From positions 1 to 48,637 of the IMG/VR virus record IMGVR_UViG_3300028920_000098: a stretch of 48,637 nucleotides of DNA. The stretch is one strand, 5' to 3'. Below the pieces are notes generated by a model that saw nothing but the letters and a program-made list of their open reading frames with translations, was not told the origin of the DNA and did no database searches. This stretch comes from a virus. This document shows, piece by piece, positions 1 to 48,637 of this stretch. The position numbers and the translations under genes were made by a program. The first letter of the stretch is position 1, and the number at the start of each line of letters is the position of its first letter.

Positions 1-154
1 CGTGAGGCAGATTCTCCAGGATAGGTTCGAGAAAAACACATACTCCTCGCTGACGGTGCAAGAGGGAGAAACTCTGCTTCTCCACTTCCAGGTCATGCAA
101 GCGGCCCAGGAGGCCAATGTACCGGCTGGATACGTAACAGAGAGGTTGCTGGAG
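1..154. repeat. Terminal overlap, copy 1 (circular assembly)
   Basis: These 154 bases recur at the other end (48484-48637) with one difference, C28 here and T48511 there. The bet reading frame continues exactly across the junction, so the repeat is the overlap left when a circular or circularly permuted molecule was linearised. A genuine short terminal repeat is less likely, because the breakpoint lies inside a gene and not beside the terminase genes. Confidence 0.93.
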
Positions 155-241
155 AAGTGGGAAGTGGCGGACCTTTCTCAGGCTGACTCCTCAGTCCTGG
201 CGGAGCTTCTCGCGGAGTTCCAGGCAGCAGCGAGCGACTGA
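2..241 (+). CDS. bet: Bet/RecT-family annealing protein, C-terminal part
   Basis: This is the C-terminal 79 codons of the gene that starts at 47579. Joining the two ends through the 154-bp overlap gives one uninterrupted frame of 381 codons. The piece is Glu/Gln-rich and helical (residues from about DDVRQIL onward). It lies beyond the conserved annealing core and resembles the variable C-terminal extension of Bet proteins, which in the family often mediates partner contacts. The GTG at position 2 is an internal valine codon and not a start. The stop is at 239-241. About 270 bases without a gene follow before the replication genes. Confidence 0.9.
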   Translation: MRQILQDRFEKNTYSSLTVQEGETLLLHFQVMQAAQEANVPAGYVTERLLEKWEVADLSQADSSVLAELLAEFQAAASD

Positions 242-513
242 GGCCATGCAACAGGCGACCCCCCGGGCCCTACCCGTCCTAATTCTTTCCTGGCAGGAAG
301 AGTTCCACAACGGGAATAGGGTCTCGGGGTCGTCTCGGATTTTGTTCTTGACCCCCTTTTCTCCGTGCGTAGGATCGACTCCATACTCGGGTGAAGGGGG
401 AAACTCTTCTGAATACAAACAAGACAGACAGGGCCGGACCTTCCTTTATCTCCCTCACCCGAGCGCGGTAAACGGTAGTACTCCGGCCCCCTGTCTGTCT
501 GTAAGGACTATAG
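242..513. other. Gap between bet and the replication initiator
   Basis: No convincing gene was found. The notable content is a long-loop inverted repeat just before the next gene: AGACAGACAGG-GCCGGA at about 422-437 pairs with TCCGGCCCCCTGTCTGTCT at 482-500, with a small bulge. The right arm ends immediately before the AAGGA ribosome site (503-507) of the next gene, so the fold could affect translation of the replication initiator. There is no T-run, so it does not look like an intrinsic terminator. No strong promoter was seen; a TTGACC at 348 has no good -10 partner. Confidence 0.5.
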
Positions 514-1359
514 ATGCCGGAACGGATTCCAGGCGGCTTCATTCTGCTCGCTCGGAGGCTGTTCGACTCTGAGATTTGGAATGAGCCGCCGCTCTACTTC
601 AAGGTGTGGGTTTTTCTCTTGATGAGTGCGAACCACAAGGACCAAGTGGGAGGAAAGCTGAAGCGAGGCCAGTGCCTTATCCGATATGAAGACATCCAGG
701 ATGCGACCACCTACATGGTCGGATACCGCCGAGAGAGGCCCTCGAAGCCCCAGATTGCGAAAATTCTACGAAGGTTGCGCGAAGGAAACATGATAGCAAC
801 GACGAAGACAACACGCGGGCTAGTCGTTACTATATGCAACTACGAGACTTATCAAGATCCGAGCAAATACGAAAGCAACAACGAAGATCCTGCGACAGCA
901 ATGCGAAGGCAACAGTTGGGTTCCACTATAAACAAGAATGATAAGAATGATAAGAATGACAAGAAAAAAGAAACTACCCCTTCCCCTTCTTCTGGAAAGC
1001 CCAAGAAGAAACAGCCAGATTCTCAAGCTATCCAGATTTATGACTTCCTCAAGGAGGAGTCCCTCAAGGCTCGGGAGATAGACCTCGGCAATGATGGTCG
1101 GATCAAGTCCGTCAGGAAGATCCAGGCTCGGCTCAACAGTAAATGCTCAGTCGAGGAATGCAGAGAGGCCGGGAAGAACTACCTCTGGAATCCGTGGTGG
1201 AAGGAACACACGGAGATCAAGTTCTGGAAGCACGTCTTCGAATCGGACTCGAAAGTCAAACAGTGGGTGAGGAAGAAGCCGGAGCCCGAAAAGGCAATCC
1301 AGAGAACGATCGACGGCGTGAGACCGCCAGGGCAGCGAGATATGGGGGGGCTAGGATGA
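514..1359 (+). CDS. Phage replication initiator / replisome organizer-like protein
   Basis: This 281-residue protein belongs to a family common beside phage dnaB genes. Its N-terminal signature is visible (GGFILLARRLFDSEIW, then PPLYFKVWVFLLMSANH, residues 7-43). A winged-helix-like segment follows (about 44-115), then a Lys/Asn/Asp-rich linker with an NDK repeat (about 140-152) and a basic C-terminal domain with paired tryptophans (about 205-245). By family knowledge such proteins bind the origin and help recruit the helicase. The start has AAGGA seven bases upstream. The stop overlaps the dnaB start as ATGA, so the pair is translationally coupled, which supports a joint role in replication initiation. 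Confidence 0.72.
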   Translation: MPERIPGGFILLARRLFDSEIWNEPPLYFKVWVFLLMSANHKDQVGGKLKRGQCLIRYEDIQDATTYMVGYRRERPSKPQIAKILRRLREGNMIATTKTTRGLVVTICNYETYQDPSKYESNNEDPATAMRRQQLGSTINKNDKNDKNDKKKETTPSPSSGKPKKKQPDSQAIQIYDFLKEESLKAREIDLGNDGRIKSVRKIQARLNSKCSVEECREAGKNYLWNPWWKEHTEIKFWKHVFESDSKVKQWVRKKPEPEKAIQRTIDGVRPPGQRDMGGLG

Positions 1360-2702
1360 CAGAAGAGAGACGGCCACCACAGGACATCGAGGCCGAATCA
1401 GCCATCCTGGGCGCGATATTGATCGACGAGGCTCTTGGCTTGAGCATTATCCAGGAACTCACGCCAGACGACTTCTACCGGACATCCCACCAGGAGATAT
1501 TCAGGGCGATGTGCTCGCTCGCAGACAAGGGTTTACCCACAGACACAATTATGGTCAGGGACGAACTGCGCCGGGTTGGGGGGCTCGAGCAGTGCGGCGG
1601 GACCGACTATTTGGTCAACCTGTCCAAGTCGGTCCCTTCCCTGGCCAATGCTCCGTCCTACATCTCCATCGTGAAAGAGGCCGCAGTGGCAAGGCAGGCG
1701 ATAACAAGCATGACAAAGCTGCTAGGTGGGGCATATGCGAGAAACTGCGACGTCAGGGATATGCTGATCGAGATTGAGGATTCAATTTACATGGCCCAAC
1801 GCAGACTGGATTCCGATAAGGATGCCGAAAGTCTTCGGGATATCGCATCCTCAGAGGACGAAGTGCCAAAACGGACTATGGGCCTTGGTTTCCGCGCGCT
1901 GAGAAATCATGTGAAAGGCTTTGCGACGCGACGGGTTTCTGTCATAGGCGGTCGTCCGAGCATGGGCAAGACGAGCTTCGCGCTACAGATAGCGGCGCGG
2001 CAAGGTATAGAGGGCACGAAGAGTCGGTTTTTCTCAATCGAAATGGATCGCGATGACGTCGGGGTTTTTGCGAGAAGAATGCGTCTGCCAGGCGGGTCGA
2101 ATGTCTACATCGACGACAGGACCAGGCTTGGCTATGCGGACATTCGTGCTTTTCTCCGTAGCGCGGAGAACCGCCGCAACAAGGTCGACGTCGTTTACAT
2201 CGACTACATTCAGTTGATGGAGCCGCCGCCGCACGCGATAAGGCTGTCCAGAAACCTGCAGATCGCAGAAATCTCTAGGGAGTTGAAGAGGATTGCCAGA
2301 GAGCATGATGTGCATGTCTGCTGTATTTCGCAACTATCCAGACAGCCAGACCAGAGAGAGAACCCAGCACCACAACTGTCAGACCTAAGAGATTCTGGCA
2401 GCATCGAGCAAGAGGCTGATCTTGTGATGCTTCTCTACAGGCCAGGATACTACGACAGCACTGCGGATCCGGGGCTAGGCAAGATCAACATCGCCAAGAA
2501 TAAATTCGGCAAGGTGGGCTGGGTCTCGATGTCTTGGAGGGGAGGAGAAGGTTATGAGCCGGATGAAGGACCCCGTGAGGATTGGGGAGGTAGTGCCGAA
2601 GGTGCTGGCGAAGGTCATTCGGACCTATCCGAATCACCGGGAGATGATCTTCGGGGAGTACGTACTGGCGAGGAAGCGATCGAGGAAGGGGATTTGGGAT
2701 GA
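1356..2702 (+). CDS. dnaB: Replicative DNA helicase, DnaB family
   Basis: A 448-residue ring helicase that would unwind DNA at the phage fork. The N-terminal DnaB domain begins with PPQDIEAESAILGAI (residues 7-21). The RecA-like ATPase core carries Walker A GGRPSMGKTS at about 198-207, Walker B-like VVYIDYIQLM at about 280-289, and a SQLSR motif with an Arg-rich stretch thereafter. The upstream in-frame starts from 1143 lie inside the previous gene; ATG 1356 overlaps its stop. The core ends normally near residue 405, but the last 43 residues are Gly/Glu-rich and low in complexity. They coincide with a well-formed small ORF in another frame (2554-2706), so this tail may be shaped by the nested gene and not by helicase function. 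Confidence 0.95.
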   Translation: MTEERRPPQDIEAESAILGAILIDEALGLSIIQELTPDDFYRTSHQEIFRAMCSLADKGLPTDTIMVRDELRRVGGLEQCGGTDYLVNLSKSVPSLANAPSYISIVKEAAVARQAITSMTKLLGGAYARNCDVRDMLIEIEDSIYMAQRRLDSDKDAESLRDIASSEDEVPKRTMGLGFRALRNHVKGFATRRVSVIGGRPSMGKTSFALQIAARQGIEGTKSRFFSIEMDRDDVGVFARRMRLPGGSNVYIDDRTRLGYADIRAFLRSAENRRNKVDVVYIDYIQLMEPPPHAIRLSRNLQIAEISRELKRIAREHDVHVCCISQLSRQPDQRENPAPQLSDLRDSGSIEQEADLVMLLYRPGYYDSTADPGLGKINIAKNKFGKVGWVSMSWRGGEGYEPDEGPREDWGGSAEGAGEGHSDLSESPGDDLRGVRTGEEAIEEGDLG

Positions 2703-2706
2703 GTGA
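2554..2706 (+). CDS. Nested 50-residue ORF inside the dnaB tail
   Basis: A 50-codon ORF lies out of frame in the last part of dnaB and overlaps the start of the next gene. It is preceded by the strongest ribosome site nearby (GGAGGGGAGGAGAAGG, 2536-2551, two bases before the ATG; the best pairing AGGAG is about 8 bases away). The product has balanced composition (MSRMKDPVRIGEVVPKV, then a YPNHREMIFGEYVLARK segment and a basic end). The opening RIGEVVPKVL faintly resembles the start of DUF721/DciA helicase-loader domains, but it is too short to assign. If real, it would be co-translated with dnaB. No homologue is recognised. Confidence 0.5.
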   Translation: MSRMKDPVRIGEVVPKVLAKVIRTYPNHREMIFGEYVLARKRSRKGIWDE

Positions 2707-2968
2707 GCAGAACAAGCAGTCCTGGGGCCTTGCAGACGAACTCTACGCATGGATAGGCTTCAATCGGGATGGCTTGCCAGAGGATGAGGTGAAGCGGATA
2801 CAGCAACTCGTAAAGCGCGTCAGGGCGATGGAGGGCAAGAAGCCCTGGGGGCTGGCTGACCTTCGAAACGAAGTAGATTGCCGGATACAGCACGGGGCCG
2901 AGAGCAACGGACACCTGGAGTATGTGCTCGGTCGGCTTGACGAGCTACTCAGGAGGGAGCCGAAATGA
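2699..2968 (+). CDS. Small protein of unknown function
   Basis: This 89-residue acidic/basic helical protein starts at an ATG overlapping the dnaB stop (ATGA). Residues 6-25 are Trp-rich (SWGLADELYAWIGFN), and the short phrase WGLADL recurs at about residue 50, suggesting two similar halves. No domain is recognised. Its position between helicase and resolvase suggests a DNA-metabolism accessory, but this rests on context alone. It overlaps the RusA gene start by four bases. Confidence 0.7.
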   Translation: MSEQNKQSWGLADELYAWIGFNRDGLPEDEVKRIQQLVKRVRAMEGKKPWGLADLRNEVDCRIQHGAESNGHLEYVLGRLDELLRREPK

Positions 2969-3411
2969 CCTGCACTCTGAAGTTCCGCGTGTACGGTGTC
3001 CCGAAACCTGCCGGCAGCAAGAAGGCCTTTGTGAACAAGAAGACCCGGCAGCCCATCATCGTCGATGACTGCAAGCGCAGCAAGGAGTGGAAGCATGACG
3101 TCAGGGATGCGGCCTTCGATGTGGCGCCCACAACACCGATAAATGCGCCGATCACCCTGGATGTGACCTTTATCATGCCGAGACCGAAGTACCACTACAG
3201 GACGGGGAAACACGCGGGGGAGCTCAAGCCTAACGCCCCGGAGAAGCACACCAAAAAGCCGGACCGAACAAAGCTCTTGAGGGGTACTGAGGACGCGCTG
3301 ACCAAACTGCTATGGGCGGACGATAGCTTGGTGTGGTCTGGCAAGACCGAGAAGGTGTACGGCGACAGGCCGGGGGCAGAGATTACGATTGAGTGGGAGG
3401 AGGAGGAATGA
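2965..3411 (+). CDS. rusA: RusA-like Holliday-junction resolvase
   Basis: A 148-residue protein of the RusA endonuclease family, which cuts Holliday junctions made during phage recombination and replication. Visible family features are the N-terminal strand FRVYGVPKPAGSKKAF (7-22), the PRPKYHYR segment (about 71-78), and the acidic catalytic region with RxLLRGTEDALTKLLWADDSL (about 94-115). The Asp residues in PDR and WADD are the expected metal ligands. Family length is normal. Downstream of Bet and DnaB, it would process joint molecules from annealing-based recombination. The start ATG overlaps the preceding stop and has AGGAGGG upstream. Confidence 0.88.
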   Translation: MTCTLKFRVYGVPKPAGSKKAFVNKKTRQPIIVDDCKRSKEWKHDVRDAAFDVAPTTPINAPITLDVTFIMPRPKYHYRTGKHAGELKPNAPEKHTKKPDRTKLLRGTEDALTKLLWADDSLVWSGKTEKVYGDRPGAEITIEWEEEE

Positions 3412-3650
3412 GCCAGGAATGTCCTACCTGTAAGGCAAAAGAAGAGGCTCGGCTGGAGTCAATGCGCAAGGCGGCGGAGGAGGCGAAAGCGGAGATGTCT
3501 AAAGACCGGCAGCCATTTCTTCGTGGTGAGACCATCGCGGAATGGATCAGGGTATGCGGCGTCGATGGCTTTGAGGCGATGCTCGCCGCCAGCCTCGACG
3601 ATCACTTCATGTGGAAGTTTGGACTCCGAGTGTACAGGAGCAAGCGATGA
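3408..3650 (+). CDS. Small protein with N-terminal CxxC
   Basis: This 80-residue protein starts at ATG 3408, directly behind GGAGGAGGA; an in-frame upstream GTG at 3393 lies inside rusA and would add only Gly residues. It opens with CPTCKAKEEAR (residues 5-15), a lone CxxC pair, then a charged helix. The C-terminal half (FLRGETIAEWIRVCG, FMWKFGLRVYR) looks globular. One CxxC alone may bind metal as a dimer. Function unknown. It overlaps the next small membrane gene by four bases. Confidence 0.7.
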   Translation: MSQECPTCKAKEEARLESMRKAAEEAKAEMSKDRQPFLRGETIAEWIRVCGVDGFEAMLAASLDDHFMWKFGLRVYRSKR

Positions 3651-3763
3651 CCGAGCAGAAGCCGATCGACTACTGGCTGCTGATCTTCTGGATACTGGCA
3701 ATACACGCCTGCCTTGCGTTCTGGTGGGGGGCGATCTCGTTTGTGAAGTGGATGACGACATGA
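3647..3763 (+). CDS. Single-span membrane peptide, 38 residues
   Basis: This short ORF starts at an ATG overlapping the previous stop (ATGA). After a polar start, residues 9-30 form one hydrophobic helix (YWLLIFWILAIHACLAFWWG), followed by a short basic tail (VKWMTT). It is a typical phage small membrane protein. The role is unknown: it could alter the host membrane or exclude other phages, but nothing in the sequence says which. Similar one-span peptides occur at 6577 and, on the minus strand, at 12465 and 13863. Confidence 0.6.
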   Translation: MTEQKPIDYWLLIFWILAIHACLAFWWGAISFVKWMTT

Positions 3764-3794
3764 CCGTCAATGAGCCTAACGAAAGGAGACTGAG

Positions 3795-4064
3795 ATGGAG
3801 AAGAAAGAAGTGCTGTCTGGTTATGCGATTGTCGTGCTGGATCGCGGGTTTGTCTACGTTGGCGATGTGGAGGTGTCTGAGGACTGGTGCGTCATCTCGG
3901 GGGCTCGAAACATCCGCTATTGGGGTGTGACCAAGGGCCTCGGCGAGCTTGCGCAGAACGGTCCAACAGAGAAGACGAAGCTCGACACGGTGGGTACGGT
4001 GCGCGCCCCAATGCGTGCGGTAATTTCCGTCATAGACACGGAGGCAAGCAAGTGGAAGTGCTAG
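3795..4064 (+). CDS. DUF6948-like phage protein
   Basis: This 89-residue protein has a layout I recognise from a widespread phage family: an N-terminal beta strand with a Tyr/Val-rich segment, then ARNIRYWGVTKGLGELAQNG (about 36-55) and a strand-turn-strand end (VRAPMRAVISVID). It matches the DUF6948 pattern of an ARxLWYWSGA-like motif followed by ExxxxG. Function unknown. In other phages such genes can sit next to a Gly-rich repeat ORF, as here. The start has GAAAGGAGA upstream, and the C-terminus overlaps the repeat gene. Confidence 0.6.
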   Translation: MEKKEVLSGYAIVVLDRGFVYVGDVEVSEDWCVISGARNIRYWGVTKGLGELAQNGPTEKTKLDTVGTVRAPMRAVISVIDTEASKWKC

Positions 4065-4255
4065 AAATCACACTGGACGGTTCCGGTTCCGGTTCCGGTT
4101 ACGGTTACGGTTACGGTTACGGTGACGGTTACGGTTCCGGTTACGGTGACGGTTACGGTGACGGTGACGGTGACGGTGACGGTGACGGTTACGGTGACGG
4201 TGACGGTGACGGTTCCGGTTACGGTTACGGTGACGGTGACGGTTACGGTTCCTAA
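4052..4255 (+). CDS. Gly-Xaa hexanucleotide repeat protein
   Basis: The best start is GTG 4052, preceded by GGAGG at 4041-4045. It gives 67 residues: a nine-residue leader, then 29 uninterrupted Gly-Xaa units in which Xaa is only Ser, Tyr or Asp. Every Gly codon is GGT and every Xaa codon is TCC, TAC or GAC, so the DNA is a pure GGTNNC array. The stop follows the last unit directly. The product would be acidic, flexible and tyrosine-rich. It overlaps the preceding gene by 13 bases. Function unknown. Length could vary by six-base slippage without frameshift. The opposite strand is also open (poly Val-Thr), but that follows from the repeat. Confidence 0.6.
   Translation: MEVLEITLDGSGSGSGYGYGYGYGDGYGSGYGDGYGDGDGDGDGDGYGDGDGDGSGYGYGDGDGYGS
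4079..4252 (+). repeat. 29-copy GGTNNC hexanucleotide tandem array
   Basis: There are exactly 29 contiguous hexamers, each GGTTCC, GGTTAC or GGTGAC, with no interruption. Order is irregular: a Ser-type start, then a Tyr-rich block, a mixed block and a run of five Asp-type units. Only bases 4 and 5 of each hexamer vary. Such an array is prone to slipped-strand copy change in six-base steps. Confidence 0.95.
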
Positions 4256-4270
4256 GCATGAGTGGCTGAT

Positions 4271-4343
4271 GACCGAGGCGAAACCGGGAGACGAGCAGGC
4301 CGGTGCGGGTAACGGGATTAAGAAACCGCCGCGCGCCTCGGTC
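4271..4343. promoter_or_regulatory. Long-loop inverted repeat before a small gene
   Basis: GACCGAGGCG (4271-4280) and CGCCTCGGTC (4334-4343) are perfect 10-bp complements about 53 bases apart. They lie between the repeat gene and the AAGGAGAA ribosome site of the next gene (ATG 4359). No T-run follows, so an intrinsic terminator is unlikely. A translational or RNA-stability role is possible. Confidence 0.4.
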
Positions 4344-4358
4344 TTGAAAGGAGAAGCC

Positions 4359-4664
4359 ATGACCGACCTAGCAGCGGACGTGAGGGAGGCGTTCTGTGTT
4401 GGGTTCTGTGGCGAGTCTAAGCCTAACGCCGCTTGCCTGGATTGTATCATGGGTGTCGCCAACCCCGAATCGGTCCTCGCAGCCTGTAAGCGCCTGCTGT
4501 CTCGGGAGCGGTTGGGGGAGGAGGAGATACGCCCAGAAGCCTTGAAGCACGTACTGGGGGATGACGTATCTGGCCTGTACGACGGCACGGTGGATGGCTT
4601 TGAGGTGGGATACAAGGCTGCCCAAGACCGCATCCTCGGCCCGGTTGAGGGGTGCGGGAAATGA
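4359..4664 (+). CDS. Cys-containing small protein
   Basis: ATG 4359 is chosen because AAGGAGAA sits just upstream; the in-frame ATG at 4269 has no ribosome site and the frame further up is the repeat array. The 101-residue product has a Cys cluster near the front (FCVGFCGESKPNAACLDC, about 12-29) and helical remainder. The end reads ILGPVEGCGK. The DNA for that end (CCCGGTTGAGGxxTGCG) recurs at 5707 and 9162. Possible metal binding; function unknown. It overlaps the next ATG by four bases. Confidence 0.65.
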   Translation: MTDLAADVREAFCVGFCGESKPNAACLDCIMGVANPESVLAACKRLLSRERLGEEEIRPEALKHVLGDDVSGLYDGTVDGFEVGYKAAQDRILGPVEGCGK

Positions 4665-4873
4665 GATGCCCCAAGCACAGTTGCAAGTACGAATACGAGT
4701 GGGACAAGGATAGCAGGAAGGACATTGAGTACTGCCCAGAGTGCCGGAAGGAAAATATGGAATGGCTGCGCAAGCTAATCGGCCCTGCGCCGTGTCCCTA
4801 TTGCAAGGGTACGGGCAAGCATCCGCTGGCCGACTGCGGCCCTGCAGAGGACGAGGAGGATAGCAATGCCTAA
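4661..4873 (+). CDS. Zinc-ribbon-like small protein
   Basis: A 70-residue protein starting at an ATG that overlaps the previous stop. It has three Cys groups: CPKHSC (3-8), CPEC (about 28-31) and CPYCKGTGK (about 48-56). The last is a single DnaJ-type CxxCxGxG knuckle. It ends with the recurring DCGPAEDEED tail. Probably binds zinc. Partner and role are unknown. The downstream start overlaps its last codons. Confidence 0.65.
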   Translation: MRCPKHSCKYEYEWDKDSRKDIEYCPECRKENMEWLRKLIGPAPCPYCKGTGKHPLADCGPAEDEEDSNA

Positions 4874-5309
4874 GCGAGTAATGATAACAGCCAAGATGCT
4901 GCGGGCAAAGGGTGCATACGCGGATCAGGTGGAGATATTTCGCAAGATGTGGCCAGGCGGCGCTACAGTCACCAAGGGCAACGCACTCAAGGCCGCCAAG
5001 CTGGGGCTGAATGACGAATGGTTTGCGAGGTATCTTCTACCCACCAAGCTGCATAACGAGTACGATGCCAAGCTCAAGCCCCTGGATGACGAGTACCTGG
5101 CCAAGCTCAAGCTCCTGGATGACGAGTACTGGGCCAAGCTCAAGCCCCTGGATGACGAGTACGATGCCAAACGCAAGCCCCTGGATGACGAGTACGATGC
5201 CAAGCGCGAGCCCCTGGATGACGAGTACGATGCCAAGCGCTGGCTCATCCTATACCCATTGTTGAGGCAGGCACTGAGCGGCCATGCAGAGGACGGGGAG
5301 GGGGAGTGA
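4866..5309 (+). CDS. Protein with 11-residue tandem repeats
   Basis: This 147-residue protein has a globular N-terminal part (residues 1-64, with ITAKMLRAKGAYADQ). Five near-identical 11-residue units (consensus EYDAKLKPLDD) and a partial sixth follow from about residue 65 to 125, then a short helical end. The units are charged and helix-forming, so an extended helical rod is likely. Function unknown. The C-terminal HAEDGEGE is encoded by the same DNA segment (AGGACGGGGAGGG) that serves as ribosome site for the next gene. Confidence 0.7.
   Translation: MPKRVMITAKMLRAKGAYADQVEIFRKMWPGGATVTKGNALKAAKLGLNDEWFARYLLPTKLHNEYDAKLKPLDDEYLAKLKLLDDEYWAKLKPLDDEYDAKRKPLDDEYDAKREPLDDEYDAKRWLILYPLLRQALSGHAEDGEGE
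5058..5240 (+). repeat. 33-bp tandem repeat, five copies plus a partial
   Basis: Units begin with GAGTAC at 5058, 5091, 5124, 5157, 5190 and 5223 (partial). They differ at a few positions (CTGGCC, TGGGCC or GATGCC after GAGTAC; AAGCTC, CGCAAG or CGCGAG later). Copies four and five are the most alike, which suggests recent expansion at the 3' side. All stay in frame. Confidence 0.92.
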
Positions 5310-5560
5310 TGTTGGCAGAATGTGGAACCTACTGGGCAGCGCTTTGGCGCTCCAGAAATGAGCTCGACGGCGTGACTGAACATCTGATCCATAGGGATTG
5401 TGTGCCTGTCTTGTTCCGTACCAGAAGACAAACCAGGGAGTTCATCCAGAAGGAGTACGGCTACATCCGGACGCGCAAAGACCTACGGCAAGAGCCGTTT
5501 GGGTGGCGAGTACCACGGGCAGTGAAGGTGTGCGTTACAATTGCCGAGAAGGAGGAGTGA
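5309..5560 (+). CDS. Conserved-looking small phage protein
   Basis: This 83-residue protein starts at ATG 5309, where the A is shared with the upstream TGA, behind GGGGAGGGGG. It has the pattern LFRTRRQTREFIQKEYGYIRT (about 36-56), then RQEPFGWRVPRAVKVCV. I associate this arrangement with small phage proteins of unknown function that report a value and carry an arginine-rich FRTRxxARxx helix. No catalytic motif is visible. It overlaps the next gene by one base. Confidence 0.65.
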   Translation: MLAECGTYWAALWRSRNELDGVTEHLIHRDCVPVLFRTRRQTREFIQKEYGYIRTRKDLRQEPFGWRVPRAVKVCVTIAEKEE

Positions 5561-5874
5561 TGGATAGGACCGATCTTGTGTTGGCTTTGGAGCGGAGAAT
5601 TGCGGACTGGTGCGAGGAACACAACGAGGATTTCGTGTGCGCTGTGTCTGCGGCAGAGTGCTTCGCCGACCTTTTCCCAAACGTTGCCAAACGAGTCGCA
5701 GAGGCGGACCCGGTTGAGGACTGCGAGACGTCACCGAACATGAGTGGCAAGTGTGAGAAGTGCGGGAAGTCTCTACCGTATGCCTTCAATGACATGGACG
5801 ATGAGGGCCGGATATGTCAGATCTACGAGAATTGTCCCGACTGCGGCGCTGCCGAGGACGGGGAGGGAACATGA
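5560..5874 (+). CDS. Zinc-knuckle accessory protein
   Basis: This 104-residue protein starts at ATG 5560 with GGAGGAG upstream; the longer frame lies within the previous gene. The N-terminal half is helical (LALERRIADWCEEHN). The C-terminal half has two CxxC pairs, CEKCGKS (about 67-73) and CPDCGAAEDGEG (about 92-103), forming a likely zinc ribbon. The end is one of several copies of a recurring CPDCG-A-EDGEG tail. Function unknown. Confidence 0.65.
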   Translation: MDRTDLVLALERRIADWCEEHNEDFVCAVSAAECFADLFPNVAKRVAEADPVEDCETSPNMSGKCEKCGKSLPYAFNDMDDEGRICQIYENCPDCGAAEDGEGT

Positions 5875-6113
5875 AGTACATCATGATTGAGCACCCCATG
5901 TACGAGCTCGATACCCCAATCCTGTTCGACAACGTACTGGCGCATAGGCGGGTGAAGGAAACGATGGACTGCGGAGTGGTCTCAGCGGGCTTCGTCAAGA
6001 TTGACTGGAAAGAGAAAACGGTATTCTGCTACGGGCGATCGGAGTCTCTGAACATAGCAAGCAGGGGCGCGGAGGACTCGCAGATCGTGGCGGCGGTGTT
6101 AGGGCTGGTGTAA
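5871..6113 (+). CDS. Small protein of unknown function
   Basis: An 80-residue product from ATG 5871 (GGGGAGGGAAC upstream, overlap ATGA with the previous stop). It is a beta-rich small protein: KYIMIEHPMYELDTPILF at the start, then SAGFVKIDWKEKTVFCYGRS, which suits a strand-turn-strand fold, and a helical end. No family recognised. Expected in the same early transcript as its neighbours. Confidence 0.62.
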   Translation: MKYIMIEHPMYELDTPILFDNVLAHRRVKETMDCGVVSAGFVKIDWKEKTVFCYGRSESLNIASRGAEDSQIVAAVLGLV

Positions 6114-6124
6114 GGGAGGAAGCA

Positions 6125-6580
6125 ATGATTGAGGAATTGGACCTGAAGGCCCGGGACATGGGCTGGAACAAAAGGCGACTTGTGCTACTGCTGGAGGGCC
6201 TTGGGGTAACGGGCAAGATCAACCAACTGGTCAAGGCGGTCCAAACCCTAGAGACGACGGTGAGCGGGAACCGAGGCTGGATACAGGCCCAGGTCGACGC
6301 GAAGCGACTCAGGCAAGAGGCAGAAGAATTGAGTCTGGCGAGCGAGGTGTTGCGTGACAACCTGCCGAAGCCCAAGAGGACGAGGCTGGAGGCTATAGCA
6401 GCGGAGGGATGCCGGTACGCAAGCGGAACCGTGTTGCCCAAGGGCGACTTTGACCTGCTCCTCCGCTGCGCCGACGTCATCAAGAGACGCGGAGACGCCA
6501 CCTGCGGCGATATGCTTATGGATGCGTACGCCGAGATGGCTGACATCTATGACGAACTTACGGCGGAGGCGGACGCATGA
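6125..6580 (+). CDS. Helical protein of unknown function
   Basis: A 151-residue protein with AGGGAGGA before the ATG. Helices dominate. Residues 8-45 (ARDMGWNKRRLVLLLEGLG) could be a helix-turn-helix-like bundle; a charged coiled segment spans about 58-80, and the C-terminal part has GDFDLLLRCADVIKRRG. No motif identifies a function. It overlaps the next membrane peptide by four bases. Confidence 0.68.
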   Translation: MIEELDLKARDMGWNKRRLVLLLEGLGVTGKINQLVKAVQTLETTVSGNRGWIQAQVDAKRLRQEAEELSLASEVLRDNLPKPKRTRLEAIAAEGCRYASGTVLPKGDFDLLLRCADVIKRRGDATCGDMLMDAYAEMADIYDELTAEADA

Positions 6581-6714
6581 CCTGGCTGGTAAACGCGGTG
6601 GTGAGTGTCTGGGGGGCGATCATTCTCCTGGGGGCGCTCTTGGTCTTTGTGCTGTCCTGCTGTGCGGCAGCGAAGGCGGCTGACGAGGACATCGAAAAGA
6701 GGATGCGGGGATGA
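6577..6714 (+). CDS. Single-span membrane peptide, 45 residues
   Basis: This 45-codon ORF is coupled to both neighbours by ATGA overlaps. Residues 3-32 are a long hydrophobic helix (WLVNAVVSVWGAIILLGALL and onward), ending in a CC pair, then a charged cytoplasmic-type tail (KAADEDIEKRMRG). It resembles other small membrane proteins in phage early operons. Role unknown. Confidence 0.6.
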   Translation: MTWLVNAVVSVWGAIILLGALLVFVLSCCAAAKAADEDIEKRMRG

Positions 6715-7079
6715 CGGAAGCAGTCCACAAGCTCAAGGCGCACTGTAGCTGCGGGGCGAAGATGAACGTCGAAGGGCCCTACAGCATGCTCGTCCACTAT
6801 GGCCGGGACTTCCTCCAGAGACACCATCACGGCGGCTCTAACGGTAGGCACGGCCATGTGTCTATCAACGACGAGGAGTTGAGGCCGGCGCCAGTGGATG
6901 ATCTTCGGGCTGCAGCGATAAATCTGCTGGGCGCCTGCAAAGACTTGTCGAAGGCTTGGCCGAAGCCGAACGATCCGAGCCCTACGGTGATCCCGGCGCA
7001 TATGCCGAGGCGGATGGGGGAGTCAATGGCATTGCTGGAAAAGGCACTGGCAATGAGTGAGGAGGCAAGGCGTGGCTAA
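6711..7079 (+). CDS. His/Cys-containing small protein
   Basis: This 122-residue protein has a Cys pair near the front (HCSCGAKMN, 11-19) and a His cluster (RHHHGGSNGRHGH, about 37-49), which together could bind a metal. The second half is helical (DDLRAAAINLLGACKDL, and MALLEKALAMSEEARRG at the end). Function unknown. Starts at ATG overlapping the preceding stop; its tail overlaps the next GTG start. Confidence 0.62.
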   Translation: MTEAVHKLKAHCSCGAKMNVEGPYSMLVHYGRDFLQRHHHGGSNGRHGHVSINDEELRPAPVDDLRAAAINLLGACKDLSKAWPKPNDPSPTVIPAHMPRRMGESMALLEKALAMSEEARRG

Positions 7080-7485
7080 AGACATAGACAGTCTCAGGCG
7101 TAGCCTTGAGCCCTACAAGGCGCACCAGGATGAGTTGCTCCGTGTAATTCGAGAGCATGGTGGGCACCTCACCCAGCAGGAGTTTGATGAGGAGTTCGCC
7201 GACTTCAAGGAGGAGTATCGCGATTGGACACTAGATGAAGTTGCGTCCGGCAAGACCCGAGGGAGAGGCCAGGTGATCCACACCATGAGCCCACGGCACT
7301 TCGCCAACTTTGGCATAGGGAAGATTGAGCCGTCTATGGCCCTGCTTGGCGACCCAAGCGGAAGCGGGTGGTCAATGTGGCTCGACCTCCTGCAGCGCAT
7401 GTGGAGGCTCAGGCTGATACGCGTTCGCGGCTCTGCGCCCAACATAGTGTACGAGATTGTGGAAGAGGAGGCAGCGAATGGCTGA
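7072..7485 (+). CDS. Unknown protein, possible winged-helix fold
   Basis: GTG 7072 is preferred, with GGAGGC six bases upstream; the in-frame GTG at 7057 is inside the previous gene. The 137-residue product contains a segment LLRVIREHGGHLTQQEFDEEF (about 17-37) like the front of a winged helix, and an end segment MWRLRLIRVRGSAPNIVYEIV that would suit the wing. DNA binding is therefore possible but unproven. No family recognised. Confidence 0.65.
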   Translation: MAKDIDSLRRSLEPYKAHQDELLRVIREHGGHLTQQEFDEEFADFKEEYRDWTLDEVASGKTRGRGQVIHTMSPRHFANFGIGKIEPSMALLGDPSGSGWSMWLDLLQRMWRLRLIRVRGSAPNIVYEIVEEEAANG

Positions 7486-7678
7486 ATTCAAGGTGGTGTG
7501 CGAGGACTGCGGTACGGAGCTCAAGGCGAGCTGGCAGATAGGCCAGAACCGCTATGGGGATGTAACGCTCCAGGTCGGCCAGTGCCAGACGTGCATGGAC
7601 GAGGTAGGGGAGAAGGCGCACGCAGTAGGGTTCGAGGCTGGGAAGCTGGAGGCGCAAGAGGAGAGGAGGGGGAAGTGA
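7478..7678 (+). CDS. Small zinc-ribbon protein
   Basis: A 66-residue protein starting at ATG 7478 behind GAGGAGGCAGCGA. Two Cys pairs, CEDCG (8-12) and CQTCMDE (about 37-43), make a compact treble-clef or ribbon. A charged helical tail follows. Function unknown. It overlaps the next start by one base. Confidence 0.63.
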   Translation: MAEFKVVCEDCGTELKASWQIGQNRYGDVTLQVGQCQTCMDEVGEKAHAVGFEAGKLEAQEERRGK

Positions 7679-7941
7679 TGTTTGAAGACATCTTCGGGCC
7701 TAGCACGTCGGGCCTCAGAGAAGCCTGCAAGGAGTTGAATATCAGCATGCTAACGATCGCCACGGCGTTGCTGGATAAGGGCCTGATCTCCGGCGATGAC
7801 ATCCTCGCCGCCAGACCAAAGGCCGTCCACGCGGTTGAGCAAGACCTCGCGAGGGCAGATGAAGAGGCGCGGAAAAAGCTCGATGAGCGGCACCCGGGAC
7901 TCAGGGAGCTCTTCGGCAAGATAATGGGCCAAGAGCCATGA
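7678..7941 (+). CDS. Helical small protein of unknown function
   Basis: This 87-residue protein starts at ATG 7678 (TGATG overlap; GGAGGGGGA upstream). It reads as four short helices: REACKELNISMLTIATALLD, GDDILAARPKAVHAVEQDLA, then a charged helix and RELFGKIMGQEP. No Cys groups and no known motif. It may be a small helical adaptor, but nothing fixes a role. Confidence 0.62.
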   Translation: MFEDIFGPSTSGLREACKELNISMLTIATALLDKGLISGDDILAARPKAVHAVEQDLARADEEARKKLDERHPGLRELFGKIMGQEP

Positions 7942-8120
7942 GCCAAGACCTCGGGAGCCTAGGCCTGGACCGCCACATCACGGGCAACTATGGTGAGGAT
8001 CAGTTCCGCGGCGTCAAGTTCTGCCGTGAATGTGGGCGTGAGTTCTGGGACGAGTCGTACCACGGCGACGAGGAGTATTGCGAGGACTGTATGGAGCAGG
8101 AGGAGGGGCTAGATGGGTAA
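7938..8120 (+). CDS. Small zinc-finger protein
   Basis: A 60-residue acidic protein with CRECGREFWD (29-38) and CEDCMEQE (about 48-55), two CxxC pairs separated by 15 residues, typical of a small zinc ribbon. It overlaps both neighbours by short ATGA-type junctions. Function unknown. Confidence 0.62.
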   Translation: MSQDLGSLGLDRHITGNYGEDQFRGVKFCRECGREFWDESYHGDEEYCEDCMEQEEGLDG

Positions 8121-8778
8121 ACAGAAACTCATAGGCTGGGCGGCGTACTTCCTGGCAGCAATCGCGTCGTATCTGTGGATCGGACATGCCGGACCGAAGC
8201 CGAGTGAGATCGACTACGGCAAGCTGTCTATCCCGGATGCCACAACACCCATAGACTTCCCGGGACAGGTCGAGCCTCTCGAGAAATTGCCTGTTGGCCT
8301 CAATGGTAAACCGGTGAGCGATGACGGCCGCTGGAAGCTGATCCTCAAGTACGTCGGGACCATCCACCACGACGTGTCAGGGTACACGCCGCACGATGAC
8401 CCTGGGTTTGGGAAGCGGTACGCCAACAGGAACTTTCTCCTGGGTGGGAAGCTGTACCATCCCGAGAGGCCCTTCCGTACCACTGAGACCTATGTCCGCC
8501 GGCACCATTACACGGTAGCGGTTCCGAAGAGGTACGCGCATCTCCACGAGGATCTGGTGTGGGATGGCCTGTATTGGAATCACCGGTATCGGCTCAAGAT
8601 AGACGGCTACACCCCACCGGATGTGTACGCGGTTCCCAGAGACCGGATCGTGGCCTACGACCGGTTCGATGCACTTTACACGGGCGATAAGGCCGTTAGG
8701 CGCGCAAAGAAGTGGGGCGTGAGGAAGCGGTTGATCGAAGTCTATCGCTACGACTGGGTGCTGGAGGTACAGCCGTGA
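8113..8778 (+). CDS. Membrane-anchored or exported 3D-domain-like protein
   Basis: A 221-residue protein with an N-terminal hydrophobic helix (residues 7-24, LIGWAAYFLAAIASYLWIG), so it is anchored or exported. The rest resembles the 3D (Asp-Asp-Asp) double-psi barrel seen in MltA-type and YocH-type wall enzymes: VSGYTPHDDPGFG (about 84-96), YTVAVPKRY, then the diagnostic DRFDALYTGDKAVRRAKKWGV (about 181-201) before a final strand. By family, such domains act on peptidoglycan. As no classical endolysin gene was recognised, this is a candidate wall-degrading enzyme, although it sits far from the holin. The match is by pattern only. Confidence 0.5.
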   Translation: MGKQKLIGWAAYFLAAIASYLWIGHAGPKPSEIDYGKLSIPDATTPIDFPGQVEPLEKLPVGLNGKPVSDDGRWKLILKYVGTIHHDVSGYTPHDDPGFGKRYANRNFLLGGKLYHPERPFRTTETYVRRHHYTVAVPKRYAHLHEDLVWDGLYWNHRYRLKIDGYTPPDVYAVPRDRIVAYDRFDALYTGDKAVRRAKKWGVRKRLIEVYRYDWVLEVQP

Positions 8779-8897
8779 GGCCCAGACCGACGAGGATGCG
8801 ATTTAAGGGGCCTATCTCTGTTTCGGAGTACCGACAGTCGCCAAAAACAGGGATCGTACACAGGGCAAGCACAGAGGGGCGTAGGATTGGATGCTGA
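8775..8897 (+). CDS. Possible 40-residue basic peptide
   Basis: A GTG at 8775 overlaps the preceding stop (GTGA), giving 40 basic residues (MRPRPTRMRFKGPISVSEYR, then a KTG and RRIGC end). Support is only the coupled start and the lack of other content here. It could be untranslated spacer. Confidence 0.35.
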   Translation: MRPRPTRMRFKGPISVSEYRQSPKTGIVHRASTEGRRIGC

Positions 8898-8916
8898 GAG
8901 GCAAGGAGGGATAGCG

Positions 8917-9354
8917 ATGAGTAGAAACCCAGAGTGGAACTGCCCATATCGTGAACAAGTAACTGGCGATGCCTGGTGCGATAGGCTTGCCGACTTGGCA
9001 GCAAGGCGGTTGGGGGAGGATGAGATCGACTTTGCGGTGATCCACGCTTCTCCCACAGAACTGAATGATGTGGCAGATGAAATACACGAAAGACACCCGT
9101 CTTGGCCTGAGTCTCATTGTCTCCATGTCGCGTTCTGTCTTTGGAGGCAGAACCGCCTACTCGGCCCGGTTGAGGAGTGCGGGACGTGTGGGGGCAAGGG
9201 AGAAGTCTGGGGTTGGGAAGGTCACGACTGCAACACTGAGCATTGGTATCCCTGTCCCGACTGCGGCCCTGCCAAGGACGGGGAGGGGGAGACTGAGGAC
9301 CCGGACCACCCCCGGGACCACGGAGACGAAGCTATCAAGGAGACAGGGCTATGA
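8917..9354 (+). CDS. Zinc-knuckle accessory protein
   Basis: This 145-residue protein starts at ATG 8917 with AAGGAGGG upstream. The front half is helical with scattered Cys (WNCPYREQV, AWCDRLADLAARR). The C-terminal half has a DnaJ-like pair of knuckles, CGTCGGKGEVWG (about 87-98) and CPDCGPAKDGEG (about 113-124), preceded by LLGPVEE. Both the GPVEE and CPDCGPAKDGEG segments recur in other small genes of this operon at the DNA level. Likely zinc-binding; role unknown. Confidence 0.65.
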   Translation: MSRNPEWNCPYREQVTGDAWCDRLADLAARRLGEDEIDFAVIHASPTELNDVADEIHERHPSWPESHCLHVAFCLWRQNRLLGPVEECGTCGGKGEVWGWEGHDCNTEHWYPCPDCGPAKDGEGETEDPDHPRDHGDEAIKETGL

Positions 9355-9764
9355 TACAGCTATTCTGCAAAAGGAGTCCGTGGCAGCGCTCGGTCGAGTT
9401 TGTCTACACGGAGACATGGGCGCACCAGAACAGATTCATGGTAGCGGAACCCTTGAAGCTCCATGAGATACCTGCCGATACCGAAATGCCCGCTCCAACC
9501 TTTGCGCTCCCGGAAGATGGGGCCCAGAAGCTCATGGACTCCCTGTGGCGTGAGGGGTTCAGGCCGACAGAGGGTACTGGATCCGCCGGGGCCCTCGCGG
9601 CCGTGGAGAAACACCTGGGAGACATGCGGGCCATTGCGTTCAGGTATCTCGAAATCGGAGAGGACACGGACTCGGCGGCGCGGGTTGAAAAGGCGGTAGA
9701 GAAATTCGAGAGCATTGTCAAAGAGATGCGCCAGGGGAGGAACGATGACAGGACACGAGTTTAG
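9351..9764 (+). CDS. Conserved-type phage protein of unknown function
   Basis: A 137-residue protein with GGAG upstream and an ATGA overlap at its start. The front is beta-rich (IQLFCKRSPWQRSVEF, FMVAEPLKLHEIP). The middle contains the phrase RPTEGTGSAGALAAVEKHLGD (about 75-95), followed by a MRAIAFRYLE helix. I have seen this combination in uncharacterised phage proteins, where the TEGTGSAGxLAAxxxHLxDMR phrase is conserved. No enzymatic function known. Confidence 0.68.
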   Translation: MIQLFCKRSPWQRSVEFVYTETWAHQNRFMVAEPLKLHEIPADTEMPAPTFALPEDGAQKLMDSLWREGFRPTEGTGSAGALAAVEKHLGDMRAIAFRYLEIGEDTDSAARVEKAVEKFESIVKEMRQGRNDDRTRV

Positions 9765-10035
9765 ACTGATTCTCAACCAGGAGACCGCGCGGATCCCCGC
9801 AGAGCGCCTCAAGAAGTGGACCGAGCAATCCGTCTCGGCCATCCGCCGGCAGGCCAACGTCTCTTCCAAGATCAAGGGCAAGAGGCTACGGTTCATCGCT
9901 GCCAGTATCAAGGGGGCTCGGAAGCCCTCACGAAAACACGTCCGGCTCTGCACCACCAGTCTCAACCTCATCGTCGACAGGCTCGACTCCGAGGCAATGG
10001 ACACCAAGGGCTTACAGATTGCCAGCGGCTCCTGA
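9745..10035 (+). CDS. Basic small protein of unknown function
   Basis: Ninety-six residues from ATG 9745 (GGGGAGG four bases upstream). The product is strongly basic (ERLKKWTEQSVSAIRRQA, SSKIKGKRLRFIAASIKGAR, KPSRKHVRLC), which would suit nucleic-acid contact. It overlaps the previous gene by 20 bases. No family recognised. Confidence 0.62.
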   Translation: MTGHEFRLILNQETARIPAERLKKWTEQSVSAIRRQANVSSKIKGKRLRFIAASIKGARKPSRKHVRLCTTSLNLIVDRLDSEAMDTKGLQIASGS

Positions 10036-10070
10036 GTCTGCTACGCTTGTGGTGTTTGGAGGACAACCCC

Positions 10071-10328
10071 ATGAAGATAGCTTCTGACAAAATAGCCCAT
10101 TTCGGTATCGGTTCACTCATCGCCACCTGCGCTGGGCTCGCCCTATCCCCAAGCCTCTCCGGATCGCTCGCTGGGGCATGTGGCGTCGTCATCGCTGCAG
10201 CCGCCGGCGCTCTCAAGGAAGCCAGAGACTACGGGACACGTAGCGGGCACGCTTCTCGTGCTGACTTCTGGGCCACGGCACTAGGTGGGTTGGCGGGGGG
10301 AATAGTGGTGGGGCTGGTCTGCCGCTAG
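10071..10328 (+). CDS. Small membrane protein, DUF2279/YfiM-like
   Basis: An 85-residue membrane protein with TTGGAGGA before the ATG. Two hydrophobic helices lie at about 11-50 (FGIGSLIATCAGLALS, then CGVVIAAAAGALKEARD) and a third at 66-84 (FWATALGGLAGGIVVGLV). The spaced pattern DKxxHF...KExxDY...DxxATxxGG is that of the YfiM/DUF2279 type of phage and bacterial membrane proteins. Function is not established; a link to lysis is possible but unproven. It ends in the plus-strand operon's last stop, which shares CTAG with the convergent recombinase stop. Confidence 0.65.
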   Translation: MKIASDKIAHFGIGSLIATCAGLALSPSLSGSLAGACGVVIAAAAGALKEARDYGTRSGHASRADFWATALGGLAGGIVVGLVCR

Positions 10329-11017
10329 TCGCCTTGCCTCTCCCGTCTCAATATCTTGGCCACCGTCTTGTGACTCCACTCCTCTGCCGATCGGGGAGGA
10401 TAGCCCAACAGGTCAAGCTCTACCGCAATCCCTCGGAAGCTCATGCCCTTCTCGCGCATCTCGACCATGATTTGGAGTATCTCCTGCTCCGGGAGGCACT
10501 CTACCATCCGGCTCGGGTCCTCCGGGTCCATCATCCAACCATACGGCAGCCGGTGGGACATCCGCCGCCGCTCTTTCTGGTATCTCTTCATGGCTCGGGA
10601 GGTCCGTACCGCCGTCAACTTCTTCTCGTACTCCCTGAACACGGCCAGCATCTTCCGCATGGCCTCCTGCTCCAGACTCGTGCCGTTGTCTTCCTCTGCG
10701 GCCTCAATCCTGGCCCCCGCCTTCTTGGCCTGCTCCTCGATATACAGGTGCAAATAGAGATCCCGGGCCAGACGGCTACGCCACCGCACAACAAGCACCA
10801 TGCCCCGACGTAGGGCGTCAACCGCCCCCCAGAGTCCGGGGCGCCCCGAGTCGTCGCCGCTGCAGTCAGGATCGGAAAACTCCAGGGGCTCGCTCGTTAC
10901 CTCGTAGCCAGCTTTCCGGCAGTATTCCCGGCAGATTTCCTCCTGTTTCTCGCAACTCGTACTCTCGTCCGCCCCGGGTCTCGGACTGAATCTCGTGTAG
11001 ATAATCGCCTTCGTCAC
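10325..11017 (-). CDS. Small serine recombinase (resolvase/invertase type)
   Basis: A 230-residue recombinase read from GTG 11017. The catalytic domain shows IYTRFSP with the nucleophile at Ser11, the CEKQEEICREYCRKAGYEV helix, and RWRSRLARD (about 78-86) with the expected arginines. The C-terminal part (MSHRLPYGWMMDPED, then MSFRGIAVELDLLGYP) resembles the start of the Recombinase DNA-binding domain. The zinc ribbon and coiled coil of large serine integrases are absent, and the length is less than half of theirs. It could integrate the phage, resolve multimers or invert a segment. No att site was identified. GGAGGCAGCAA precedes the start. Confidence 0.85.
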   Translation of the reverse strand: MTKAIIYTRFSPRPGADESTSCEKQEEICREYCRKAGYEVTSEPLEFSDPDCSGDDSGRPGLWGAVDALRRGMVLVVRWRSRLARDLYLHLYIEEQAKKAGARIEAAEEDNGTSLEQEAMRKMLAVFREYEKKLTAVRTSRAMKRYQKERRRMSHRLPYGWMMDPEDPSRMVECLPEQEILQIMVEMREKGMSFRGIAVELDLLGYPPRSAEEWSHKTVAKILRRERQGD

Positions 11018-11253
11018 TTGCTGCCTCCCTCAAGGTATGGCCTGACCTCCACCATCGGCCTGGCCCTTTGGTTCAGTCCCTCCACCCACACCACCACCTG
11101 CCCCCGCAGGTTAGAAATTGCCGGCAGTCTCGGGTTCTCCCTGGCCCTCGCCACATACCCCCAGGCTTGCGCGTCGCCGTACCTCCCAGTGACGTATTCC
11201 CCAGGTCGGGGCCTCCAGTCGTCAGGAGCGTCCGGTGAGTATGGGTCTCTCAC
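11014..11253 (-). CDS. Small protein upstream of the recombinase
   Basis: This 79-residue protein starts at GTG 11253 with GAGGAGGAG upstream, and its stop overlaps the recombinase GTG. It is rich in Arg and Pro (DDWRPRPGEYVTGRYGDAQA), with a strand-like middle (GQVVVWVEGLNQ). Close coupling suggests a recombination-directionality or accessory factor, but that is inference from position only. Confidence 0.62.
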   Translation of the reverse strand: MRDPYSPDAPDDWRPRPGEYVTGRYGDAQAWGYVARARENPRLPAISNLRGQVVVWVEGLNQRARPMVEVRPYLEGGSK

Positions 11254-11257
11254 GGCC

Positions 11258-11437
11258 TTACTCCTCCTCGATCAGCAGGCCCCTCGCCAGCAGGTCCTCA
11301 ACGCATACACGGCACGTGAAATGCCCGCCGACGTCCACTCCCTCACCGTCAAAGATCGGCTCTCCACACTCAACACAGAGCCCCTCGAATCCCTCCAGTA
11401 TCCCCTCCCCCACCGTCTCTAGCTCTGCCTGTGTCAT
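11258..11437 (-). CDS. Small zinc-knuckle protein
   Basis: Fifty-nine residues from ATG 11437, preceded by AAAGGGGGCAGCAG; the longer frame to 11509 is overlapped by the neighbour and has no ribosome site. It contains CVECGEPIFDGEG (about 21-33) and CRVCVEDLL (about 43-51), two CxxC pairs like a small LIM or ribbon finger, and an acidic end. Function unknown. Confidence 0.62.
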   Translation of the reverse strand: MTQAELETVGEGILEGFEGLCVECGEPIFDGEGVDVGGHFTCRVCVEDLLARGLLIEEE

Positions 11438-11505
11438 CTGCTGCCCCCTTTCAATCCTGGAAAGGCCCAGGCCCCAGGAGCTCGTGGCCCCTGGGGTTTG
11501 GGTCT

Positions 11506-11886
11506 TCATTCAGCCAGATCGTCAGGCGGGGCGATGGTGTAGCCAGCCCCCACCAGTATGTCCGCGATTTGGTCGAGTGTGTCTGGACTCCAGACCTTCC
11601 CGCTGACAACTCCGTGTATGGCGTCAAGGTTCTCCCTGAGCTTGGCGATCTCCGCCTTCTCCGCCTCGTAGCTCCTCAACAGGTCCGCGCCGATCTCCTT
11701 CTGCCGGGCGATCTCGGCTGTCAGTAACTCACACTCTGCCTCTGCACCCTCCAGCCAGCCGGAGAACAGTACCGCGTCCGCCTCGTTGTCGAATTCGGCG
11801 ATATCTTCCTCTTCTCCGATGTTCTCGATATCGTCGCCCTCCCCGATCCGCTCCACCTGCACCCACACCTTGTACTTGCTGCCCAT
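11506..11886 (-). CDS. Coiled-coil acidic protein
   Basis: ATG 11886 is chosen because GAAGGGGAAGTC sits upstream; earlier in-frame codons lie in Gly/Pro-rich noncoding-like DNA. The 126-residue product opens with a strand (KYKVWVQVERIGEGDDIENI), then a long coiled coil (about 35-85; EGAEAECELLTAEIARQKE) and a C-terminal domain (WSPDTLDQIADILVGAGY). No known family. Confidence 0.65.
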   Translation of the reverse strand: MGSKYKVWVQVERIGEGDDIENIGEEEDIAEFDNEADAVLFSGWLEGAEAECELLTAEIARQKEIGADLLRSYEAEKAEIAKLRENLDAIHGVVSGKVWSPDTLDQIADILVGAGYTIAPPDDLAE

Positions 11887-11962
11887 GACTTCCCCTTCCT
11901 GGCTTCCCGCCTCACCATGAGGCCCGGGCCCCTGCCCCAAACGAGGCAAGGGTTCGAGTCTC

Positions 11963-12367
11963 TTAGGCTGCTACTGCCGCTTTCTCCTTGATCTCTGCGA
12001 GGGTTTTCGGGGTCCAATGCAGGTCAATCTCCGCGCCGTGCCGGATGATCTCCACAATCGAGATGTATCCGAGCTCGTCATTCCATCCGCAGGCTAGACC
12101 GAAGGCTTGGTGTTGTGCCGGCTCAACGTCCCGCTCCGTGACGTACCAGTCCCATTGCCCCGTGAAGTAGTGGAGATACACCACGGCCTCGTCGCCCTTG
12201 CCATCCTGCTCGTAGGTCTTCGGCATGGTCTCGACTAGCTCCGCAAGCTCTCCCATCTTGCCCCGAAACCAGTCTCCCTCTTCGCCCCTGCAGCAATCCG
12301 TCATCACCCGGAGTTGTCCGGTCCCGATGAACCGTCGTAGGCTCATCACCGCTTCTAGTCTCGTCAT
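11963..12367 (-). CDS. DUF2958-like protein
   Basis: From ATG 12367 (GAGGAGACAAGGC upstream) the product is 134 residues. It contains WFRGKMGELAELVETMPKTY (about 33-52), a strand YLHYFTGQWDWYVTERD, HQAFGLACGWNDELGYISI (about 86-104) and DLHWTPKTLAEI at the end. This order matches DUF2958 proteins, which are common on plasmids and phages and have no assigned activity. Usual family length. Upstream in-frame codons to 12412 lie in the neighbouring region without a ribosome site. Confidence 0.7.
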   Translation of the reverse strand: MTRLEAVMSLRRFIGTGQLRVMTDCCRGEEGDWFRGKMGELAELVETMPKTYEQDGKGDEAVVYLHYFTGQWDWYVTERDVEPAQHQAFGLACGWNDELGYISIVEIIRHGAEIDLHWTPKTLAEIKEKAAVAA

Positions 12368-12381
12368 GCCTTGTCTCCTCT

Positions 12382-12465
12382 CTACTCCGTGTCCCACTTC
12401 CACAACTGCCACACAATGAGCACCGACAATACCCCCACCAGTGCCCGCCCGATCTCCGCTACCAT
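12382..12465 (-). CDS. 27-residue single-span membrane peptide
   Basis: A 27-codon ORF starts at ATG 12465, overlapping the stop of the preceding gene (TGATG), with GGGCGGG upstream. Almost the whole peptide is one hydrophobic helix (IGRALVGVLSVLIVWQLW), ending KWDTE. Coupled position and membrane character support it; size limits confidence. Role unknown. Confidence 0.45.
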   Translation of the reverse strand: MVAEIGRALVGVLSVLIVWQLWKWDTE

Positions 12466-12866
12466 CACGGCCCGCCCTCCCCGAATAGCTCCATCTGCTG
12501 CGGCTTTTCCGGCTGTTTCTCCTCCGTTTGGCCGTGGCTCTCCGGCTTCTCTCCCAGCCCCCAGGGCCCTATACACTCCCAGCCCTCACGTGCCGCCCGG
12601 GAGTTGAGTACTCCTTGAGCTAGCTCGACCGTGGGGAAGTACCGAAACCCCCGATAGTGCCGGAGATTTCTCCGCCCTATCTTGTGCCAGTAGATACTCC
12701 ACCGTAGGTCTCTCTTGTCCGGGTCCGTGAAGGGGTCTGACTCGACTGCAAACACGCGTTCTCCCTCCCGATACATCAGGGCCTTGCCTGACTCGATATG
12801 CCGCCACATAAGCGCCCAGGCCCTATCTGATGCCTTGTCAGAGCTGATGTAGTCCTCCAAGCTCAT
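12465..12866 (-). CDS. Unknown protein downstream of the clamp-loader-like ATPase
   Basis: Starts at ATG 12866, which overlaps the ATPase stop (ATGA). The 133-residue product has an N-terminal helical region (SLEDYISSDKASDRAWALMW), a beta-rich middle rich in Arg/Tyr/Trp (RWSIYWHKIGRRNLRHYRGF, about 54-73), and a disordered C-terminal tail ending PQQMELFGEGGP. The final QMELF resembles a sliding-clamp-binding peptide (QxxLF type). That would fit coupling to a clamp-loader relative, but it is an inference. Confidence 0.6.
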   Translation of the reverse strand: MSLEDYISSDKASDRAWALMWRHIESGKALMYREGERVFAVESDPFTDPDKRDLRWSIYWHKIGRRNLRHYRGFRYFPTVELAQGVLNSRAAREGWECIGPWGLGEKPESHGQTEEKQPEKPQQMELFGEGGP

Positions 12867-13507
12867 CCCAACATCTCCCCGCCCTCGATACGCTGCAGGG
12901 CTTCTCTCATGTTGTTGTGACACTCCTGCAGGAGCTTCACGTATGCCGCTATCGGCCGGCCGTCTAGGCCCTCAGAAACCGCGATCTCTCGAGCTCTCTC
13001 CGCGAATGGCTTAGCGAGGCCCTGATTAGTCAAGGTGAAGTTCAGACACCTGGAGAGAAGCGGAGAAGCGTCTATCTGTGCCTCAAATAGCCCTTGCTGC
13101 CCGTCTCTCGTGGTCGTGAAAATCAGGAGCATATCGGATGGGATCCGCTCCAGCATCCCCAAGAGTTGCCGGATTATGGGTTTCCTGAGTCCGTGCGCCT
13201 CATTGATGATATACGCCCGATTCCCGAAGAGAGACCGCATCTGGACGTCATAGTCCAGGGCCTCATACTCAGCTTGTCCAAACTGGTCGGCACTGTCATA
13301 CTCCAATACCTGACCCGTAGGCCCGCAGAACTCCCGGGCCGCGATCCTGGCCAGAGTAGTCTTCCCTGTCCCTGAGTTGCCGGACAGCCATAGGGCCTGT
13401 CCTCCCAGTCTCTTGCGCTCAATCAGCATTCCTAGCCGTTTGACGGCCTTGTCCTGGCCCACCACATCTCCGAGAGTCTGAGGCCGCCATGTGTCATAGA
13501 GTCTCAC
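12863..13507 (-). CDS. Clamp-loader-like AAA+ ATPase (DnaX/RFC-type)
   Basis: A 214-residue AAA+ protein. The opening LYDTWRPQTLGDVVGQD (3-19) is the classic gamma/tau or RFC-small start. Walker A is GNSGTGKT (43-50). Walker B reads YIINEAHG (99-106), with Asn in place of the usual first Asp. Sensor 1 lies in LLIFTTTRD (about 126-134), followed by SPLLSRCLNF like the SRC arginine-finger motif of loader subunits. It is shorter than DnaX and lacks the C-terminal collar. No phage polymerase or clamp gene is seen, so it may work with host factors. GTG 13507 has GAGGAGGGCAGCAA upstream. Confidence 0.85.
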   Translation of the reverse strand: MRLYDTWRPQTLGDVVGQDKAVKRLGMLIERKRLGGQALWLSGNSGTGKTTLARIAAREFCGPTGQVLEYDSADQFGQAEYEALDYDVQMRSLFGNRAYIINEAHGLRKPIIRQLLGMLERIPSDMLLIFTTTRDGQQGLFEAQIDASPLLSRCLNFTLTNQGLAKPFAERAREIAVSEGLDGRPIAAYVKLLQECHNNMREALQRIEGGEMLG

Positions 13508-13719
13508 TTGCTGCCCTCCTCTAATGCTCTCTCCACTACTGCCTTCTCCCAGAACGCGCCATGCGTCAAGCGATAGACGCCACCTATCGGATCTAGCTTG
13601 ACAGCCTTGGCCTTCACGAACACTCGCAACAGGACTTCTCCCTCTTCCTGCGTGATTCCAAACTGGTCAATTGCAGCTGCTATAAACCCGTCTGCCGCAT
13701 TCTCGATGCGCTGTGCCAT
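13504..13719 (-). CDS. Small protein, possible DNA-binding fold
   Basis: Seventy-one residues from ATG 13719 with GGGAGG upstream. A helical segment (GFIAAAIDQFGITQEEGEVLL) is followed by a short beta-like part (VKLDPIGGVYRLTHG), reminiscent of a winged helix in which ITQEEGEVLLRVF would precede the wing. It overlaps the ATPase start by four bases. Function unknown. Confidence 0.6.
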   Translation of the reverse strand: MAQRIENAADGFIAAAIDQFGITQEEGEVLLRVFVKAKAVKLDPIGGVYRLTHGAFWEKAVVERALEEGSK

Positions 13720-13722
13720 TGC

Positions 13723-13863
13723 TCAGCCTCCCAATAGATGAATCAGGATCAAACTCCAGGGCCACAGCACTAGAGCACCCGTAGCAATCAGGGCCCTCAT
13801 GTACTCCGCATCCCTAGCCTTCGGCACTCGTGCCCTCACCAGAGCCCTCCTTGTCTGTAACAT
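13723..13863 (-). CDS. Small membrane protein, first gene of the reverse operon
   Basis: Forty-six residues from ATG 13863, behind AAGGAGAAGCC; the frame extends upstream to 13944 but across the promoter and without a ribosome site. A basic start (TRRALVRARVPKARD) leads into one hydrophobic helix (LIATGALVLWPWSLILIHLL). It is the promoter-proximal gene of the minus-strand operon. Role unknown. Confidence 0.58.
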   Translation of the reverse strand: MLQTRRALVRARVPKARDAEYMRALIATGALVLWPWSLILIHLLGG

Positions 13864-13915
13864 GGCTTCTCCTTTCCTGGCAGTAAACCCGGGAACTCCC
13901 ATTCCCAGACACCTA

Positions 13916-13944
13916 ACACTAGCACGTTTCTCCCAACCCGTCAA
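13916..13944 (-). promoter_or_regulatory. Promoter of the reverse-strand operon
   Basis: On the minus strand, TTGACG (13944-13939), a 17-base spacer and TAGTGT (13921-13916) give a good sigma70-type promoter 50-60 bases before ATG 13863. Two operator-like boxes (next entry) lie directly upstream of the -35. Confidence 0.5.
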
Positions 13945-13952
13945 ATTCTATC

Positions 13953-13970
13953 TTCTCAAATAGTCTCAAA
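13953..13970 (-). promoter_or_regulatory. Tandem TTTGAGA-type boxes upstream of the reverse promoter
   Basis: On the minus strand, TTTGAGAC (13970-13963) and TTTGAGAA (13960-13953) are spaced ten bases apart, one helical turn, immediately before the -35. The same word occurs several times in front of the HTH gene at 44835. They look like binding sites for a common regulator. Confidence 0.45.
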
Positions 13971-14749
13971 TTCCGACAAGAGCCAATGTTTGCAGGGGTT
14001 TTCTCACACCCGGAAACACGGAGAAAACCCCGGAGAAACCCACACCAGAGAAACAGAGAACCGGCGCTACTCCACTAACAGAGAAACACGGAGAAGAGAA
14101 AAGAGAAACCAGAGAGAAACACGGGAAGGGGGGAACCTACGGAGGGGGGATGGGGAATACCATCCTACAACTCCTATACAGGTCTGGTAGGGCACTGGCT
14201 CAGAATGATCCAGAGAAACACGGAGTAACTATGAGGCGGAGAGAAGAGAGTAGAGAAGAACAACAGAGAAAGAGTAGAGAAAGGTCGGAGAAGGGACGGG
14301 AGGAGAGAAAGCCCAGAGAGAGAGAAGAGAGAAGCAGGGAAAGCAGGACGGGTATCCCCGATCCTCAGAGAGTATGGGCGCGTGCGTTTCATGCCCATTT
14401 GTCATGCAACTGTTAGTATGATACGAATCGTACCATAGGTGGGACTATGGGAGACCCTTGCTCCCGGGGCACCGAATCCCCCTGGGGCTATGAGGGCTGC
14501 TGTAGGGGCCACAAGGGGCACATAGGCAGGGCCTGGTGAGGCTTTGCCAGGGCTTTGCTGCGGGTTTGCCAGGGCTTCTGAGGGGCCGGGTGTGTAGGGG
14601 GCCCCATGCCTTGTCTCTGGATTCTTTGCCACGCTGGGGGGCCTTTTACGCCTCTCCATACAGAGTTAACCCTGCATCTCCGAGTCGCCGATTTTCTCTC
14701 TTCCCTTGATGGGGGGTCGTGGTATATTGTGGGAGATGGGGAGGTTGAT
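13971..14749. other. Gene-free control region between divergent operons
   Basis: This stretch of about 780 bases has no gene I can support. It holds the iteron-like repeats, a long A/G-rich tract (about 14220-14340), a possible plus-strand promoter (TTGTCA at 14399-14404 with TACGAA at 14422-14427, 17-base spacer), an 11-base palindrome TACGAATCGTA (14422-14432), a small inverted repeat CCATAG/CTATGG (14433-14450), and two copies of TTTGCCAGGGCTT near 14543 and 14565. An open frame at 14150-14416 is low-complexity Arg/Glu and not convincing. Confidence 0.6.
14011..14223 (+). repeat. Iteron-like GAGAAACACGG repeats
   Basis: Three perfect copies of the 11-mer GAGAAACACGG lie at 14081-14091, 14114-14124 and 14213-14223, with a near copy (CGGAAACACGG) at 14011-14021. 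They sit in a purine-rich, gene-free region between divergent operons. The arrangement could be initiator or regulator binding sites. No AT-rich unwinding element stands out. Confidence 0.55.
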
Positions 14750-15013
14750 GTGAATGAGATGGGAGCCGACGAGATGAAGGTGGATGAGGGTGTGGAGATA
14801 CCGCCCCGTAGACGGGGGAGGTTCTCGTCTGTGGCGGAGGAGATGGTACCAGGGGGGTCGGTAGGGGTGGAGAGTTACAGGGCGGCAGAGGCGCTCAGGG
14901 AGGCTCTGAGGCGGACAGGGAAGAAGGCGGCGGTTCGAAAGGTGGGCAAGGGTACGTGGAGGGTGTGGTGTGTTCAGAGAGAGGAGTCAGAGAAAGGGGC
15001 AGCAGATGAATGA
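14750..15013 (+). CDS. Small Arg/Glu-rich protein of unknown function
   Basis: GTG 14750 is preferred because GGGGAGG lies five bases upstream; the frame is open back to 14606 but through repetitive noncoding-like sequence. The 87-residue product has a low-complexity acidic start, then GRFSSVAEEMVPGGSVGVES and a compact beta-alpha end (AAEALREALRRTGKKAAVRK, then GTWRVWCVQRE). The end looks like a small RNA/DNA-binding-type fold, but no family is assigned. Confidence 0.55.
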   Translation: MNEMGADEMKVDEGVEIPPRRRGRFSSVAEEMVPGGSVGVESYRAAEALREALRRTGKKAAVRKVGKGTWRVWCVQREESEKGAADE

Positions 15014-15239
15014 GGGAAAACTCCTGACTTTAGCCGAGGTGTTTGACGGTCTCAGGAAGAAGTACGACTGTCCTAACGACCTTCCTTGCACAGAGTGTCT
15101 AAGCGCGGAGGGCTGCCGAGAGGAGGCACACGGTTTCATGCAAGGGCAGACACATGAACTCTGGCCCGAGGAAAAGAGCATCGAATTCGACCACAAATGG
15201 CTTGAGGCGGCGAAGAGGCAGAAGGAGACACCCGAATGA
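15006..15239 (+). CDS. Cys-containing small protein
   Basis: Seventy-seven residues from ATG 15006, with AAAGGGGCAGCAG upstream. Cysteines occur in YDCPNDLPCTECLSAEGC (about 18-35), a four-Cys cluster that could hold zinc or an Fe-S centre. The end is charged (FDHKWLEAAKRQKETPE). Function unknown. It overlaps the next start by four bases. Confidence 0.62.
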   Translation: MNEGKLLTLAEVFDGLRKKYDCPNDLPCTECLSAEGCREEAHGFMQGQTHELWPEEKSIEFDHKWLEAAKRQKETPE

Positions 15240-15643
15240 CCCCAGAGCTCAAGCAGGAGTTCGAGTGCCGTTTCTGCGGGAAGACCGAGCTTATCGTGAT
15301 TGAGGAGCTGGATGGGGAGTATCTGTACTCTGGGGCGGATGGCTGGCTGATAAGCCGTGAGAATCACCATCACCTGTGCCCTGAGTGTGTTGGTAAGATG
15401 CTGGAGTCGCTGCGGCGGAGAGAGAAGCGGCATATCCACGACAAGCGGAAGAAGTGTGGAGAGTGCGAGTACTGTGAGCCGAGCGAGAACATCATACACC
15501 TTGGGTGTTGCTCATATGACAGGGTGACGGAGGATTATAAGGCTCACGGTCCTATGGTCCACCTGATGCGTCCTGGCTGCCACGAGTGGATAGAGGCTGG
15601 GAAGCGTGTGATAGAGGAGAAGGGGGCAGCAGATGGCGGATGA
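15236..15643 (+). CDS. Zinc-binding accessory protein
   Basis: This 135-residue protein has an N-terminal CRFCGKTEL (11-19) that pairs with CPEC (about 49-52) as a zinc ribbon, and a second cluster CGECEYCEPSEN (about 74-85) with HLGCCSYD and GCHEWIEAG. The later half resembles a second metal site. Function unknown. It overlaps the next ATG by 11 bases. Confidence 0.65.
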   Translation: MTPELKQEFECRFCGKTELIVIEELDGEYLYSGADGWLISRENHHHLCPECVGKMLESLRRREKRHIHDKRKKCGECEYCEPSENIIHLGCCSYDRVTEDYKAHGPMVHLMRPGCHEWIEAGKRVIEEKGAADGG

Positions 15644-15881
15644 CATGAGCGACGACTACATCGCCAAGTGTATCGTGATGCCCGAGGAAGTGAGCGCTGG
15701 GCGATGGGAGTCGAACCTGGTGGTGCGTTATCCGGGTCACAGCGAAGATATCCTGATACGGTTCTGCAGCGGTGCAACGAAGAAGGAGGCCGTAGATGCC
15801 ACCTGTTGTGATCTCCGCAGGTTGGCGGCGAGCCTGGAGGCGTTGTGGGAGTGGGAGGAGGAGGAGAAGGAGAAGCCGTGA
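15633..15881 (+). CDS. Small protein of unknown function
   Basis: Eighty-two residues from ATG 15633, behind AGGGGGCAGCAG. It begins MADDMSDDYIAKCIV, has a beta-rich middle (SNLVVRYPGHSEDILIRF) and ends in a Glu-rich helix (SLEALWEWEEEEKEK). No motif assigns a function. Coupled to the next possible micro-gene by GTGA. Confidence 0.6.
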   Translation: MADDMSDDYIAKCIVMPEEVSAGRWESNLVVRYPGHSEDILIRFCSGATKKEAVDATCCDLRRLAASLEALWEWEEEEKEKP

Positions 15882-15985
15882 CTGAGCAGAATAGCCCCGT
15901 GGGTCCAAGGTGCGTTGTGAGCGGGTTTGCTACCAAGCGGGGCGCATACCGCCACGGGGCTTTGAAGAACGCTTGGGCGGGGTAG
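15878..15985 (+). CDS. Possible 35-residue peptide
   Basis: GTG 15878 overlaps the preceding stop and opens a 35-codon frame (TEQNSPVGPRCVVSGFATKR and onward, ending AWAG). It is supported only by coupling and by sensible composition. The DNA also holds a 10-bp inverted repeat, AGCCCCGTGG (15893-15902) with CCACGGGGCT (15952-15961), so a purely structural role is possible. Confidence 0.35.
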   Translation: MTEQNSPVGPRCVVSGFATKRGAYRHGALKNAWAG

Positions 15986-16048
15986 CCGTGACTGGTGAAA
16001 AATGCCCAGCGCAACGTGGGAGAAACCTGAGAGACGACCTTGGCCCAC

Positions 16049-16116
16049 CCGTCAGGGCGGTGAATCTCGGTTAGTCACCGAGGGGGTGTCGACGCCCCTA
16101 ACTGCCTCCCTGACGG
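16049..16116. ncRNA. Three-way-junction-like structured element
   Basis: An outer stem CCGTCAGGG (16049-16057) with CCCTGACGG (16108-16116) is perfect and can be extended inward by GG/CC after one mismatch. It encloses two hairpins: CTCGG (16066-16070) with CCGAG (16078-16082), and GGGG (16083-16086) with CCCC (16095-16098) around GTCGAC. This predicts a compact three-way junction. Being nearly self-complementary, either strand could form it. It may be a structured RNA, a packaging or protein-binding site, or a leader structure. Confidence 0.45.
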
Positions 16117-16133
16117 TCGGTCGTGACCCTTCA

Positions 16134-16236
16134 CGTTGCACACCTGAAACATCCCACCTGACCTACGTTGCAAACCTGGAACATTCGTTGCACATCTGAA
16201 ACGTCCTTGACATTTCGTGTTTCATATCTGAAACTA
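16134..16236 (+). promoter_or_regulatory. Direct-repeat boxes and palindromic operator
   Basis: Three 19-base boxes with consensus CGTTGCAMAYCTGRAACRT lie at 16134-16152, 16166-16184 and 16186-16204. A fourth related site reads GTTTCATATCTGAAAC (16219-16234), a near-perfect palindrome sharing the CTGAAAC half. Spacing of the first two starts is 32 bases and of the next 20. The last site overlaps the promoter spacer, as expected for an operator controlling late genes. Terminase recognition is an alternative. Confidence 0.5.
16207..16235 (+). promoter_or_regulatory. Candidate late promoter
   Basis: A consensus -35, TTGACA (16207-16212), is followed after 17 bases by GAAACT (16230-16235) as a weak -10. 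The palindromic box covers the spacer. A weak -10 with a perfect -35 would fit activated transcription of the structural genes. Confidence 0.4.
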
Positions 16237-16276
16237 TGTTTGAATTGGTCTACGTGCGTCGGATAGTGGAGCGTCT

Positions 16277-16900
16277 ATGGCTTCGGTTCGCCAATCCTTC
16301 AAGGACGATCTCAAGGCCGCCGGCCTATGGTTAGAGTTCATCGCCTACAGGGACGATCTCAAAGCACGGGAATTGTCTCCTGTCGACGCACGCGACCAAG
16401 CCGTAGCGGAGTTCGAGCCAAGGGTGGAGGAGTGGAAGAGCCACCCAGACAGATCCTTGTCTCCTCAAGGAGCTGCGACCCCTTCGGGGGAAACGGCGGG
16501 GGCGCCCCCGAAATCGGCTTGCTGCCCCGACAAGGGGGCTTCTCCTTCCCGTAAACCGCCCAAGGCCAAGACCGTACAGTCACCGCGCGATGTGAAGGAA
16601 TTCGTAGCAAGGCACTGTGACATCCGGGATGTGATTATCTGGGTTGCGAAGCACCTGGAGCTTCCGGAGGACCAGCTCTCGATCGAGGATGCTCCGTCTG
16701 CAGAGGCCTGGGGAATGTTGGCCGTGTACCGGATGCCGAGCAGGAAACCGGAGTTCTGGGACAAGATATACGGGAAGCTCCTGCCGAGGGGCGGCCTGGA
16801 GGACAAGGACAAGGGAATGGTGGACGGTCAGGCCCTTGTCGACACGATCGGGAAACTCCTGGAGATCAAGAAGCGATCGGAGGCAGCTAGCGATGCGTGA
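16277..16900 (+). CDS. Terminase small subunit candidate
   Basis: A 207-residue protein placed immediately before the terminase genes. An N-terminal helical region (SFKDDLKAAGLWLEFIAYRD, 7-26) is followed by a Pro/Ser/Ala-rich linker (about 62-100), then a helical domain (VKEFVARHCDIRDVIIWVAKHL, about 106-127) and a C-terminal helix. No canonical terminase-small family motif is recognised, so the assignment rests on position and size. By analogy it would bind the packaging site and regulate the large subunit. Confidence 0.55.
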   Translation: MASVRQSFKDDLKAAGLWLEFIAYRDDLKARELSPVDARDQAVAEFEPRVEEWKSHPDRSLSPQGAATPSGETAGAPPKSACCPDKGASPSRKPPKAKTVQSPRDVKEFVARHCDIRDVIIWVAKHLELPEDQLSIEDAPSAEAWGMLAVYRMPSRKPEFWDKIYGKLLPRGGLEDKDKGMVDGQALVDTIGKLLEIKKRSEAASDA

Positions 16901-17075
16901 GGTAACTGGAGTGTCGGATGACGTACTGGAAATGATCCTGAGTAATCGTTTGAGGCGGTCGGTCCCGAAGTACCGCGACGATACGGCAAAGGCCGCGGCG
17001 ACCCTCAGAACGCATCTGTATGAGCCCTGCCCGTGCGGTTCGGGTAAGAAGTTCAAGTTCTGCTGCAAGGAGTAG
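16893..17075 (+). CDS. SEC-C motif peptide
   Basis: Sixty residues from ATG 16893. The first 40 form helices (VSDDVLEMILSNRLRRSVPK). The end is a textbook SEC-C zinc motif, PCPCGSGKKFKFCCKE (about 45-60), as found at the C-terminus of SecA and in many adaptor proteins. It lies between the terminase subunits and may act as a zinc adaptor in packaging, or it may have spread as a mobile module. It overlaps the preceding gene. Confidence 0.75.
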   Translation: MREVTGVSDDVLEMILSNRLRRSVPKYRDDTAKAAATLRTHLYEPCPCGSGKKFKFCCKE

Positions 17076-17077
17076 GC

Positions 17078-18967
17078 GTGGATAGCAAGCGGTTCCCGCA
17101 CTACCACATCGTACCGAGGGATCTCGAGGCGAATCTCCGATGGCGCCGGGAGGTAATCCAGAAGGCCGCCGAGGACGAAGGGTTTGCCAAGAATCTCTGG
17201 GAGATGTGTGAAGAGGACCCGCTGTTCTACATCAACGCCTTGGTGTGGACGTACAACCCGAAGGACAACGCGACACACCCGAAGGTCCCGTTCATTACCT
17301 ACGAGTACCAAGACGAAGCCATAGCGAAAATCCTGACCGCGATCGAGAAGGGCTATGACGTAGCTTGGCCGAAGTCAAGGACGATGGGCGCTTCCTGGAT
17401 GGCCATTACGGTCTTCGAGTACCTCTGGCACTTCAAGGCCGATATGTCACTCCTGGTGGTCTCCAGGGTCCAGAATCTCGTGGATATGAAGGGCAACACC
17501 GACTCGCTGTTCTGGAAGATCGACTTCATCCACGAGAATCAGCCTGCGTGGTTGCTGCCGAAACGGATCGAGCGCAAGCTCCTGATGATCGAGAATGTTG
17601 ATCTGAAGTCCGTGATCTCGGGCGAGTCCACTACGGCCAATCTCGGCCGAGGCGGAAGGCGTACCGCGATCCTGATCGACGAATTTGCGGCGTTCGGGGT
17701 CAACGACGGATACGAGGCCCTGAAGGCGGTCAGGGACACGACCAAGTGCCGAGTGTTCAACAGCACCCCTCAGGGCTCCACAAACGCGTTCTACGAGGTC
17801 GTACACAAGACCAGTGCAGAGGTCTACCGGATGCACTGGACGAAGCATCCGGGCTATTCTGCGGGCCTCTACACGTCTGAGAAAGTCAACGGCAAGTGGG
17901 AGCTCCGAATCCTGGACGAAGAGTTCCGGGGAGTGGTGGACGTCCGGAGAGCCGACAAGGCCCTATGCGGGCACTACATCTACCCGGAGGAGTACCCGTT
18001 CATCCTGGACGGCAAGATGCGGAGTCCCTGGTATGACAACGAGTGTGCCAGGTGTGTGTCGCCGCAGGAGATCGCGCAGGAGCTCGATATCGACTTCTTG
18101 GGCTCCAGCTACCAGTACTTCGACGCGCAGTTCATCGGGCTGCTGATCCAGGAGTACTGTATGCCGCCGATGCTACGCGGTCGGCTGATATACGAGCCCG
18201 GAACCCTGGAGCCGATATGCTTCGAGCTGGACGAGAAGGGGCCTTTGGTTCTCTGGTTCAACGTGTCGGGGAGCGGGGACCGGCTGCGTGGCCGGGAGTT
18301 CTTCGCCGGGAAGCGGTTCGCGGTTGGCTCTGACGTATCTCACGGAACCGGGGCATCGAATTCGGTGAGCTCCGTTGTGGATCTCGGTACCGGCAAGAAG
18401 GTGGCCAGATGGAAAGACCCATTCACGCTGCCTGAGAGGTTCTGCGACGAGACGGTAGCTTTGGCCAAGTGGTTCAACAGCGCCACGATGATCTGGGACG
18501 CATCGGGACCTACGGGCAAGAGATTCACCAAGAGGCTGATAGACGGGAAGTACCGGAAAATCTACTACCGCCGCGAGGAGAACAAGATTCGTAAGCGGAT
18601 TTCAAAGGAGCCAGGGTACTTCCTCAATCCAGAGGACACGTCCGTACTCCTGGGTGACTACCGGGAGAAGCTCTCCGACCGGACCTTCATCAACCCTTCC
18701 GAAGAGGGGATGGAGGAGTGTCTCCGGTTCATCGTACAGCCGGGCGGGAAGGTGGAGCACAGCGCCGCAGCCAACAGCCAGGACCCCACCGGAGCGAGAG
18801 AAGCTCACGGTGACGAAGTGATCGCGGATGCCCTGTCGAGTCGACTCTTGGCGATCAGGCCGAAGGAGATCGAGCAAAAGCCGGTCAAGATCCCGTACAT
18901 GAGCATGGCCTGGCGACTGGAGCAGGACAGGCTCATGCGAGAAGAGTCCGAAAGAGAGGACTGGTAA
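17078..18967 (+). CDS. terL: Terminase large subunit
   Basis: The 629-residue packaging motor, acting at the portal to translocate and cut DNA. The ATPase domain has a Walker A-like loop PKSRTMGAS (98-106), Walker B ILIDEF (about 198-203) and the coupling motif FNSTPQGS (about 227-234). The nuclease domain starts near AVGSDVSHG (about 415-423) with a catalytic Asp, and continues through IWDASGPTGKRF. The family is recognisable, but the Walker A variant differs from the usual GxxxxGKT, as in many phage terminases. The start is GTG 17078, two bases after the previous stop. It ends in a TAATG overlap with the next ORF. Confidence 0.93.
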   Translation: MDSKRFPHYHIVPRDLEANLRWRREVIQKAAEDEGFAKNLWEMCEEDPLFYINALVWTYNPKDNATHPKVPFITYEYQDEAIAKILTAIEKGYDVAWPKSRTMGASWMAITVFEYLWHFKADMSLLVVSRVQNLVDMKGNTDSLFWKIDFIHENQPAWLLPKRIERKLLMIENVDLKSVISGESTTANLGRGGRRTAILIDEFAAFGVNDGYEALKAVRDTTKCRVFNSTPQGSTNAFYEVVHKTSAEVYRMHWTKHPGYSAGLYTSEKVNGKWELRILDEEFRGVVDVRRADKALCGHYIYPEEYPFILDGKMRSPWYDNECARCVSPQEIAQELDIDFLGSSYQYFDAQFIGLLIQEYCMPPMLRGRLIYEPGTLEPICFELDEKGPLVLWFNVSGSGDRLRGREFFAGKRFAVGSDVSHGTGASNSVSSVVDLGTGKKVARWKDPFTLPERFCDETVALAKWFNSATMIWDASGPTGKRFTKRLIDGKYRKIYYRREENKIRKRISKEPGYFLNPEDTSVLLGDYREKLSDRTFINPSEEGMEECLRFIVQPGGKVEHSAAANSQDPTGAREAHGDEVIADALSSRLLAIRPKEIEQKPVKIPYMSMAWRLEQDRLMREESEREDW

Positions 18968-19104
18968 TGATCCGAGCATCGGGAGGGAAGTTCAAGGTCT
19001 ACTCTCATAAAACCGGAAAGCTCTTGGGTACATACCCGACCCGGGCGGAGGCTGAAGCCGCAATCCGCCGGCACAAGTACTACGGCAAGAAAAAGGGCAA
19101 GTGA
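18967..19104 (+). CDS. Small basic peptide between terminase and portal
   Basis: Forty-five residues starting at ATG 18967, which overlaps the terL stop (TAATG). The sequence has FKVYSHKTGKLLGTYPTRAE then AEAAIRRHKYYGKKK: a beta-hairpin and a basic helix. Peptides of this kind (xVYSxxTGKxLGxYxTxxEAxxAxRR) often sit next to phage packaging or portal genes, with unknown function. Basic charge suggests DNA or RNA contact. Confidence 0.62.
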   Translation: MIRASGGKFKVYSHKTGKLLGTYPTRAEAEAAIRRHKYYGKKKGK

Positions 19105-19105
19105 T

Positions 19106-20872
19106 ATGAACCCGAGGAAGAAAGAGGATTTCAAGAAAATCCGGGATGCCGTAGCCGAGTCATTTCGAAAGATGTCTGATTTCCGAGAGAATCGTCACGC
19201 CCTTGTCAAACTCGAGGTCGGAAGTGAATACGCAGCAGGCGGAGAGGCCAAGAGCGTTTATCTCAACATGCTGTCCCTCGCCAAGAATATCTACGTGAGA
19301 CAATGCGCGGTTAGGGAGCCCACAGCACGAATAACCAGTCCATTCAGAGAGCTACGGCCAGATGCGGCAGAGCTGAAGCTGGCGTGCAAAGAAGTCGCTA
19401 TCGAGACACGTTTTGGAGTAACTCTACGACGAGCCGTAGATGAGGCCCTGCATTCTCCTCTGGCTGCAGTCAAGGTTGGCATGGAATACGTGGGAGATGC
19501 GGAGAAATACGGGGAAAAGATCCCCATTACACAGCCATTCGTCAAGCTCGTCAGTTTCGATGATTATGTGCGAGACATGAGTGCTCGATCGGCTTACGAA
19601 CCTGCCTTTGAAGGGGACCGCTACTATCTCACGAAGGAAGAGATTCTGAATCGCTACCCAAAGTCGGAAAAGTGGGTGAGCAAGCTCACTGAGGCCGATC
19701 TCTCCATGCAGGATAACGAGGGCCAGGAACGAACCGAAGAGATCAGTCATTCGCCGGTTACGGGAGGAGACAACTGGCAGAACAAGGTGGCGGTTTGGGA
19801 TATATGGCTCGCGAAAGAAAGGCTCATGGTCACGTACCTAGCCACGAGAGATGAAGAGCCTCTGAATATCACCGAACTCGATTCTCCAGAGGAAAGCCCG
19901 TATCACTGTCTGTGGTTTACCAATGTTCCAGACAACGCGATGCCGCTGCCGCCTTTCTCGGTGCTTCGCAATATGCAGGAACTAGCCAATAGCCTCTTCC
20001 GGAGACTATCCGCCCAGGCGAAGAATCAGAAGCGCGTTGCCGCTTTCGCTGATGAGGATTCTGCCAACGAATTCAAAAAGGCGCATGATCTCGATGGCAT
20101 CAAGTACGACGGCCAAGAACCGAGGAATATAGAGGTCGGCGGAGTCGATCAGCGGACCTTGGCGTTGCTGACACAAGTCAGAGATATGTTCTCTTGGGCT
20201 GCTGGGAACCTTGACAGCCTTGGCGGACTTTCTCCAATGGCAGAGACCGCTCGCCAGGACGAGATGCTTATGCGGTCTGCCAGCGCGCAAATTGCAGACA
20301 TGCAGGATGCCACTGCTGAGTTTGCCCGAAAGATATTCAGGCAGCTTGCATGGTATGAGTGGACAGATCCGGCTCGGGAAAGAATACTCGAGAAGCCAAT
20401 CCCCGGAACCGATCTTGTTGTTCCTGTTCGGTGGAGCAAAGAGACGCGGGAGGCAGACTTCCTCGACTTCAACTTCAACATCAACCCGATGTCTATGCGG
20501 GAGGACAACCCGGCCCTCAAGGTCCAGAAGATACAGGCCGTGATCAGCAACATCTTTACTCCACTGTTCCCGTTTATGCAGCAGCAGGGATTGGGCCTCG
20601 ACGTTAGACGACTCACGGGTCTCGTTGCCGATTACAACAACATCCCGGAGCTTGAGCAAATCATAGTTTCGGTGGATCCAAACGCGGCAATGGAAGGGCA
20701 GAGGCCATCGGGGAATCCCATCCCAAAGCCGGCGAAGACCGAACGGCAATACACGCGAGTCAATCGTTCTGCCGGAACTCGACGCGGAAGTGACGCTGCG
20801 CTAACTCAGCTTCTCATGGGTGGAGATGTGCAGGACGCGCAGAAGGCAGCTATTGGAGGGCCAAACGTCTGA
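19106..20872 (+). CDS. Portal protein
   Basis: A 588-residue protein directly after the terminase, of the length and composition of podovirus-type portals. The alpha/beta N-terminal part includes RQCAVREPTARITSPFREL. A central wing region has WYEWTDPAR-like aromatic patches. A long helical segment (LRNMQELANSLFRRLSAQAK) would line the channel, and the C-terminus is disordered and Arg/Gly-rich. It should form the dodecameric ring through which DNA enters and to which connectors bind. The family was not matched by a precise motif; order and size drive the call. Confidence 0.82.
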   Translation: MNPRKKEDFKKIRDAVAESFRKMSDFRENRHALVKLEVGSEYAAGGEAKSVYLNMLSLAKNIYVRQCAVREPTARITSPFRELRPDAAELKLACKEVAIETRFGVTLRRAVDEALHSPLAAVKVGMEYVGDAEKYGEKIPITQPFVKLVSFDDYVRDMSARSAYEPAFEGDRYYLTKEEILNRYPKSEKWVSKLTEADLSMQDNEGQERTEEISHSPVTGGDNWQNKVAVWDIWLAKERLMVTYLATRDEEPLNITELDSPEESPYHCLWFTNVPDNAMPLPPFSVLRNMQELANSLFRRLSAQAKNQKRVAAFADEDSANEFKKAHDLDGIKYDGQEPRNIEVGGVDQRTLALLTQVRDMFSWAAGNLDSLGGLSPMAETARQDEMLMRSASAQIADMQDATAEFARKIFRQLAWYEWTDPARERILEKPIPGTDLVVPVRWSKETREADFLDFNFNINPMSMREDNPALKVQKIQAVISNIFTPLFPFMQQQGLGLDVRRLTGLVADYNNIPELEQIIVSVDPNAAMEGQRPSGNPIPKPAKTERQYTRVNRSAGTRRGSDAALTQLLMGGDVQDAQKAAIGGPNV

Positions 20873-21240
20873 TGAGTACTTTTTGCTTTGTTCATCCCGA
20901 GACGAATGAGATCCATGAGCGGGTCTACCAGAGCTACAAGGATGTGCCGAAGTACATCAAGGTCGAGGGGGTCAAATGTGAGCGTTGCGCTATGGCCGAG
21001 ATTGCAGGGCAGGGGGGACAGCAGGCGTCGACCTGGCCAGTCCACTCGAACGCATTGGGCATGAGCCAGAAAGAGGATCAGGAAAAGTACAGGAATTTCC
21101 TGAACAAAAAGGGCCTCGACGTGAACTTCGACAGCCGAGGCCGAATGATACTGAGGACCAAGAAACATCGAAAAGCGGTATGTGAAGCACTGGGCTACAC
21201 AGATATGGACGGGGGTCACGGCGACCCCTTCTGCGGATAA
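20872..21240 (+). CDS. Small Cys-containing protein after the portal
   Basis: This 122-residue protein starts at ATG 20872, sharing its A with the portal stop. It opens TFCFVHPETNEIHERVYQ and has CERCAMAE at about 36-43, giving a possible zinc site. The remainder is basic and helical (SQKEDQEKYRNFLNKKGLDV). Proteins of this type frequently follow portals in related phages, but their role is unknown; a head-assembly accessory is possible. Confidence 0.65.
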   Translation: MSTFCFVHPETNEIHERVYQSYKDVPKYIKVEGVKCERCAMAEIAGQGGQQASTWPVHSNALGMSQKEDQEKYRNFLNKKGLDVNFDSRGRMILRTKKHRKAVCEALGYTDMDGGHGDPFCG

Positions 21241-21253
21241 GGAGGCAGCAAAC

Positions 21254-22303
21254 ATGGCGGAAGACGGCAAGAAGAAGAAAGACGGTGTTGAGGAGACTCC
21301 GACCGAGCCGGATACCGAAGATCCCGGCAAGGACGAACAGGTAGAGGCCGAACAGGCTGAGTTTATGAAGGAGCTCGGCGTGCTCGTCGATACCAAGGTT
21401 GCCGAGAGAGAGCCGAAGGAAGAAATCGAAGAGGGAGATCCGCCAACCGAAGAGCCGGGAGGCGACGAAGATACCGGGGACCAGGACGAAGGTGCGGCCC
21501 CCAAAGACGGACACGAAGACGAGCAAGGTGGCCACGGAGACGAAGAGCCCGTTGTCGATCCAGCCTTGCGCGAACGAGCTGTCCGGGCTGGCTTATCGCT
21601 GGCTGAGGTCGATGCCGTCAAGGACGAAGGGGCATTGACGACGATTGTCGAGCGCATGGAAAGCGCCGGCAAGAAGGCCGAGGATGACAAAGAGCCCTCG
21701 GACGACGGTCCCAGCATGGAGGATCTGCTGGCTGCGATTCCTGAGTTTGACGAGGAGGACTGGGCGCCGGAAACGGTCGAGGCCTTCAAGGCAATCAAGG
21801 ACATCGCTCTTGCCCAGTCGAAGTACATGACGAAGCAGAGCGAAGAGATCGCAAGCCTGCGGGAAACCATGAAGGGACTGCAGGAGAACGTGGCTACCCA
21901 AGCGACTTGGGCAGACGCGAAGTATGCCGATCTTGAGAAAGGCTACGAAGAGACGTTTGGGAAGGGCAACTATGCTGATCTCCCGGAGGGGAAAGAAAAG
22001 GCCGCACGCGACAAGGTGCAGCGGCACATGGATTTCCTGAAGGAAGACGCGAAGAAGGAAGGCAAGCCCCTCTCTCAGAAGGGGCTTTTCGATAAGGCTC
22101 TCGAGACGGCGTTCGGTGATGTTGTGAACAAAGTGAAGGGCAAAAAGCTCAGGGAAGAAGCGGAGAAACGGAAGGCGCGAACTATGACTCAGCCCCGGAC
22201 GACGACTGGAAAGTTTGCTTCGGAGCGTGAGGACTTCGGAACCGGAGATGACCGGAAATCCGACGCGCTGGCCGCCGTCTCCGAACTCTTTGAGGATGCG
22301 TAA
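21254..22303 (+). CDS. Scaffold-like protein
   Basis: From ATG 21254 (GGAGGCAGCAAAC upstream) the product is 349 residues. The first 100 are almost all Glu, Asp, Lys, Pro and Gly. A helical middle follows (EEIASLRETMKGLQENVATQ), with a long charged coiled coil (about 230-310) and a basic tail (TQPRTTTGKFASERED). Highly charged, helical, placed just before the capsid gene and lacking Cys: this is the profile of a scaffolding protein, which guides procapsid assembly and is then removed. Confidence 0.75.
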   Translation: MAEDGKKKKDGVEETPTEPDTEDPGKDEQVEAEQAEFMKELGVLVDTKVAEREPKEEIEEGDPPTEEPGGDEDTGDQDEGAAPKDGHEDEQGGHGDEEPVVDPALRERAVRAGLSLAEVDAVKDEGALTTIVERMESAGKKAEDDKEPSDDGPSMEDLLAAIPEFDEEDWAPETVEAFKAIKDIALAQSKYMTKQSEEIASLRETMKGLQENVATQATWADAKYADLEKGYEETFGKGNYADLPEGKEKAARDKVQRHMDFLKEDAKKEGKPLSQKGLFDKALETAFGDVVNKVKGKKLREEAEKRKARTMTQPRTTTGKFASEREDFGTGDDRKSDALAAVSELFEDA

Positions 22304-22332
22304 GCCCTTTGCGATGAGAAAAGGATAAAGCA

Positions 22333-23376
22333 ATGGGTCAGGTACTTACTCCTGAAAATATGCCTGATGCCGTTATCGCCACTCTGAACAGGCTCAACAA
22401 GGGCAAGTGGATTGGCGAGATGACGGATCTTCAGGAGCACGTTCTTTTTAACCAGATGTGCCGTATGAAGCGCGAGAAGATCAACTCGGGCCGTGGGGTC
22501 ACGGTTCGCTACATCATGGATCATAACCACAGCGCCCAGGTTGTAGGGTTGTTCAACTCGACGGACTTCTCTCGCGACGATGCGATGGTCGAAGGAACTG
22601 TGCCGTGGACATACATGGACGGGAATATGGTGTACGACGAGCGTGAGCCGGACATGAACGCAGGGCCGGAGCAAGTTGTCGATCTGGTCGACGCCGAGAA
22701 CTCTCGGATGTTGACCTCGATGGTTGAACTGGCCGAAGAAAAGTCGTTGGGTATTCCAGACAGCGAGGACGACAACGACACGCCGTTCGGACTCAAATAC
22801 TGGGTCACGAAGAACTCAAGCCTTGGGTTCAACGGTGGGAATCCGACAGGCTTCTCGAGTGGTCGTGCCGGGGTCTCCAGTGGCACCTATACACGGCACA
22901 AGAACTACACTGGTGCATATACGAGCGTTGGGGATACGGACGACACCGGCCTCGTGTACCAGATGGAGAAGGCTGCAGCCATGACCCGCTGGGTACCACC
23001 GGCACCGGAGCCTGGAATGGGTCGTAGCGGTTTTTCGCGATCCATCTATACGAACTGGGACACGATGTACGACCTGAAGAACGTGGCGAAAAGCAACAAC
23101 GACAGCCTCGGATTCGATTTGGCTACGAAGGAGCCGGTCTTCCGTGGTGCTGGAATTACCCACGTGCCGAAGATGGATACTGAGAGCGACAATCCGCTCT
23201 ACATGCTGGACCACAATCACATCTACGCGATATTCCTCAGAAATTGGTTTATGAAGAGGATCAAGGTGCAGCGTTTGTCGAATCAGGTGCATTGCTTCGC
23301 CGTAGTTGTGTCGATGGTATGGAACATAGTTTGTGACGATCTTCGTCGTCAGGCAGTGTTCTATGATGCCAGCTAA
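22333..23376 (+). CDS. Major capsid protein candidate
   Basis: A 347-residue protein after the scaffold, of normal size for an HK97-fold capsid subunit. Features include an N-terminal helical arm (NMPDAVIATLNRLNKGKWIG), a Gly/Asn/Ser-rich loop (SSLGFNGGNPTGFSSGRAG, about 163-181) that may be the E-loop or a surface insertion, and a C-terminal beta-rich domain. Identification is by order; no motif alone proves the fold. A GC-rich hairpin terminator follows, which would raise or isolate capsid expression. Confidence 0.78.
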   Translation: MGQVLTPENMPDAVIATLNRLNKGKWIGEMTDLQEHVLFNQMCRMKREKINSGRGVTVRYIMDHNHSAQVVGLFNSTDFSRDDAMVEGTVPWTYMDGNMVYDEREPDMNAGPEQVVDLVDAENSRMLTSMVELAEEKSLGIPDSEDDNDTPFGLKYWVTKNSSLGFNGGNPTGFSSGRAGVSSGTYTRHKNYTGAYTSVGDTDDTGLVYQMEKAAAMTRWVPPAPEPGMGRSGFSRSIYTNWDTMYDLKNVAKSNNDSLGFDLATKEPVFRGAGITHVPKMDTESDNPLYMLDHNHIYAIFLRNWFMKRIKVQRLSNQVHCFAVVVSMVWNIVCDDLRRQAVFYDAS

Positions 23377-23412
23377 GGACGTTGGCATGTCATTCGTCTG
23401 CCGGGGTGTGGG

Positions 23413-23433
23413 GCCCCATGGTGGGGCTTCTTA
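23413..23433 (+). terminator. Hairpin terminator after the capsid gene
   Basis: GCCCC (23413-23417) and GGGGC (23423-23427) form a stem, possibly extended by flanking G and C, followed by a T-rich stretch (TTCTTACTTT). It is a weak to moderate intrinsic terminator. Confidence 0.45.
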
Positions 23434-23505
23434 CTTTGGCTCTTCTTCCGCGGCGTAACTCTGGCCCCGGGATGAAGGACGAAATCAGAGTTGGAGGAGT
23501 AAAGC

Positions 23506-24579
23506 ATGAGCAATCCTGCTCAGCACATTAACCAGGCGGTGAAGAAGCACAAGAGGGTGTATTTTGTCGGCACGGCGAGCACCTTTTTCAAGCGGGGCAC
23601 TGGGCTCTGCTACAATCGGGACTACGGTACAGCCGGCGATCGTGAACCCTCCCGCGACAAGCGGGTAGAAGTGCCCTCGACCAGCAACAACCGTAACTTC
23701 GCTGGCGTCCTGGACCACGACGTAACGCTGCCGTCAACAGGCAAGGCATGGGTCACGATCAACGAGCCCGGGTCCGTTTGCGATATCGCACTCGGCTCGG
23801 ACGCCACGATCAACACCCCCTACCTCACCTGTTTGGCTGGTGGCGGTGACAATACCTCTCGCTTCTGCGAGAAGGGATTCCTGGGACGCGGGTCTGCAAT
23901 CCCGTTTCAGACCGTCACCGCGATATTGGAAGATGGCACGGACGGGACTGGCTCTCTGGCAACAGATGGCTACACCCTGACCGTTTCTGACTCCAGTGAC
24001 TTCACGGCCGGTGTGGACAAAGTGATGATACTGGCCAGTGAGGACGAGGGATCCAGCAAGATTGCAGCCGTTGGGATCTACGAGATCGACAGCATCACGA
24101 ACGGCACAACCATCGTGATAAACGACGGAGCAACGTCGATCTGTGGAGCTACTCCCGGAGACGCGCTTGCGGTGAGCTACCTTGTCATAGATGGCGACAA
24201 CGACACCTGTCTTGCTCGTCTCTGTGATGGCGAAGAGTCGGGTCTTACCACATGGGTCAGTATTGCCAATGGCGGCGATACGGATGCAGCCCCCATGATG
24301 GGCGGCGTGACCTACTGCGGCCCCGCTGCAACCCTGACGGCTGACTGGGATTTCGATCTGCCGGACGGAACGATTTACGGCGAGAAGATCGGATTCATCG
24401 TCATGGGTGCCCTGACCACGAAGGATGTAACCGTGGATCTGGACACCAATGGCCTTCAGCTTGACGGGTCGGCGTTGGCGGACATCACTGCGATGGATAC
24501 GGCAGCAGACGCCTGTTTCCTCCAGTGGGATGGAATCTGGCGGACCACCGGCATTGTTGGCAATGCCACCGAGGCGTAA
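23506..24579 (+). CDS. Capsid decoration or head-fibre protein candidate
   Basis: A 357-residue beta-rich protein with GGAGGAGTAAAGC before its ATG. It is Asp-, Gly- and Thr-rich, with repeated strand-turn phrases (TAILEDGTDGTGSLATDGYT, EDEGSSKIAAVGIYEIDSIT) and several cysteines. It lies between the capsid gene and the connector genes, bracketed by two terminators. A surface decoration protein fits the location and composition, but no homologue is recognised. Confidence 0.55.
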   Translation: MSNPAQHINQAVKKHKRVYFVGTASTFFKRGTGLCYNRDYGTAGDREPSRDKRVEVPSTSNNRNFAGVLDHDVTLPSTGKAWVTINEPGSVCDIALGSDATINTPYLTCLAGGGDNTSRFCEKGFLGRGSAIPFQTVTAILEDGTDGTGSLATDGYTLTVSDSSDFTAGVDKVMILASEDEGSSKIAAVGIYEIDSITNGTTIVINDGATSICGATPGDALAVSYLVIDGDNDTCLARLCDGEESGLTTWVSIANGGDTDAAPMMGGVTYCGPAATLTADWDFDLPDGTIYGEKIGFIVMGALTTKDVTVDLDTNGLQLDGSALADITAMDTAADACFLQWDGIWRTTGIVGNATEA

Positions 24580-24592
24580 GTCGGGTATTTGC

Positions 24593-24640
24593 GGAGATGG
24601 GGGGGGTGGGTTGTCCTGCCCCCCTAACTCCGTTTCTTTT
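24593..24640 (+). terminator. Rho-independent terminator
   Basis: Outer stem GGAG (24593-24596) with CTCC (24628-24631) and inner GGGGGG (24601-24606) with CCCCCC (24619-24624), followed by GTTTCTTTT. The layout is that of an intrinsic terminator separating head from connector genes. Confidence 0.7.
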
Positions 24641-24660
24641 GGCAGTGGAGGATAGGCAGC

Positions 24661-25074
24661 ATGGCGATGAAAGAGATTGAGCGACAGGTGCTCGACGACT
24701 TTCGACGGATCTTGGGATTGGAACCGGACGCACCAGTACCGAACGCGCTTGAGGAGAAATACAGGACGTATCGACACAGGAAAGACGTCTGCGCCGCTGG
24801 CAATGTTACTCCAAGCGAGTTGATCCTGTTGTCGATGATGATCGAAGACGTAAAGCTGCCCGAAAACGAGGAGCCGCCCGTAGACAAGAGGCGGCCCGCA
24901 GCGGAAAAGGCTGCAATGAAGCCTGGGGACAAGGTGACGACCAAGTGGAAAGGCGAGGCGGTGCCCGGCTGCCTCTATGAGGATCCAGGAGGCGATAAGC
25001 TCCTGGTCAAGATTGCTGGCGACGAGATGAAGTATCGAGAGGTCCTTCGATCCGATACGGAATTGTGCGAGTAG
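24661..25074 (+). CDS. Head-completion accessory protein, unknown
   Basis: This 137-residue protein starts at ATG 24661 (GGAGGATAGGCAGC). It has a helical front half (EIERQVLDDFRRILGLEPDA) and a small beta domain at the end (KPGDKVTTKWKGEAVPGCLYE, about 88-108, like a Tudor or SH3-type strand series). Position between decoration and connector genes suggests a role in head completion. Not recognised as a known family. Confidence 0.6.
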   Translation: MAMKEIERQVLDDFRRILGLEPDAPVPNALEEKYRTYRHRKDVCAAGNVTPSELILLSMMIEDVKLPENEEPPVDKRRPAAEKAAMKPGDKVTTKWKGEAVPGCLYEDPGGDKLLVKIAGDEMKYREVLRSDTELCE

Positions 25075-25095
25075 GTAGACGCAAGGAGGATAGCG

Positions 25096-25875
25096 GTGGC
25101 TGACTCAACACTGTCTCTCACATACGATCACCTTCTGGAGAAGGCCTGCTGGCTGATTTACGGGAAGGCCAGCGATGACGTTACTGACGCCGAAAAGGCG
25201 AAGGCGGACGAGGCGGTAAACGACGGCTATCGACAATTCTTGTATCCGCCGGCAGTGGGGGACATTGCCGAAGGCTATGAGTGGGGGTTCCTACGTCCCA
25301 CCACGACTCTGACAACAACTGCGGACGAAGAGGACCAAGATCTCCCAGACGATTTCGACAGCCTTATCGACGGTTTTACCTACGAGGCCGGGGCACAGAT
25401 GCCTACGGTCCATGCAGACGTAGGGGAAGGCACTATCAGACGACTTCGCGAACAAAGCGATGAGTCGGGCTACCCTCGAGTTGCGGCGATCAGATGGAAG
25501 TCCAGCGACTTGAGCGAGGGCCAGCGGCAAGAAGTCATGTGGTATCCGACCCCTGATGACGAATACACGTTCTCCTACAGATATCAGGCTTTGGTCGACA
25601 AGCTGACCACCGGAAAGTATCCGCTGGGGGCGATGAAGCACGCCGAGACGTTGAGGCTTTCCGTGCTGGCAGCCGCAGAGGCGCAGATGAATGATGAATA
25701 CGGGAAGCACTGGGAGAATTTCCTACACGCCCTGAAGTCTTCGATAAAGAGAGATAACCGCCAAGGTGTGAAGCAGTTTGGAAATGTGGGGACACACGGA
25801 GAATACGAGTCGGGGAGTCGTGTGGGTCTTCGGAACTACACGCTGACCGTGGGCGATGAAGTGATCGAGGGATAG
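25096..25875 (+). CDS. Head-to-tail connector (adaptor) protein
   Basis: The start is GTG 25096 with AAGGAGG upstream. The 259-residue product has a helical opening (TYDHLLEKACWLIYGKASDD), then ADEAVNDGYRQFLYPP (about 37-52) and an EWGFLRPTTTL strand. This combination is seen in podovirus adaptor proteins that bind under the portal. The rest is beta-rich (PRVAAIRWKSSDL, YTFSYRYQALVD) with a C-terminal helical part. It would form the first ring of the tail. Confidence 0.7.
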   Translation: MADSTLSLTYDHLLEKACWLIYGKASDDVTDAEKAKADEAVNDGYRQFLYPPAVGDIAEGYEWGFLRPTTTLTTTADEEDQDLPDDFDSLIDGFTYEAGAQMPTVHADVGEGTIRRLREQSDESGYPRVAAIRWKSSDLSEGQRQEVMWYPTPDDEYTFSYRYQALVDKLTTGKYPLGAMKHAETLRLSVLAAAEAQMNDEYGKHWENFLHALKSSIKRDNRQGVKQFGNVGTHGEYESGSRVGLRNYTLTVGDEVIEG

Positions 25876-25893
25876 CAAGGAAGGCGCTGGCAA

Positions 25894-28611
25894 ATGGCCG
25901 TTATTCACAAGGGACGAGCTCTACTTCGGCGCGTCTGCAAGCTCCTTGGATTCAACGCTGATGCCTTCGATAGCGTCAACCGAGATATCATCTGGGATCA
26001 GGGAAACACTGTTCCTACCGATGAAACAGACGGTTATGGAATCGGCTGCATCTTTCAGCACAGAGATGGTGGCGAAGGGACAGCCGTCTACATCAACGAG
26101 GGGACCGAGGGCTCGTGCGACTTCAACCCAGTGGCATGCCTTACAGCAGCGCAAGAGGCATCGTTTGAAGCGCATCTGGTTGATGGCACGATTCACTTCA
26201 CTGAGGCTAGCATCGACCATACCGCGATACAGAACATCGGCACGAACAGTCACGCCGATCTAGACACGCATATTGCAGACGGCACGTTGCACTTTGTTGA
26301 GGGAGACATTGACCACACAGCCATTCTGAACATCGGCAGCAACACACACGCGCAGATCGATACGCATATCGCGGATGGCACGATTCACTTCGCTGAAGCC
26401 TCGATCGATCATGGAAGCATTGCCGGGCTAGATGATGTGGCGGATCACAGCGGCTATCTTGATCTGGCTGGCACGCGAACGATGACGGGATCTCTTGAAA
26501 TTGAAGGCGATGATATCAGGGAGGTGCGACTCACCACGGGTGCTGCTGTTCCAGGGTGCATCTACTCTGGATATTCATCCCAGGGGTCTCTCTCGAGTCC
26601 GACCGCTATCACTTCCGGAAAATCGATGGCCATTTTGGACGCCTATGGCTACGGGGATTCTGGTTTTCTCCGGGGTGGACGGTTAGCGTTTCTCGCAAAC
26701 GAGACCTTTTCAGATTCAAGTGCGAGAACGACCCTAGACGTGGCATTGAGCGATACTGGAGAGACAATCGCAACATCGCGGTTCCTTTTTAAGCCAGACG
26801 AGATCCTTTCGCGGGAGCCATTCAGGGTCAGGCATGGATATGGTGGTGTAGATAGCTCGTTGACGCTTGAGAACAACCTGGCGTCAATTGCCGGTCGTGG
26901 CATCGACATAGACTTCCAGAGCTCAAGCGACATTGTGGCGAGAATCCGATTTGCAACCCAGACCGCTTCCGACGATGCCGACATGATCTTCTACACGGCT
27001 GACTCCGGAGTATTGGCTGAAGTACTGCGACTAACCAGCGATGGGATCATAGAGGCTTCCGGCAATGTGAATCTTGGCGCCAACGACATTGAGAACGCTG
27101 CCAACGTTGAGCTGGATACGATCTCGGCTGCTACGACGAACCTTACGCTGAGCGACGACATGGTATGCCACGACATCAATGGGATACGCTTTGCCGATCA
27201 GTTTGACGGAGCCTCGGGAGCCGCCAAGATACAGGCAGCGCATGACGATCTGCCGGCTGGTGGCGGAATCATTTTCGCTCCAGCCGGAACATACACTAGC
27301 GGGGCTGATGACTACGTGACGATCAGTAAGAACAACGTCATAGTCTGCGGCGTTGGGGCTAGCACCATCTGTCAGAACGACGTAACGACTGCCAACCGTG
27401 GCTTCTTTTATGTTACTGGAGATCACTGCACTATCCGCGATCTTCGGATTCAGAATAACAATGGGACGCAGTGGTCGGCGGTGATGACTGGAGCAACCGG
27501 CGGTGTCTTTGAAAATATCCGAATCCTGGAGGCTGGGTCTGCGGTAGCTGGGCTCGTTATCAACACTCCGTCTGTAGGGTGCATTGCGCGTGGGTGCCTT
27601 GTAACTGGAATGGCTCGCGGAATCTACGTGTTGGGGTCAGACAACCAGATATATGCTTGCACAATACTCGAGGGTGCCAATCGCGCCATTGACCTGTCGG
27701 CTGCTAGCCGTGGCCTTGTGTCCTCCTGCTACATAGACATGGCTACCGGATACCTGACGGCAATCGAATTGAACAACTCCGACTACTGCAACATCTTCGG
27801 CAACGTGCTTACGTGCACGGCTGGTGGGGCTGGAGAATTCCGAATCAAGATACTGTCCACGTCAACGGATGTGATCGTGTCCGACAACATACTGAAGGGC
27901 ACCGGCACGGACTACGGACAGATATGGAACTATGGGGATAATGTCAAGATTCTCGGCAACCAGACGGACCGGGTCTACATAGAGAGCGCGGCAGACAATT
28001 GCCTTGTGGCTGACAACCACATCTCAAACGACTTCACGATACTGTCGCCCACGAACTTCATGGCGTATGCCAATACTGGCGATACGCTGGCGATGACTGC
28101 TCCCACCTTTGGTGACAACGATCACTACGCCAACCTCGATCTCCACGGGCTTGCGATCATCGACGCTGGCGACGTGGAGCTGGACAGCCTGACGGCGGCG
28201 GGGTCGGCAATCGCAGTAAACAGCACGCTCAACATGGGTGGCAACGGGATTGGGCTTGATGGCGATGGGGATAGCGGACTGCTCTCGCTGGCCGGTAATG
28301 AGGTATCCCTCTACCTCGGGGCTTCCGAAGAGTACACGTTCGAGACTACACAGTTCGATCTCAAGGGAAACAACATTGTCAACGGGACCAGTCCGGTCAA
28401 CTTTCCCTATGGATTCAGGACGATAGTGGCGACGGACAATGTGGCCGATCCGCCTACGGATGCCCAATTAGATACCGCGTTTGGGGCTCCCGCTACGGTG
28501 GGTGATGGCTTTATCGGTGTGCTCGACGACAACAACGCAGAGACGGACAGCTATATTTGCTGGGCCAGAGGATCAAGTTGGTTCTATGCCAAGGGAACAA
28601 TAGCCGCGTAA
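25894..28611 (+). CDS. Tailspike with right-handed beta-helix
   Basis: A 905-residue protein. Residues 10-90 form a Cys-containing anchoring module (RRVCKL, DQGNTVPTDET, GCIFQHRDGGEGTA) shared with the protein at 30155. Residues about 92-180 are three imperfect copies of a unit of about 32 residues with HIADGTIHF. A fibre-like region follows, then a pectate-lyase-like beta-helix entry (AAKIQAAHDDLPAGGGIIFA, about 441-460) and many short repeated strands (VIVCGVGASTI, CTIRDLRIQNNN). The C-terminal 60 residues may be a trimerisation cap. The helix could bind or cleave host surface glycans. No catalytic residues are assignable by eye. Confidence 0.85.
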   Translation: MAVIHKGRALLRRVCKLLGFNADAFDSVNRDIIWDQGNTVPTDETDGYGIGCIFQHRDGGEGTAVYINEGTEGSCDFNPVACLTAAQEASFEAHLVDGTIHFTEASIDHTAIQNIGTNSHADLDTHIADGTLHFVEGDIDHTAILNIGSNTHAQIDTHIADGTIHFAEASIDHGSIAGLDDVADHSGYLDLAGTRTMTGSLEIEGDDIREVRLTTGAAVPGCIYSGYSSQGSLSSPTAITSGKSMAILDAYGYGDSGFLRGGRLAFLANETFSDSSARTTLDVALSDTGETIATSRFLFKPDEILSREPFRVRHGYGGVDSSLTLENNLASIAGRGIDIDFQSSSDIVARIRFATQTASDDADMIFYTADSGVLAEVLRLTSDGIIEASGNVNLGANDIENAANVELDTISAATTNLTLSDDMVCHDINGIRFADQFDGASGAAKIQAAHDDLPAGGGIIFAPAGTYTSGADDYVTISKNNVIVCGVGASTICQNDVTTANRGFFYVTGDHCTIRDLRIQNNNGTQWSAVMTGATGGVFENIRILEAGSAVAGLVINTPSVGCIARGCLVTGMARGIYVLGSDNQIYACTILEGANRAIDLSAASRGLVSSCYIDMATGYLTAIELNNSDYCNIFGNVLTCTAGGAGEFRIKILSTSTDVIVSDNILKGTGTDYGQIWNYGDNVKILGNQTDRVYIESAADNCLVADNHISNDFTILSPTNFMAYANTGDTLAMTAPTFGDNDHYANLDLHGLAIIDAGDVELDSLTAAGSAIAVNSTLNMGGNGIGLDGDGDSGLLSLAGNEVSLYLGASEEYTFETTQFDLKGNNIVNGTSPVNFPYGFRTIVATDNVADPPTDAQLDTAFGAPATVGDGFIGVLDDNNAETDSYICWARGSSWFYAKGTIAA
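26170..26430 (+). repeat. Repeat of about 96 bp encoding HIADGTIHF units
   Basis: Three imperfect in-frame copies of a unit of about 32 residues (DGTIHFTEASIDHTAIQNIG type) follow the anchoring module of the tailspike. They diverge in a few codons, as expected for older duplications, and end with SIDHGSI. Confidence 0.75.
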
Positions 28612-28621
28612 GGAGATAGAG

Positions 28622-28849
28622 ATGGCAAGCATTTTTGACGAGATCCCGGCAATCACGCCGGAGATCACACACTTCAAGGTGGACAGAGGAGAGCTTGGCG
28701 AGGATCTTCCATCGATCAAGTTTCGTGTGCTCGGTCGGAAGCCATGGTATTCGCTGGAATGGTCGGAGTTGAGTGCCGACAGCAAGAGTACGCTGATTGC
28801 GCTTCAGCCGTTGATTAAGGCTGACTACCAAGCGAAAGAAGGGGAGTAG
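28622..28849 (+). CDS. Small virion-region protein of unknown function
   Basis: Seventy-five residues with AAGGAGATAGAG before the ATG. Beta-rich front (ITPEITHFKVDRGEL), KPWYSLEWSELSADSKS in the middle and a helical end. It sits between the tailspike and the holin-like gene. It may be a tailspike chaperone or a lysis regulator, but the sequence does not decide. Confidence 0.58.
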   Translation: MASIFDEIPAITPEITHFKVDRGELGEDLPSIKFRVLGRKPWYSLEWSELSADSKSTLIALQPLIKADYQAKEGE

Positions 28850-28883
28850 TTACGCTCATGGTGAGCGAGAAAAGGAGAGCAGC

Positions 28884-29090
28884 ATGAAGAAGTTGATAGG
28901 GAAGTTGGGAGGCAGGAAGTGGCTCATCTCGTTGGTGAGCGTCCTTTTGGTCGGGCTGAACAGAGTGATCGGCCTGGATCTTTCCGAGACGGCAATCGCG
29001 TCGATTGCTGGTATCGCAGCCGCCCTTGTGCTGGGACAAGGTTTCGCAGACGGTGCAAGCGGTGGAGCGACATCGACGTCAACAGAGTGA
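28884..29090 (+). CDS. Holin-like membrane protein
   Basis: Sixty-eight residues, basic at the N-terminus (MKKLIGKLGGRKW), then two hydrophobic stretches: LISLVSVLLVGLNRVIGL (about 14-31) and AIASIAGIAAALVLGQGFAD (about 37-56). The Ser/Thr-rich C-terminus is hydrophilic. Size, topology and place at the head of a small-gene lysis cluster fit a class II holin, which would make the membrane pore that triggers lysis. AAGGAGAGCAGC precedes the ATG. Confidence 0.7.
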   Translation: MKKLIGKLGGRKWLISLVSVLLVGLNRVIGLDLSETAIASIAGIAAALVLGQGFADGASGGATSTSTE

Positions 29091-29102
29091 GAGGATTCAA
29101 AC

Positions 29103-29216
29103 ATGGCAGCCAGAGGAGTTCCGAAAAGGGATGGCAGCGGTCGCGGCAGGAGAGCGAACCGTGGTAGAGGCGGATGTAAGACGACAAGGGCCACTGGGCG
29201 GGGGCGTTCGCGCTGA
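29103..29216 (+). CDS. Gly/Arg-rich small peptide
   Basis: Thirty-seven residues from ATG 29103: MAARGVPKRDGSGRGRRANR, then GRGGC and an Arg-rich end. I recognise the PKRDGSGxGRRxNxGRGGC pattern from short phage proteins of unknown function. The stop TGA overlaps the ATG of the next gene. There is a weak ribosome site (GAGAGGA, about ten bases upstream). Confidence 0.6.
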   Translation: MAARGVPKRDGSGRGRRANRGRGGCKTTRATGRGRSR

Positions 29217-29437
29217 TGCTGAAACTGATAGGATTGGGTATCCGGGTCTTTTTCATGTGGCTGCAGAACAGGTTCGACCCGGACATGATCCGGTTCCGCG
29301 AGATCACGAGGATCAGGAATGCGACGAAAAGGCAACAGGACAAGATTGAGCGCGCTGTGTCTCGGGGCGATACTGTCGCTATCGCTGATGTTTTCAGGAA
29401 GCTGCGCCCCAAGGACAGTCGTTCTCACGGAGAGTGA
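29216..29437 (+). CDS. Candidate inner-membrane spanin (Rz-like)
   Basis: Seventy-three residues. An N-terminal hydrophobic anchor (LKLIGLGIRVFFMWLQNRF, 2-20) leads into a charged helical domain (REITRIRNATKRQQDKIERA) and a basic end. It overlaps, in another frame, the lipoprotein gene that starts at 29319, which is the classical Rz/Rz1 layout. It is shorter than most Rz proteins. The role, bridging to the outer-membrane partner to fuse membranes at lysis, is inferred from arrangement. Confidence 0.5.
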   Translation: MLKLIGLGIRVFFMWLQNRFDPDMIRFREITRIRNATKRQQDKIERAVSRGDTVAIADVFRKLRPKDSRSHGE

Positions 29438-29609
29438 GCGCGTCTACCAGGTGAAGGACGGCGCGCCAGTCTTCGACGGGCAACCGCACGAGTGGTCGGC
29501 GGTCGAGGGATGGTTTATTATCCCGCCTGGCTACCTGATGCAGTACCTAAAGTGGCTGGCTGCAGAAGAGGCGAAGAGGAACGAGGCGATAGTTCCGGAC
29601 GGGGAGTAG
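29319..29609 (+). CDS. Candidate outer-membrane spanin lipoprotein (Rz1-like)
   Basis: Ninety-six residues. A basic start (MRRKGNRTRL) and hydrophobic helix (SALCLGAILSLSLMFSG) end in a lipobox-type SGSC with Cys29, so a lipoprotein signal peptide is likely. The mature part is RTVVLTESERVYQVKDGAPV, then a Trp/Tyr-rich segment (PHEWSAVEGWFIIPPGYLMQ). It overlaps the preceding gene out of frame by 119 bases. It would sit in the outer membrane and pair with the inner spanin, implying a diderm host. Confidence 0.6.
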   Translation: MRRKGNRTRLSALCLGAILSLSLMFSGSCAPRTVVLTESERVYQVKDGAPVFDGQPHEWSAVEGWFIIPPGYLMQYLKWLAAEEAKRNEAIVPDGE

Positions 29610-29614
29610 TGCCG

Positions 29615-29938
29615 ATGACGCTAACGGGCAACTCGATTGTCGATGGCATCGTGATTACGGCGACGGTCTTAGGCACCGTTGGGGGGGTGTGTGTCACCAT
29701 GTTCAAGATATTCAAGAGCAAGAGCAATGGTGTCTGTAAGGCCGGGAAGGACGAGAAGTGTGCGGACCATGACAAGCGCATCACCGTTGTCGAGCAGGCC
29801 CAGACGCAGATGCTAATTGAGATAAGCGATGTCAAGAGAGAGCAGCGTGACGCTCGGCAGGAGAGACGCGAGGACGCTCGAGATGTCCACAAGAAGTTGG
29901 ACGCGATCATGCGAGACATGAACAGGAGTGGTGGATGA
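29615..29938 (+). CDS. Membrane-anchored coiled-coil protein of the lysis cluster
   Basis: From ATG 29615 (or GTG 29609) about 107 residues. One N-terminal membrane helix (VDGIVITATVLGTVGGVCVT, about 9-28) and a Cys pair (VCKAGKDEKC) are followed by a long charged coiled coil (SDVKREQRDARQERREDARD, about 69-88). The shape recalls XhlA-type lysis proteins or an i-spanin. In the family, such proteins assist holin function. Which one applies here is uncertain. Confidence 0.6.
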   Translation: MTLTGNSIVDGIVITATVLGTVGGVCVTMFKIFKSKSNGVCKAGKDEKCADHDKRITVVEQAQTQMLIEISDVKREQRDARQERREDARDVHKKLDAIMRDMNRSGG

Positions 29939-30154
29939 TGGGATATAGCCTAGCCTTGGCTTCCCATTGCCCTGGGATCGACACGAAAGGGGGGTCATGC
30001 GTCAGTGATTCCAGACGGACGAGCCGAGGCGAGGGGCAGCGTTACGGTCCTGCTATACCGCAAGTGTTTTGCGGATGTAGATAGCAGGCATTCCGAGACG
30101 CGGGGGACTGCGGTTCTTGGGGATCGTAGTTGACCCAAATCAGGAGAGACTGAA
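29939..30154. other. Leader region with a structured hairpin
   Basis: No gene is supported; an open 49-codon frame from ATG 29935 has no ribosome site of its own and unusual composition. The stretch holds a two-part hairpin at 30049-30088 (CCTGCTAT with ATAGCAGG, inner CCGCAA with TTGCGG). No T-run follows. The next gene's ribosome site is AGGAGAGACTGAA at about 30142. Confidence 0.5.
30049..30088 (+). promoter_or_regulatory. Hairpin in the leader of the module-sharing virion gene
   Basis: CCTGCTAT (30049-30056) pairs perfectly with ATAGCAGG (30081-30088). Inside, CCGCAA (30058-30063) pairs with TTGCGG (30069-30074). The asymmetric bulge on the 3' side (ATGTAG) and small loop suggest a defined RNA structure and not a terminator. 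Confidence 0.45.
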
Positions 30155-30979
30155 ATGTTGAGACGAGTTTGTAAGCTGATGGGTCTGAACCCGGCAAGCT
30201 ATACGGTTGCCGACAAGAAGATCATGTTCGACCAGGGCAATACTGTCCCGACGGACGAGACTGCCGGATACGGCGTTGGGTGTATCTTCCAGCATCGTGA
30301 CGGTGGAGAAGGTACGGCTCTGTATGTCAATGAGGGCTCGGAGTCAGAATGTGATTTCAACGCGATGGCTACCCTTACGGCGGCTCAGGAAGCGGCGCTG
30401 GATGCCGTGACCGGGACGGCTCTGGACCTTGGCACTTCGCTTACAACGAGGGCCATTGACGTCGAAACCACCAGTGCCTCCGTAGACGCGGGCACCAGCG
30501 TTCGGCCAATCTACATGGCCCACACGGCGACTGGAGCGGGAAGCGTCGGCCATCGTGCCGAGTTCCACACGCTCATCTCTGCGGCTCTTGGCGGTTGGAG
30601 TAACGCTCTCAAGGGTTATGCCGAGTATGATGCGTCTGGACGGACGAATGGCCTTGGTTCTGCGGTCTGTGCAGAGTTGAAGCTGGAGTCCGGATGTACG
30701 CAGGGCAACTACGCTCCGCTCGAGGTCGAGATGGTGCTCGGTGGTAGCGCAGCACTCGGCACGAAGAGCGCGATGTCCTACTACAACGTGACAGACGACG
30801 GAACGACCTTTAATACTGGTGGATACTTCGCGATTCTCGGCGACGGGATCGTGGACACAGCCAACGGCATGTTCGACGTGATCTCTGCTGCTGGCTTTGA
30901 TGCCTGCTTGAAGATCTATTCCGCGAGTGAAGGCAAGGACTACTTTATCGGCTTGGCCGAAGATAATGCCTTTGCTTGA
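30155..30979 (+). CDS. Virion protein sharing the tailspike anchoring module
   Basis: A 274-residue protein. Its first 80 residues closely match the tailspike N-terminus (RRVCKL, DQGNTVPTDET, GCIFQHRDGGEGTA, LTAAQEA), then the sequences diverge. The remainder is beta-rich (RPIYMAHTATGAGSVGHRAE, then NTGGYFAILGDGIVD) and resembles capsid-surface or fibre heads. The shared module suggests both proteins attach to the same kind of site, possibly as alternative or mixed appendages. A strong terminator follows. Confidence 0.7.
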   Translation: MLRRVCKLMGLNPASYTVADKKIMFDQGNTVPTDETAGYGVGCIFQHRDGGEGTALYVNEGSESECDFNAMATLTAAQEAALDAVTGTALDLGTSLTTRAIDVETTSASVDAGTSVRPIYMAHTATGAGSVGHRAEFHTLISAALGGWSNALKGYAEYDASGRTNGLGSAVCAELKLESGCTQGNYAPLEVEMVLGGSAALGTKSAMSYYNVTDDGTTFNTGGYFAILGDGIVDTANGMFDVISAAGFDACLKIYSASEGKDYFIGLAEDNAFA

Positions 30980-30992
30980 GTCTAGGGTTGTT

Positions 30993-31034
30993 GGGGAGGG
31001 GGGCACGGGGCTCCCCTCCCTGTCTTTGGTTTTT
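30993..31034 (+). terminator. Rho-independent terminator
   Basis: GGGAGGGG (30994-31001) pairs with CCCCTCCC (31013-31020), followed by TGTCTTTGGTTTTT. A strong GC stem with a T-rich tail separates the appendage gene from the tail genes. Confidence 0.7.
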
Positions 31035-31054
31035 GTCTTGGATTGGAGGCAGCA

Positions 31055-31381
31055 ATGAAGTTGACAGTGATGGAGCGGATGACGTTGATAGGTATTTTGC
31101 CCCCTGCGGGGAATTTCGTGACGTTGAAGATCGTGCGGAAGTTGCGCGAAGCACTCTCGTTTGGAGAGGGCGAACTGAAGGCGCTTTCCGTGAAAGAGAT
31201 AGGGAACGGTCGGGTGTCGTGGGATCCTGAAAAAGAGGAACCCGACGGGAAGGAAATCGAGATTGGAGAGAAGGCTACAGACATCATTGTCGAGGCGCTG
31301 AAGAAACTCGACGAAGATAGCAAGCTGACCGAGCAGCACTTCTCTCTCTATGAGAAGTTTGTGGATAGCAAGCCGGAATAG
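31055..31381 (+). CDS. Conserved-type phage protein of unknown function
   Basis: From ATG 31055 (GGAGGCAGCA upstream), 108 residues. Opening MKLTVMERMTLIGILPPAGN, then FVTLKIVRKLREALSF and EIGEKATDIIVEALKKLDED: I recognise this pattern from uncharacterised phage proteins with a KLTVxERLxLLGILP start. It is alpha-helical with one beta turn. Function not known. Confidence 0.7.
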   Translation: MKLTVMERMTLIGILPPAGNFVTLKIVRKLREALSFGEGELKALSVKEIGNGRVSWDPEKEEPDGKEIEIGEKATDIIVEALKKLDEDSKLTEQHFSLYEKFVDSKPE

Positions 31382-31390
31382 GAGAAGGGG

Positions 31391-31573
31391 ATGCCGGAAA
31401 AAGAGAAATGCGCGAATTGCTTGTATCGGAGAAATGGTCACGAGTGTCATCGCTATCCGCCGAAGTTTAGGGATCCGACCACAGCCCAACTTCAAAAGGT
31501 GGAAAACAATGCGGGCATGTGGCCAAATACGCCGCCGAAGGAATGGTGTGGCGAGTGGAAAGCTAAGGAATAG
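31391..31573 (+). CDS. Small Cys-rich peptide
   Basis: Sixty residues with AGGAGAAGGGG before the ATG. Cysteines in CANCLYRRNGHECHRYPP (7-24) and WCGEWK (about 52-57) fit a small metal site of the kind found in short phage proteins with CxxCxY and PxxxWCG motifs. Role unknown. Confidence 0.62.
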   Translation: MPEKEKCANCLYRRNGHECHRYPPKFRDPTTAQLQKVENNAGMWPNTPPKEWCGEWKAKE

Positions 31574-31575
31574 CA

Positions 31576-33156
31576 ATGGCGAAGTCACGTCCCGTCAAGG
31601 TGATGTTTCCGTCTGGCGGTGAGTACCGAAGGGGTAGGTACTCGCAGAAGACACAGCCATACACTACCCCTCGTGCAATCAATGTGCGGGGGGTAGGTCC
31701 TCTCGAGGAGAGAGCCAGAGGCGGTGTCCGTCCCGGTCTGGAGAAGTACATAGACAACGATTTCGGTACGAACATCACGGGGATATCCTCCGTGACCTAC
31801 ATAGATGCCGACGGAGATCGGCAGCAGGACTTGGCGGTGATCTGCGACGGTACGCTATACATCGTGCAGGGCGACTCGATAACAACGAGCAAGGCGTATT
31901 TGACCATCGATGGAGACAAGCTGACGATTGATGGGGACTACCTGATCTATACGAGCACCGTGGCGGCAACGAATCCGCTGCTCGACAGCAATGCCTTCCA
32001 GATGGATCAGTGGAGGGGCAATCTCTACATCGCAGATTCGACCCTCCAGAGATACGACCCTCTGACTGGGGTGGTGGCCACGGTGGATGATGCCCCGACT
32101 TCACAACCGCTGATTTGCATCTACCAGGGCCGAGTAGTCCTGGCAGGAGAAGACCACATCTTCTACATGAGCGCCGAGGACGTGGACACGGATTGGGACG
32201 CCGGGGCACATGCCGGCAACGTAGGCCGGGCCGTGATGGGCTACGTGGGGCATTCTGGGAAGATCGGGGAGAAGATCCTGGCTTTGCATCCCTACGAGGA
32301 CAGAGCCTTGGTATTTGGGTGCCAGGACAGCGTATGGGCCCTATACGGGAATCCGGCTGGGGGAGCAGAGAAAAAGAACGTATCGCCCTTCACTGGCATC
32401 ATAGGCCCTGGAGCGATCGAGGTTATGCCTGACGGGCTTGTAATGTTCCTGGGGCGTCGAGGGCTCTACACCTGGCAAATCGGCTCTGAGAGGCATCCTG
32501 AGTTCTTCAGCAAGGAGCGTGTCCCAGAGGAGCTCCTGGACGTAGATACGAGCACTACGGACGTGATGATGAAGTACGATCATCGGTCTCAGGGGGTTTA
32601 CCTGTTCCTGACTCCCAATTCTGGCGTGGGAAGCCATTGGTGGATCAACCTGGAGACAAAGGCGATCTGGCCAGTAAAGCTACCGGCAACGCAGCAACCG
32701 CTGTGTGCGACCAGAATTTCTACCAGTGGGTACAGCGACATCATCCTGGGCTGCAAGGACGGGTATCTGAGGAGATTCGACAAGGACGCGACTACGGATG
32801 ACGGGACCGCCATAGAAAGCGATCTACTGCTGGGGCCGTTCCACGTGTCCCGGGCAGAGGGCATGGATGGCATGGTAACGGAGATGGTGGCGGCATTTGG
32901 GACTGGGAGCGGGACTGTGACATGGAAGCTGGTAACGGCAGATTCCGCAGAGGCGGTCGTAGACAAGGCTGAGACGGCCCTGGACGGCGATGGAGAGACC
33001 GGAGTGGACGATACAGGGGAATGGGTAGCTGGGCAGAACTACCGCGTGTATCCGCGTTCTCGTGGGCCCTGGGCGGTGCTGTGGCTATCGTCTGAGGCAC
33101 ATTGGTCGTATGAGGCGATCACGATGTTCAATAGGCAGCTTGGGAGACTCAGATAA
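31576..33156 (+). CDS. Tail hub / DNA-stabilisation protein, propeller type
   Basis: A 526-residue beta-rich protein with six or seven similar segments of the kind in gp10-like stabilisation proteins: DLAVICDGTLYIV, DQWRGNLYIADST, GRVVLAGEDHIFYMSA, EDRALVFGCQDSVWALYG, DGLVMFLGRRGLYTW. P22 gp10-type proteins close the connector channel and link to the tail needle. The match is by length, place and propeller pattern. The stop overlaps the next ATG (TAATG). Confidence 0.68.
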   Translation: MAKSRPVKVMFPSGGEYRRGRYSQKTQPYTTPRAINVRGVGPLEERARGGVRPGLEKYIDNDFGTNITGISSVTYIDADGDRQQDLAVICDGTLYIVQGDSITTSKAYLTIDGDKLTIDGDYLIYTSTVAATNPLLDSNAFQMDQWRGNLYIADSTLQRYDPLTGVVATVDDAPTSQPLICIYQGRVVLAGEDHIFYMSAEDVDTDWDAGAHAGNVGRAVMGYVGHSGKIGEKILALHPYEDRALVFGCQDSVWALYGNPAGGAEKKNVSPFTGIIGPGAIEVMPDGLVMFLGRRGLYTWQIGSERHPEFFSKERVPEELLDVDTSTTDVMMKYDHRSQGVYLFLTPNSGVGSHWWINLETKAIWPVKLPATQQPLCATRISTSGYSDIILGCKDGYLRRFDKDATTDDGTAIESDLLLGPFHVSRAEGMDGMVTEMVAAFGTGSGTVTWKLVTADSAEAVVDKAETALDGDGETGVDDTGEWVAGQNYRVYPRSRGPWAVLWLSSEAHWSYEAITMFNRQLGRLR

Positions 33157-34490
33157 TGGCAGATGTAGAAATCACTACGGTAACGCAGGATCCCAGCATT
33201 GGGGGTTCGGAGAAGATTCCTGTTGCAGATGGCACAACGGCGTACCACGTGACGCCTGACGATCTGAAGACCTACATCATAGACGCGCTAGAGGCAATCT
33301 CGGCCGGGACTGTCGTGGAAGGTGACGATCAGATTTACATCCTGGACGGTACGGACAGTGCGCTCAAGCCCGTGGATATAGACACGGTGCTGCAGCACGG
33401 CATAGATACGATGTGGGGAAAGAGCGCGGAGACCTCTGCGGACGACGCCGATGTGATGGTCCTAAAGGACGGCGGCACTACCGAGAAGACGATCACCCTT
33501 GCCTATCTGGCCGCATACATGCTCTCGACGATTGAGGGCGACATTCTCGACATCTCTGACCTGGCAGACGGGTCAGGAGCGATGGCGGATAGCGACTACG
33601 TGCTACTCACTCAGGGATCCACAGGGAAGCAATGTACTCTGGCGGATCTATATGCGTATGTTCTGGCCGAGTTGAAAGACTATGTGACAAGCCTTTCTGC
33701 TGTTACTGTTTCAGCCAGCAGTGACGTTTTCTACTGCATCCAGGGCGGTGTCCAGAAGAAGGTCACGCTGGCCGAGATCCAGACCCTCATAGGCGGTGAT
33801 GTCACTGGGCCGGGGACAAGCACGAATAACGGCATACCCCAGTGGAGTGGAACGGGTGGGGATACCCTGAAGGATGGCTTGGCGCTAGTAACAGAGATTG
33901 GAAGTCCAGGGGATCATTCCACAATTCCAAGCACCAAGGCCGTGGCCGAGATGGCCGTCTACAGAACAAAGTGGTTTGACGCCTTCAATACCCAGACGAG
34001 CGAAACTGCCGGGATGGATACTGAGTCCGTGGAGTATGGGACGAACGACCTGACACACTTCGTCCTCCTGGGTGACGGATCAAGCCAGAATGAGTCGGTA
34101 GAGTGGAATTGGATATTCCCGGAACAATGGAATCTAGGGGATATCAAGGCGAAGGTGTACTGGATGCCTGGCGATTCTGATGCGAACGCGGACGAATGGG
34201 TGCGATTCCAGCTTCAGGCTGGAGCGTTCTCGAACGACGATCCGCTCGATGCAGCCCTTGGTTCGGCAGTAAATATGGACGACCAAGTAATCGCTGATGA
34301 CGATCACCACATAACCCCAGCCAGCGCAGCAATGACCGTTGGTGGAAGTCCGGCCTCGGGCGACCTGGTGCATTTCAAGCTGACTAGGGATTACGACTAC
34401 GCCGGCACTGGTGATGCTATGGATGTGGATGCCCGCATAATCGGGGTTCTCATACAGTTTCTTGAGAACGTACAGGCGTCGGCTTGGTAA
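33156..34490 (+). CDS. Tail fibre-like protein with internal repeats
   Basis: A 444-residue Asp/Thr/Gly-rich protein. The first 215 residues contain four to five copies of a unit ending in a Leu-rich phrase: TAYHVTPDDLKTYIIDAL, TEKTITLAYLAAYML, GKQCTLADLYAYVLAEL, VQKKVTLAEIQTLIGG, each after a short strand (VADG, ILDG, LKDG, TQGS, IQGG). The rest is a beta-rich head (EWNWIFPEQWNLGDIKAKVYW). This is typical of phage fibre or appendage proteins. Confidence 0.65.
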   Translation: MADVEITTVTQDPSIGGSEKIPVADGTTAYHVTPDDLKTYIIDALEAISAGTVVEGDDQIYILDGTDSALKPVDIDTVLQHGIDTMWGKSAETSADDADVMVLKDGGTTEKTITLAYLAAYMLSTIEGDILDISDLADGSGAMADSDYVLLTQGSTGKQCTLADLYAYVLAELKDYVTSLSAVTVSASSDVFYCIQGGVQKKVTLAEIQTLIGGDVTGPGTSTNNGIPQWSGTGGDTLKDGLALVTEIGSPGDHSTIPSTKAVAEMAVYRTKWFDAFNTQTSETAGMDTESVEYGTNDLTHFVLLGDGSSQNESVEWNWIFPEQWNLGDIKAKVYWMPGDSDANADEWVRFQLQAGAFSNDDPLDAALGSAVNMDDQVIADDDHHITPASAAMTVGGSPASGDLVHFKLTRDYDYAGTGDAMDVDARIIGVLIQFLENVQASAW

Positions 34491-34502
34491 AGGGGGCTTC
34501 CA

Positions 34503-35459
34503 ATGGACAAGATCAATCCTTCTCTCTACATCACAGACACCGATCCCGTAGACGAAGAGGTAATGAACTCGTCGAACTGGTACGAGACGCAATTTTCTAG
34601 CATCACCGATGGAGATCGACTGGCATGGCTGCTGGCTCAAGGGTGGCTTGTCTATCAGGAATACACACACACGACAATCGCATATTACAAGGTCGAGAAT
34701 GACGACGGGACGACTTCTCACGTCCCGGTGACGGAAACCGTGCCTTACCGCTGGGACTTGATTCGAAGAGTTCTCAAGCCTGAGTACGCGCTGAACGACC
34801 TCATGGAGGCTTTCATAAACGCCTACAACACGGGGCGGCAACTCAACGATCAGCGATACGATGAGATCGTAGCCCTATTCACGGTCATGCTGGACAAGAC
34901 CGAGGATAGCTGCATCTCGCTCGAGGCGGAAGATACGGCCTACGATGGGCTTGTGGAAACCATCATTTCCGGCATATCGTCGGACTACGACACCTACGAG
35001 GACGAGGTTGACGGAATCTTCGACGGTTATGGGGATTCGCAGAGGGACAGGATCAACGATCAGTTTGACAATGAGCTTGCCTCTCAGCGTTCTGAGCTCA
35101 AGGCCAAGGGGATGGACAATACGACAGTCTGGACGTCAACGCAGTCTGCAATCGAGCGAGAGAGGGCCAACGCTCTAACGGAGCTTGAGGACAAGATTCT
35201 CCGACTTCAGAAGGACGTTTCGGACGGAAAGTACGACAGGAAGACAGCAAACGTACGAGGGAAGGTATTGGCTGCACGAGACAGGCTGCGGACCATGCTG
35301 CAATCTCAGGAGCTCGAGAGGTACGGACTCAGGAACCAGATCCTTTCTGCGCTGAACAACTTCATGGAGCGTCGCGAGGATGGCTATCCGGATCTTGGGA
35401 CGATTGGCAACCTGGCTGCAGATTTGGGTGCAAGCCAGCCGACATATCCGGCGCCGTAA
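34503..35459 (+). CDS. Virion-region helical protein of unknown function
   Basis: A 318-residue protein. The beta-rich first third (YETQFSSITDGDRLAWLLAQ) is followed by an alpha-helical part rich in Asp and Glu (EDEVDGIFDGYGDSQRDRIN) and a long coiled coil (SAIERERANALTELEDKILR, about 217-236). Such helical proteins in this position are often tail or ejection components. No specific family recognised. Downstream GGGAGGGGT leads to the next gene. Confidence 0.62.
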   Translation: MDKINPSLYITDTDPVDEEVMNSSNWYETQFSSITDGDRLAWLLAQGWLVYQEYTHTTIAYYKVENDDGTTSHVPVTETVPYRWDLIRRVLKPEYALNDLMEAFINAYNTGRQLNDQRYDEIVALFTVMLDKTEDSCISLEAEDTAYDGLVETIISGISSDYDTYEDEVDGIFDGYGDSQRDRINDQFDNELASQRSELKAKGMDNTTVWTSTQSAIERERANALTELEDKILRLQKDVSDGKYDRKTANVRGKVLAARDRLRTMLQSQELERYGLRNQILSALNNFMERREDGYPDLGTIGNLAADLGASQPTYPAP

Positions 35460-35475
35460 GGGAGGGGTAGACTGA

Positions 35476-36015
35476 GTGAGCATCAAGGGGCAAAGGTTCA
35501 CAAAGGCCAAGCGCGGGAGGACATCTCAGGCTAGGGCGATTCGTCCGTTCGGGATGAAGCGGCCGCCATTTGATCCAAGCACAGGCACGTATCTACCTCT
35601 GTCAAATCCTAGCGAGCCGGTTGAGTACGTTCGGATTGAGATAATCCGTATGCAGGTGGTCGAAGAGTACGGCGACTATTTGGGCTGTTACAGATGGAAC
35701 ACTGAAGAGGGTACGTGGGGAACCAACGTGTACTACGTGGCAAAGCCCTACATGCTACGACAGACGCCATTTGACGGGGTGGTTCGAAACGGGATCACCT
35801 ATGAGTACACGGATGTCAATGAGCGGACAGCCAGCCAGGACGACGAGGATGACATCACAGAGGTTATCACGCCGAGCTACTACTCAGAGGATGAGATATA
35901 CGCGATAGGGCCTGTGACTGGAGGCACGGGGGTTCTGGTTGATGACAACAACGTAGCCCTCATTGAGTTATCAGGATTGAGTGGAGCGCGGATGTGGTCG
36001 GAGACTAGCGAGTAA
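35476..36015 (+). CDS. Virion-region protein of unknown function
   Basis: A 179-residue protein starting at GTG 35476 with GGGAGGGG about nine bases upstream. A basic start (GQRFTKAKRGRTSQARAIRP) is followed by a beta-rich body (EYVRIEIIRMQVVEEYGDYL, NVYYVAKPYMLRQ) with an acidic loop (TASQDDEDDITEV). Probably a tail or fibre-attachment component, judged by position. It ends in a TAATG overlap. Confidence 0.58.
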   Translation: MSIKGQRFTKAKRGRTSQARAIRPFGMKRPPFDPSTGTYLPLSNPSEPVEYVRIEIIRMQVVEEYGDYLGCYRWNTEEGTWGTNVYYVAKPYMLRQTPFDGVVRNGITYEYTDVNERTASQDDEDDITEVITPSYYSEDEIYAIGPVTGGTGVLVDDNNVALIELSGLSGARMWSETSE

Positions 36016-37013
36016 TGGCAAACAGATTGTGGGATTCTCCCAAGGCGAACAGGTTCGACAGCCACTACAACTCCGGTTTCGATTCGCTGGGGGATCCGAG
36101 TGGGGTCACACTGTTTGTAGGTAGGGAGTATGCAGATTCAGTCTACGGCCTTGACGGGAATACCTGGGCAAGCTATTCGACAGGGAGTGGCGAAGCTATG
36201 TCTAGTAGGGGTGACTGTCTGTGTTCCTTTGGCGACAAGCTCTATGCGGCGGTGAATTATTACCTGAAGTCGTGGGACGGGACTAGCTGGAGTACGGAGG
36301 CAACAGCGAACGGTAAAATAAGGGGAATGTGCGTTTGGGGTGGTAGTCTGGTAGTCTGTGGCGCCTTTACTCAGATTGGGGGTGCAGCAGCGGATGGCCT
36401 TGGGCTGTTTGACGGATCGAGCTGGTCTGGATTTACTTCGGCCCCTACTGGAAGCTGGAACTCCGTCTATAGCCATAACGGAACTTTGTGGGCGGCGGGT
36501 TTCGACAACTATGTGGGGCCAGCGTATCCACCACACAAAGGGATTTCCGTATGGAATGGAACCTCATGGACCTCATATGGATTGTCGCCTCAGAACGCCA
36601 CCGGTTTTACGTCTTGGGGGTCTCTCTTGGTTTTCTGCGGTGGATTTACCGTCGTAGACACACAGGGCAGCTACGTGAATGCGAAGGCCGTAGCCGCCTT
36701 CGATGGGAGTAGTTTCTACGCATTCGGTTCCGGGGTAGCGAGCGCACGATACGTTGTGGAGTTCTACGACTCGACCATATATGCCGGTGGGGATTGGACT
36801 GGAATTTCTCCGTCGGTACAGAAGTGGACTGGCTCTACTTGGGCTGGAGTATCCTCTATCAGATTCGACGTTTTTGATATGGCCTTAGTCGGTGACAAGC
36901 TAAATTACGCCGCATGGGACGGCGTATGGGAAACCGATGGCACTACAGAAGCAAGGGTCGGAGATGTCTTGTTGTATACGACATCCATCTGCGTACACCC
37001 ACCGGAAGAGTAG
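36015..37013 (+). CDS. Kelch-like beta-propeller virion protein
   Basis: A 332-residue protein with six to seven repeated blades, each carrying a WxGxxW or WDGTSW-type turn: YGLDGNTWASY, SWDGTSWSTEA, LFDGSSWSGF, VWNGTSWTSY, AFDGSSFYAF, KWTGSTWAGV. This is a typical Kelch-like propeller. In the virion it could bind a glycan or protein receptor. It is Cys-poor and has no signal peptide, as expected for a particle protein. Confidence 0.72.
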   Translation: MANRLWDSPKANRFDSHYNSGFDSLGDPSGVTLFVGREYADSVYGLDGNTWASYSTGSGEAMSSRGDCLCSFGDKLYAAVNYYLKSWDGTSWSTEATANGKIRGMCVWGGSLVVCGAFTQIGGAAADGLGLFDGSSWSGFTSAPTGSWNSVYSHNGTLWAAGFDNYVGPAYPPHKGISVWNGTSWTSYGLSPQNATGFTSWGSLLVFCGGFTVVDTQGSYVNAKAVAAFDGSSFYAFGSGVASARYVVEFYDSTIYAGGDWTGISPSVQKWTGSTWAGVSSIRFDVFDMALVGDKLNYAAWDGVWETDGTTEARVGDVLLYTTSICVHPPEE

Positions 37014-37022
37014 GAGTAAGCA

Positions 37023-38273
37023 ATGGCTATCAAGGTGAAACACGGAGCGCCTGCCGCGGTGATGCTTGGGCGATATGCTGCGGGTTACGCTGCACAACAG
37101 AAGAAGGCGCAACTTCCGGCGCTGCAGGCGATGGAAGCACGGAAGGCCCGTGAGGGTGAGCGCGAATTCCGTCGGGAGATGACGGAGGAGCAGCGTGCCT
37201 TCCAGCGACAGATGACTGGTGAGGGCAGAGAGTACCAAGCGGAGCAGGCCGAACTTGCACACGAGAGGCGGCTTGAGGCGCAGGCTTTTGGCGCAGAGCT
37301 TGAGTCTGACCAGTACGAGTATCGCCTTACGGCACAGCAGAAGGCCAAGCAGGAGCAGCTTGCCAACATACTTGACGACATAGAGAACAATCTGGACATG
37401 AGGCCGGAAGAGAAAAGACAAGCCGCCGAGATCGCCAGGGAGCGGTTCGGCTATATCACTCCCCGCAGGTTTCGCAAAGAGCCCAAGCCTGACCTGGGGC
37501 AGCTCTGGGGCAAAGAGATCTTCACGCACGAGGGGAGAAAGTACTGGCGGAACAAAGAGACGGGTGAGTGGAAAGAGGTTGACGGCAGAGACAACATGAC
37601 GCAGCGCTGGAAGATAGCAATCGAGGCAGCCAGGGATCCGGACACGGGTGAGGTCAACATGAAGACGGCCAAGGAGATTGTCGCCATGATGGGTGGCGGT
37701 GGCGCTGGGGTTCCTGGCGCAGATGACATCTCCCCGGACATGCCCGGTCGCGGCCTGGAGAGAGTGCCGGGCCTTGGCATAGGGGCTGGAGTGGCACCGG
37801 ATATGGCGACGCTGCCACAGATGACCGATGAATCGCAGAACCTTGACGGTGAGGAGAGGGCTGTTGGGGCGAGAGGGAGGTCGGCTAGGACTGGCCGATT
37901 TGCCCCGACCGAGCTGCAGGCAGTTGAGAAATCGCTGGCAAGGGTTCAGGGGACAGCTCCCGGTGGAGATCCACGCCAGTTTGAAGCACTGAATGTGGAA
38001 GATATTCAGGATCTTGCCACAGCCCAAACACAATTAGACATAGCCCAACAGGAGGCGAGGGACTGGAAGAAGGAAATGGCCGATTACGCAGAAGAGACAA
38101 GACTCTTCCCAGACATCCAGCGCGGTCTTAAAGAAAGAGAAGCGAGGATGAGGGACCGAGAAAGGGCGATTCAGGAGAGGATGAAGGAATTGCGGAGATT
38201 CCGCGACATGCTAGAAGCTCGCAGGGACGTTCTCCAGGTGGCTAAGATGCGAATGGGAGAGGGGAGTAGATAA
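37023..38273 (+). CDS. Internal virion (ejection) protein candidate
   Basis: A 416-residue protein with extreme helical charge. An N-terminal Ala/Gly-rich helix (AAVMLGRYAAGYAAQQKKAQ) runs into a long coiled coil (REFRREMTEEQRAFQRQMTG, about 47-120). A Gly-rich segment (MMGGGGAGVPGADD) sits near 220, and another coiled coil ends the protein (EARMRDRERAIQERMKELRR). It lies directly before the giant injected protein and is coupled to it (TAATG). Such proteins are packaged and ejected with the DNA. Family not identified. Confidence 0.65.
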   Translation: MAIKVKHGAPAAVMLGRYAAGYAAQQKKAQLPALQAMEARKAREGEREFRREMTEEQRAFQRQMTGEGREYQAEQAELAHERRLEAQAFGAELESDQYEYRLTAQQKAKQEQLANILDDIENNLDMRPEEKRQAAEIARERFGYITPRRFRKEPKPDLGQLWGKEIFTHEGRKYWRNKETGEWKEVDGRDNMTQRWKIAIEAARDPDTGEVNMKTAKEIVAMMGGGGAGVPGADDISPDMPGRGLERVPGLGIGAGVAPDMATLPQMTDESQNLDGEERAVGARGRSARTGRFAPTELQAVEKSLARVQGTAPGGDPRQFEALNVEDIQDLATAQTQLDIAQQEARDWKKEMADYAEETRLFPDIQRGLKEREARMRDRERAIQERMKELRRFRDMLEARRDVLQVAKMRMGEGSR

Positions 38274-41200
38274 TGCCTTCGGTCGGATATCGAAAGCCGT
38301 CCCCCGCAATGATGGACGAATATCTCCGAATGGGGGTCCGCGATCCGGCAATAATTCTCGGCGTGAAGAATGAGTGGACGCAGGCAGAGAAGGAAGAATG
38401 GGCCAACACGTTTCGCTCAGAGATACGGCCTGCAGAGCAGCGAGCCAGGGATGAGGATCGTAGAAGGCGGCAGGCTTACCGAGAGCAAGTTCGATTGGCA
38501 GCGGAGGCGAGAGCCGTTGGCGAACGTCCTGTTCTGGCCAGAGACATAGCGCAAGGCATTAGGGGGGGGGTGGCCGACATAGCATCACTTACAGCAAGGC
38601 CGTTTGCTCCCGATGCTGCCGATATGGTTACGAGAACAATGCAGAGGGAGGAGCAGGCTCACGCGATCGCAGAGAAAGGAGGCGTAATCCCTGATATTCT
38701 TCAGAGGGGGCTGCGCGGAGCTACGAGATCCTTGACTCAGGCTAGCTTGCTTAGCCCGCTGGGGCCATACGGGATTATCGCTGGCTTCGGGCTGTCGCGA
38801 GGGAATCAAGCCATAACGGAAGCGAACGATGCTGGGCTGACCGGCAAGAAGAAATGGGGATACGTTGGCCGTGCAGCGGCGATTGAGGGTGGGATTGCTG
38901 CGGCATTCCAACTCGTAGGTGCTGGTGGTCTTGAGAAAGTCTTAGGCGGGGGGCAACAACTCACCCGAGCCGGATTGAAGGAAGTATTGAAGCAGACGGG
39001 GGTCGCAATGCTGCAAGAACTCCCGGAAGAGAATCTGACCGAGATCCTAGACCAGTACAACCAGGCCGCAGCCGGATTAGGGGAAGGCGTGACCTGGGAA
39101 AGCGCGCTGGACATAATAAAGAACACGACGATACAGACGGCAATGGCTGTTGGCTTTGCCAGTGGATACCGTGGTATAGGGGCACAAGAGGCGCTTCGAA
39201 ACCAGGATGCGTTAGCCAAAGATCTGGCCCAGTCATTCGGGATCCCAGAGGCTCGCGTGAGAGAGGCAATACAGAATTCGGCAAAGGCGAAGGACTTCGA
39301 TGCTGCGCTGGGCAGGAAACTGGAGGAAGAGTCGCTGAAGGCCGACCTCGGGGTGGCACTTTGGGCCAGAAGGAACCGGGAGCAGGCAGGCGAATTGCGG
39401 GATATCGAGGCACCGAGCCGCAAGGATTTCACCAGCCGTGGTCTACCGGCCCTCCAGAATGCCACTGAGAGGCGCCAGTTCGTCGATAGGCTGCGAGAAA
39501 TTGCTGAAGCTACAGAGACACCCCCGGAGGAGATCCCCGCTCCAGAGGCCGTACAGGAGCCCACAGGGGCCGCTCCAGAGGAAGTCGTACAGGAGCCCAC
39601 AGAGGGTGTCGAGAGACGTGTGGATCTGGCTTTCCGCAAGCGGGTTGAAGAAATGACCCCAGAAGAGAGAAAAGTCGCCCTTTTGACTTCCGAGCGTGTT
39701 CCAGGAATGCCGAACAAGCGGGCTTGGGACGAAGGCGAAACCAATGGGGTGCATCACGTAAGCGGCGATGAATTCCAACAGCGTAACGAAGTTCGCGACG
39801 ATTTTGGGTCATACGATATTGACGATTTCAAGACCGAGATCAACGATAAGCTGGGGCATGAAGCCGGTAACAAGATAATCGAGTTCGTCGGAAATGCCTT
39901 GGCTGAAGCGCAGACTGAGAGTACAGTTGAGACGGCAGAGGCAGCGAGGAAGATACTCGCAGAAACGAAAGCCGAAGTCGTTGATACTGAGGGAAAGGTA
40001 CACTCCCTAACGATAGGATTCAGCTATGGCGCAGGAAAAACCGAAGGAGAAGCAGAAGCAGCCCTCCAGCGTGACAAGAGGCAGCGTAAACTTCTCGGTG
40101 AACGTCGAGGGGCAAGAGATGTCCCTGGGGGAGTATTGGGAGAAGGCGAAGCCCGGGGCCAAGTTGATGATCGACGGGAAGTTGATCGCGGAGAAGAAGT
40201 AGAAGTCCCACCAGCAGTTACCACCGAGACCGTATCGCAAGCCTTCCCCGGTAGCACTGTCGAAGCGAGACCAGAGGCCGATGGCTGGAGCGTAACGCTA
40301 CCCGACGGCCGCAATGTCGAGGTACGTGCCGAAGCAGACATACCGGTCGATGTCTCCGCAGTCATGCGAGCCTACGATATCTCCGAGGCTGAGGCCCAGG
40401 AGATGGCTCGGGCTGGGGTCGCCGGCGCGGTGATACCGCCAGGCGTCAGCATGGAGCTCTCAGACGGTCGAGTTATCACCCCATCAGAGATCACGGTCCT
40501 CATAGACCCCAAGAACGCGAACGAGAGAACGATCCGGCATGAAGCCCTGCACGTTGCCAGGCAGCTAGGGCTATTCGAGACCAAGGAAGGTCGTCGGATA
40601 TGGGAATCGTTGGAAGAGGAGTACGGAACCGAGGAGGGGATTGCAGAGGCTAGGGAGGAATGGGACAAACCAGAGGGCCTTTGGCCAAGGATCCGACAGT
40701 TCTTCCAGAGGCTATTCTCGCGGTTTGGGATTCAACTAGATCCCGAGGCTGCCGTTGCGGAGACATTCTCAGAACGGTTTTGGGGTCAAGCGGCAGAGGC
40801 GGCTGGGCGTGAGCCGCAGTACAGCCTGGTAGGTGAGCGCCTCGAGGACGAGCAGCGACCGGAGCCTATCGCCACCACGAGCATCAAGAACGAGGTAGTC
40901 AACGAGCTCCGGCGCCTCCGGGGCCAGGGTGAGCTCGAGGGTGTGGATCCTGAGAGTCAGCAGGAGTGGTTGAACGCCGCAAGCGATACTCTCTCTAGCG
41001 ATCCGGCAGCGGGGGAACGCTTGGTCAATGAGCTAATCAAGGTAGCGCGGAACCTGAGTGATCGGGAAGTGGCAGTCCTACAGATGTACTACCGCTCCGC
41101 AAACAACGAATTCGAACGCCTCTCCGATGAGCTCTTCGAGGCCACCAAGGCTGGCGACGAGACAAAGGCTGCCACAGCCCAGGCCGCCGTCATAGAGCAG

Positions 41201-44200
41201 ATGGCTATCCTTGGAAAGATCGAAGAAGCGACCAAGGCTGCGGGAAGGGAGTGGGGCCGAGCAGGTGTGGCCCGTCAGATTTCTCTGGCGAAGGACTTCT
41301 CTCTCGCCGGCATGGTGCGTAGGGCCAGGGTTGCGAAAGGCGGCCAGGAGCTTACTACGGACGAACATGCCCAGATATCCAAGATGGCACGTCAGATCAA
41401 GGATCTGGAGAAACGACTGGCCCAGAAGTCGGCACAGATCGACGACGTTGACCGAAAGGCCACGATCGACAAGCAGCTTGAGCAGGACGTAGCACAGTCC
41501 AAGAAGCGTCGAGTCTACAAGAAGAAGCAGAAGCTCGAGACCAGACAGAAAGACGCTCTAGCGAAGGTCAGGACCGCCTGGGAGGCCCTTGGAAACTCCT
41601 TTGTCGAGAAGCCGGGACCGCCGCCGCCTGGGGTCCGTTACCAGATAGCCAGGGAGGGAGCGCCTGCCGCAGCTCCCGAGCCGGTAGCCGCTTCTAAGGA
41701 ATTGGGTACTGCCGCTGCCGAGATGGCACAGGTGTACGTGGACATGGGGGTGACAAACTTCCGTGAGTTCTGGTCGATCGCCAGACAGTACCTTGGGCAG
41801 AACGCGGTGCAGGCCGAGGCTGTATTCCGTTCAGCATGGGATACGGCTTCCGAGGCAGCCGGGCCAGGGCCGGAATTGGATATGGTGGATGTGACTGGGA
41901 TCAGCCGCGAAGCCAGGCAAATCCAGCGACGGCTTGTAGAAGCTGGGCTGCGCGATCGAGACCAGATTGTCGACATCGTACACGCCTCACTCCAGGATTC
42001 ATTGCCAGAGCTGACCCGAAGACAGGCGATGGACGCCCTCAGCATGTACGGGCAGTTCTCTCCCCTCTCCAAGGAAGAAGTAGATCAGGTCGTGCGGGAC
42101 ATCAACGGGCAACTCCAGCAACTTGCCAAGCTCAAGGATATGGAGGCTGGGGAGGCCCCGAAGAAGACCGGTAGAGAGCGGCGAACACCAAGCGAGGAAG
42201 AGCGGCATCTCATCCAGCAGGTCAACGAGGCCAAGAAGCGCGGCGGCTTTGAGGTTACGGATCCAGAGACCCAGCTACGGTCGGCGCTGGATGCTGCGAA
42301 GAGAGCAACCAGGAACCGCATTGCTGACCTGGCTTGGGAGATAGAGAAGCGGGAACGGATCGTCCGGAAGACATCAGAGCTCGAGGCTGACTCGGAGCTG
42401 AAGGCTCTACGTGCCGAGCGTGACGCACTTCTCGAAGCCCATAGGGAGATATTCCCACCGAAGAAGAAGCCTCTCACACGGGAACAGCGGATCGCTGCTG
42501 CGAATAGGGCTCTCGACCGTGCCATAACCGATCTGGAGAAGCGCCTGGGAGAAGGGGACATTTCCCCGAAAGCTAAGCCTGCACCACTCTCCACGCCCGA
42601 GCTAAACGCCAAGCGAGCTAGGCTGGGGGCCCTCCGGGCACAGCGGGACGCGTTACGTGCTGCGGCGAACCCGAAGATGACCCCAGAGGAGAGAGCGCGT
42701 CGAGCCTACGAGTCGAATCTGAAGCGGCGTATAGCCGACTACCAAGAGCGAATTGCCCAGAAAGAGTTCCAGCCGAGAAAGAAGGAGCCCCGGCAGCTCT
42801 CCGCGTCTGAGCTGAGACTCAAGCGGCGCCTGGAGGACGTAAAGAGCCAATTCTACGAGGCGGCAGCCAAGTGGCACCTGGAGAATCTAAGCCCAATCGG
42901 GAGGGCAGGGGACATCCTGAGAGAGACGGCCCACCTATCTCGTGCCGCAATGACCGCTATTGACCTTTCGGGCGTGCTTCGCCAGGGCGCACTGGCCGTC
43001 TACTCACACCCAATGTTGGCGAAAAAGGCTGCTGCAGAGATGATGAAAGCTCTCGTGAGCAAGCAAGCAGAGTTCAATTCTGCCGAGAGGATCCGTAACG
43101 ACCCCCTGGGGCAGTTTGCTGAGACCGCCGGCTTGAGCATTACCAGCGACGATGGGCCAATTAGCCGCCAAGAAGAGGCATTTATGGGGCGATGGGCCAA
43201 GAAAGTGCCAGGGATCGCAGCCAGCGGGCGAGCATACACGACATTCCTAAACAATATGCGATTCGGGCTATTCAAGCTCATGGTCGACAAGCTCGGGAGG
43301 TCTGGACAAGTTACGCTTGACGAGGCGAAGGTAATCGCAAAATACATCAATGTCGCAACCGGACGGTCATCTAACTTCAGGATTTTCGGGCTATCTGCCG
43401 CAGATGTAAACACGGTATTCTTTGCGCCACGATATGTGGCCTCGCGATTCCAGTATCTCGCCATGCCGTTCTACCTGCCCTTTATGAAGACCTCCTTGCG
43501 GGTCAAGAAGGCCATAGCTGCAGAGTACGCTCGGACATTCTCTGGTGCGGCCGTATTCATTGGCTCCCTCATGGCATTGGGGTACTTGGCAGCAGATGAT
43601 GACGATGATGAACCAGTCTTTGAGACCGACCCACGCTCAGCCAACTTTCTGAAGATTAGAATCGGAGAGACCCGAATCGACCCAATGGGGGGACTGTCTC
43701 AAACGATTGTCGTCGCTGCCCGGATCGCGCCTAGATTTTTGGGCGGCGGGAGAATCAAGACGGCTGAGGGAAAAATCAAGGAGTTGGGGGAGAAGGGGCA
43801 GAAGTACAAGCCAACTACACGATGGACAATCGCAGGCCGATTCCTACGCACGAAGCTCGCTCCGGTTCCCGGGGCAGGCGTGACCGCATTGAACGACATG
43901 ATAAATGTGGTCGGAGAGAAGGAGACAATGGCCTCTCTCAGCGGCCAGCTATTCCTGCCTCTGTCTCTGCGCGATGTCAAGGACAGTATGCAGGCCCACG
44001 GCGTAGCCAAGGGTACGGCAGTCTCCATCCTTGCCATTTTCGGGGCTGGAGTACAGACCTACGGGCCCAAGACGAGCTACCTGGACGCCACGGGGGAGGA
44101 GCGCGAGAAGATATTCAAGCGGGACCTGAAGCAGATCATGTGGGACGATCCGCCCCTGGCCTATAGTGAGTTCCTGGATGCCGAGCAACTGAAGAAGGTC

Positions 44201-44482
44201 GACGAGGCTAGGCGTTACGACGTCGGCAAGCTCATCACAGCGGCCACGGACAACGAGCCCACGAAGAAGGGGAAGACCGCGGAGGAGTACGAGGAAGCCG
44301 TCAAGAAGTGGACGAATGCTCGCACCAACGCCCTAAAGAGACTCTCTGGTGCCCGAGAGGAGCAGGCCATCGACGACTTCCGACTCTACTGGCGGAAGAA
44401 GCAAGGCTACAAGGTTGGCAGCGAGGCATGGCAGGCCCGCTTTCGCGCCCTGAAGAAACTCGGCCTCAAGAAGACGAAGTAA
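38273..44482 (+). CDS. Giant injected polyvalent protein with HEALH and GGDEF-like segments
   Basis: A 2069-residue protein. Residues about 160-230 are hydrophobic and Gly-rich (IIAGFGLSRGNQAI, AAIEGGIAAAFQLVGAGG) and may insert in membranes. Residues about 460-610 have GGDEF-like pieces out of usual order: GMPNKRAWDE, then SGDEF (about 496), then YDIDDFKTEINDKLGHEAG (about 514). RHEALHVARQLG (about 755-766) is a zincin HExxH motif. Coiled coils follow (about 990-1540). The C-terminal 500 residues resemble large polyvalent-protein associated domains. It would be packaged, injected and act on the host or DNA at entry. The site around 585-643 hosts a nested ORF. Confidence 0.75.
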   Translation: MPSVGYRKPSPAMMDEYLRMGVRDPAIILGVKNEWTQAEKEEWANTFRSEIRPAEQRARDEDRRRRQAYREQVRLAAEARAVGERPVLARDIAQGIRGGVADIASLTARPFAPDAADMVTRTMQREEQAHAIAEKGGVIPDILQRGLRGATRSLTQASLLSPLGPYGIIAGFGLSRGNQAITEANDAGLTGKKKWGYVGRAAAIEGGIAAAFQLVGAGGLEKVLGGGQQLTRAGLKEVLKQTGVAMLQELPEENLTEILDQYNQAAAGLGEGVTWESALDIIKNTTIQTAMAVGFASGYRGIGAQEALRNQDALAKDLAQSFGIPEARVREAIQNSAKAKDFDAALGRKLEEESLKADLGVALWARRNREQAGELRDIEAPSRKDFTSRGLPALQNATERRQFVDRLREIAEATETPPEEIPAPEAVQEPTGAAPEEVVQEPTEGVERRVDLAFRKRVEEMTPEERKVALLTSERVPGMPNKRAWDEGETNGVHHVSGDEFQQRNEVRDDFGSYDIDDFKTEINDKLGHEAGNKIIEFVGNALAEAQTESTVETAEAARKILAETKAEVVDTEGKVHSLTIGFSYGAGKTEGEAEAALQRDKRQRKLLGERRGARDVPGGVLGEGEARGQVDDRREVDRGEEVEVPPAVTTETVSQAFPGSTVEARPEADGWSVTLPDGRNVEVRAEADIPVDVSAVMRAYDISEAEAQEMARAGVAGAVIPPGVSMELSDGRVITPSEITVLIDPKNANERTIRHEALHVARQLGLFETKEGRRIWESLEEEYGTEEGIAEAREEWDKPEGLWPRIRQFFQRLFSRFGIQLDPEAAVAETFSERFWGQAAEAAGREPQYSLVGERLEDEQRPEPIATTSIKNEVVNELRRLRGQGELEGVDPESQQEWLNAASDTLSSDPAAGERLVNELIKVARNLSDREVAVLQMYYRSANNEFERLSDELFEATKAGDETKAATAQAAVIEQMAILGKIEEATKAAGREWGRAGVARQISLAKDFSLAGMVRRARVAKGGQELTTDEHAQISKMARQIKDLEKRLAQKSAQIDDVDRKATIDKQLEQDVAQSKKRRVYKKKQKLETRQKDALAKVRTAWEALGNSFVEKPGPPPPGVRYQIAREGAPAAAPEPVAASKELGTAAAEMAQVYVDMGVTNFREFWSIARQYLGQNAVQAEAVFRSAWDTASEAAGPGPELDMVDVTGISREARQIQRRLVEAGLRDRDQIVDIVHASLQDSLPELTRRQAMDALSMYGQFSPLSKEEVDQVVRDINGQLQQLAKLKDMEAGEAPKKTGRERRTPSEEERHLIQQVNEAKKRGGFEVTDPETQLRSALDAAKRATRNRIADLAWEIEKRERIVRKTSELEADSELKALRAERDALLEAHREIFPPKKKPLTREQRIAAANRALDRAITDLEKRLGEGDISPKAKPAPLSTPELNAKRARLGALRAQRDALRAAANPKMTPEERARRAYESNLKRRIADYQERIAQKEFQPRKKEPRQLSASELRLKRRLEDVKSQFYEAAAKWHLENLSPIGRAGDILRETAHLSRAAMTAIDLSGVLRQGALAVYSHPMLAKKAAAEMMKALVSKQAEFNSAERIRNDPLGQFAETAGLSITSDDGPISRQEEAFMGRWAKKVPGIAASGRAYTTFLNNMRFGLFKLMVDKLGRSGQVTLDEAKVIAKYINVATGRSSNFRIFGLSAADVNTVFFAPRYVASRFQYLAMPFYLPFMKTSLRVKKAIAAEYARTFSGAAVFIGSLMALGYLAADDDDDEPVFETDPRSANFLKIRIGETRIDPMGGLSQTIVVAARIAPRFLGGGRIKTAEGKIKELGEKGQKYKPTTRWTIAGRFLRTKLAPVPGAGVTALNDMINVVGEKETMASLSGQLFLPLSLRDVKDSMQAHGVAKGTAVSILAIFGAGVQTYGPKTSYLDATGEEREKIFKRDLKQIMWDDPPLAYSEFLDAEQLKKVDEARRYDVGKLITAATDNEPTKKGKTAEEYEEAVKKWTNARTNALKRLSGAREEQAIDDFRLYWRKKQGYKVGSEAWQARFRALKKLGLKKTK
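40026..40202 (+). CDS. Nested 58-residue ORF within the polyvalent gene
   Basis: An ATG at 40026, with AGGA eight bases upstream, opens a 58-codon frame (+1) inside the giant gene. The product has balanced composition: a Lys/Gln-rich start (AQEKPKEKQKQPSSV), then RGSVNFSVNVEGQEMSLGEY and a KLMIDGKLIAEKK end. In the main frame the same DNA codes an Arg/Gly-rich linker (GERRGARDVPGG and onward), which is what one expects of an overprinted region. It may be an expressed small protein or a remnant of a captured gene. Confidence 0.45.
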   Translation: MAQEKPKEKQKQPSSVTRGSVNFSVNVEGQEMSLGEYWEKAKPGAKLMIDGKLIAEKK

Positions 44483-44676
44483 TTCCACCGAATTACTTCG
44501 CGCAATTACTTCGCATATCGTGGAGAACGTGGAGGGTCGGCCTAATTAGGTGGAGATGCTGATATCGCCGCGGATGGGCCGATTCTCGGCATTCCTAAAT
44601 TCGGAGATTAGGAAAACTCTCCACGGAGCGTAGAGGGTTTGTAGCGAAGCGAAGTAATTCCACGCAATTGTTTCGC
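44475..44676. ncRNA. Nested inverted-repeat element after the giant gene
   Basis: GAATTACTTCGC (44490-44501) pairs perfectly with GCGAAGTAATTC (44649-44660). Inside, CGTGGAGA (44519-44526) pairs with TCTCCACG (44618-44625), enclosing hairpins GCCGA/TCGGC (44578-44590) and TTCCTAA/TTAGGAA (44592-44614) and a palindrome CCTAATTAGG (44541-44550). The 5' arm can instead pair locally with CGAAGTAATTC (44475-44485), which contains the giant gene's stop codon. Two exclusive folds are therefore possible. Candidates are a non-coding RNA, a replication origin or a processing/termination element. Confidence 0.45.
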
Positions 44677-44737
44677 ACGGAGACCCCTATAGTAGAGTGG
44701 GGAGCTGACAGGGGTGTTAGACGGGGTGCCAAGTAGT

Positions 44738-44820
44738 TTGAGACTCCATTCTCAATTTTGTAATTGACAGGCTTTGAGAATAGGAGTACCTTCCCTACAG
44801 ATGGTTCTCAAAGATTCTCA
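44738..44820. promoter_or_regulatory. Cluster of TTTGAGA-type boxes before the HTH gene
   Basis: Boxes are TTTGAGACT (44738-44746), ATTCTCAAT (44748-44756), CTTTGAGAAT (44772-44781), GTTCTCAAAG (44804-44813) and GATTCTCAGG (44813-44822), in both orientations. The two boxes at 13953-13970 have the same core. A plausible regulator is the HTH protein encoded just downstream, but this is not shown. Confidence 0.45.
44764..44792 (+). promoter_or_regulatory. Candidate promoter of the right-hand early operon
   Basis: A consensus -35, TTGACA (44764-44769), is followed after 17 bases by TACCTT (44787-44792), a poor -10. A TTTGAGA-type box lies in the spacer, so binding there would block polymerase. 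The HTH gene starts at 44835. Confidence 0.38.
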
Positions 44821-44834
44821 GGAAAGGGGCCAGC

Positions 44835-45077
44835 ATGGCCGAGGACAGTAGCAACCTCGTGACGGTCGAGGAGCTGGCGAAGATGGTGCGGAAGTCGGTG
44901 CCGACGATCTACCGCCACCTGAAGTACGGGGTCCCGAAGAAGCAGAGCAGAGGGCTGTCCATTGACGTGGGGCAGCTACCTGACGTCTGGGTGGGCGGCA
45001 ACCGGTTCTGGTACAGGTCTGCGGTAGAGAAGCTGATCGAGGAAGCGAAGGAAGCCAGGGAGGCCATGCGTGAGTGA
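44835..45077 (+). CDS. Small helix-turn-helix protein (MerR/excisionase-like)
   Basis: Eighty residues with GGAAAGGGGCCAGC before the ATG. Residues 8-30 (LVTVEELAKMVRKSVPTIYR) form a winged helix-turn-helix of the excisionase/helix_turn_helix_17 kind, with RHLKYGVPKK as the wing. The GGNRFWYRSAVEKLIEEAKE part is also typical of that fold. It may regulate the early operon, auto-regulate through upstream boxes, or be a recombination directionality factor for the recombinase. The evidence does not separate these. Confidence 0.75.
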   Translation: MAEDSSNLVTVEELAKMVRKSVPTIYRHLKYGVPKKQSRGLSIDVGQLPDVWVGGNRFWYRSAVEKLIEEAKEAREAMRE

Positions 45078-45381
45078 CCGCGAGAGGCTCGTCTCTCTCA
45101 CCCCGAAAGAGGGTGTGGAGTTGACAGACCAGGAGGAGAAGTGCCGAGAGGCGCTGGAGACGCTGGCAAACTGGAGGGTTGAGGAGCTGCTCCGCATGGA
45201 GAGAGAATACCCCGAGCTCCTCTCCATCGTCAGGGGGCTGGCAAAGATACGGCAGTTAGCCGACGACAGCACCCCGCTCGTATCCAACCAAGGCCAAGCC
45301 CTCGACGGCTATTCGGAGTTGGCGATGTACCGCAAGCTGGCGGAGAAGGCCCAGGCGTTCAAGGAGAGCCCCGGTGACTAA
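45070..45381 (+). CDS. Helical protein of unknown function
   Basis: A 103-residue protein starting at GTG 45070, overlapping the HTH gene by eight bases. The all-helical sequence (TDQEEKCREALETLANWRVE, ELLSIVRGLAKIRQLADD) has no motif. The phrase LLSIVRGLAKIRQLA resembles LLIVRELAEMEPE in the next gene, so the two may be distant relatives. Confidence 0.6.
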   Translation: MSDRERLVSLTPKEGVELTDQEEKCREALETLANWRVEELLRMEREYPELLSIVRGLAKIRQLADDSTPLVSNQGQALDGYSELAMYRKLAEKAQAFKESPGD

Positions 45382-45673
45382 GGACGGCGAATACACCCCG
45401 GAGGAGAAAGCCTTCCTGGAGATTCTGCACGAGCCGCTCAGTAAGGCGCTGAAAGGCTGGTTGCGAAAGGATCTGCTGGAGTGGATGGCGGAGATCCTGC
45501 TTATCGTCAGAGAGTTGGCGGAGATGGAGCCGGAGGCCGACAAGAACTACGGCACGGCGTACTGCCGCATCTGCGGACAAGAGGACACCGTAGACCGCGA
45601 GGGTAGGCCGGGAATCATCCACGAGCCCGACTGCCTATGGCTGCGGGCGCAGAAGTTCAAGGAGAAGGCATGA
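45374..45673 (+). CDS. Small protein with a CxxC/HxxxC group
   Basis: Ninety-nine residues from GTG 45374. Helical front (EKAFLEILHEPLSKALKGWL), a repeated-type helix (EILLIVRELAEMEPEA), then CRICGQEDTVDREG (about 64-77) and IIHEPDCLWLRAQ (about 81-93). Three Cys and a His would suit a zinc finger. Function unknown. It overlaps both neighbours by short junctions. Confidence 0.62.
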   Translation: MTKDGEYTPEEKAFLEILHEPLSKALKGWLRKDLLEWMAEILLIVRELAEMEPEADKNYGTAYCRICGQEDTVDREGRPGIIHEPDCLWLRAQKFKEKA

Positions 45674-45855
45674 AGGGGAAGCGAATCAAGCGTCTTGAGG
45701 AGATCGAGAAGCTAGGCCGGGTGTGCGTCTGCTGGGAGGGCAACGGTAGTCTTGTGAGAACGTCTGCGGCCTGTTTCGTTGGCTTCCCCTTGCGGAAGGC
45801 ACTGGCCCTACTGAGGCGAGGGCTTTGGGTCTACAAGAAGAAGGAGAAGGCATGA
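45670..45855 (+). CDS. Small basic protein of unknown function
   Basis: Sixty-one basic residues from ATG 45670, where it overlaps the previous stop. A short charged helix (RIKRLEEIEKLGRVCVCWE) leads into FVGFPLRKALALLRRGLWVY. The final KKKEKA codons carry the next ribosome site (AAGGAGAAGGC). No function can be assigned. Confidence 0.57.
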   Translation: MKGKRIKRLEEIEKLGRVCVCWEGNGSLVRTSAACFVGFPLRKALALLRRGLWVYKKKEKA

Positions 45856-46613
45856 AGGCAAACGACAAAGTTCTGTACCTGGGTCAGCCAGGAACCATCT
45901 TGTGCGAGCTCCCAGAGGGAACCTGCCTGGTCGAGGTCGACGGCTGGGAGGACGAAGAGGGGTACTCAGAGGGGATTCGGGTGATCGCATCTCGCCACGA
46001 CGTTGCCCCGATAGGAACCAATCCCTTTGCCAAATATCACGAAAAGGGACGGGCGCTCAGGGAGCAACTCTGCGACCTACGGGCACAGATCCGTGAGGCG
46101 GTAAAGTTGCGCGATGACGCCAGGGCTGGCATCCAGGCTCGTGCCGGGGAAAGGGTGGCCCTGCAGCGAGTCCTAGACTATCTGGACGGGAAGCTCACCT
46201 GGGCCCTGGAGTTAGGCTACAGGATGCAGATTGTCCGCGTCGAGGACTTGCGGTGCCAATGCAACCCCAGAGACCTGAAGCTCATTTCTCTGTTCGGCGA
46301 CTCCAACGGAGACCTGAATTTCCGCGTCGGTCACTACAGCGATGGATCGGGGATGGGAAGCCACGAGATAGAGTTGTTCCCGAGCAAGGAAGATGCGATC
46401 CAGCGTGCCAGGGAGGCCGTTGATGAAGTGCTCGCAGACGATATAAAGCGGCTCTGTGCCGATGCGCTAATCGAGGAGTACGGCTTCGATTCCGCCCTGA
46501 TCCGTGAGCACAAGAAGTTTGTGGCGGAACGGAAGGCAGAGGAAGGCCGTGCCCGCATAGCCCTGCTGCAGAAGGAAATCGACCAGTTGAAGGCGGAGGC
46601 CACCAATGCCTGA
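45852..46613 (+). CDS. Unknown protein upstream of the recombination genes
   Basis: A 253-residue protein from ATG 45852 (overlap ATGA). It has a small beta domain at the front (NDKVLYLGQPGTILCELPEG), then a helical coiled region (LREQLCDLRAQIREAVKLRD), a Cys pair (LRCQCNPRD), and a long coiled end (about 190-250; RKAEEGRARIALLQKEIDQL). Domain content is not recognised. Being coupled to the nuclease gene, it may be an accessory of the recombination pair. Confidence 0.62.
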   Translation: MKANDKVLYLGQPGTILCELPEGTCLVEVDGWEDEEGYSEGIRVIASRHDVAPIGTNPFAKYHEKGRALREQLCDLRAQIREAVKLRDDARAGIQARAGERVALQRVLDYLDGKLTWALELGYRMQIVRVEDLRCQCNPRDLKLISLFGDSNGDLNFRVGHYSDGSGMGSHEIELFPSKEDAIQRAREAVDEVLADDIKRLCADALIEEYGFDSALIREHKKFVAERKAEEGRARIALLQKEIDQLKAEATNA

Positions 46614-47586
46614 CATAGGCGACATAGAGGCTATCAAGATCCGCCGGCCATTCGGTATGTCCACGACGGGGGGCTCTGGATTCCCTGTGGGTCGAGTGCT
46701 TGAATGCCCCAGGAAGGCCGCCCTGACGCTCCTGGGCGTTCGTATGAAGCGACTGGGTGCTCCCCTATGGTTCGGGACCCTAATCCACGAGAACGCATTC
46801 AGGCCCTATACAGAGCCGGAAGAGGTCAAGGACCTGGCTGCAGAGACGGAGAAGGACATACGGAACGCTGCCGAGTCCGAGAAGATGATTCGAACGGAGA
46901 CTGCTCCGGACGGGACCGAGACGGAGTTTGTGCAGGATCTCGAGGTTAGCGACGAGGACAGGGAGAAGCTGCCAAAGATAGCCAAGCTCCAGATGGAGGT
47001 CTGGGACAACGAGAGATACGCCCAGAGCGAGATTGAGGCAGTAGAGCAGAAGGCTCGTAGCGATCTTGTGGACCCTGACAGTGGGAAAGTGGAGGGAATA
47101 GCCGACGGGGTGCGAGTTGCTGGCAGGATGGACCTGCTCCTGGTCAGGGATGAGAACGAGCAGGTGCCCGTGAGGGACCTGAAAACGGCCAAGGCTGCGC
47201 TGAAGCAGGAGTGGTTCCTGAATCTCGGGTATTACCGGCAGCTATCCACGTATCGGTATCTGTTGGCGGCTGGGGCAGGGGAGATGACGGACAATGTGGC
47301 CTGCTTCCAGCTTACGAAGCACATGACGAAGGAGAGCATCCAGAAGTACGCTGGGGAGATTCATATCAGACCGATGCCCTATAGGCGCGTCTACGACGAG
47401 TTCATGCTGGCCTGGGAGAGGCTCCTGGAGTGCGAGAGGCATAAATACTGGCCGATGAATCCCACGGCCTGTGAGGGGAAATACGGGCCCTGCATGTTCC
47501 TCCCCCTGTGTTGGGCAGAGGAGTTTGACGACAGTGACGAGTGGAAGAAGACCTTGAGGATAAGAGAGGAGATGTCTCATGGGTGA
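46606..47586 (+). CDS. Cas4/RecB-like PD-(D/E)XK exonuclease
   Basis: A 326-residue nuclease. The PD-(D/E)XK core shows GRMDLLLV with Asp176 and VRDLKTAK with Asp191 and Lys193, and a QLSTYRYLLA helix follows. One Cys near the front (ECPRKAAL, Cys34) and three near the end (CEGKYGPCMFLPLC, Cys289, 296 and 302) match the Fe-S cluster arrangement of Cas4 and AddB nucleases. It overlaps bet by eight bases. By analogy with Red exo plus Bet, it would make single-stranded ends for annealing. No CRISPR genes are nearby, so adaptation is not implied. Confidence 0.82.
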   Translation: MPDIGDIEAIKIRRPFGMSTTGGSGFPVGRVLECPRKAALTLLGVRMKRLGAPLWFGTLIHENAFRPYTEPEEVKDLAAETEKDIRNAAESEKMIRTETAPDGTETEFVQDLEVSDEDREKLPKIAKLQMEVWDNERYAQSEIEAVEQKARSDLVDPDSGKVEGIADGVRVAGRMDLLLVRDENEQVPVRDLKTAKAALKQEWFLNLGYYRQLSTYRYLLAAGAGEMTDNVACFQLTKHMTKESIQKYAGEIHIRPMPYRRVYDEFMLAWERLLECERHKYWPMNPTACEGKYGPCMFLPLCWAEEFDDSDEWKKTLRIREEMSHG

Positions 47587-48637
47587 GACGACAAAGACGA
47601 CAGAGACGCTACCGGCGAAGAGGTCGCTGGTGGAATGGGCGGCAAACAGGTGGGAGCTGGAACCGGACAAGCTCATGACGGTGCTGCGGAGCACGGTCCT
47701 GAGTGTCGGCCGTAACGAAACCCCACCCACAACCGAAGAGGTTGCGATGTTCCTGGCTGTGGCCAAGGAGCGCGATCTGTCTCCGTTCCTGGGGCAGATA
47801 CATGCCTTCAGGACGAAGCGTGGCGGGGTCCAGGTGGTCGTGGGGATCGACGGTTGGGTGGCGATGGTGAACAGGGAGCCGATGTTTGACGGGCTCCAGT
47901 GGGAGGACAAGTACGACAAAGACGGCAATCTGGTATCCGTTACCTGCATCATGCACCGCAAGGACCGGTCGCACCCTATCGCTGCCACGGAGCGCATAGA
48001 CGAGTGCAAGAGGGACACGGAGCCCTGGAGAAAGTGGCCCCACCGGATGCTGCGGCACAAGGCCTACATCCAGTGCGCGCGTCTGGCATTTGGATATTCG
48101 GGGATCGTGGATCCTGACGAGGCCGAGAGGATCAAAGAGGTCGACGCCCAGGTGATAGACGAGAAGCCGAGGCGTAGGGTTAGGGGTGCGGAGCCCGGGC
48201 CGGACACCTTCAAGGGCGCCGGTACGGCCGACAGGACAGAGGAGCCCCCGGCAGGACCGCCTGAGACGCCGGAGGATGAGCCTGGAGAGTCGGAGGACAT
48301 CGTTGTGCCCCCAGGGCTATTCAATGATGCTCCGCCGCCAGAGGACGATCTGGACGACCTGGAGCCGCCTGACGACCCTGACCCGGAGCCACAGGTGGAG
48401 TACCTGACCGACAAGAACCACCCGGTCAAGAAGAGGCTCTATGCTGCGGCCGGCAAGAGTGGCTTGGGTCTTCTCAAGGATGACGTGAGGCAGATTCTCC
48501 AGGATAGGTTTGAGAAAAACACATACTCCTCGCTGACGGTGCAAGAGGGAGAAACTCTGCTTCTCCACTTCCAGGTCATGCAAGCGGCCCAGGAGGCCAA
48601 TGTACCGGCTGGATACGTAACAGAGAGGTTGCTGGAG
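47579..48637 (+). CDS. bet: Bet/RecT-family single-strand annealing protein, N-terminal part
   Basis: The first 353 codons are visible; the rest is at 2-241, total 381 residues. Matches to lambda Bet are easily seen: LMTVLRSTVL (about 33-42), EVAMFLAVAKERDLSPF and GQIHAFRTKRGGVQVVVGID (about 79-98), GWVAMVNREPMFDGL, MHRKDRSHPIAATERIDECK, and PWRKWPHRMLRHKAYIQCAR followed by LAFGYSGIVDPDEAERI. The latter half is Pro/Glu-rich. It anneals complementary single strands and, with the upstream nuclease, should drive phage recombination. The ATG at 47579 overlaps the nuclease end. Confidence 0.95.
   Translation, partial: MGETTKTTETLPAKRSLVEWAANRWELEPDKLMTVLRSTVLSVGRNETPPTTEEVAMFLAVAKERDLSPFLGQIHAFRTKRGGVQVVVGIDGWVAMVNREPMFDGLQWEDKYDKDGNLVSVTCIMHRKDRSHPIAATERIDECKRDTEPWRKWPHRMLRHKAYIQCARLAFGYSGIVDPDEAERIKEVDAQVIDEKPRRRVRGAEPGPDTFKGAGTADRTEEPPAGPPETPEDEPGESEDIVVPPGLFNDAPPPEDDLDDLEPPDDPDPEPQVEYLTDKNHPVKKRLYAAAGKSGLGLLKDDVRQILQDRFEKNTYSSLTVQEGETLLLHFQVMQAAQEANVPAGYVTERLLE
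48484..48637. repeat. Terminal overlap, copy 2 (circular assembly)
   Basis: This is the second copy of the 154-base overlap, differing from the first only at 48511 (T versus C28). The difference is silent (TTC or TTT, Phe), which suits read error or population variation. Confidence 0.93.

Follow-up and report, generated by a model that had tools for sequence, protein, structure and literature searches.

A duplicated-hairpin element at the end of a phage late operon, possibly the 3′ end of the late transcript

Across 13 bacterial genomes analysed by sequence and RNA-seq, hairpin clusters near stop codons were described as the commoner inferred intrinsic termination unit, and such units were reported without regard to a U-tract (PMC8355165). 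Stem-loops at gene 3′ ends are also known from Borrelia plasmids, where transposase-free IS605 structures are kept at the RNA level through G-U pairs (PMC2775950). The window analysed here, a stretch of 48,637 nucleotides (positions 1 to 48,637 of IMG/VR record IMGVR_UViG_3300028920_000098), carries a cluster of inverted repeats at 44475-44676. This element resembles the hairpin-cluster units, in which hairpins less than 15 bases apart lie at the stop codon that closes the final gene of an operon and no U-tract is needed (PMC8355165): its left hairpin includes a stop codon, its + strand minimum-energy fold strings together helices that are close or nested, and it likewise has no U-tract. Unlike those units, it is larger (~200 bases), it contains a three-way junction and a duplicated hairpin, and its terminating activity is presumed. 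It shares with canonical intrinsic terminators a stable hairpin just past the stop codon, but not a + strand U-tract. Like the free-standing IS605-type stem-loops (PMC2775950) and REP sequences, it places near-identical hairpins at a gene 3′ end, with G-U pairs on the RNA strand; unlike them, it is single copy, comes with no transposase, and belongs to no family found elsewhere.

The first 154 bases of the window are repeated at its end with one mismatch, and the record is therefore very probably a complete phage genome of about 48,483 bases (~48.48 kb), circular or circularly permuted. All main operons but one lie on the + strand. Relatives of the terminase are found in many viral contigs (35-52% identity) and also in contigs from genomes of Phycisphaerae and Planctomycetota that were assembled from metagenomes (44-53% identity), which suggests Phycisphaerae/Planctomycetota as the host group. 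The following genes provide the framework for the locus:

514-1359: DnaD-like loader
1143-2702: DnaB-like helicase
10325-11017, − strand: serine recombinase, ~230 aa, within the minus-strand block
16.3-19.0 kb: terminase genes
17078-18967: terminase large subunit
22333-23376: major head protein candidate
38273-44482, + strand: giant gene of 2,069 codons, the last and largest of the late operon, with its TAA stop at 44480-44482
44835-45077, + strand: HTH protein of 80 aa, the first gene past the gap, assigned on weak matches below curated cut-offs
46606-47586: PD-(D/E)XK nuclease
from 47579: Bet-like annealing protein

Tandem arrays of 12-base GGTTACGGTGAC-type and 33-base CTGGATGACGAGTACGATGCCAAGC-type repeats lie inside open reading frames at 4052-4279 and 5016-5271. 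The serine recombinase has a similar length in relatives (open frames of 243 codons in contig L058 and 232 codons in L056), where its gene stands upstream of the terminase genes; a sequence comparison of the protein with the PDB gave no match.

The element begins two codons before the stop of the giant gene and comprises the following parts, listed here with the sites that come next:

44475-44501, + strand: left hairpin of 11 perfect bp, CGAAGTAATTC-CACC-GAATTACTTCG, z −7.9, overlapping the TAA stop of the giant gene
44501-44514, + strand: third, half copy of the hairpin arm, GCAATTACTTCGC, after the left hairpin
44515-44627, + strand: central three-way junction of 113 bases, closed by the 8-bp stem 44519-44526/44618-44625
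44649-44676, + strand: right hairpin, a near-copy of the left one in direct orientation
44490-44660: alternative perfect 12-bp long-range stem, with arms 44490-44501 and 44649-44660
44737-44812: four operator-like TTTGAGAAT-type half sites (at most 1 mismatch) at 44737, 44748(−), 44773 and 44804(−)

The first-pass annotation of this DNA had described inverted repeats at 44475-44676 in which a perfect 12-bp long-range stem encloses an 8-bp stem and two hairpins. All of these are present at exactly those coordinates, the 8-bp stem being perfect (CGTGGAGA/TCTCCACG) and the two hairpins being the inner hairpins of the three-way junction. The same arm can also pair with the stop region of the giant gene, as had been stated: 44490-44500 pairs perfectly with 44475-44485 over 11 bp that contain the TAA. 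The duplicated hairpin and the half copy had gone unmentioned. The ends of the element are two direct copies of one 26-27 base hairpin (44475-44501 and 44650-44676) that are 85% identical, reading CGAAGTAATT-CCACCG-AATTACTTCG on the left and CGAAGTAATT-CCACGC-AATTGTTTCG on the right, and because the repeated arms can each pair with every other arm, many alternative pairings arise. Two differences in the right-hairpin stem (AC to GT) result in G-U pairs on the + strand and in A-C mismatches on the − strand. The gap is free of genes, as had also been claimed, with only short frames of 15-45 codons that bear no sign of being genes, though strong structure there is not unique in the genome.

The amount of structure is far above chance. 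The element holds eight exact inverted 10-mers, where shuffled sequence averages 0.03; a count of eight was reached in 0 of 2,000 shuffles. Folding with shuffled controls, the check that the first-pass annotation had proposed, gives a stability excess on both strands (RNA fold z of −5.42 on + and −4.94 on −, 0 of 200 shuffles each), and the single-strand DNA fold has a z of −3.93. The element also holds the genome's only hairpin with perfect arms of at least 9 bp and a loop of at most 8. Both the centre (44515-44627; z −5.42 on + vs −3.55 on −) and the right hairpin (z −2.42 vs −1.19) fold better on the + strand, a bias that leans modestly towards RNA of that strand, the strand of the giant-gene transcript; the evidence is modest because the two adjacent stem changes may be one event.

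The element is nevertheless one among several strongly structured places in the genome and not far ahead of them. In an internal yardstick, a + strand scan of the window every 100 bases with 20 shuffles each, it came third (z −3.8, in an off-register frame), behind 401 (−6.95, with few shuffles) and 23701, and in about 500 kb of related contigs and window there are further 202-base segments with at least 3 exact inverted 10-mers, both in gaps and inside genes. The gap 242-513 before the DnaD-like gene folds with a z of −5.05. Two crossing 12-base inverted repeats are found in this gap, 386-397/452-463 (one mismatch) and 422-433/489-500 (perfect); lying at 386-500, just 5′ of the DnaD-like gene (514), they could form a pseudoknot-like or mutually exclusive leader.

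Folded alone, the 202 bases reach −81.2 kcal/mol with the local hairpin and −80.2 kcal/mol with the 12-bp long stem (1.0 apart), while a third fold, with 44504-44514/44649-44659, reaches −81.1 kcal/mol; the 12-bp stem has a P of 0.18 in isolation. Once 35-158 flanking bases are included, P is 0.99 (44440-44834) or 0.97 (44380-44700) for the local left hairpin and drops to about 0.00 for each of the long-range stems on the + strand. The switch between two exclusive folds that had been proposed for this locus is thus not borne out: by the energy model, which is the sole basis of this comparison, the two folds are not both populated. Their near-equal energies are a by-product of the repeated arms, and the local left hairpin would also form first during transcription. 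The − strand favours a different long-range pairing, 44504-44514/44649-44659, which can coexist with the left hairpin. When a ribosome stops at 44480, part of the left hairpin would lie beneath it, and it is conceivable, if highly improbable, that a ribosome finishing the giant gene holds this hairpin open while the freed arm forms the 12-bp stem closing the domain; read-through into the early operon would then depend on late translation.

With the late operon on one side and the operator/promoter-like region of the early operon on the other, the element occupies the boundary of late and early transcription units, where a transcript end is expected. The operator-like half sites surround a TTGACA hexamer at 44764, and we infer that 44737-44812 is the operator region of an early operon opening with the HTH-like gene; a promoter scan with fixed thresholds found no promoter here. 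Two closely spaced sites of the TTTGAGAAT type are also present at 13952-13970, in a second promoter-like region that precedes the minus-strand block, and one repressor perhaps controls both this block and the early operon.

We tentatively favour, at somewhat less than an even chance, the reading of the element as an RNA hairpin cluster at the 3′ end of the late transcript, acting as a terminator, an insulator or a protector of the mRNA end. The giant last gene would end inside the first hairpin, after which RNA polymerase would make a stable three-way junction and then the second hairpin copy; together the hairpins would delay or halt transcription and shield the 3′ end of the mRNA, and late transcription would be kept out of the operator/promoter region and the early operon, starting ~60-160 bases further on. 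We infer that the element is transcribed and that the late mRNA is ended, insulated or protected by it. That the element starts two codons ahead of the TAA closing the late operon's final gene is consistent with this proposal, as are the structure far above chance, the better + strand folding of its centre and right hairpin, the G-U pairs that the right-hairpin arm differences form on the + strand, and the operator-like sites and HTH gene opening the early operon that come next. On the other side, no terminator-type hairpin with a U-tract was matched on the + strand in 44475-44834, and no U-tract follows any + strand hairpin of the element, unlike at other gene ends of this phage (23376 and 30979), which are followed by T-rich-tailed hairpins (23410-23430 and 30992-31022, respectively); within the element, only the − strand has a T-tailed hairpin, a single one at 44635-44619. 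The z of the whole element is also similar on both strands, as a DNA-level inverted repeat gives, and the element is not conserved in the relatives G001 and G011.

A structured, possibly regulatory RNA, as suggested by the first-pass annotation for this gene-free gap, finds support: the excess of structure and the + strand lean of the centre and right hairpin agree with it, while its switchable component is not supported. That the element was not explained by known features was too strong a statement, since hairpin clusters just past operon-end stop codons have been described (PMC8355165). If the transcript-end reading is correct, a phage of a poorly studied group would keep its late and early transcription units apart with no need of a canonical U-tract terminator, which would be useful for annotating such phages and not surprising, the most likely role being an ordinary one.

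Among the alternatives, the foremost, though unlikely, is that these are functionless inverted repeats produced by template switching or slippage in replication or phage recombination. Half copies and the microinversion-like AC to GT arm difference fit such events, the phage encodes its own exonuclease and annealing proteins, and the element is not conserved in relatives; yet the centre, which is not repeat-derived, is likewise structured far beyond chance, with the + strand giving the better fold. Absence from G001 and G011 would also accord with a non-autonomous IS200/IS605-like or REP-like remnant inserted where the giant gene ends, its two direct-orientation hairpins ~150 bases apart being recognised single-stranded by a host Y1 transposase, an origin that we regard as decidedly unlikely. 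Near-identical direct hairpins do flank an unrelated centre, so that hairpins stand at both ends, and the stem-loops at gene 3′ ends of Borrelia plasmids offer a parallel (PMC2775950). However, the element occurs as a single copy in a genome with neither a Y1 transposase nor TnpB (PF01797 and PF07282 gave no match). Searches with exact patterns found no copy of the hairpin among viral contigs or the collected genomes, and chance-level matches in 392 genomes of Planctomycetota, a tentative host group. REP elements carry a GTAG mark, which is present here only before the right hairpin and is not counted as support.

Small serine recombinase sites have the size and layout of the dyads in the element, and these might serve as DNA targets of the serine recombinase that the phage itself encodes (10325-11017, −) or of some other dimeric protein, which we consider improbable. 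As in crossover sites of the res/hix type, the element has a pair of 26-bp dyads whose half sites measure 12 bp and whose central dinucleotide, AC, is identical, both in direct orientation, and the enzyme gene is present and conserved in relatives. Unlike such sites, which usually adjoin the gene, the element lies ~14 kb from it round the circle, and no accessory sites are evident; no comparable pair was found in a related Phycisphaerae contig carrying the recombinase gene, and the three-way junction is left unexplained. Very unlikely is a separate + strand small RNA, or an RNA that switches pairings once the terminating ribosome clears the stop codon: the two pairings are near-equal in energy in isolation and the structure has a + strand bias, but the long-range pairing has a P of about 0 in context, no Rfam match appears even at E 5, and no promoter-like site was found. 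Scarcely credible is a replication origin at the element, an earlier suggestion that is not borne out despite the strong single-strand DNA fold (z −3.93): the detrended GC-skew minimum is at 14,089, with iteron-like AGAGAAACACGGAG (GA) repeats at 14.0-14.35 kb and no iterons at 44.5 kb. The maturation (packaging) site also suggested earlier is not supported by position, the terminase genes being at 16.3-19.0 kb. The gene-free gap at 14000-14350, with its AGAGAAACACGGAG repeats at the skew minimum, is itself a candidate replication origin.

The absence of the element from relatives was judged in the two with a readable gene end. The giant protein of G001 has 61% identity over 697 aa to ORF 38273-44482, and its gene ends in a short C-rich/G-rich hairpin; that of G011 is 37% identical, and an opposite-strand frame follows the gene end. 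The best terminase relative is 52-53% identical, and no relative is close enough for covariation of the fold. Rfam covariance models gave no hit at the gathering score in the window and none up to E 5 in 44380-44900, and there is no tRNA or tmRNA. Retron or diversity-generating retroelement RNA finds no reverse transcriptase gene in the genome (no PF00078 match). BLAST returned just one 33-base chance match among phages, inside a tape-measure gene, and none among plasmids. The hairpin pattern, searched for exactly so that divergent copies could escape, was absent from genome contigs, was weakly matched in four of the 392 Planctomycetota genomes, as chance would predict, and had one match in viral contigs, L054:1-110, which we judged an unrelated chance match, adjoining by sequence a group II intron-like domain (domain V). 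Two related viral contigs share an operator-like palindrome, TTGGTTCGCGAACCAA, which occurs twice in L021:7701-7850 and again in L027:726-770.
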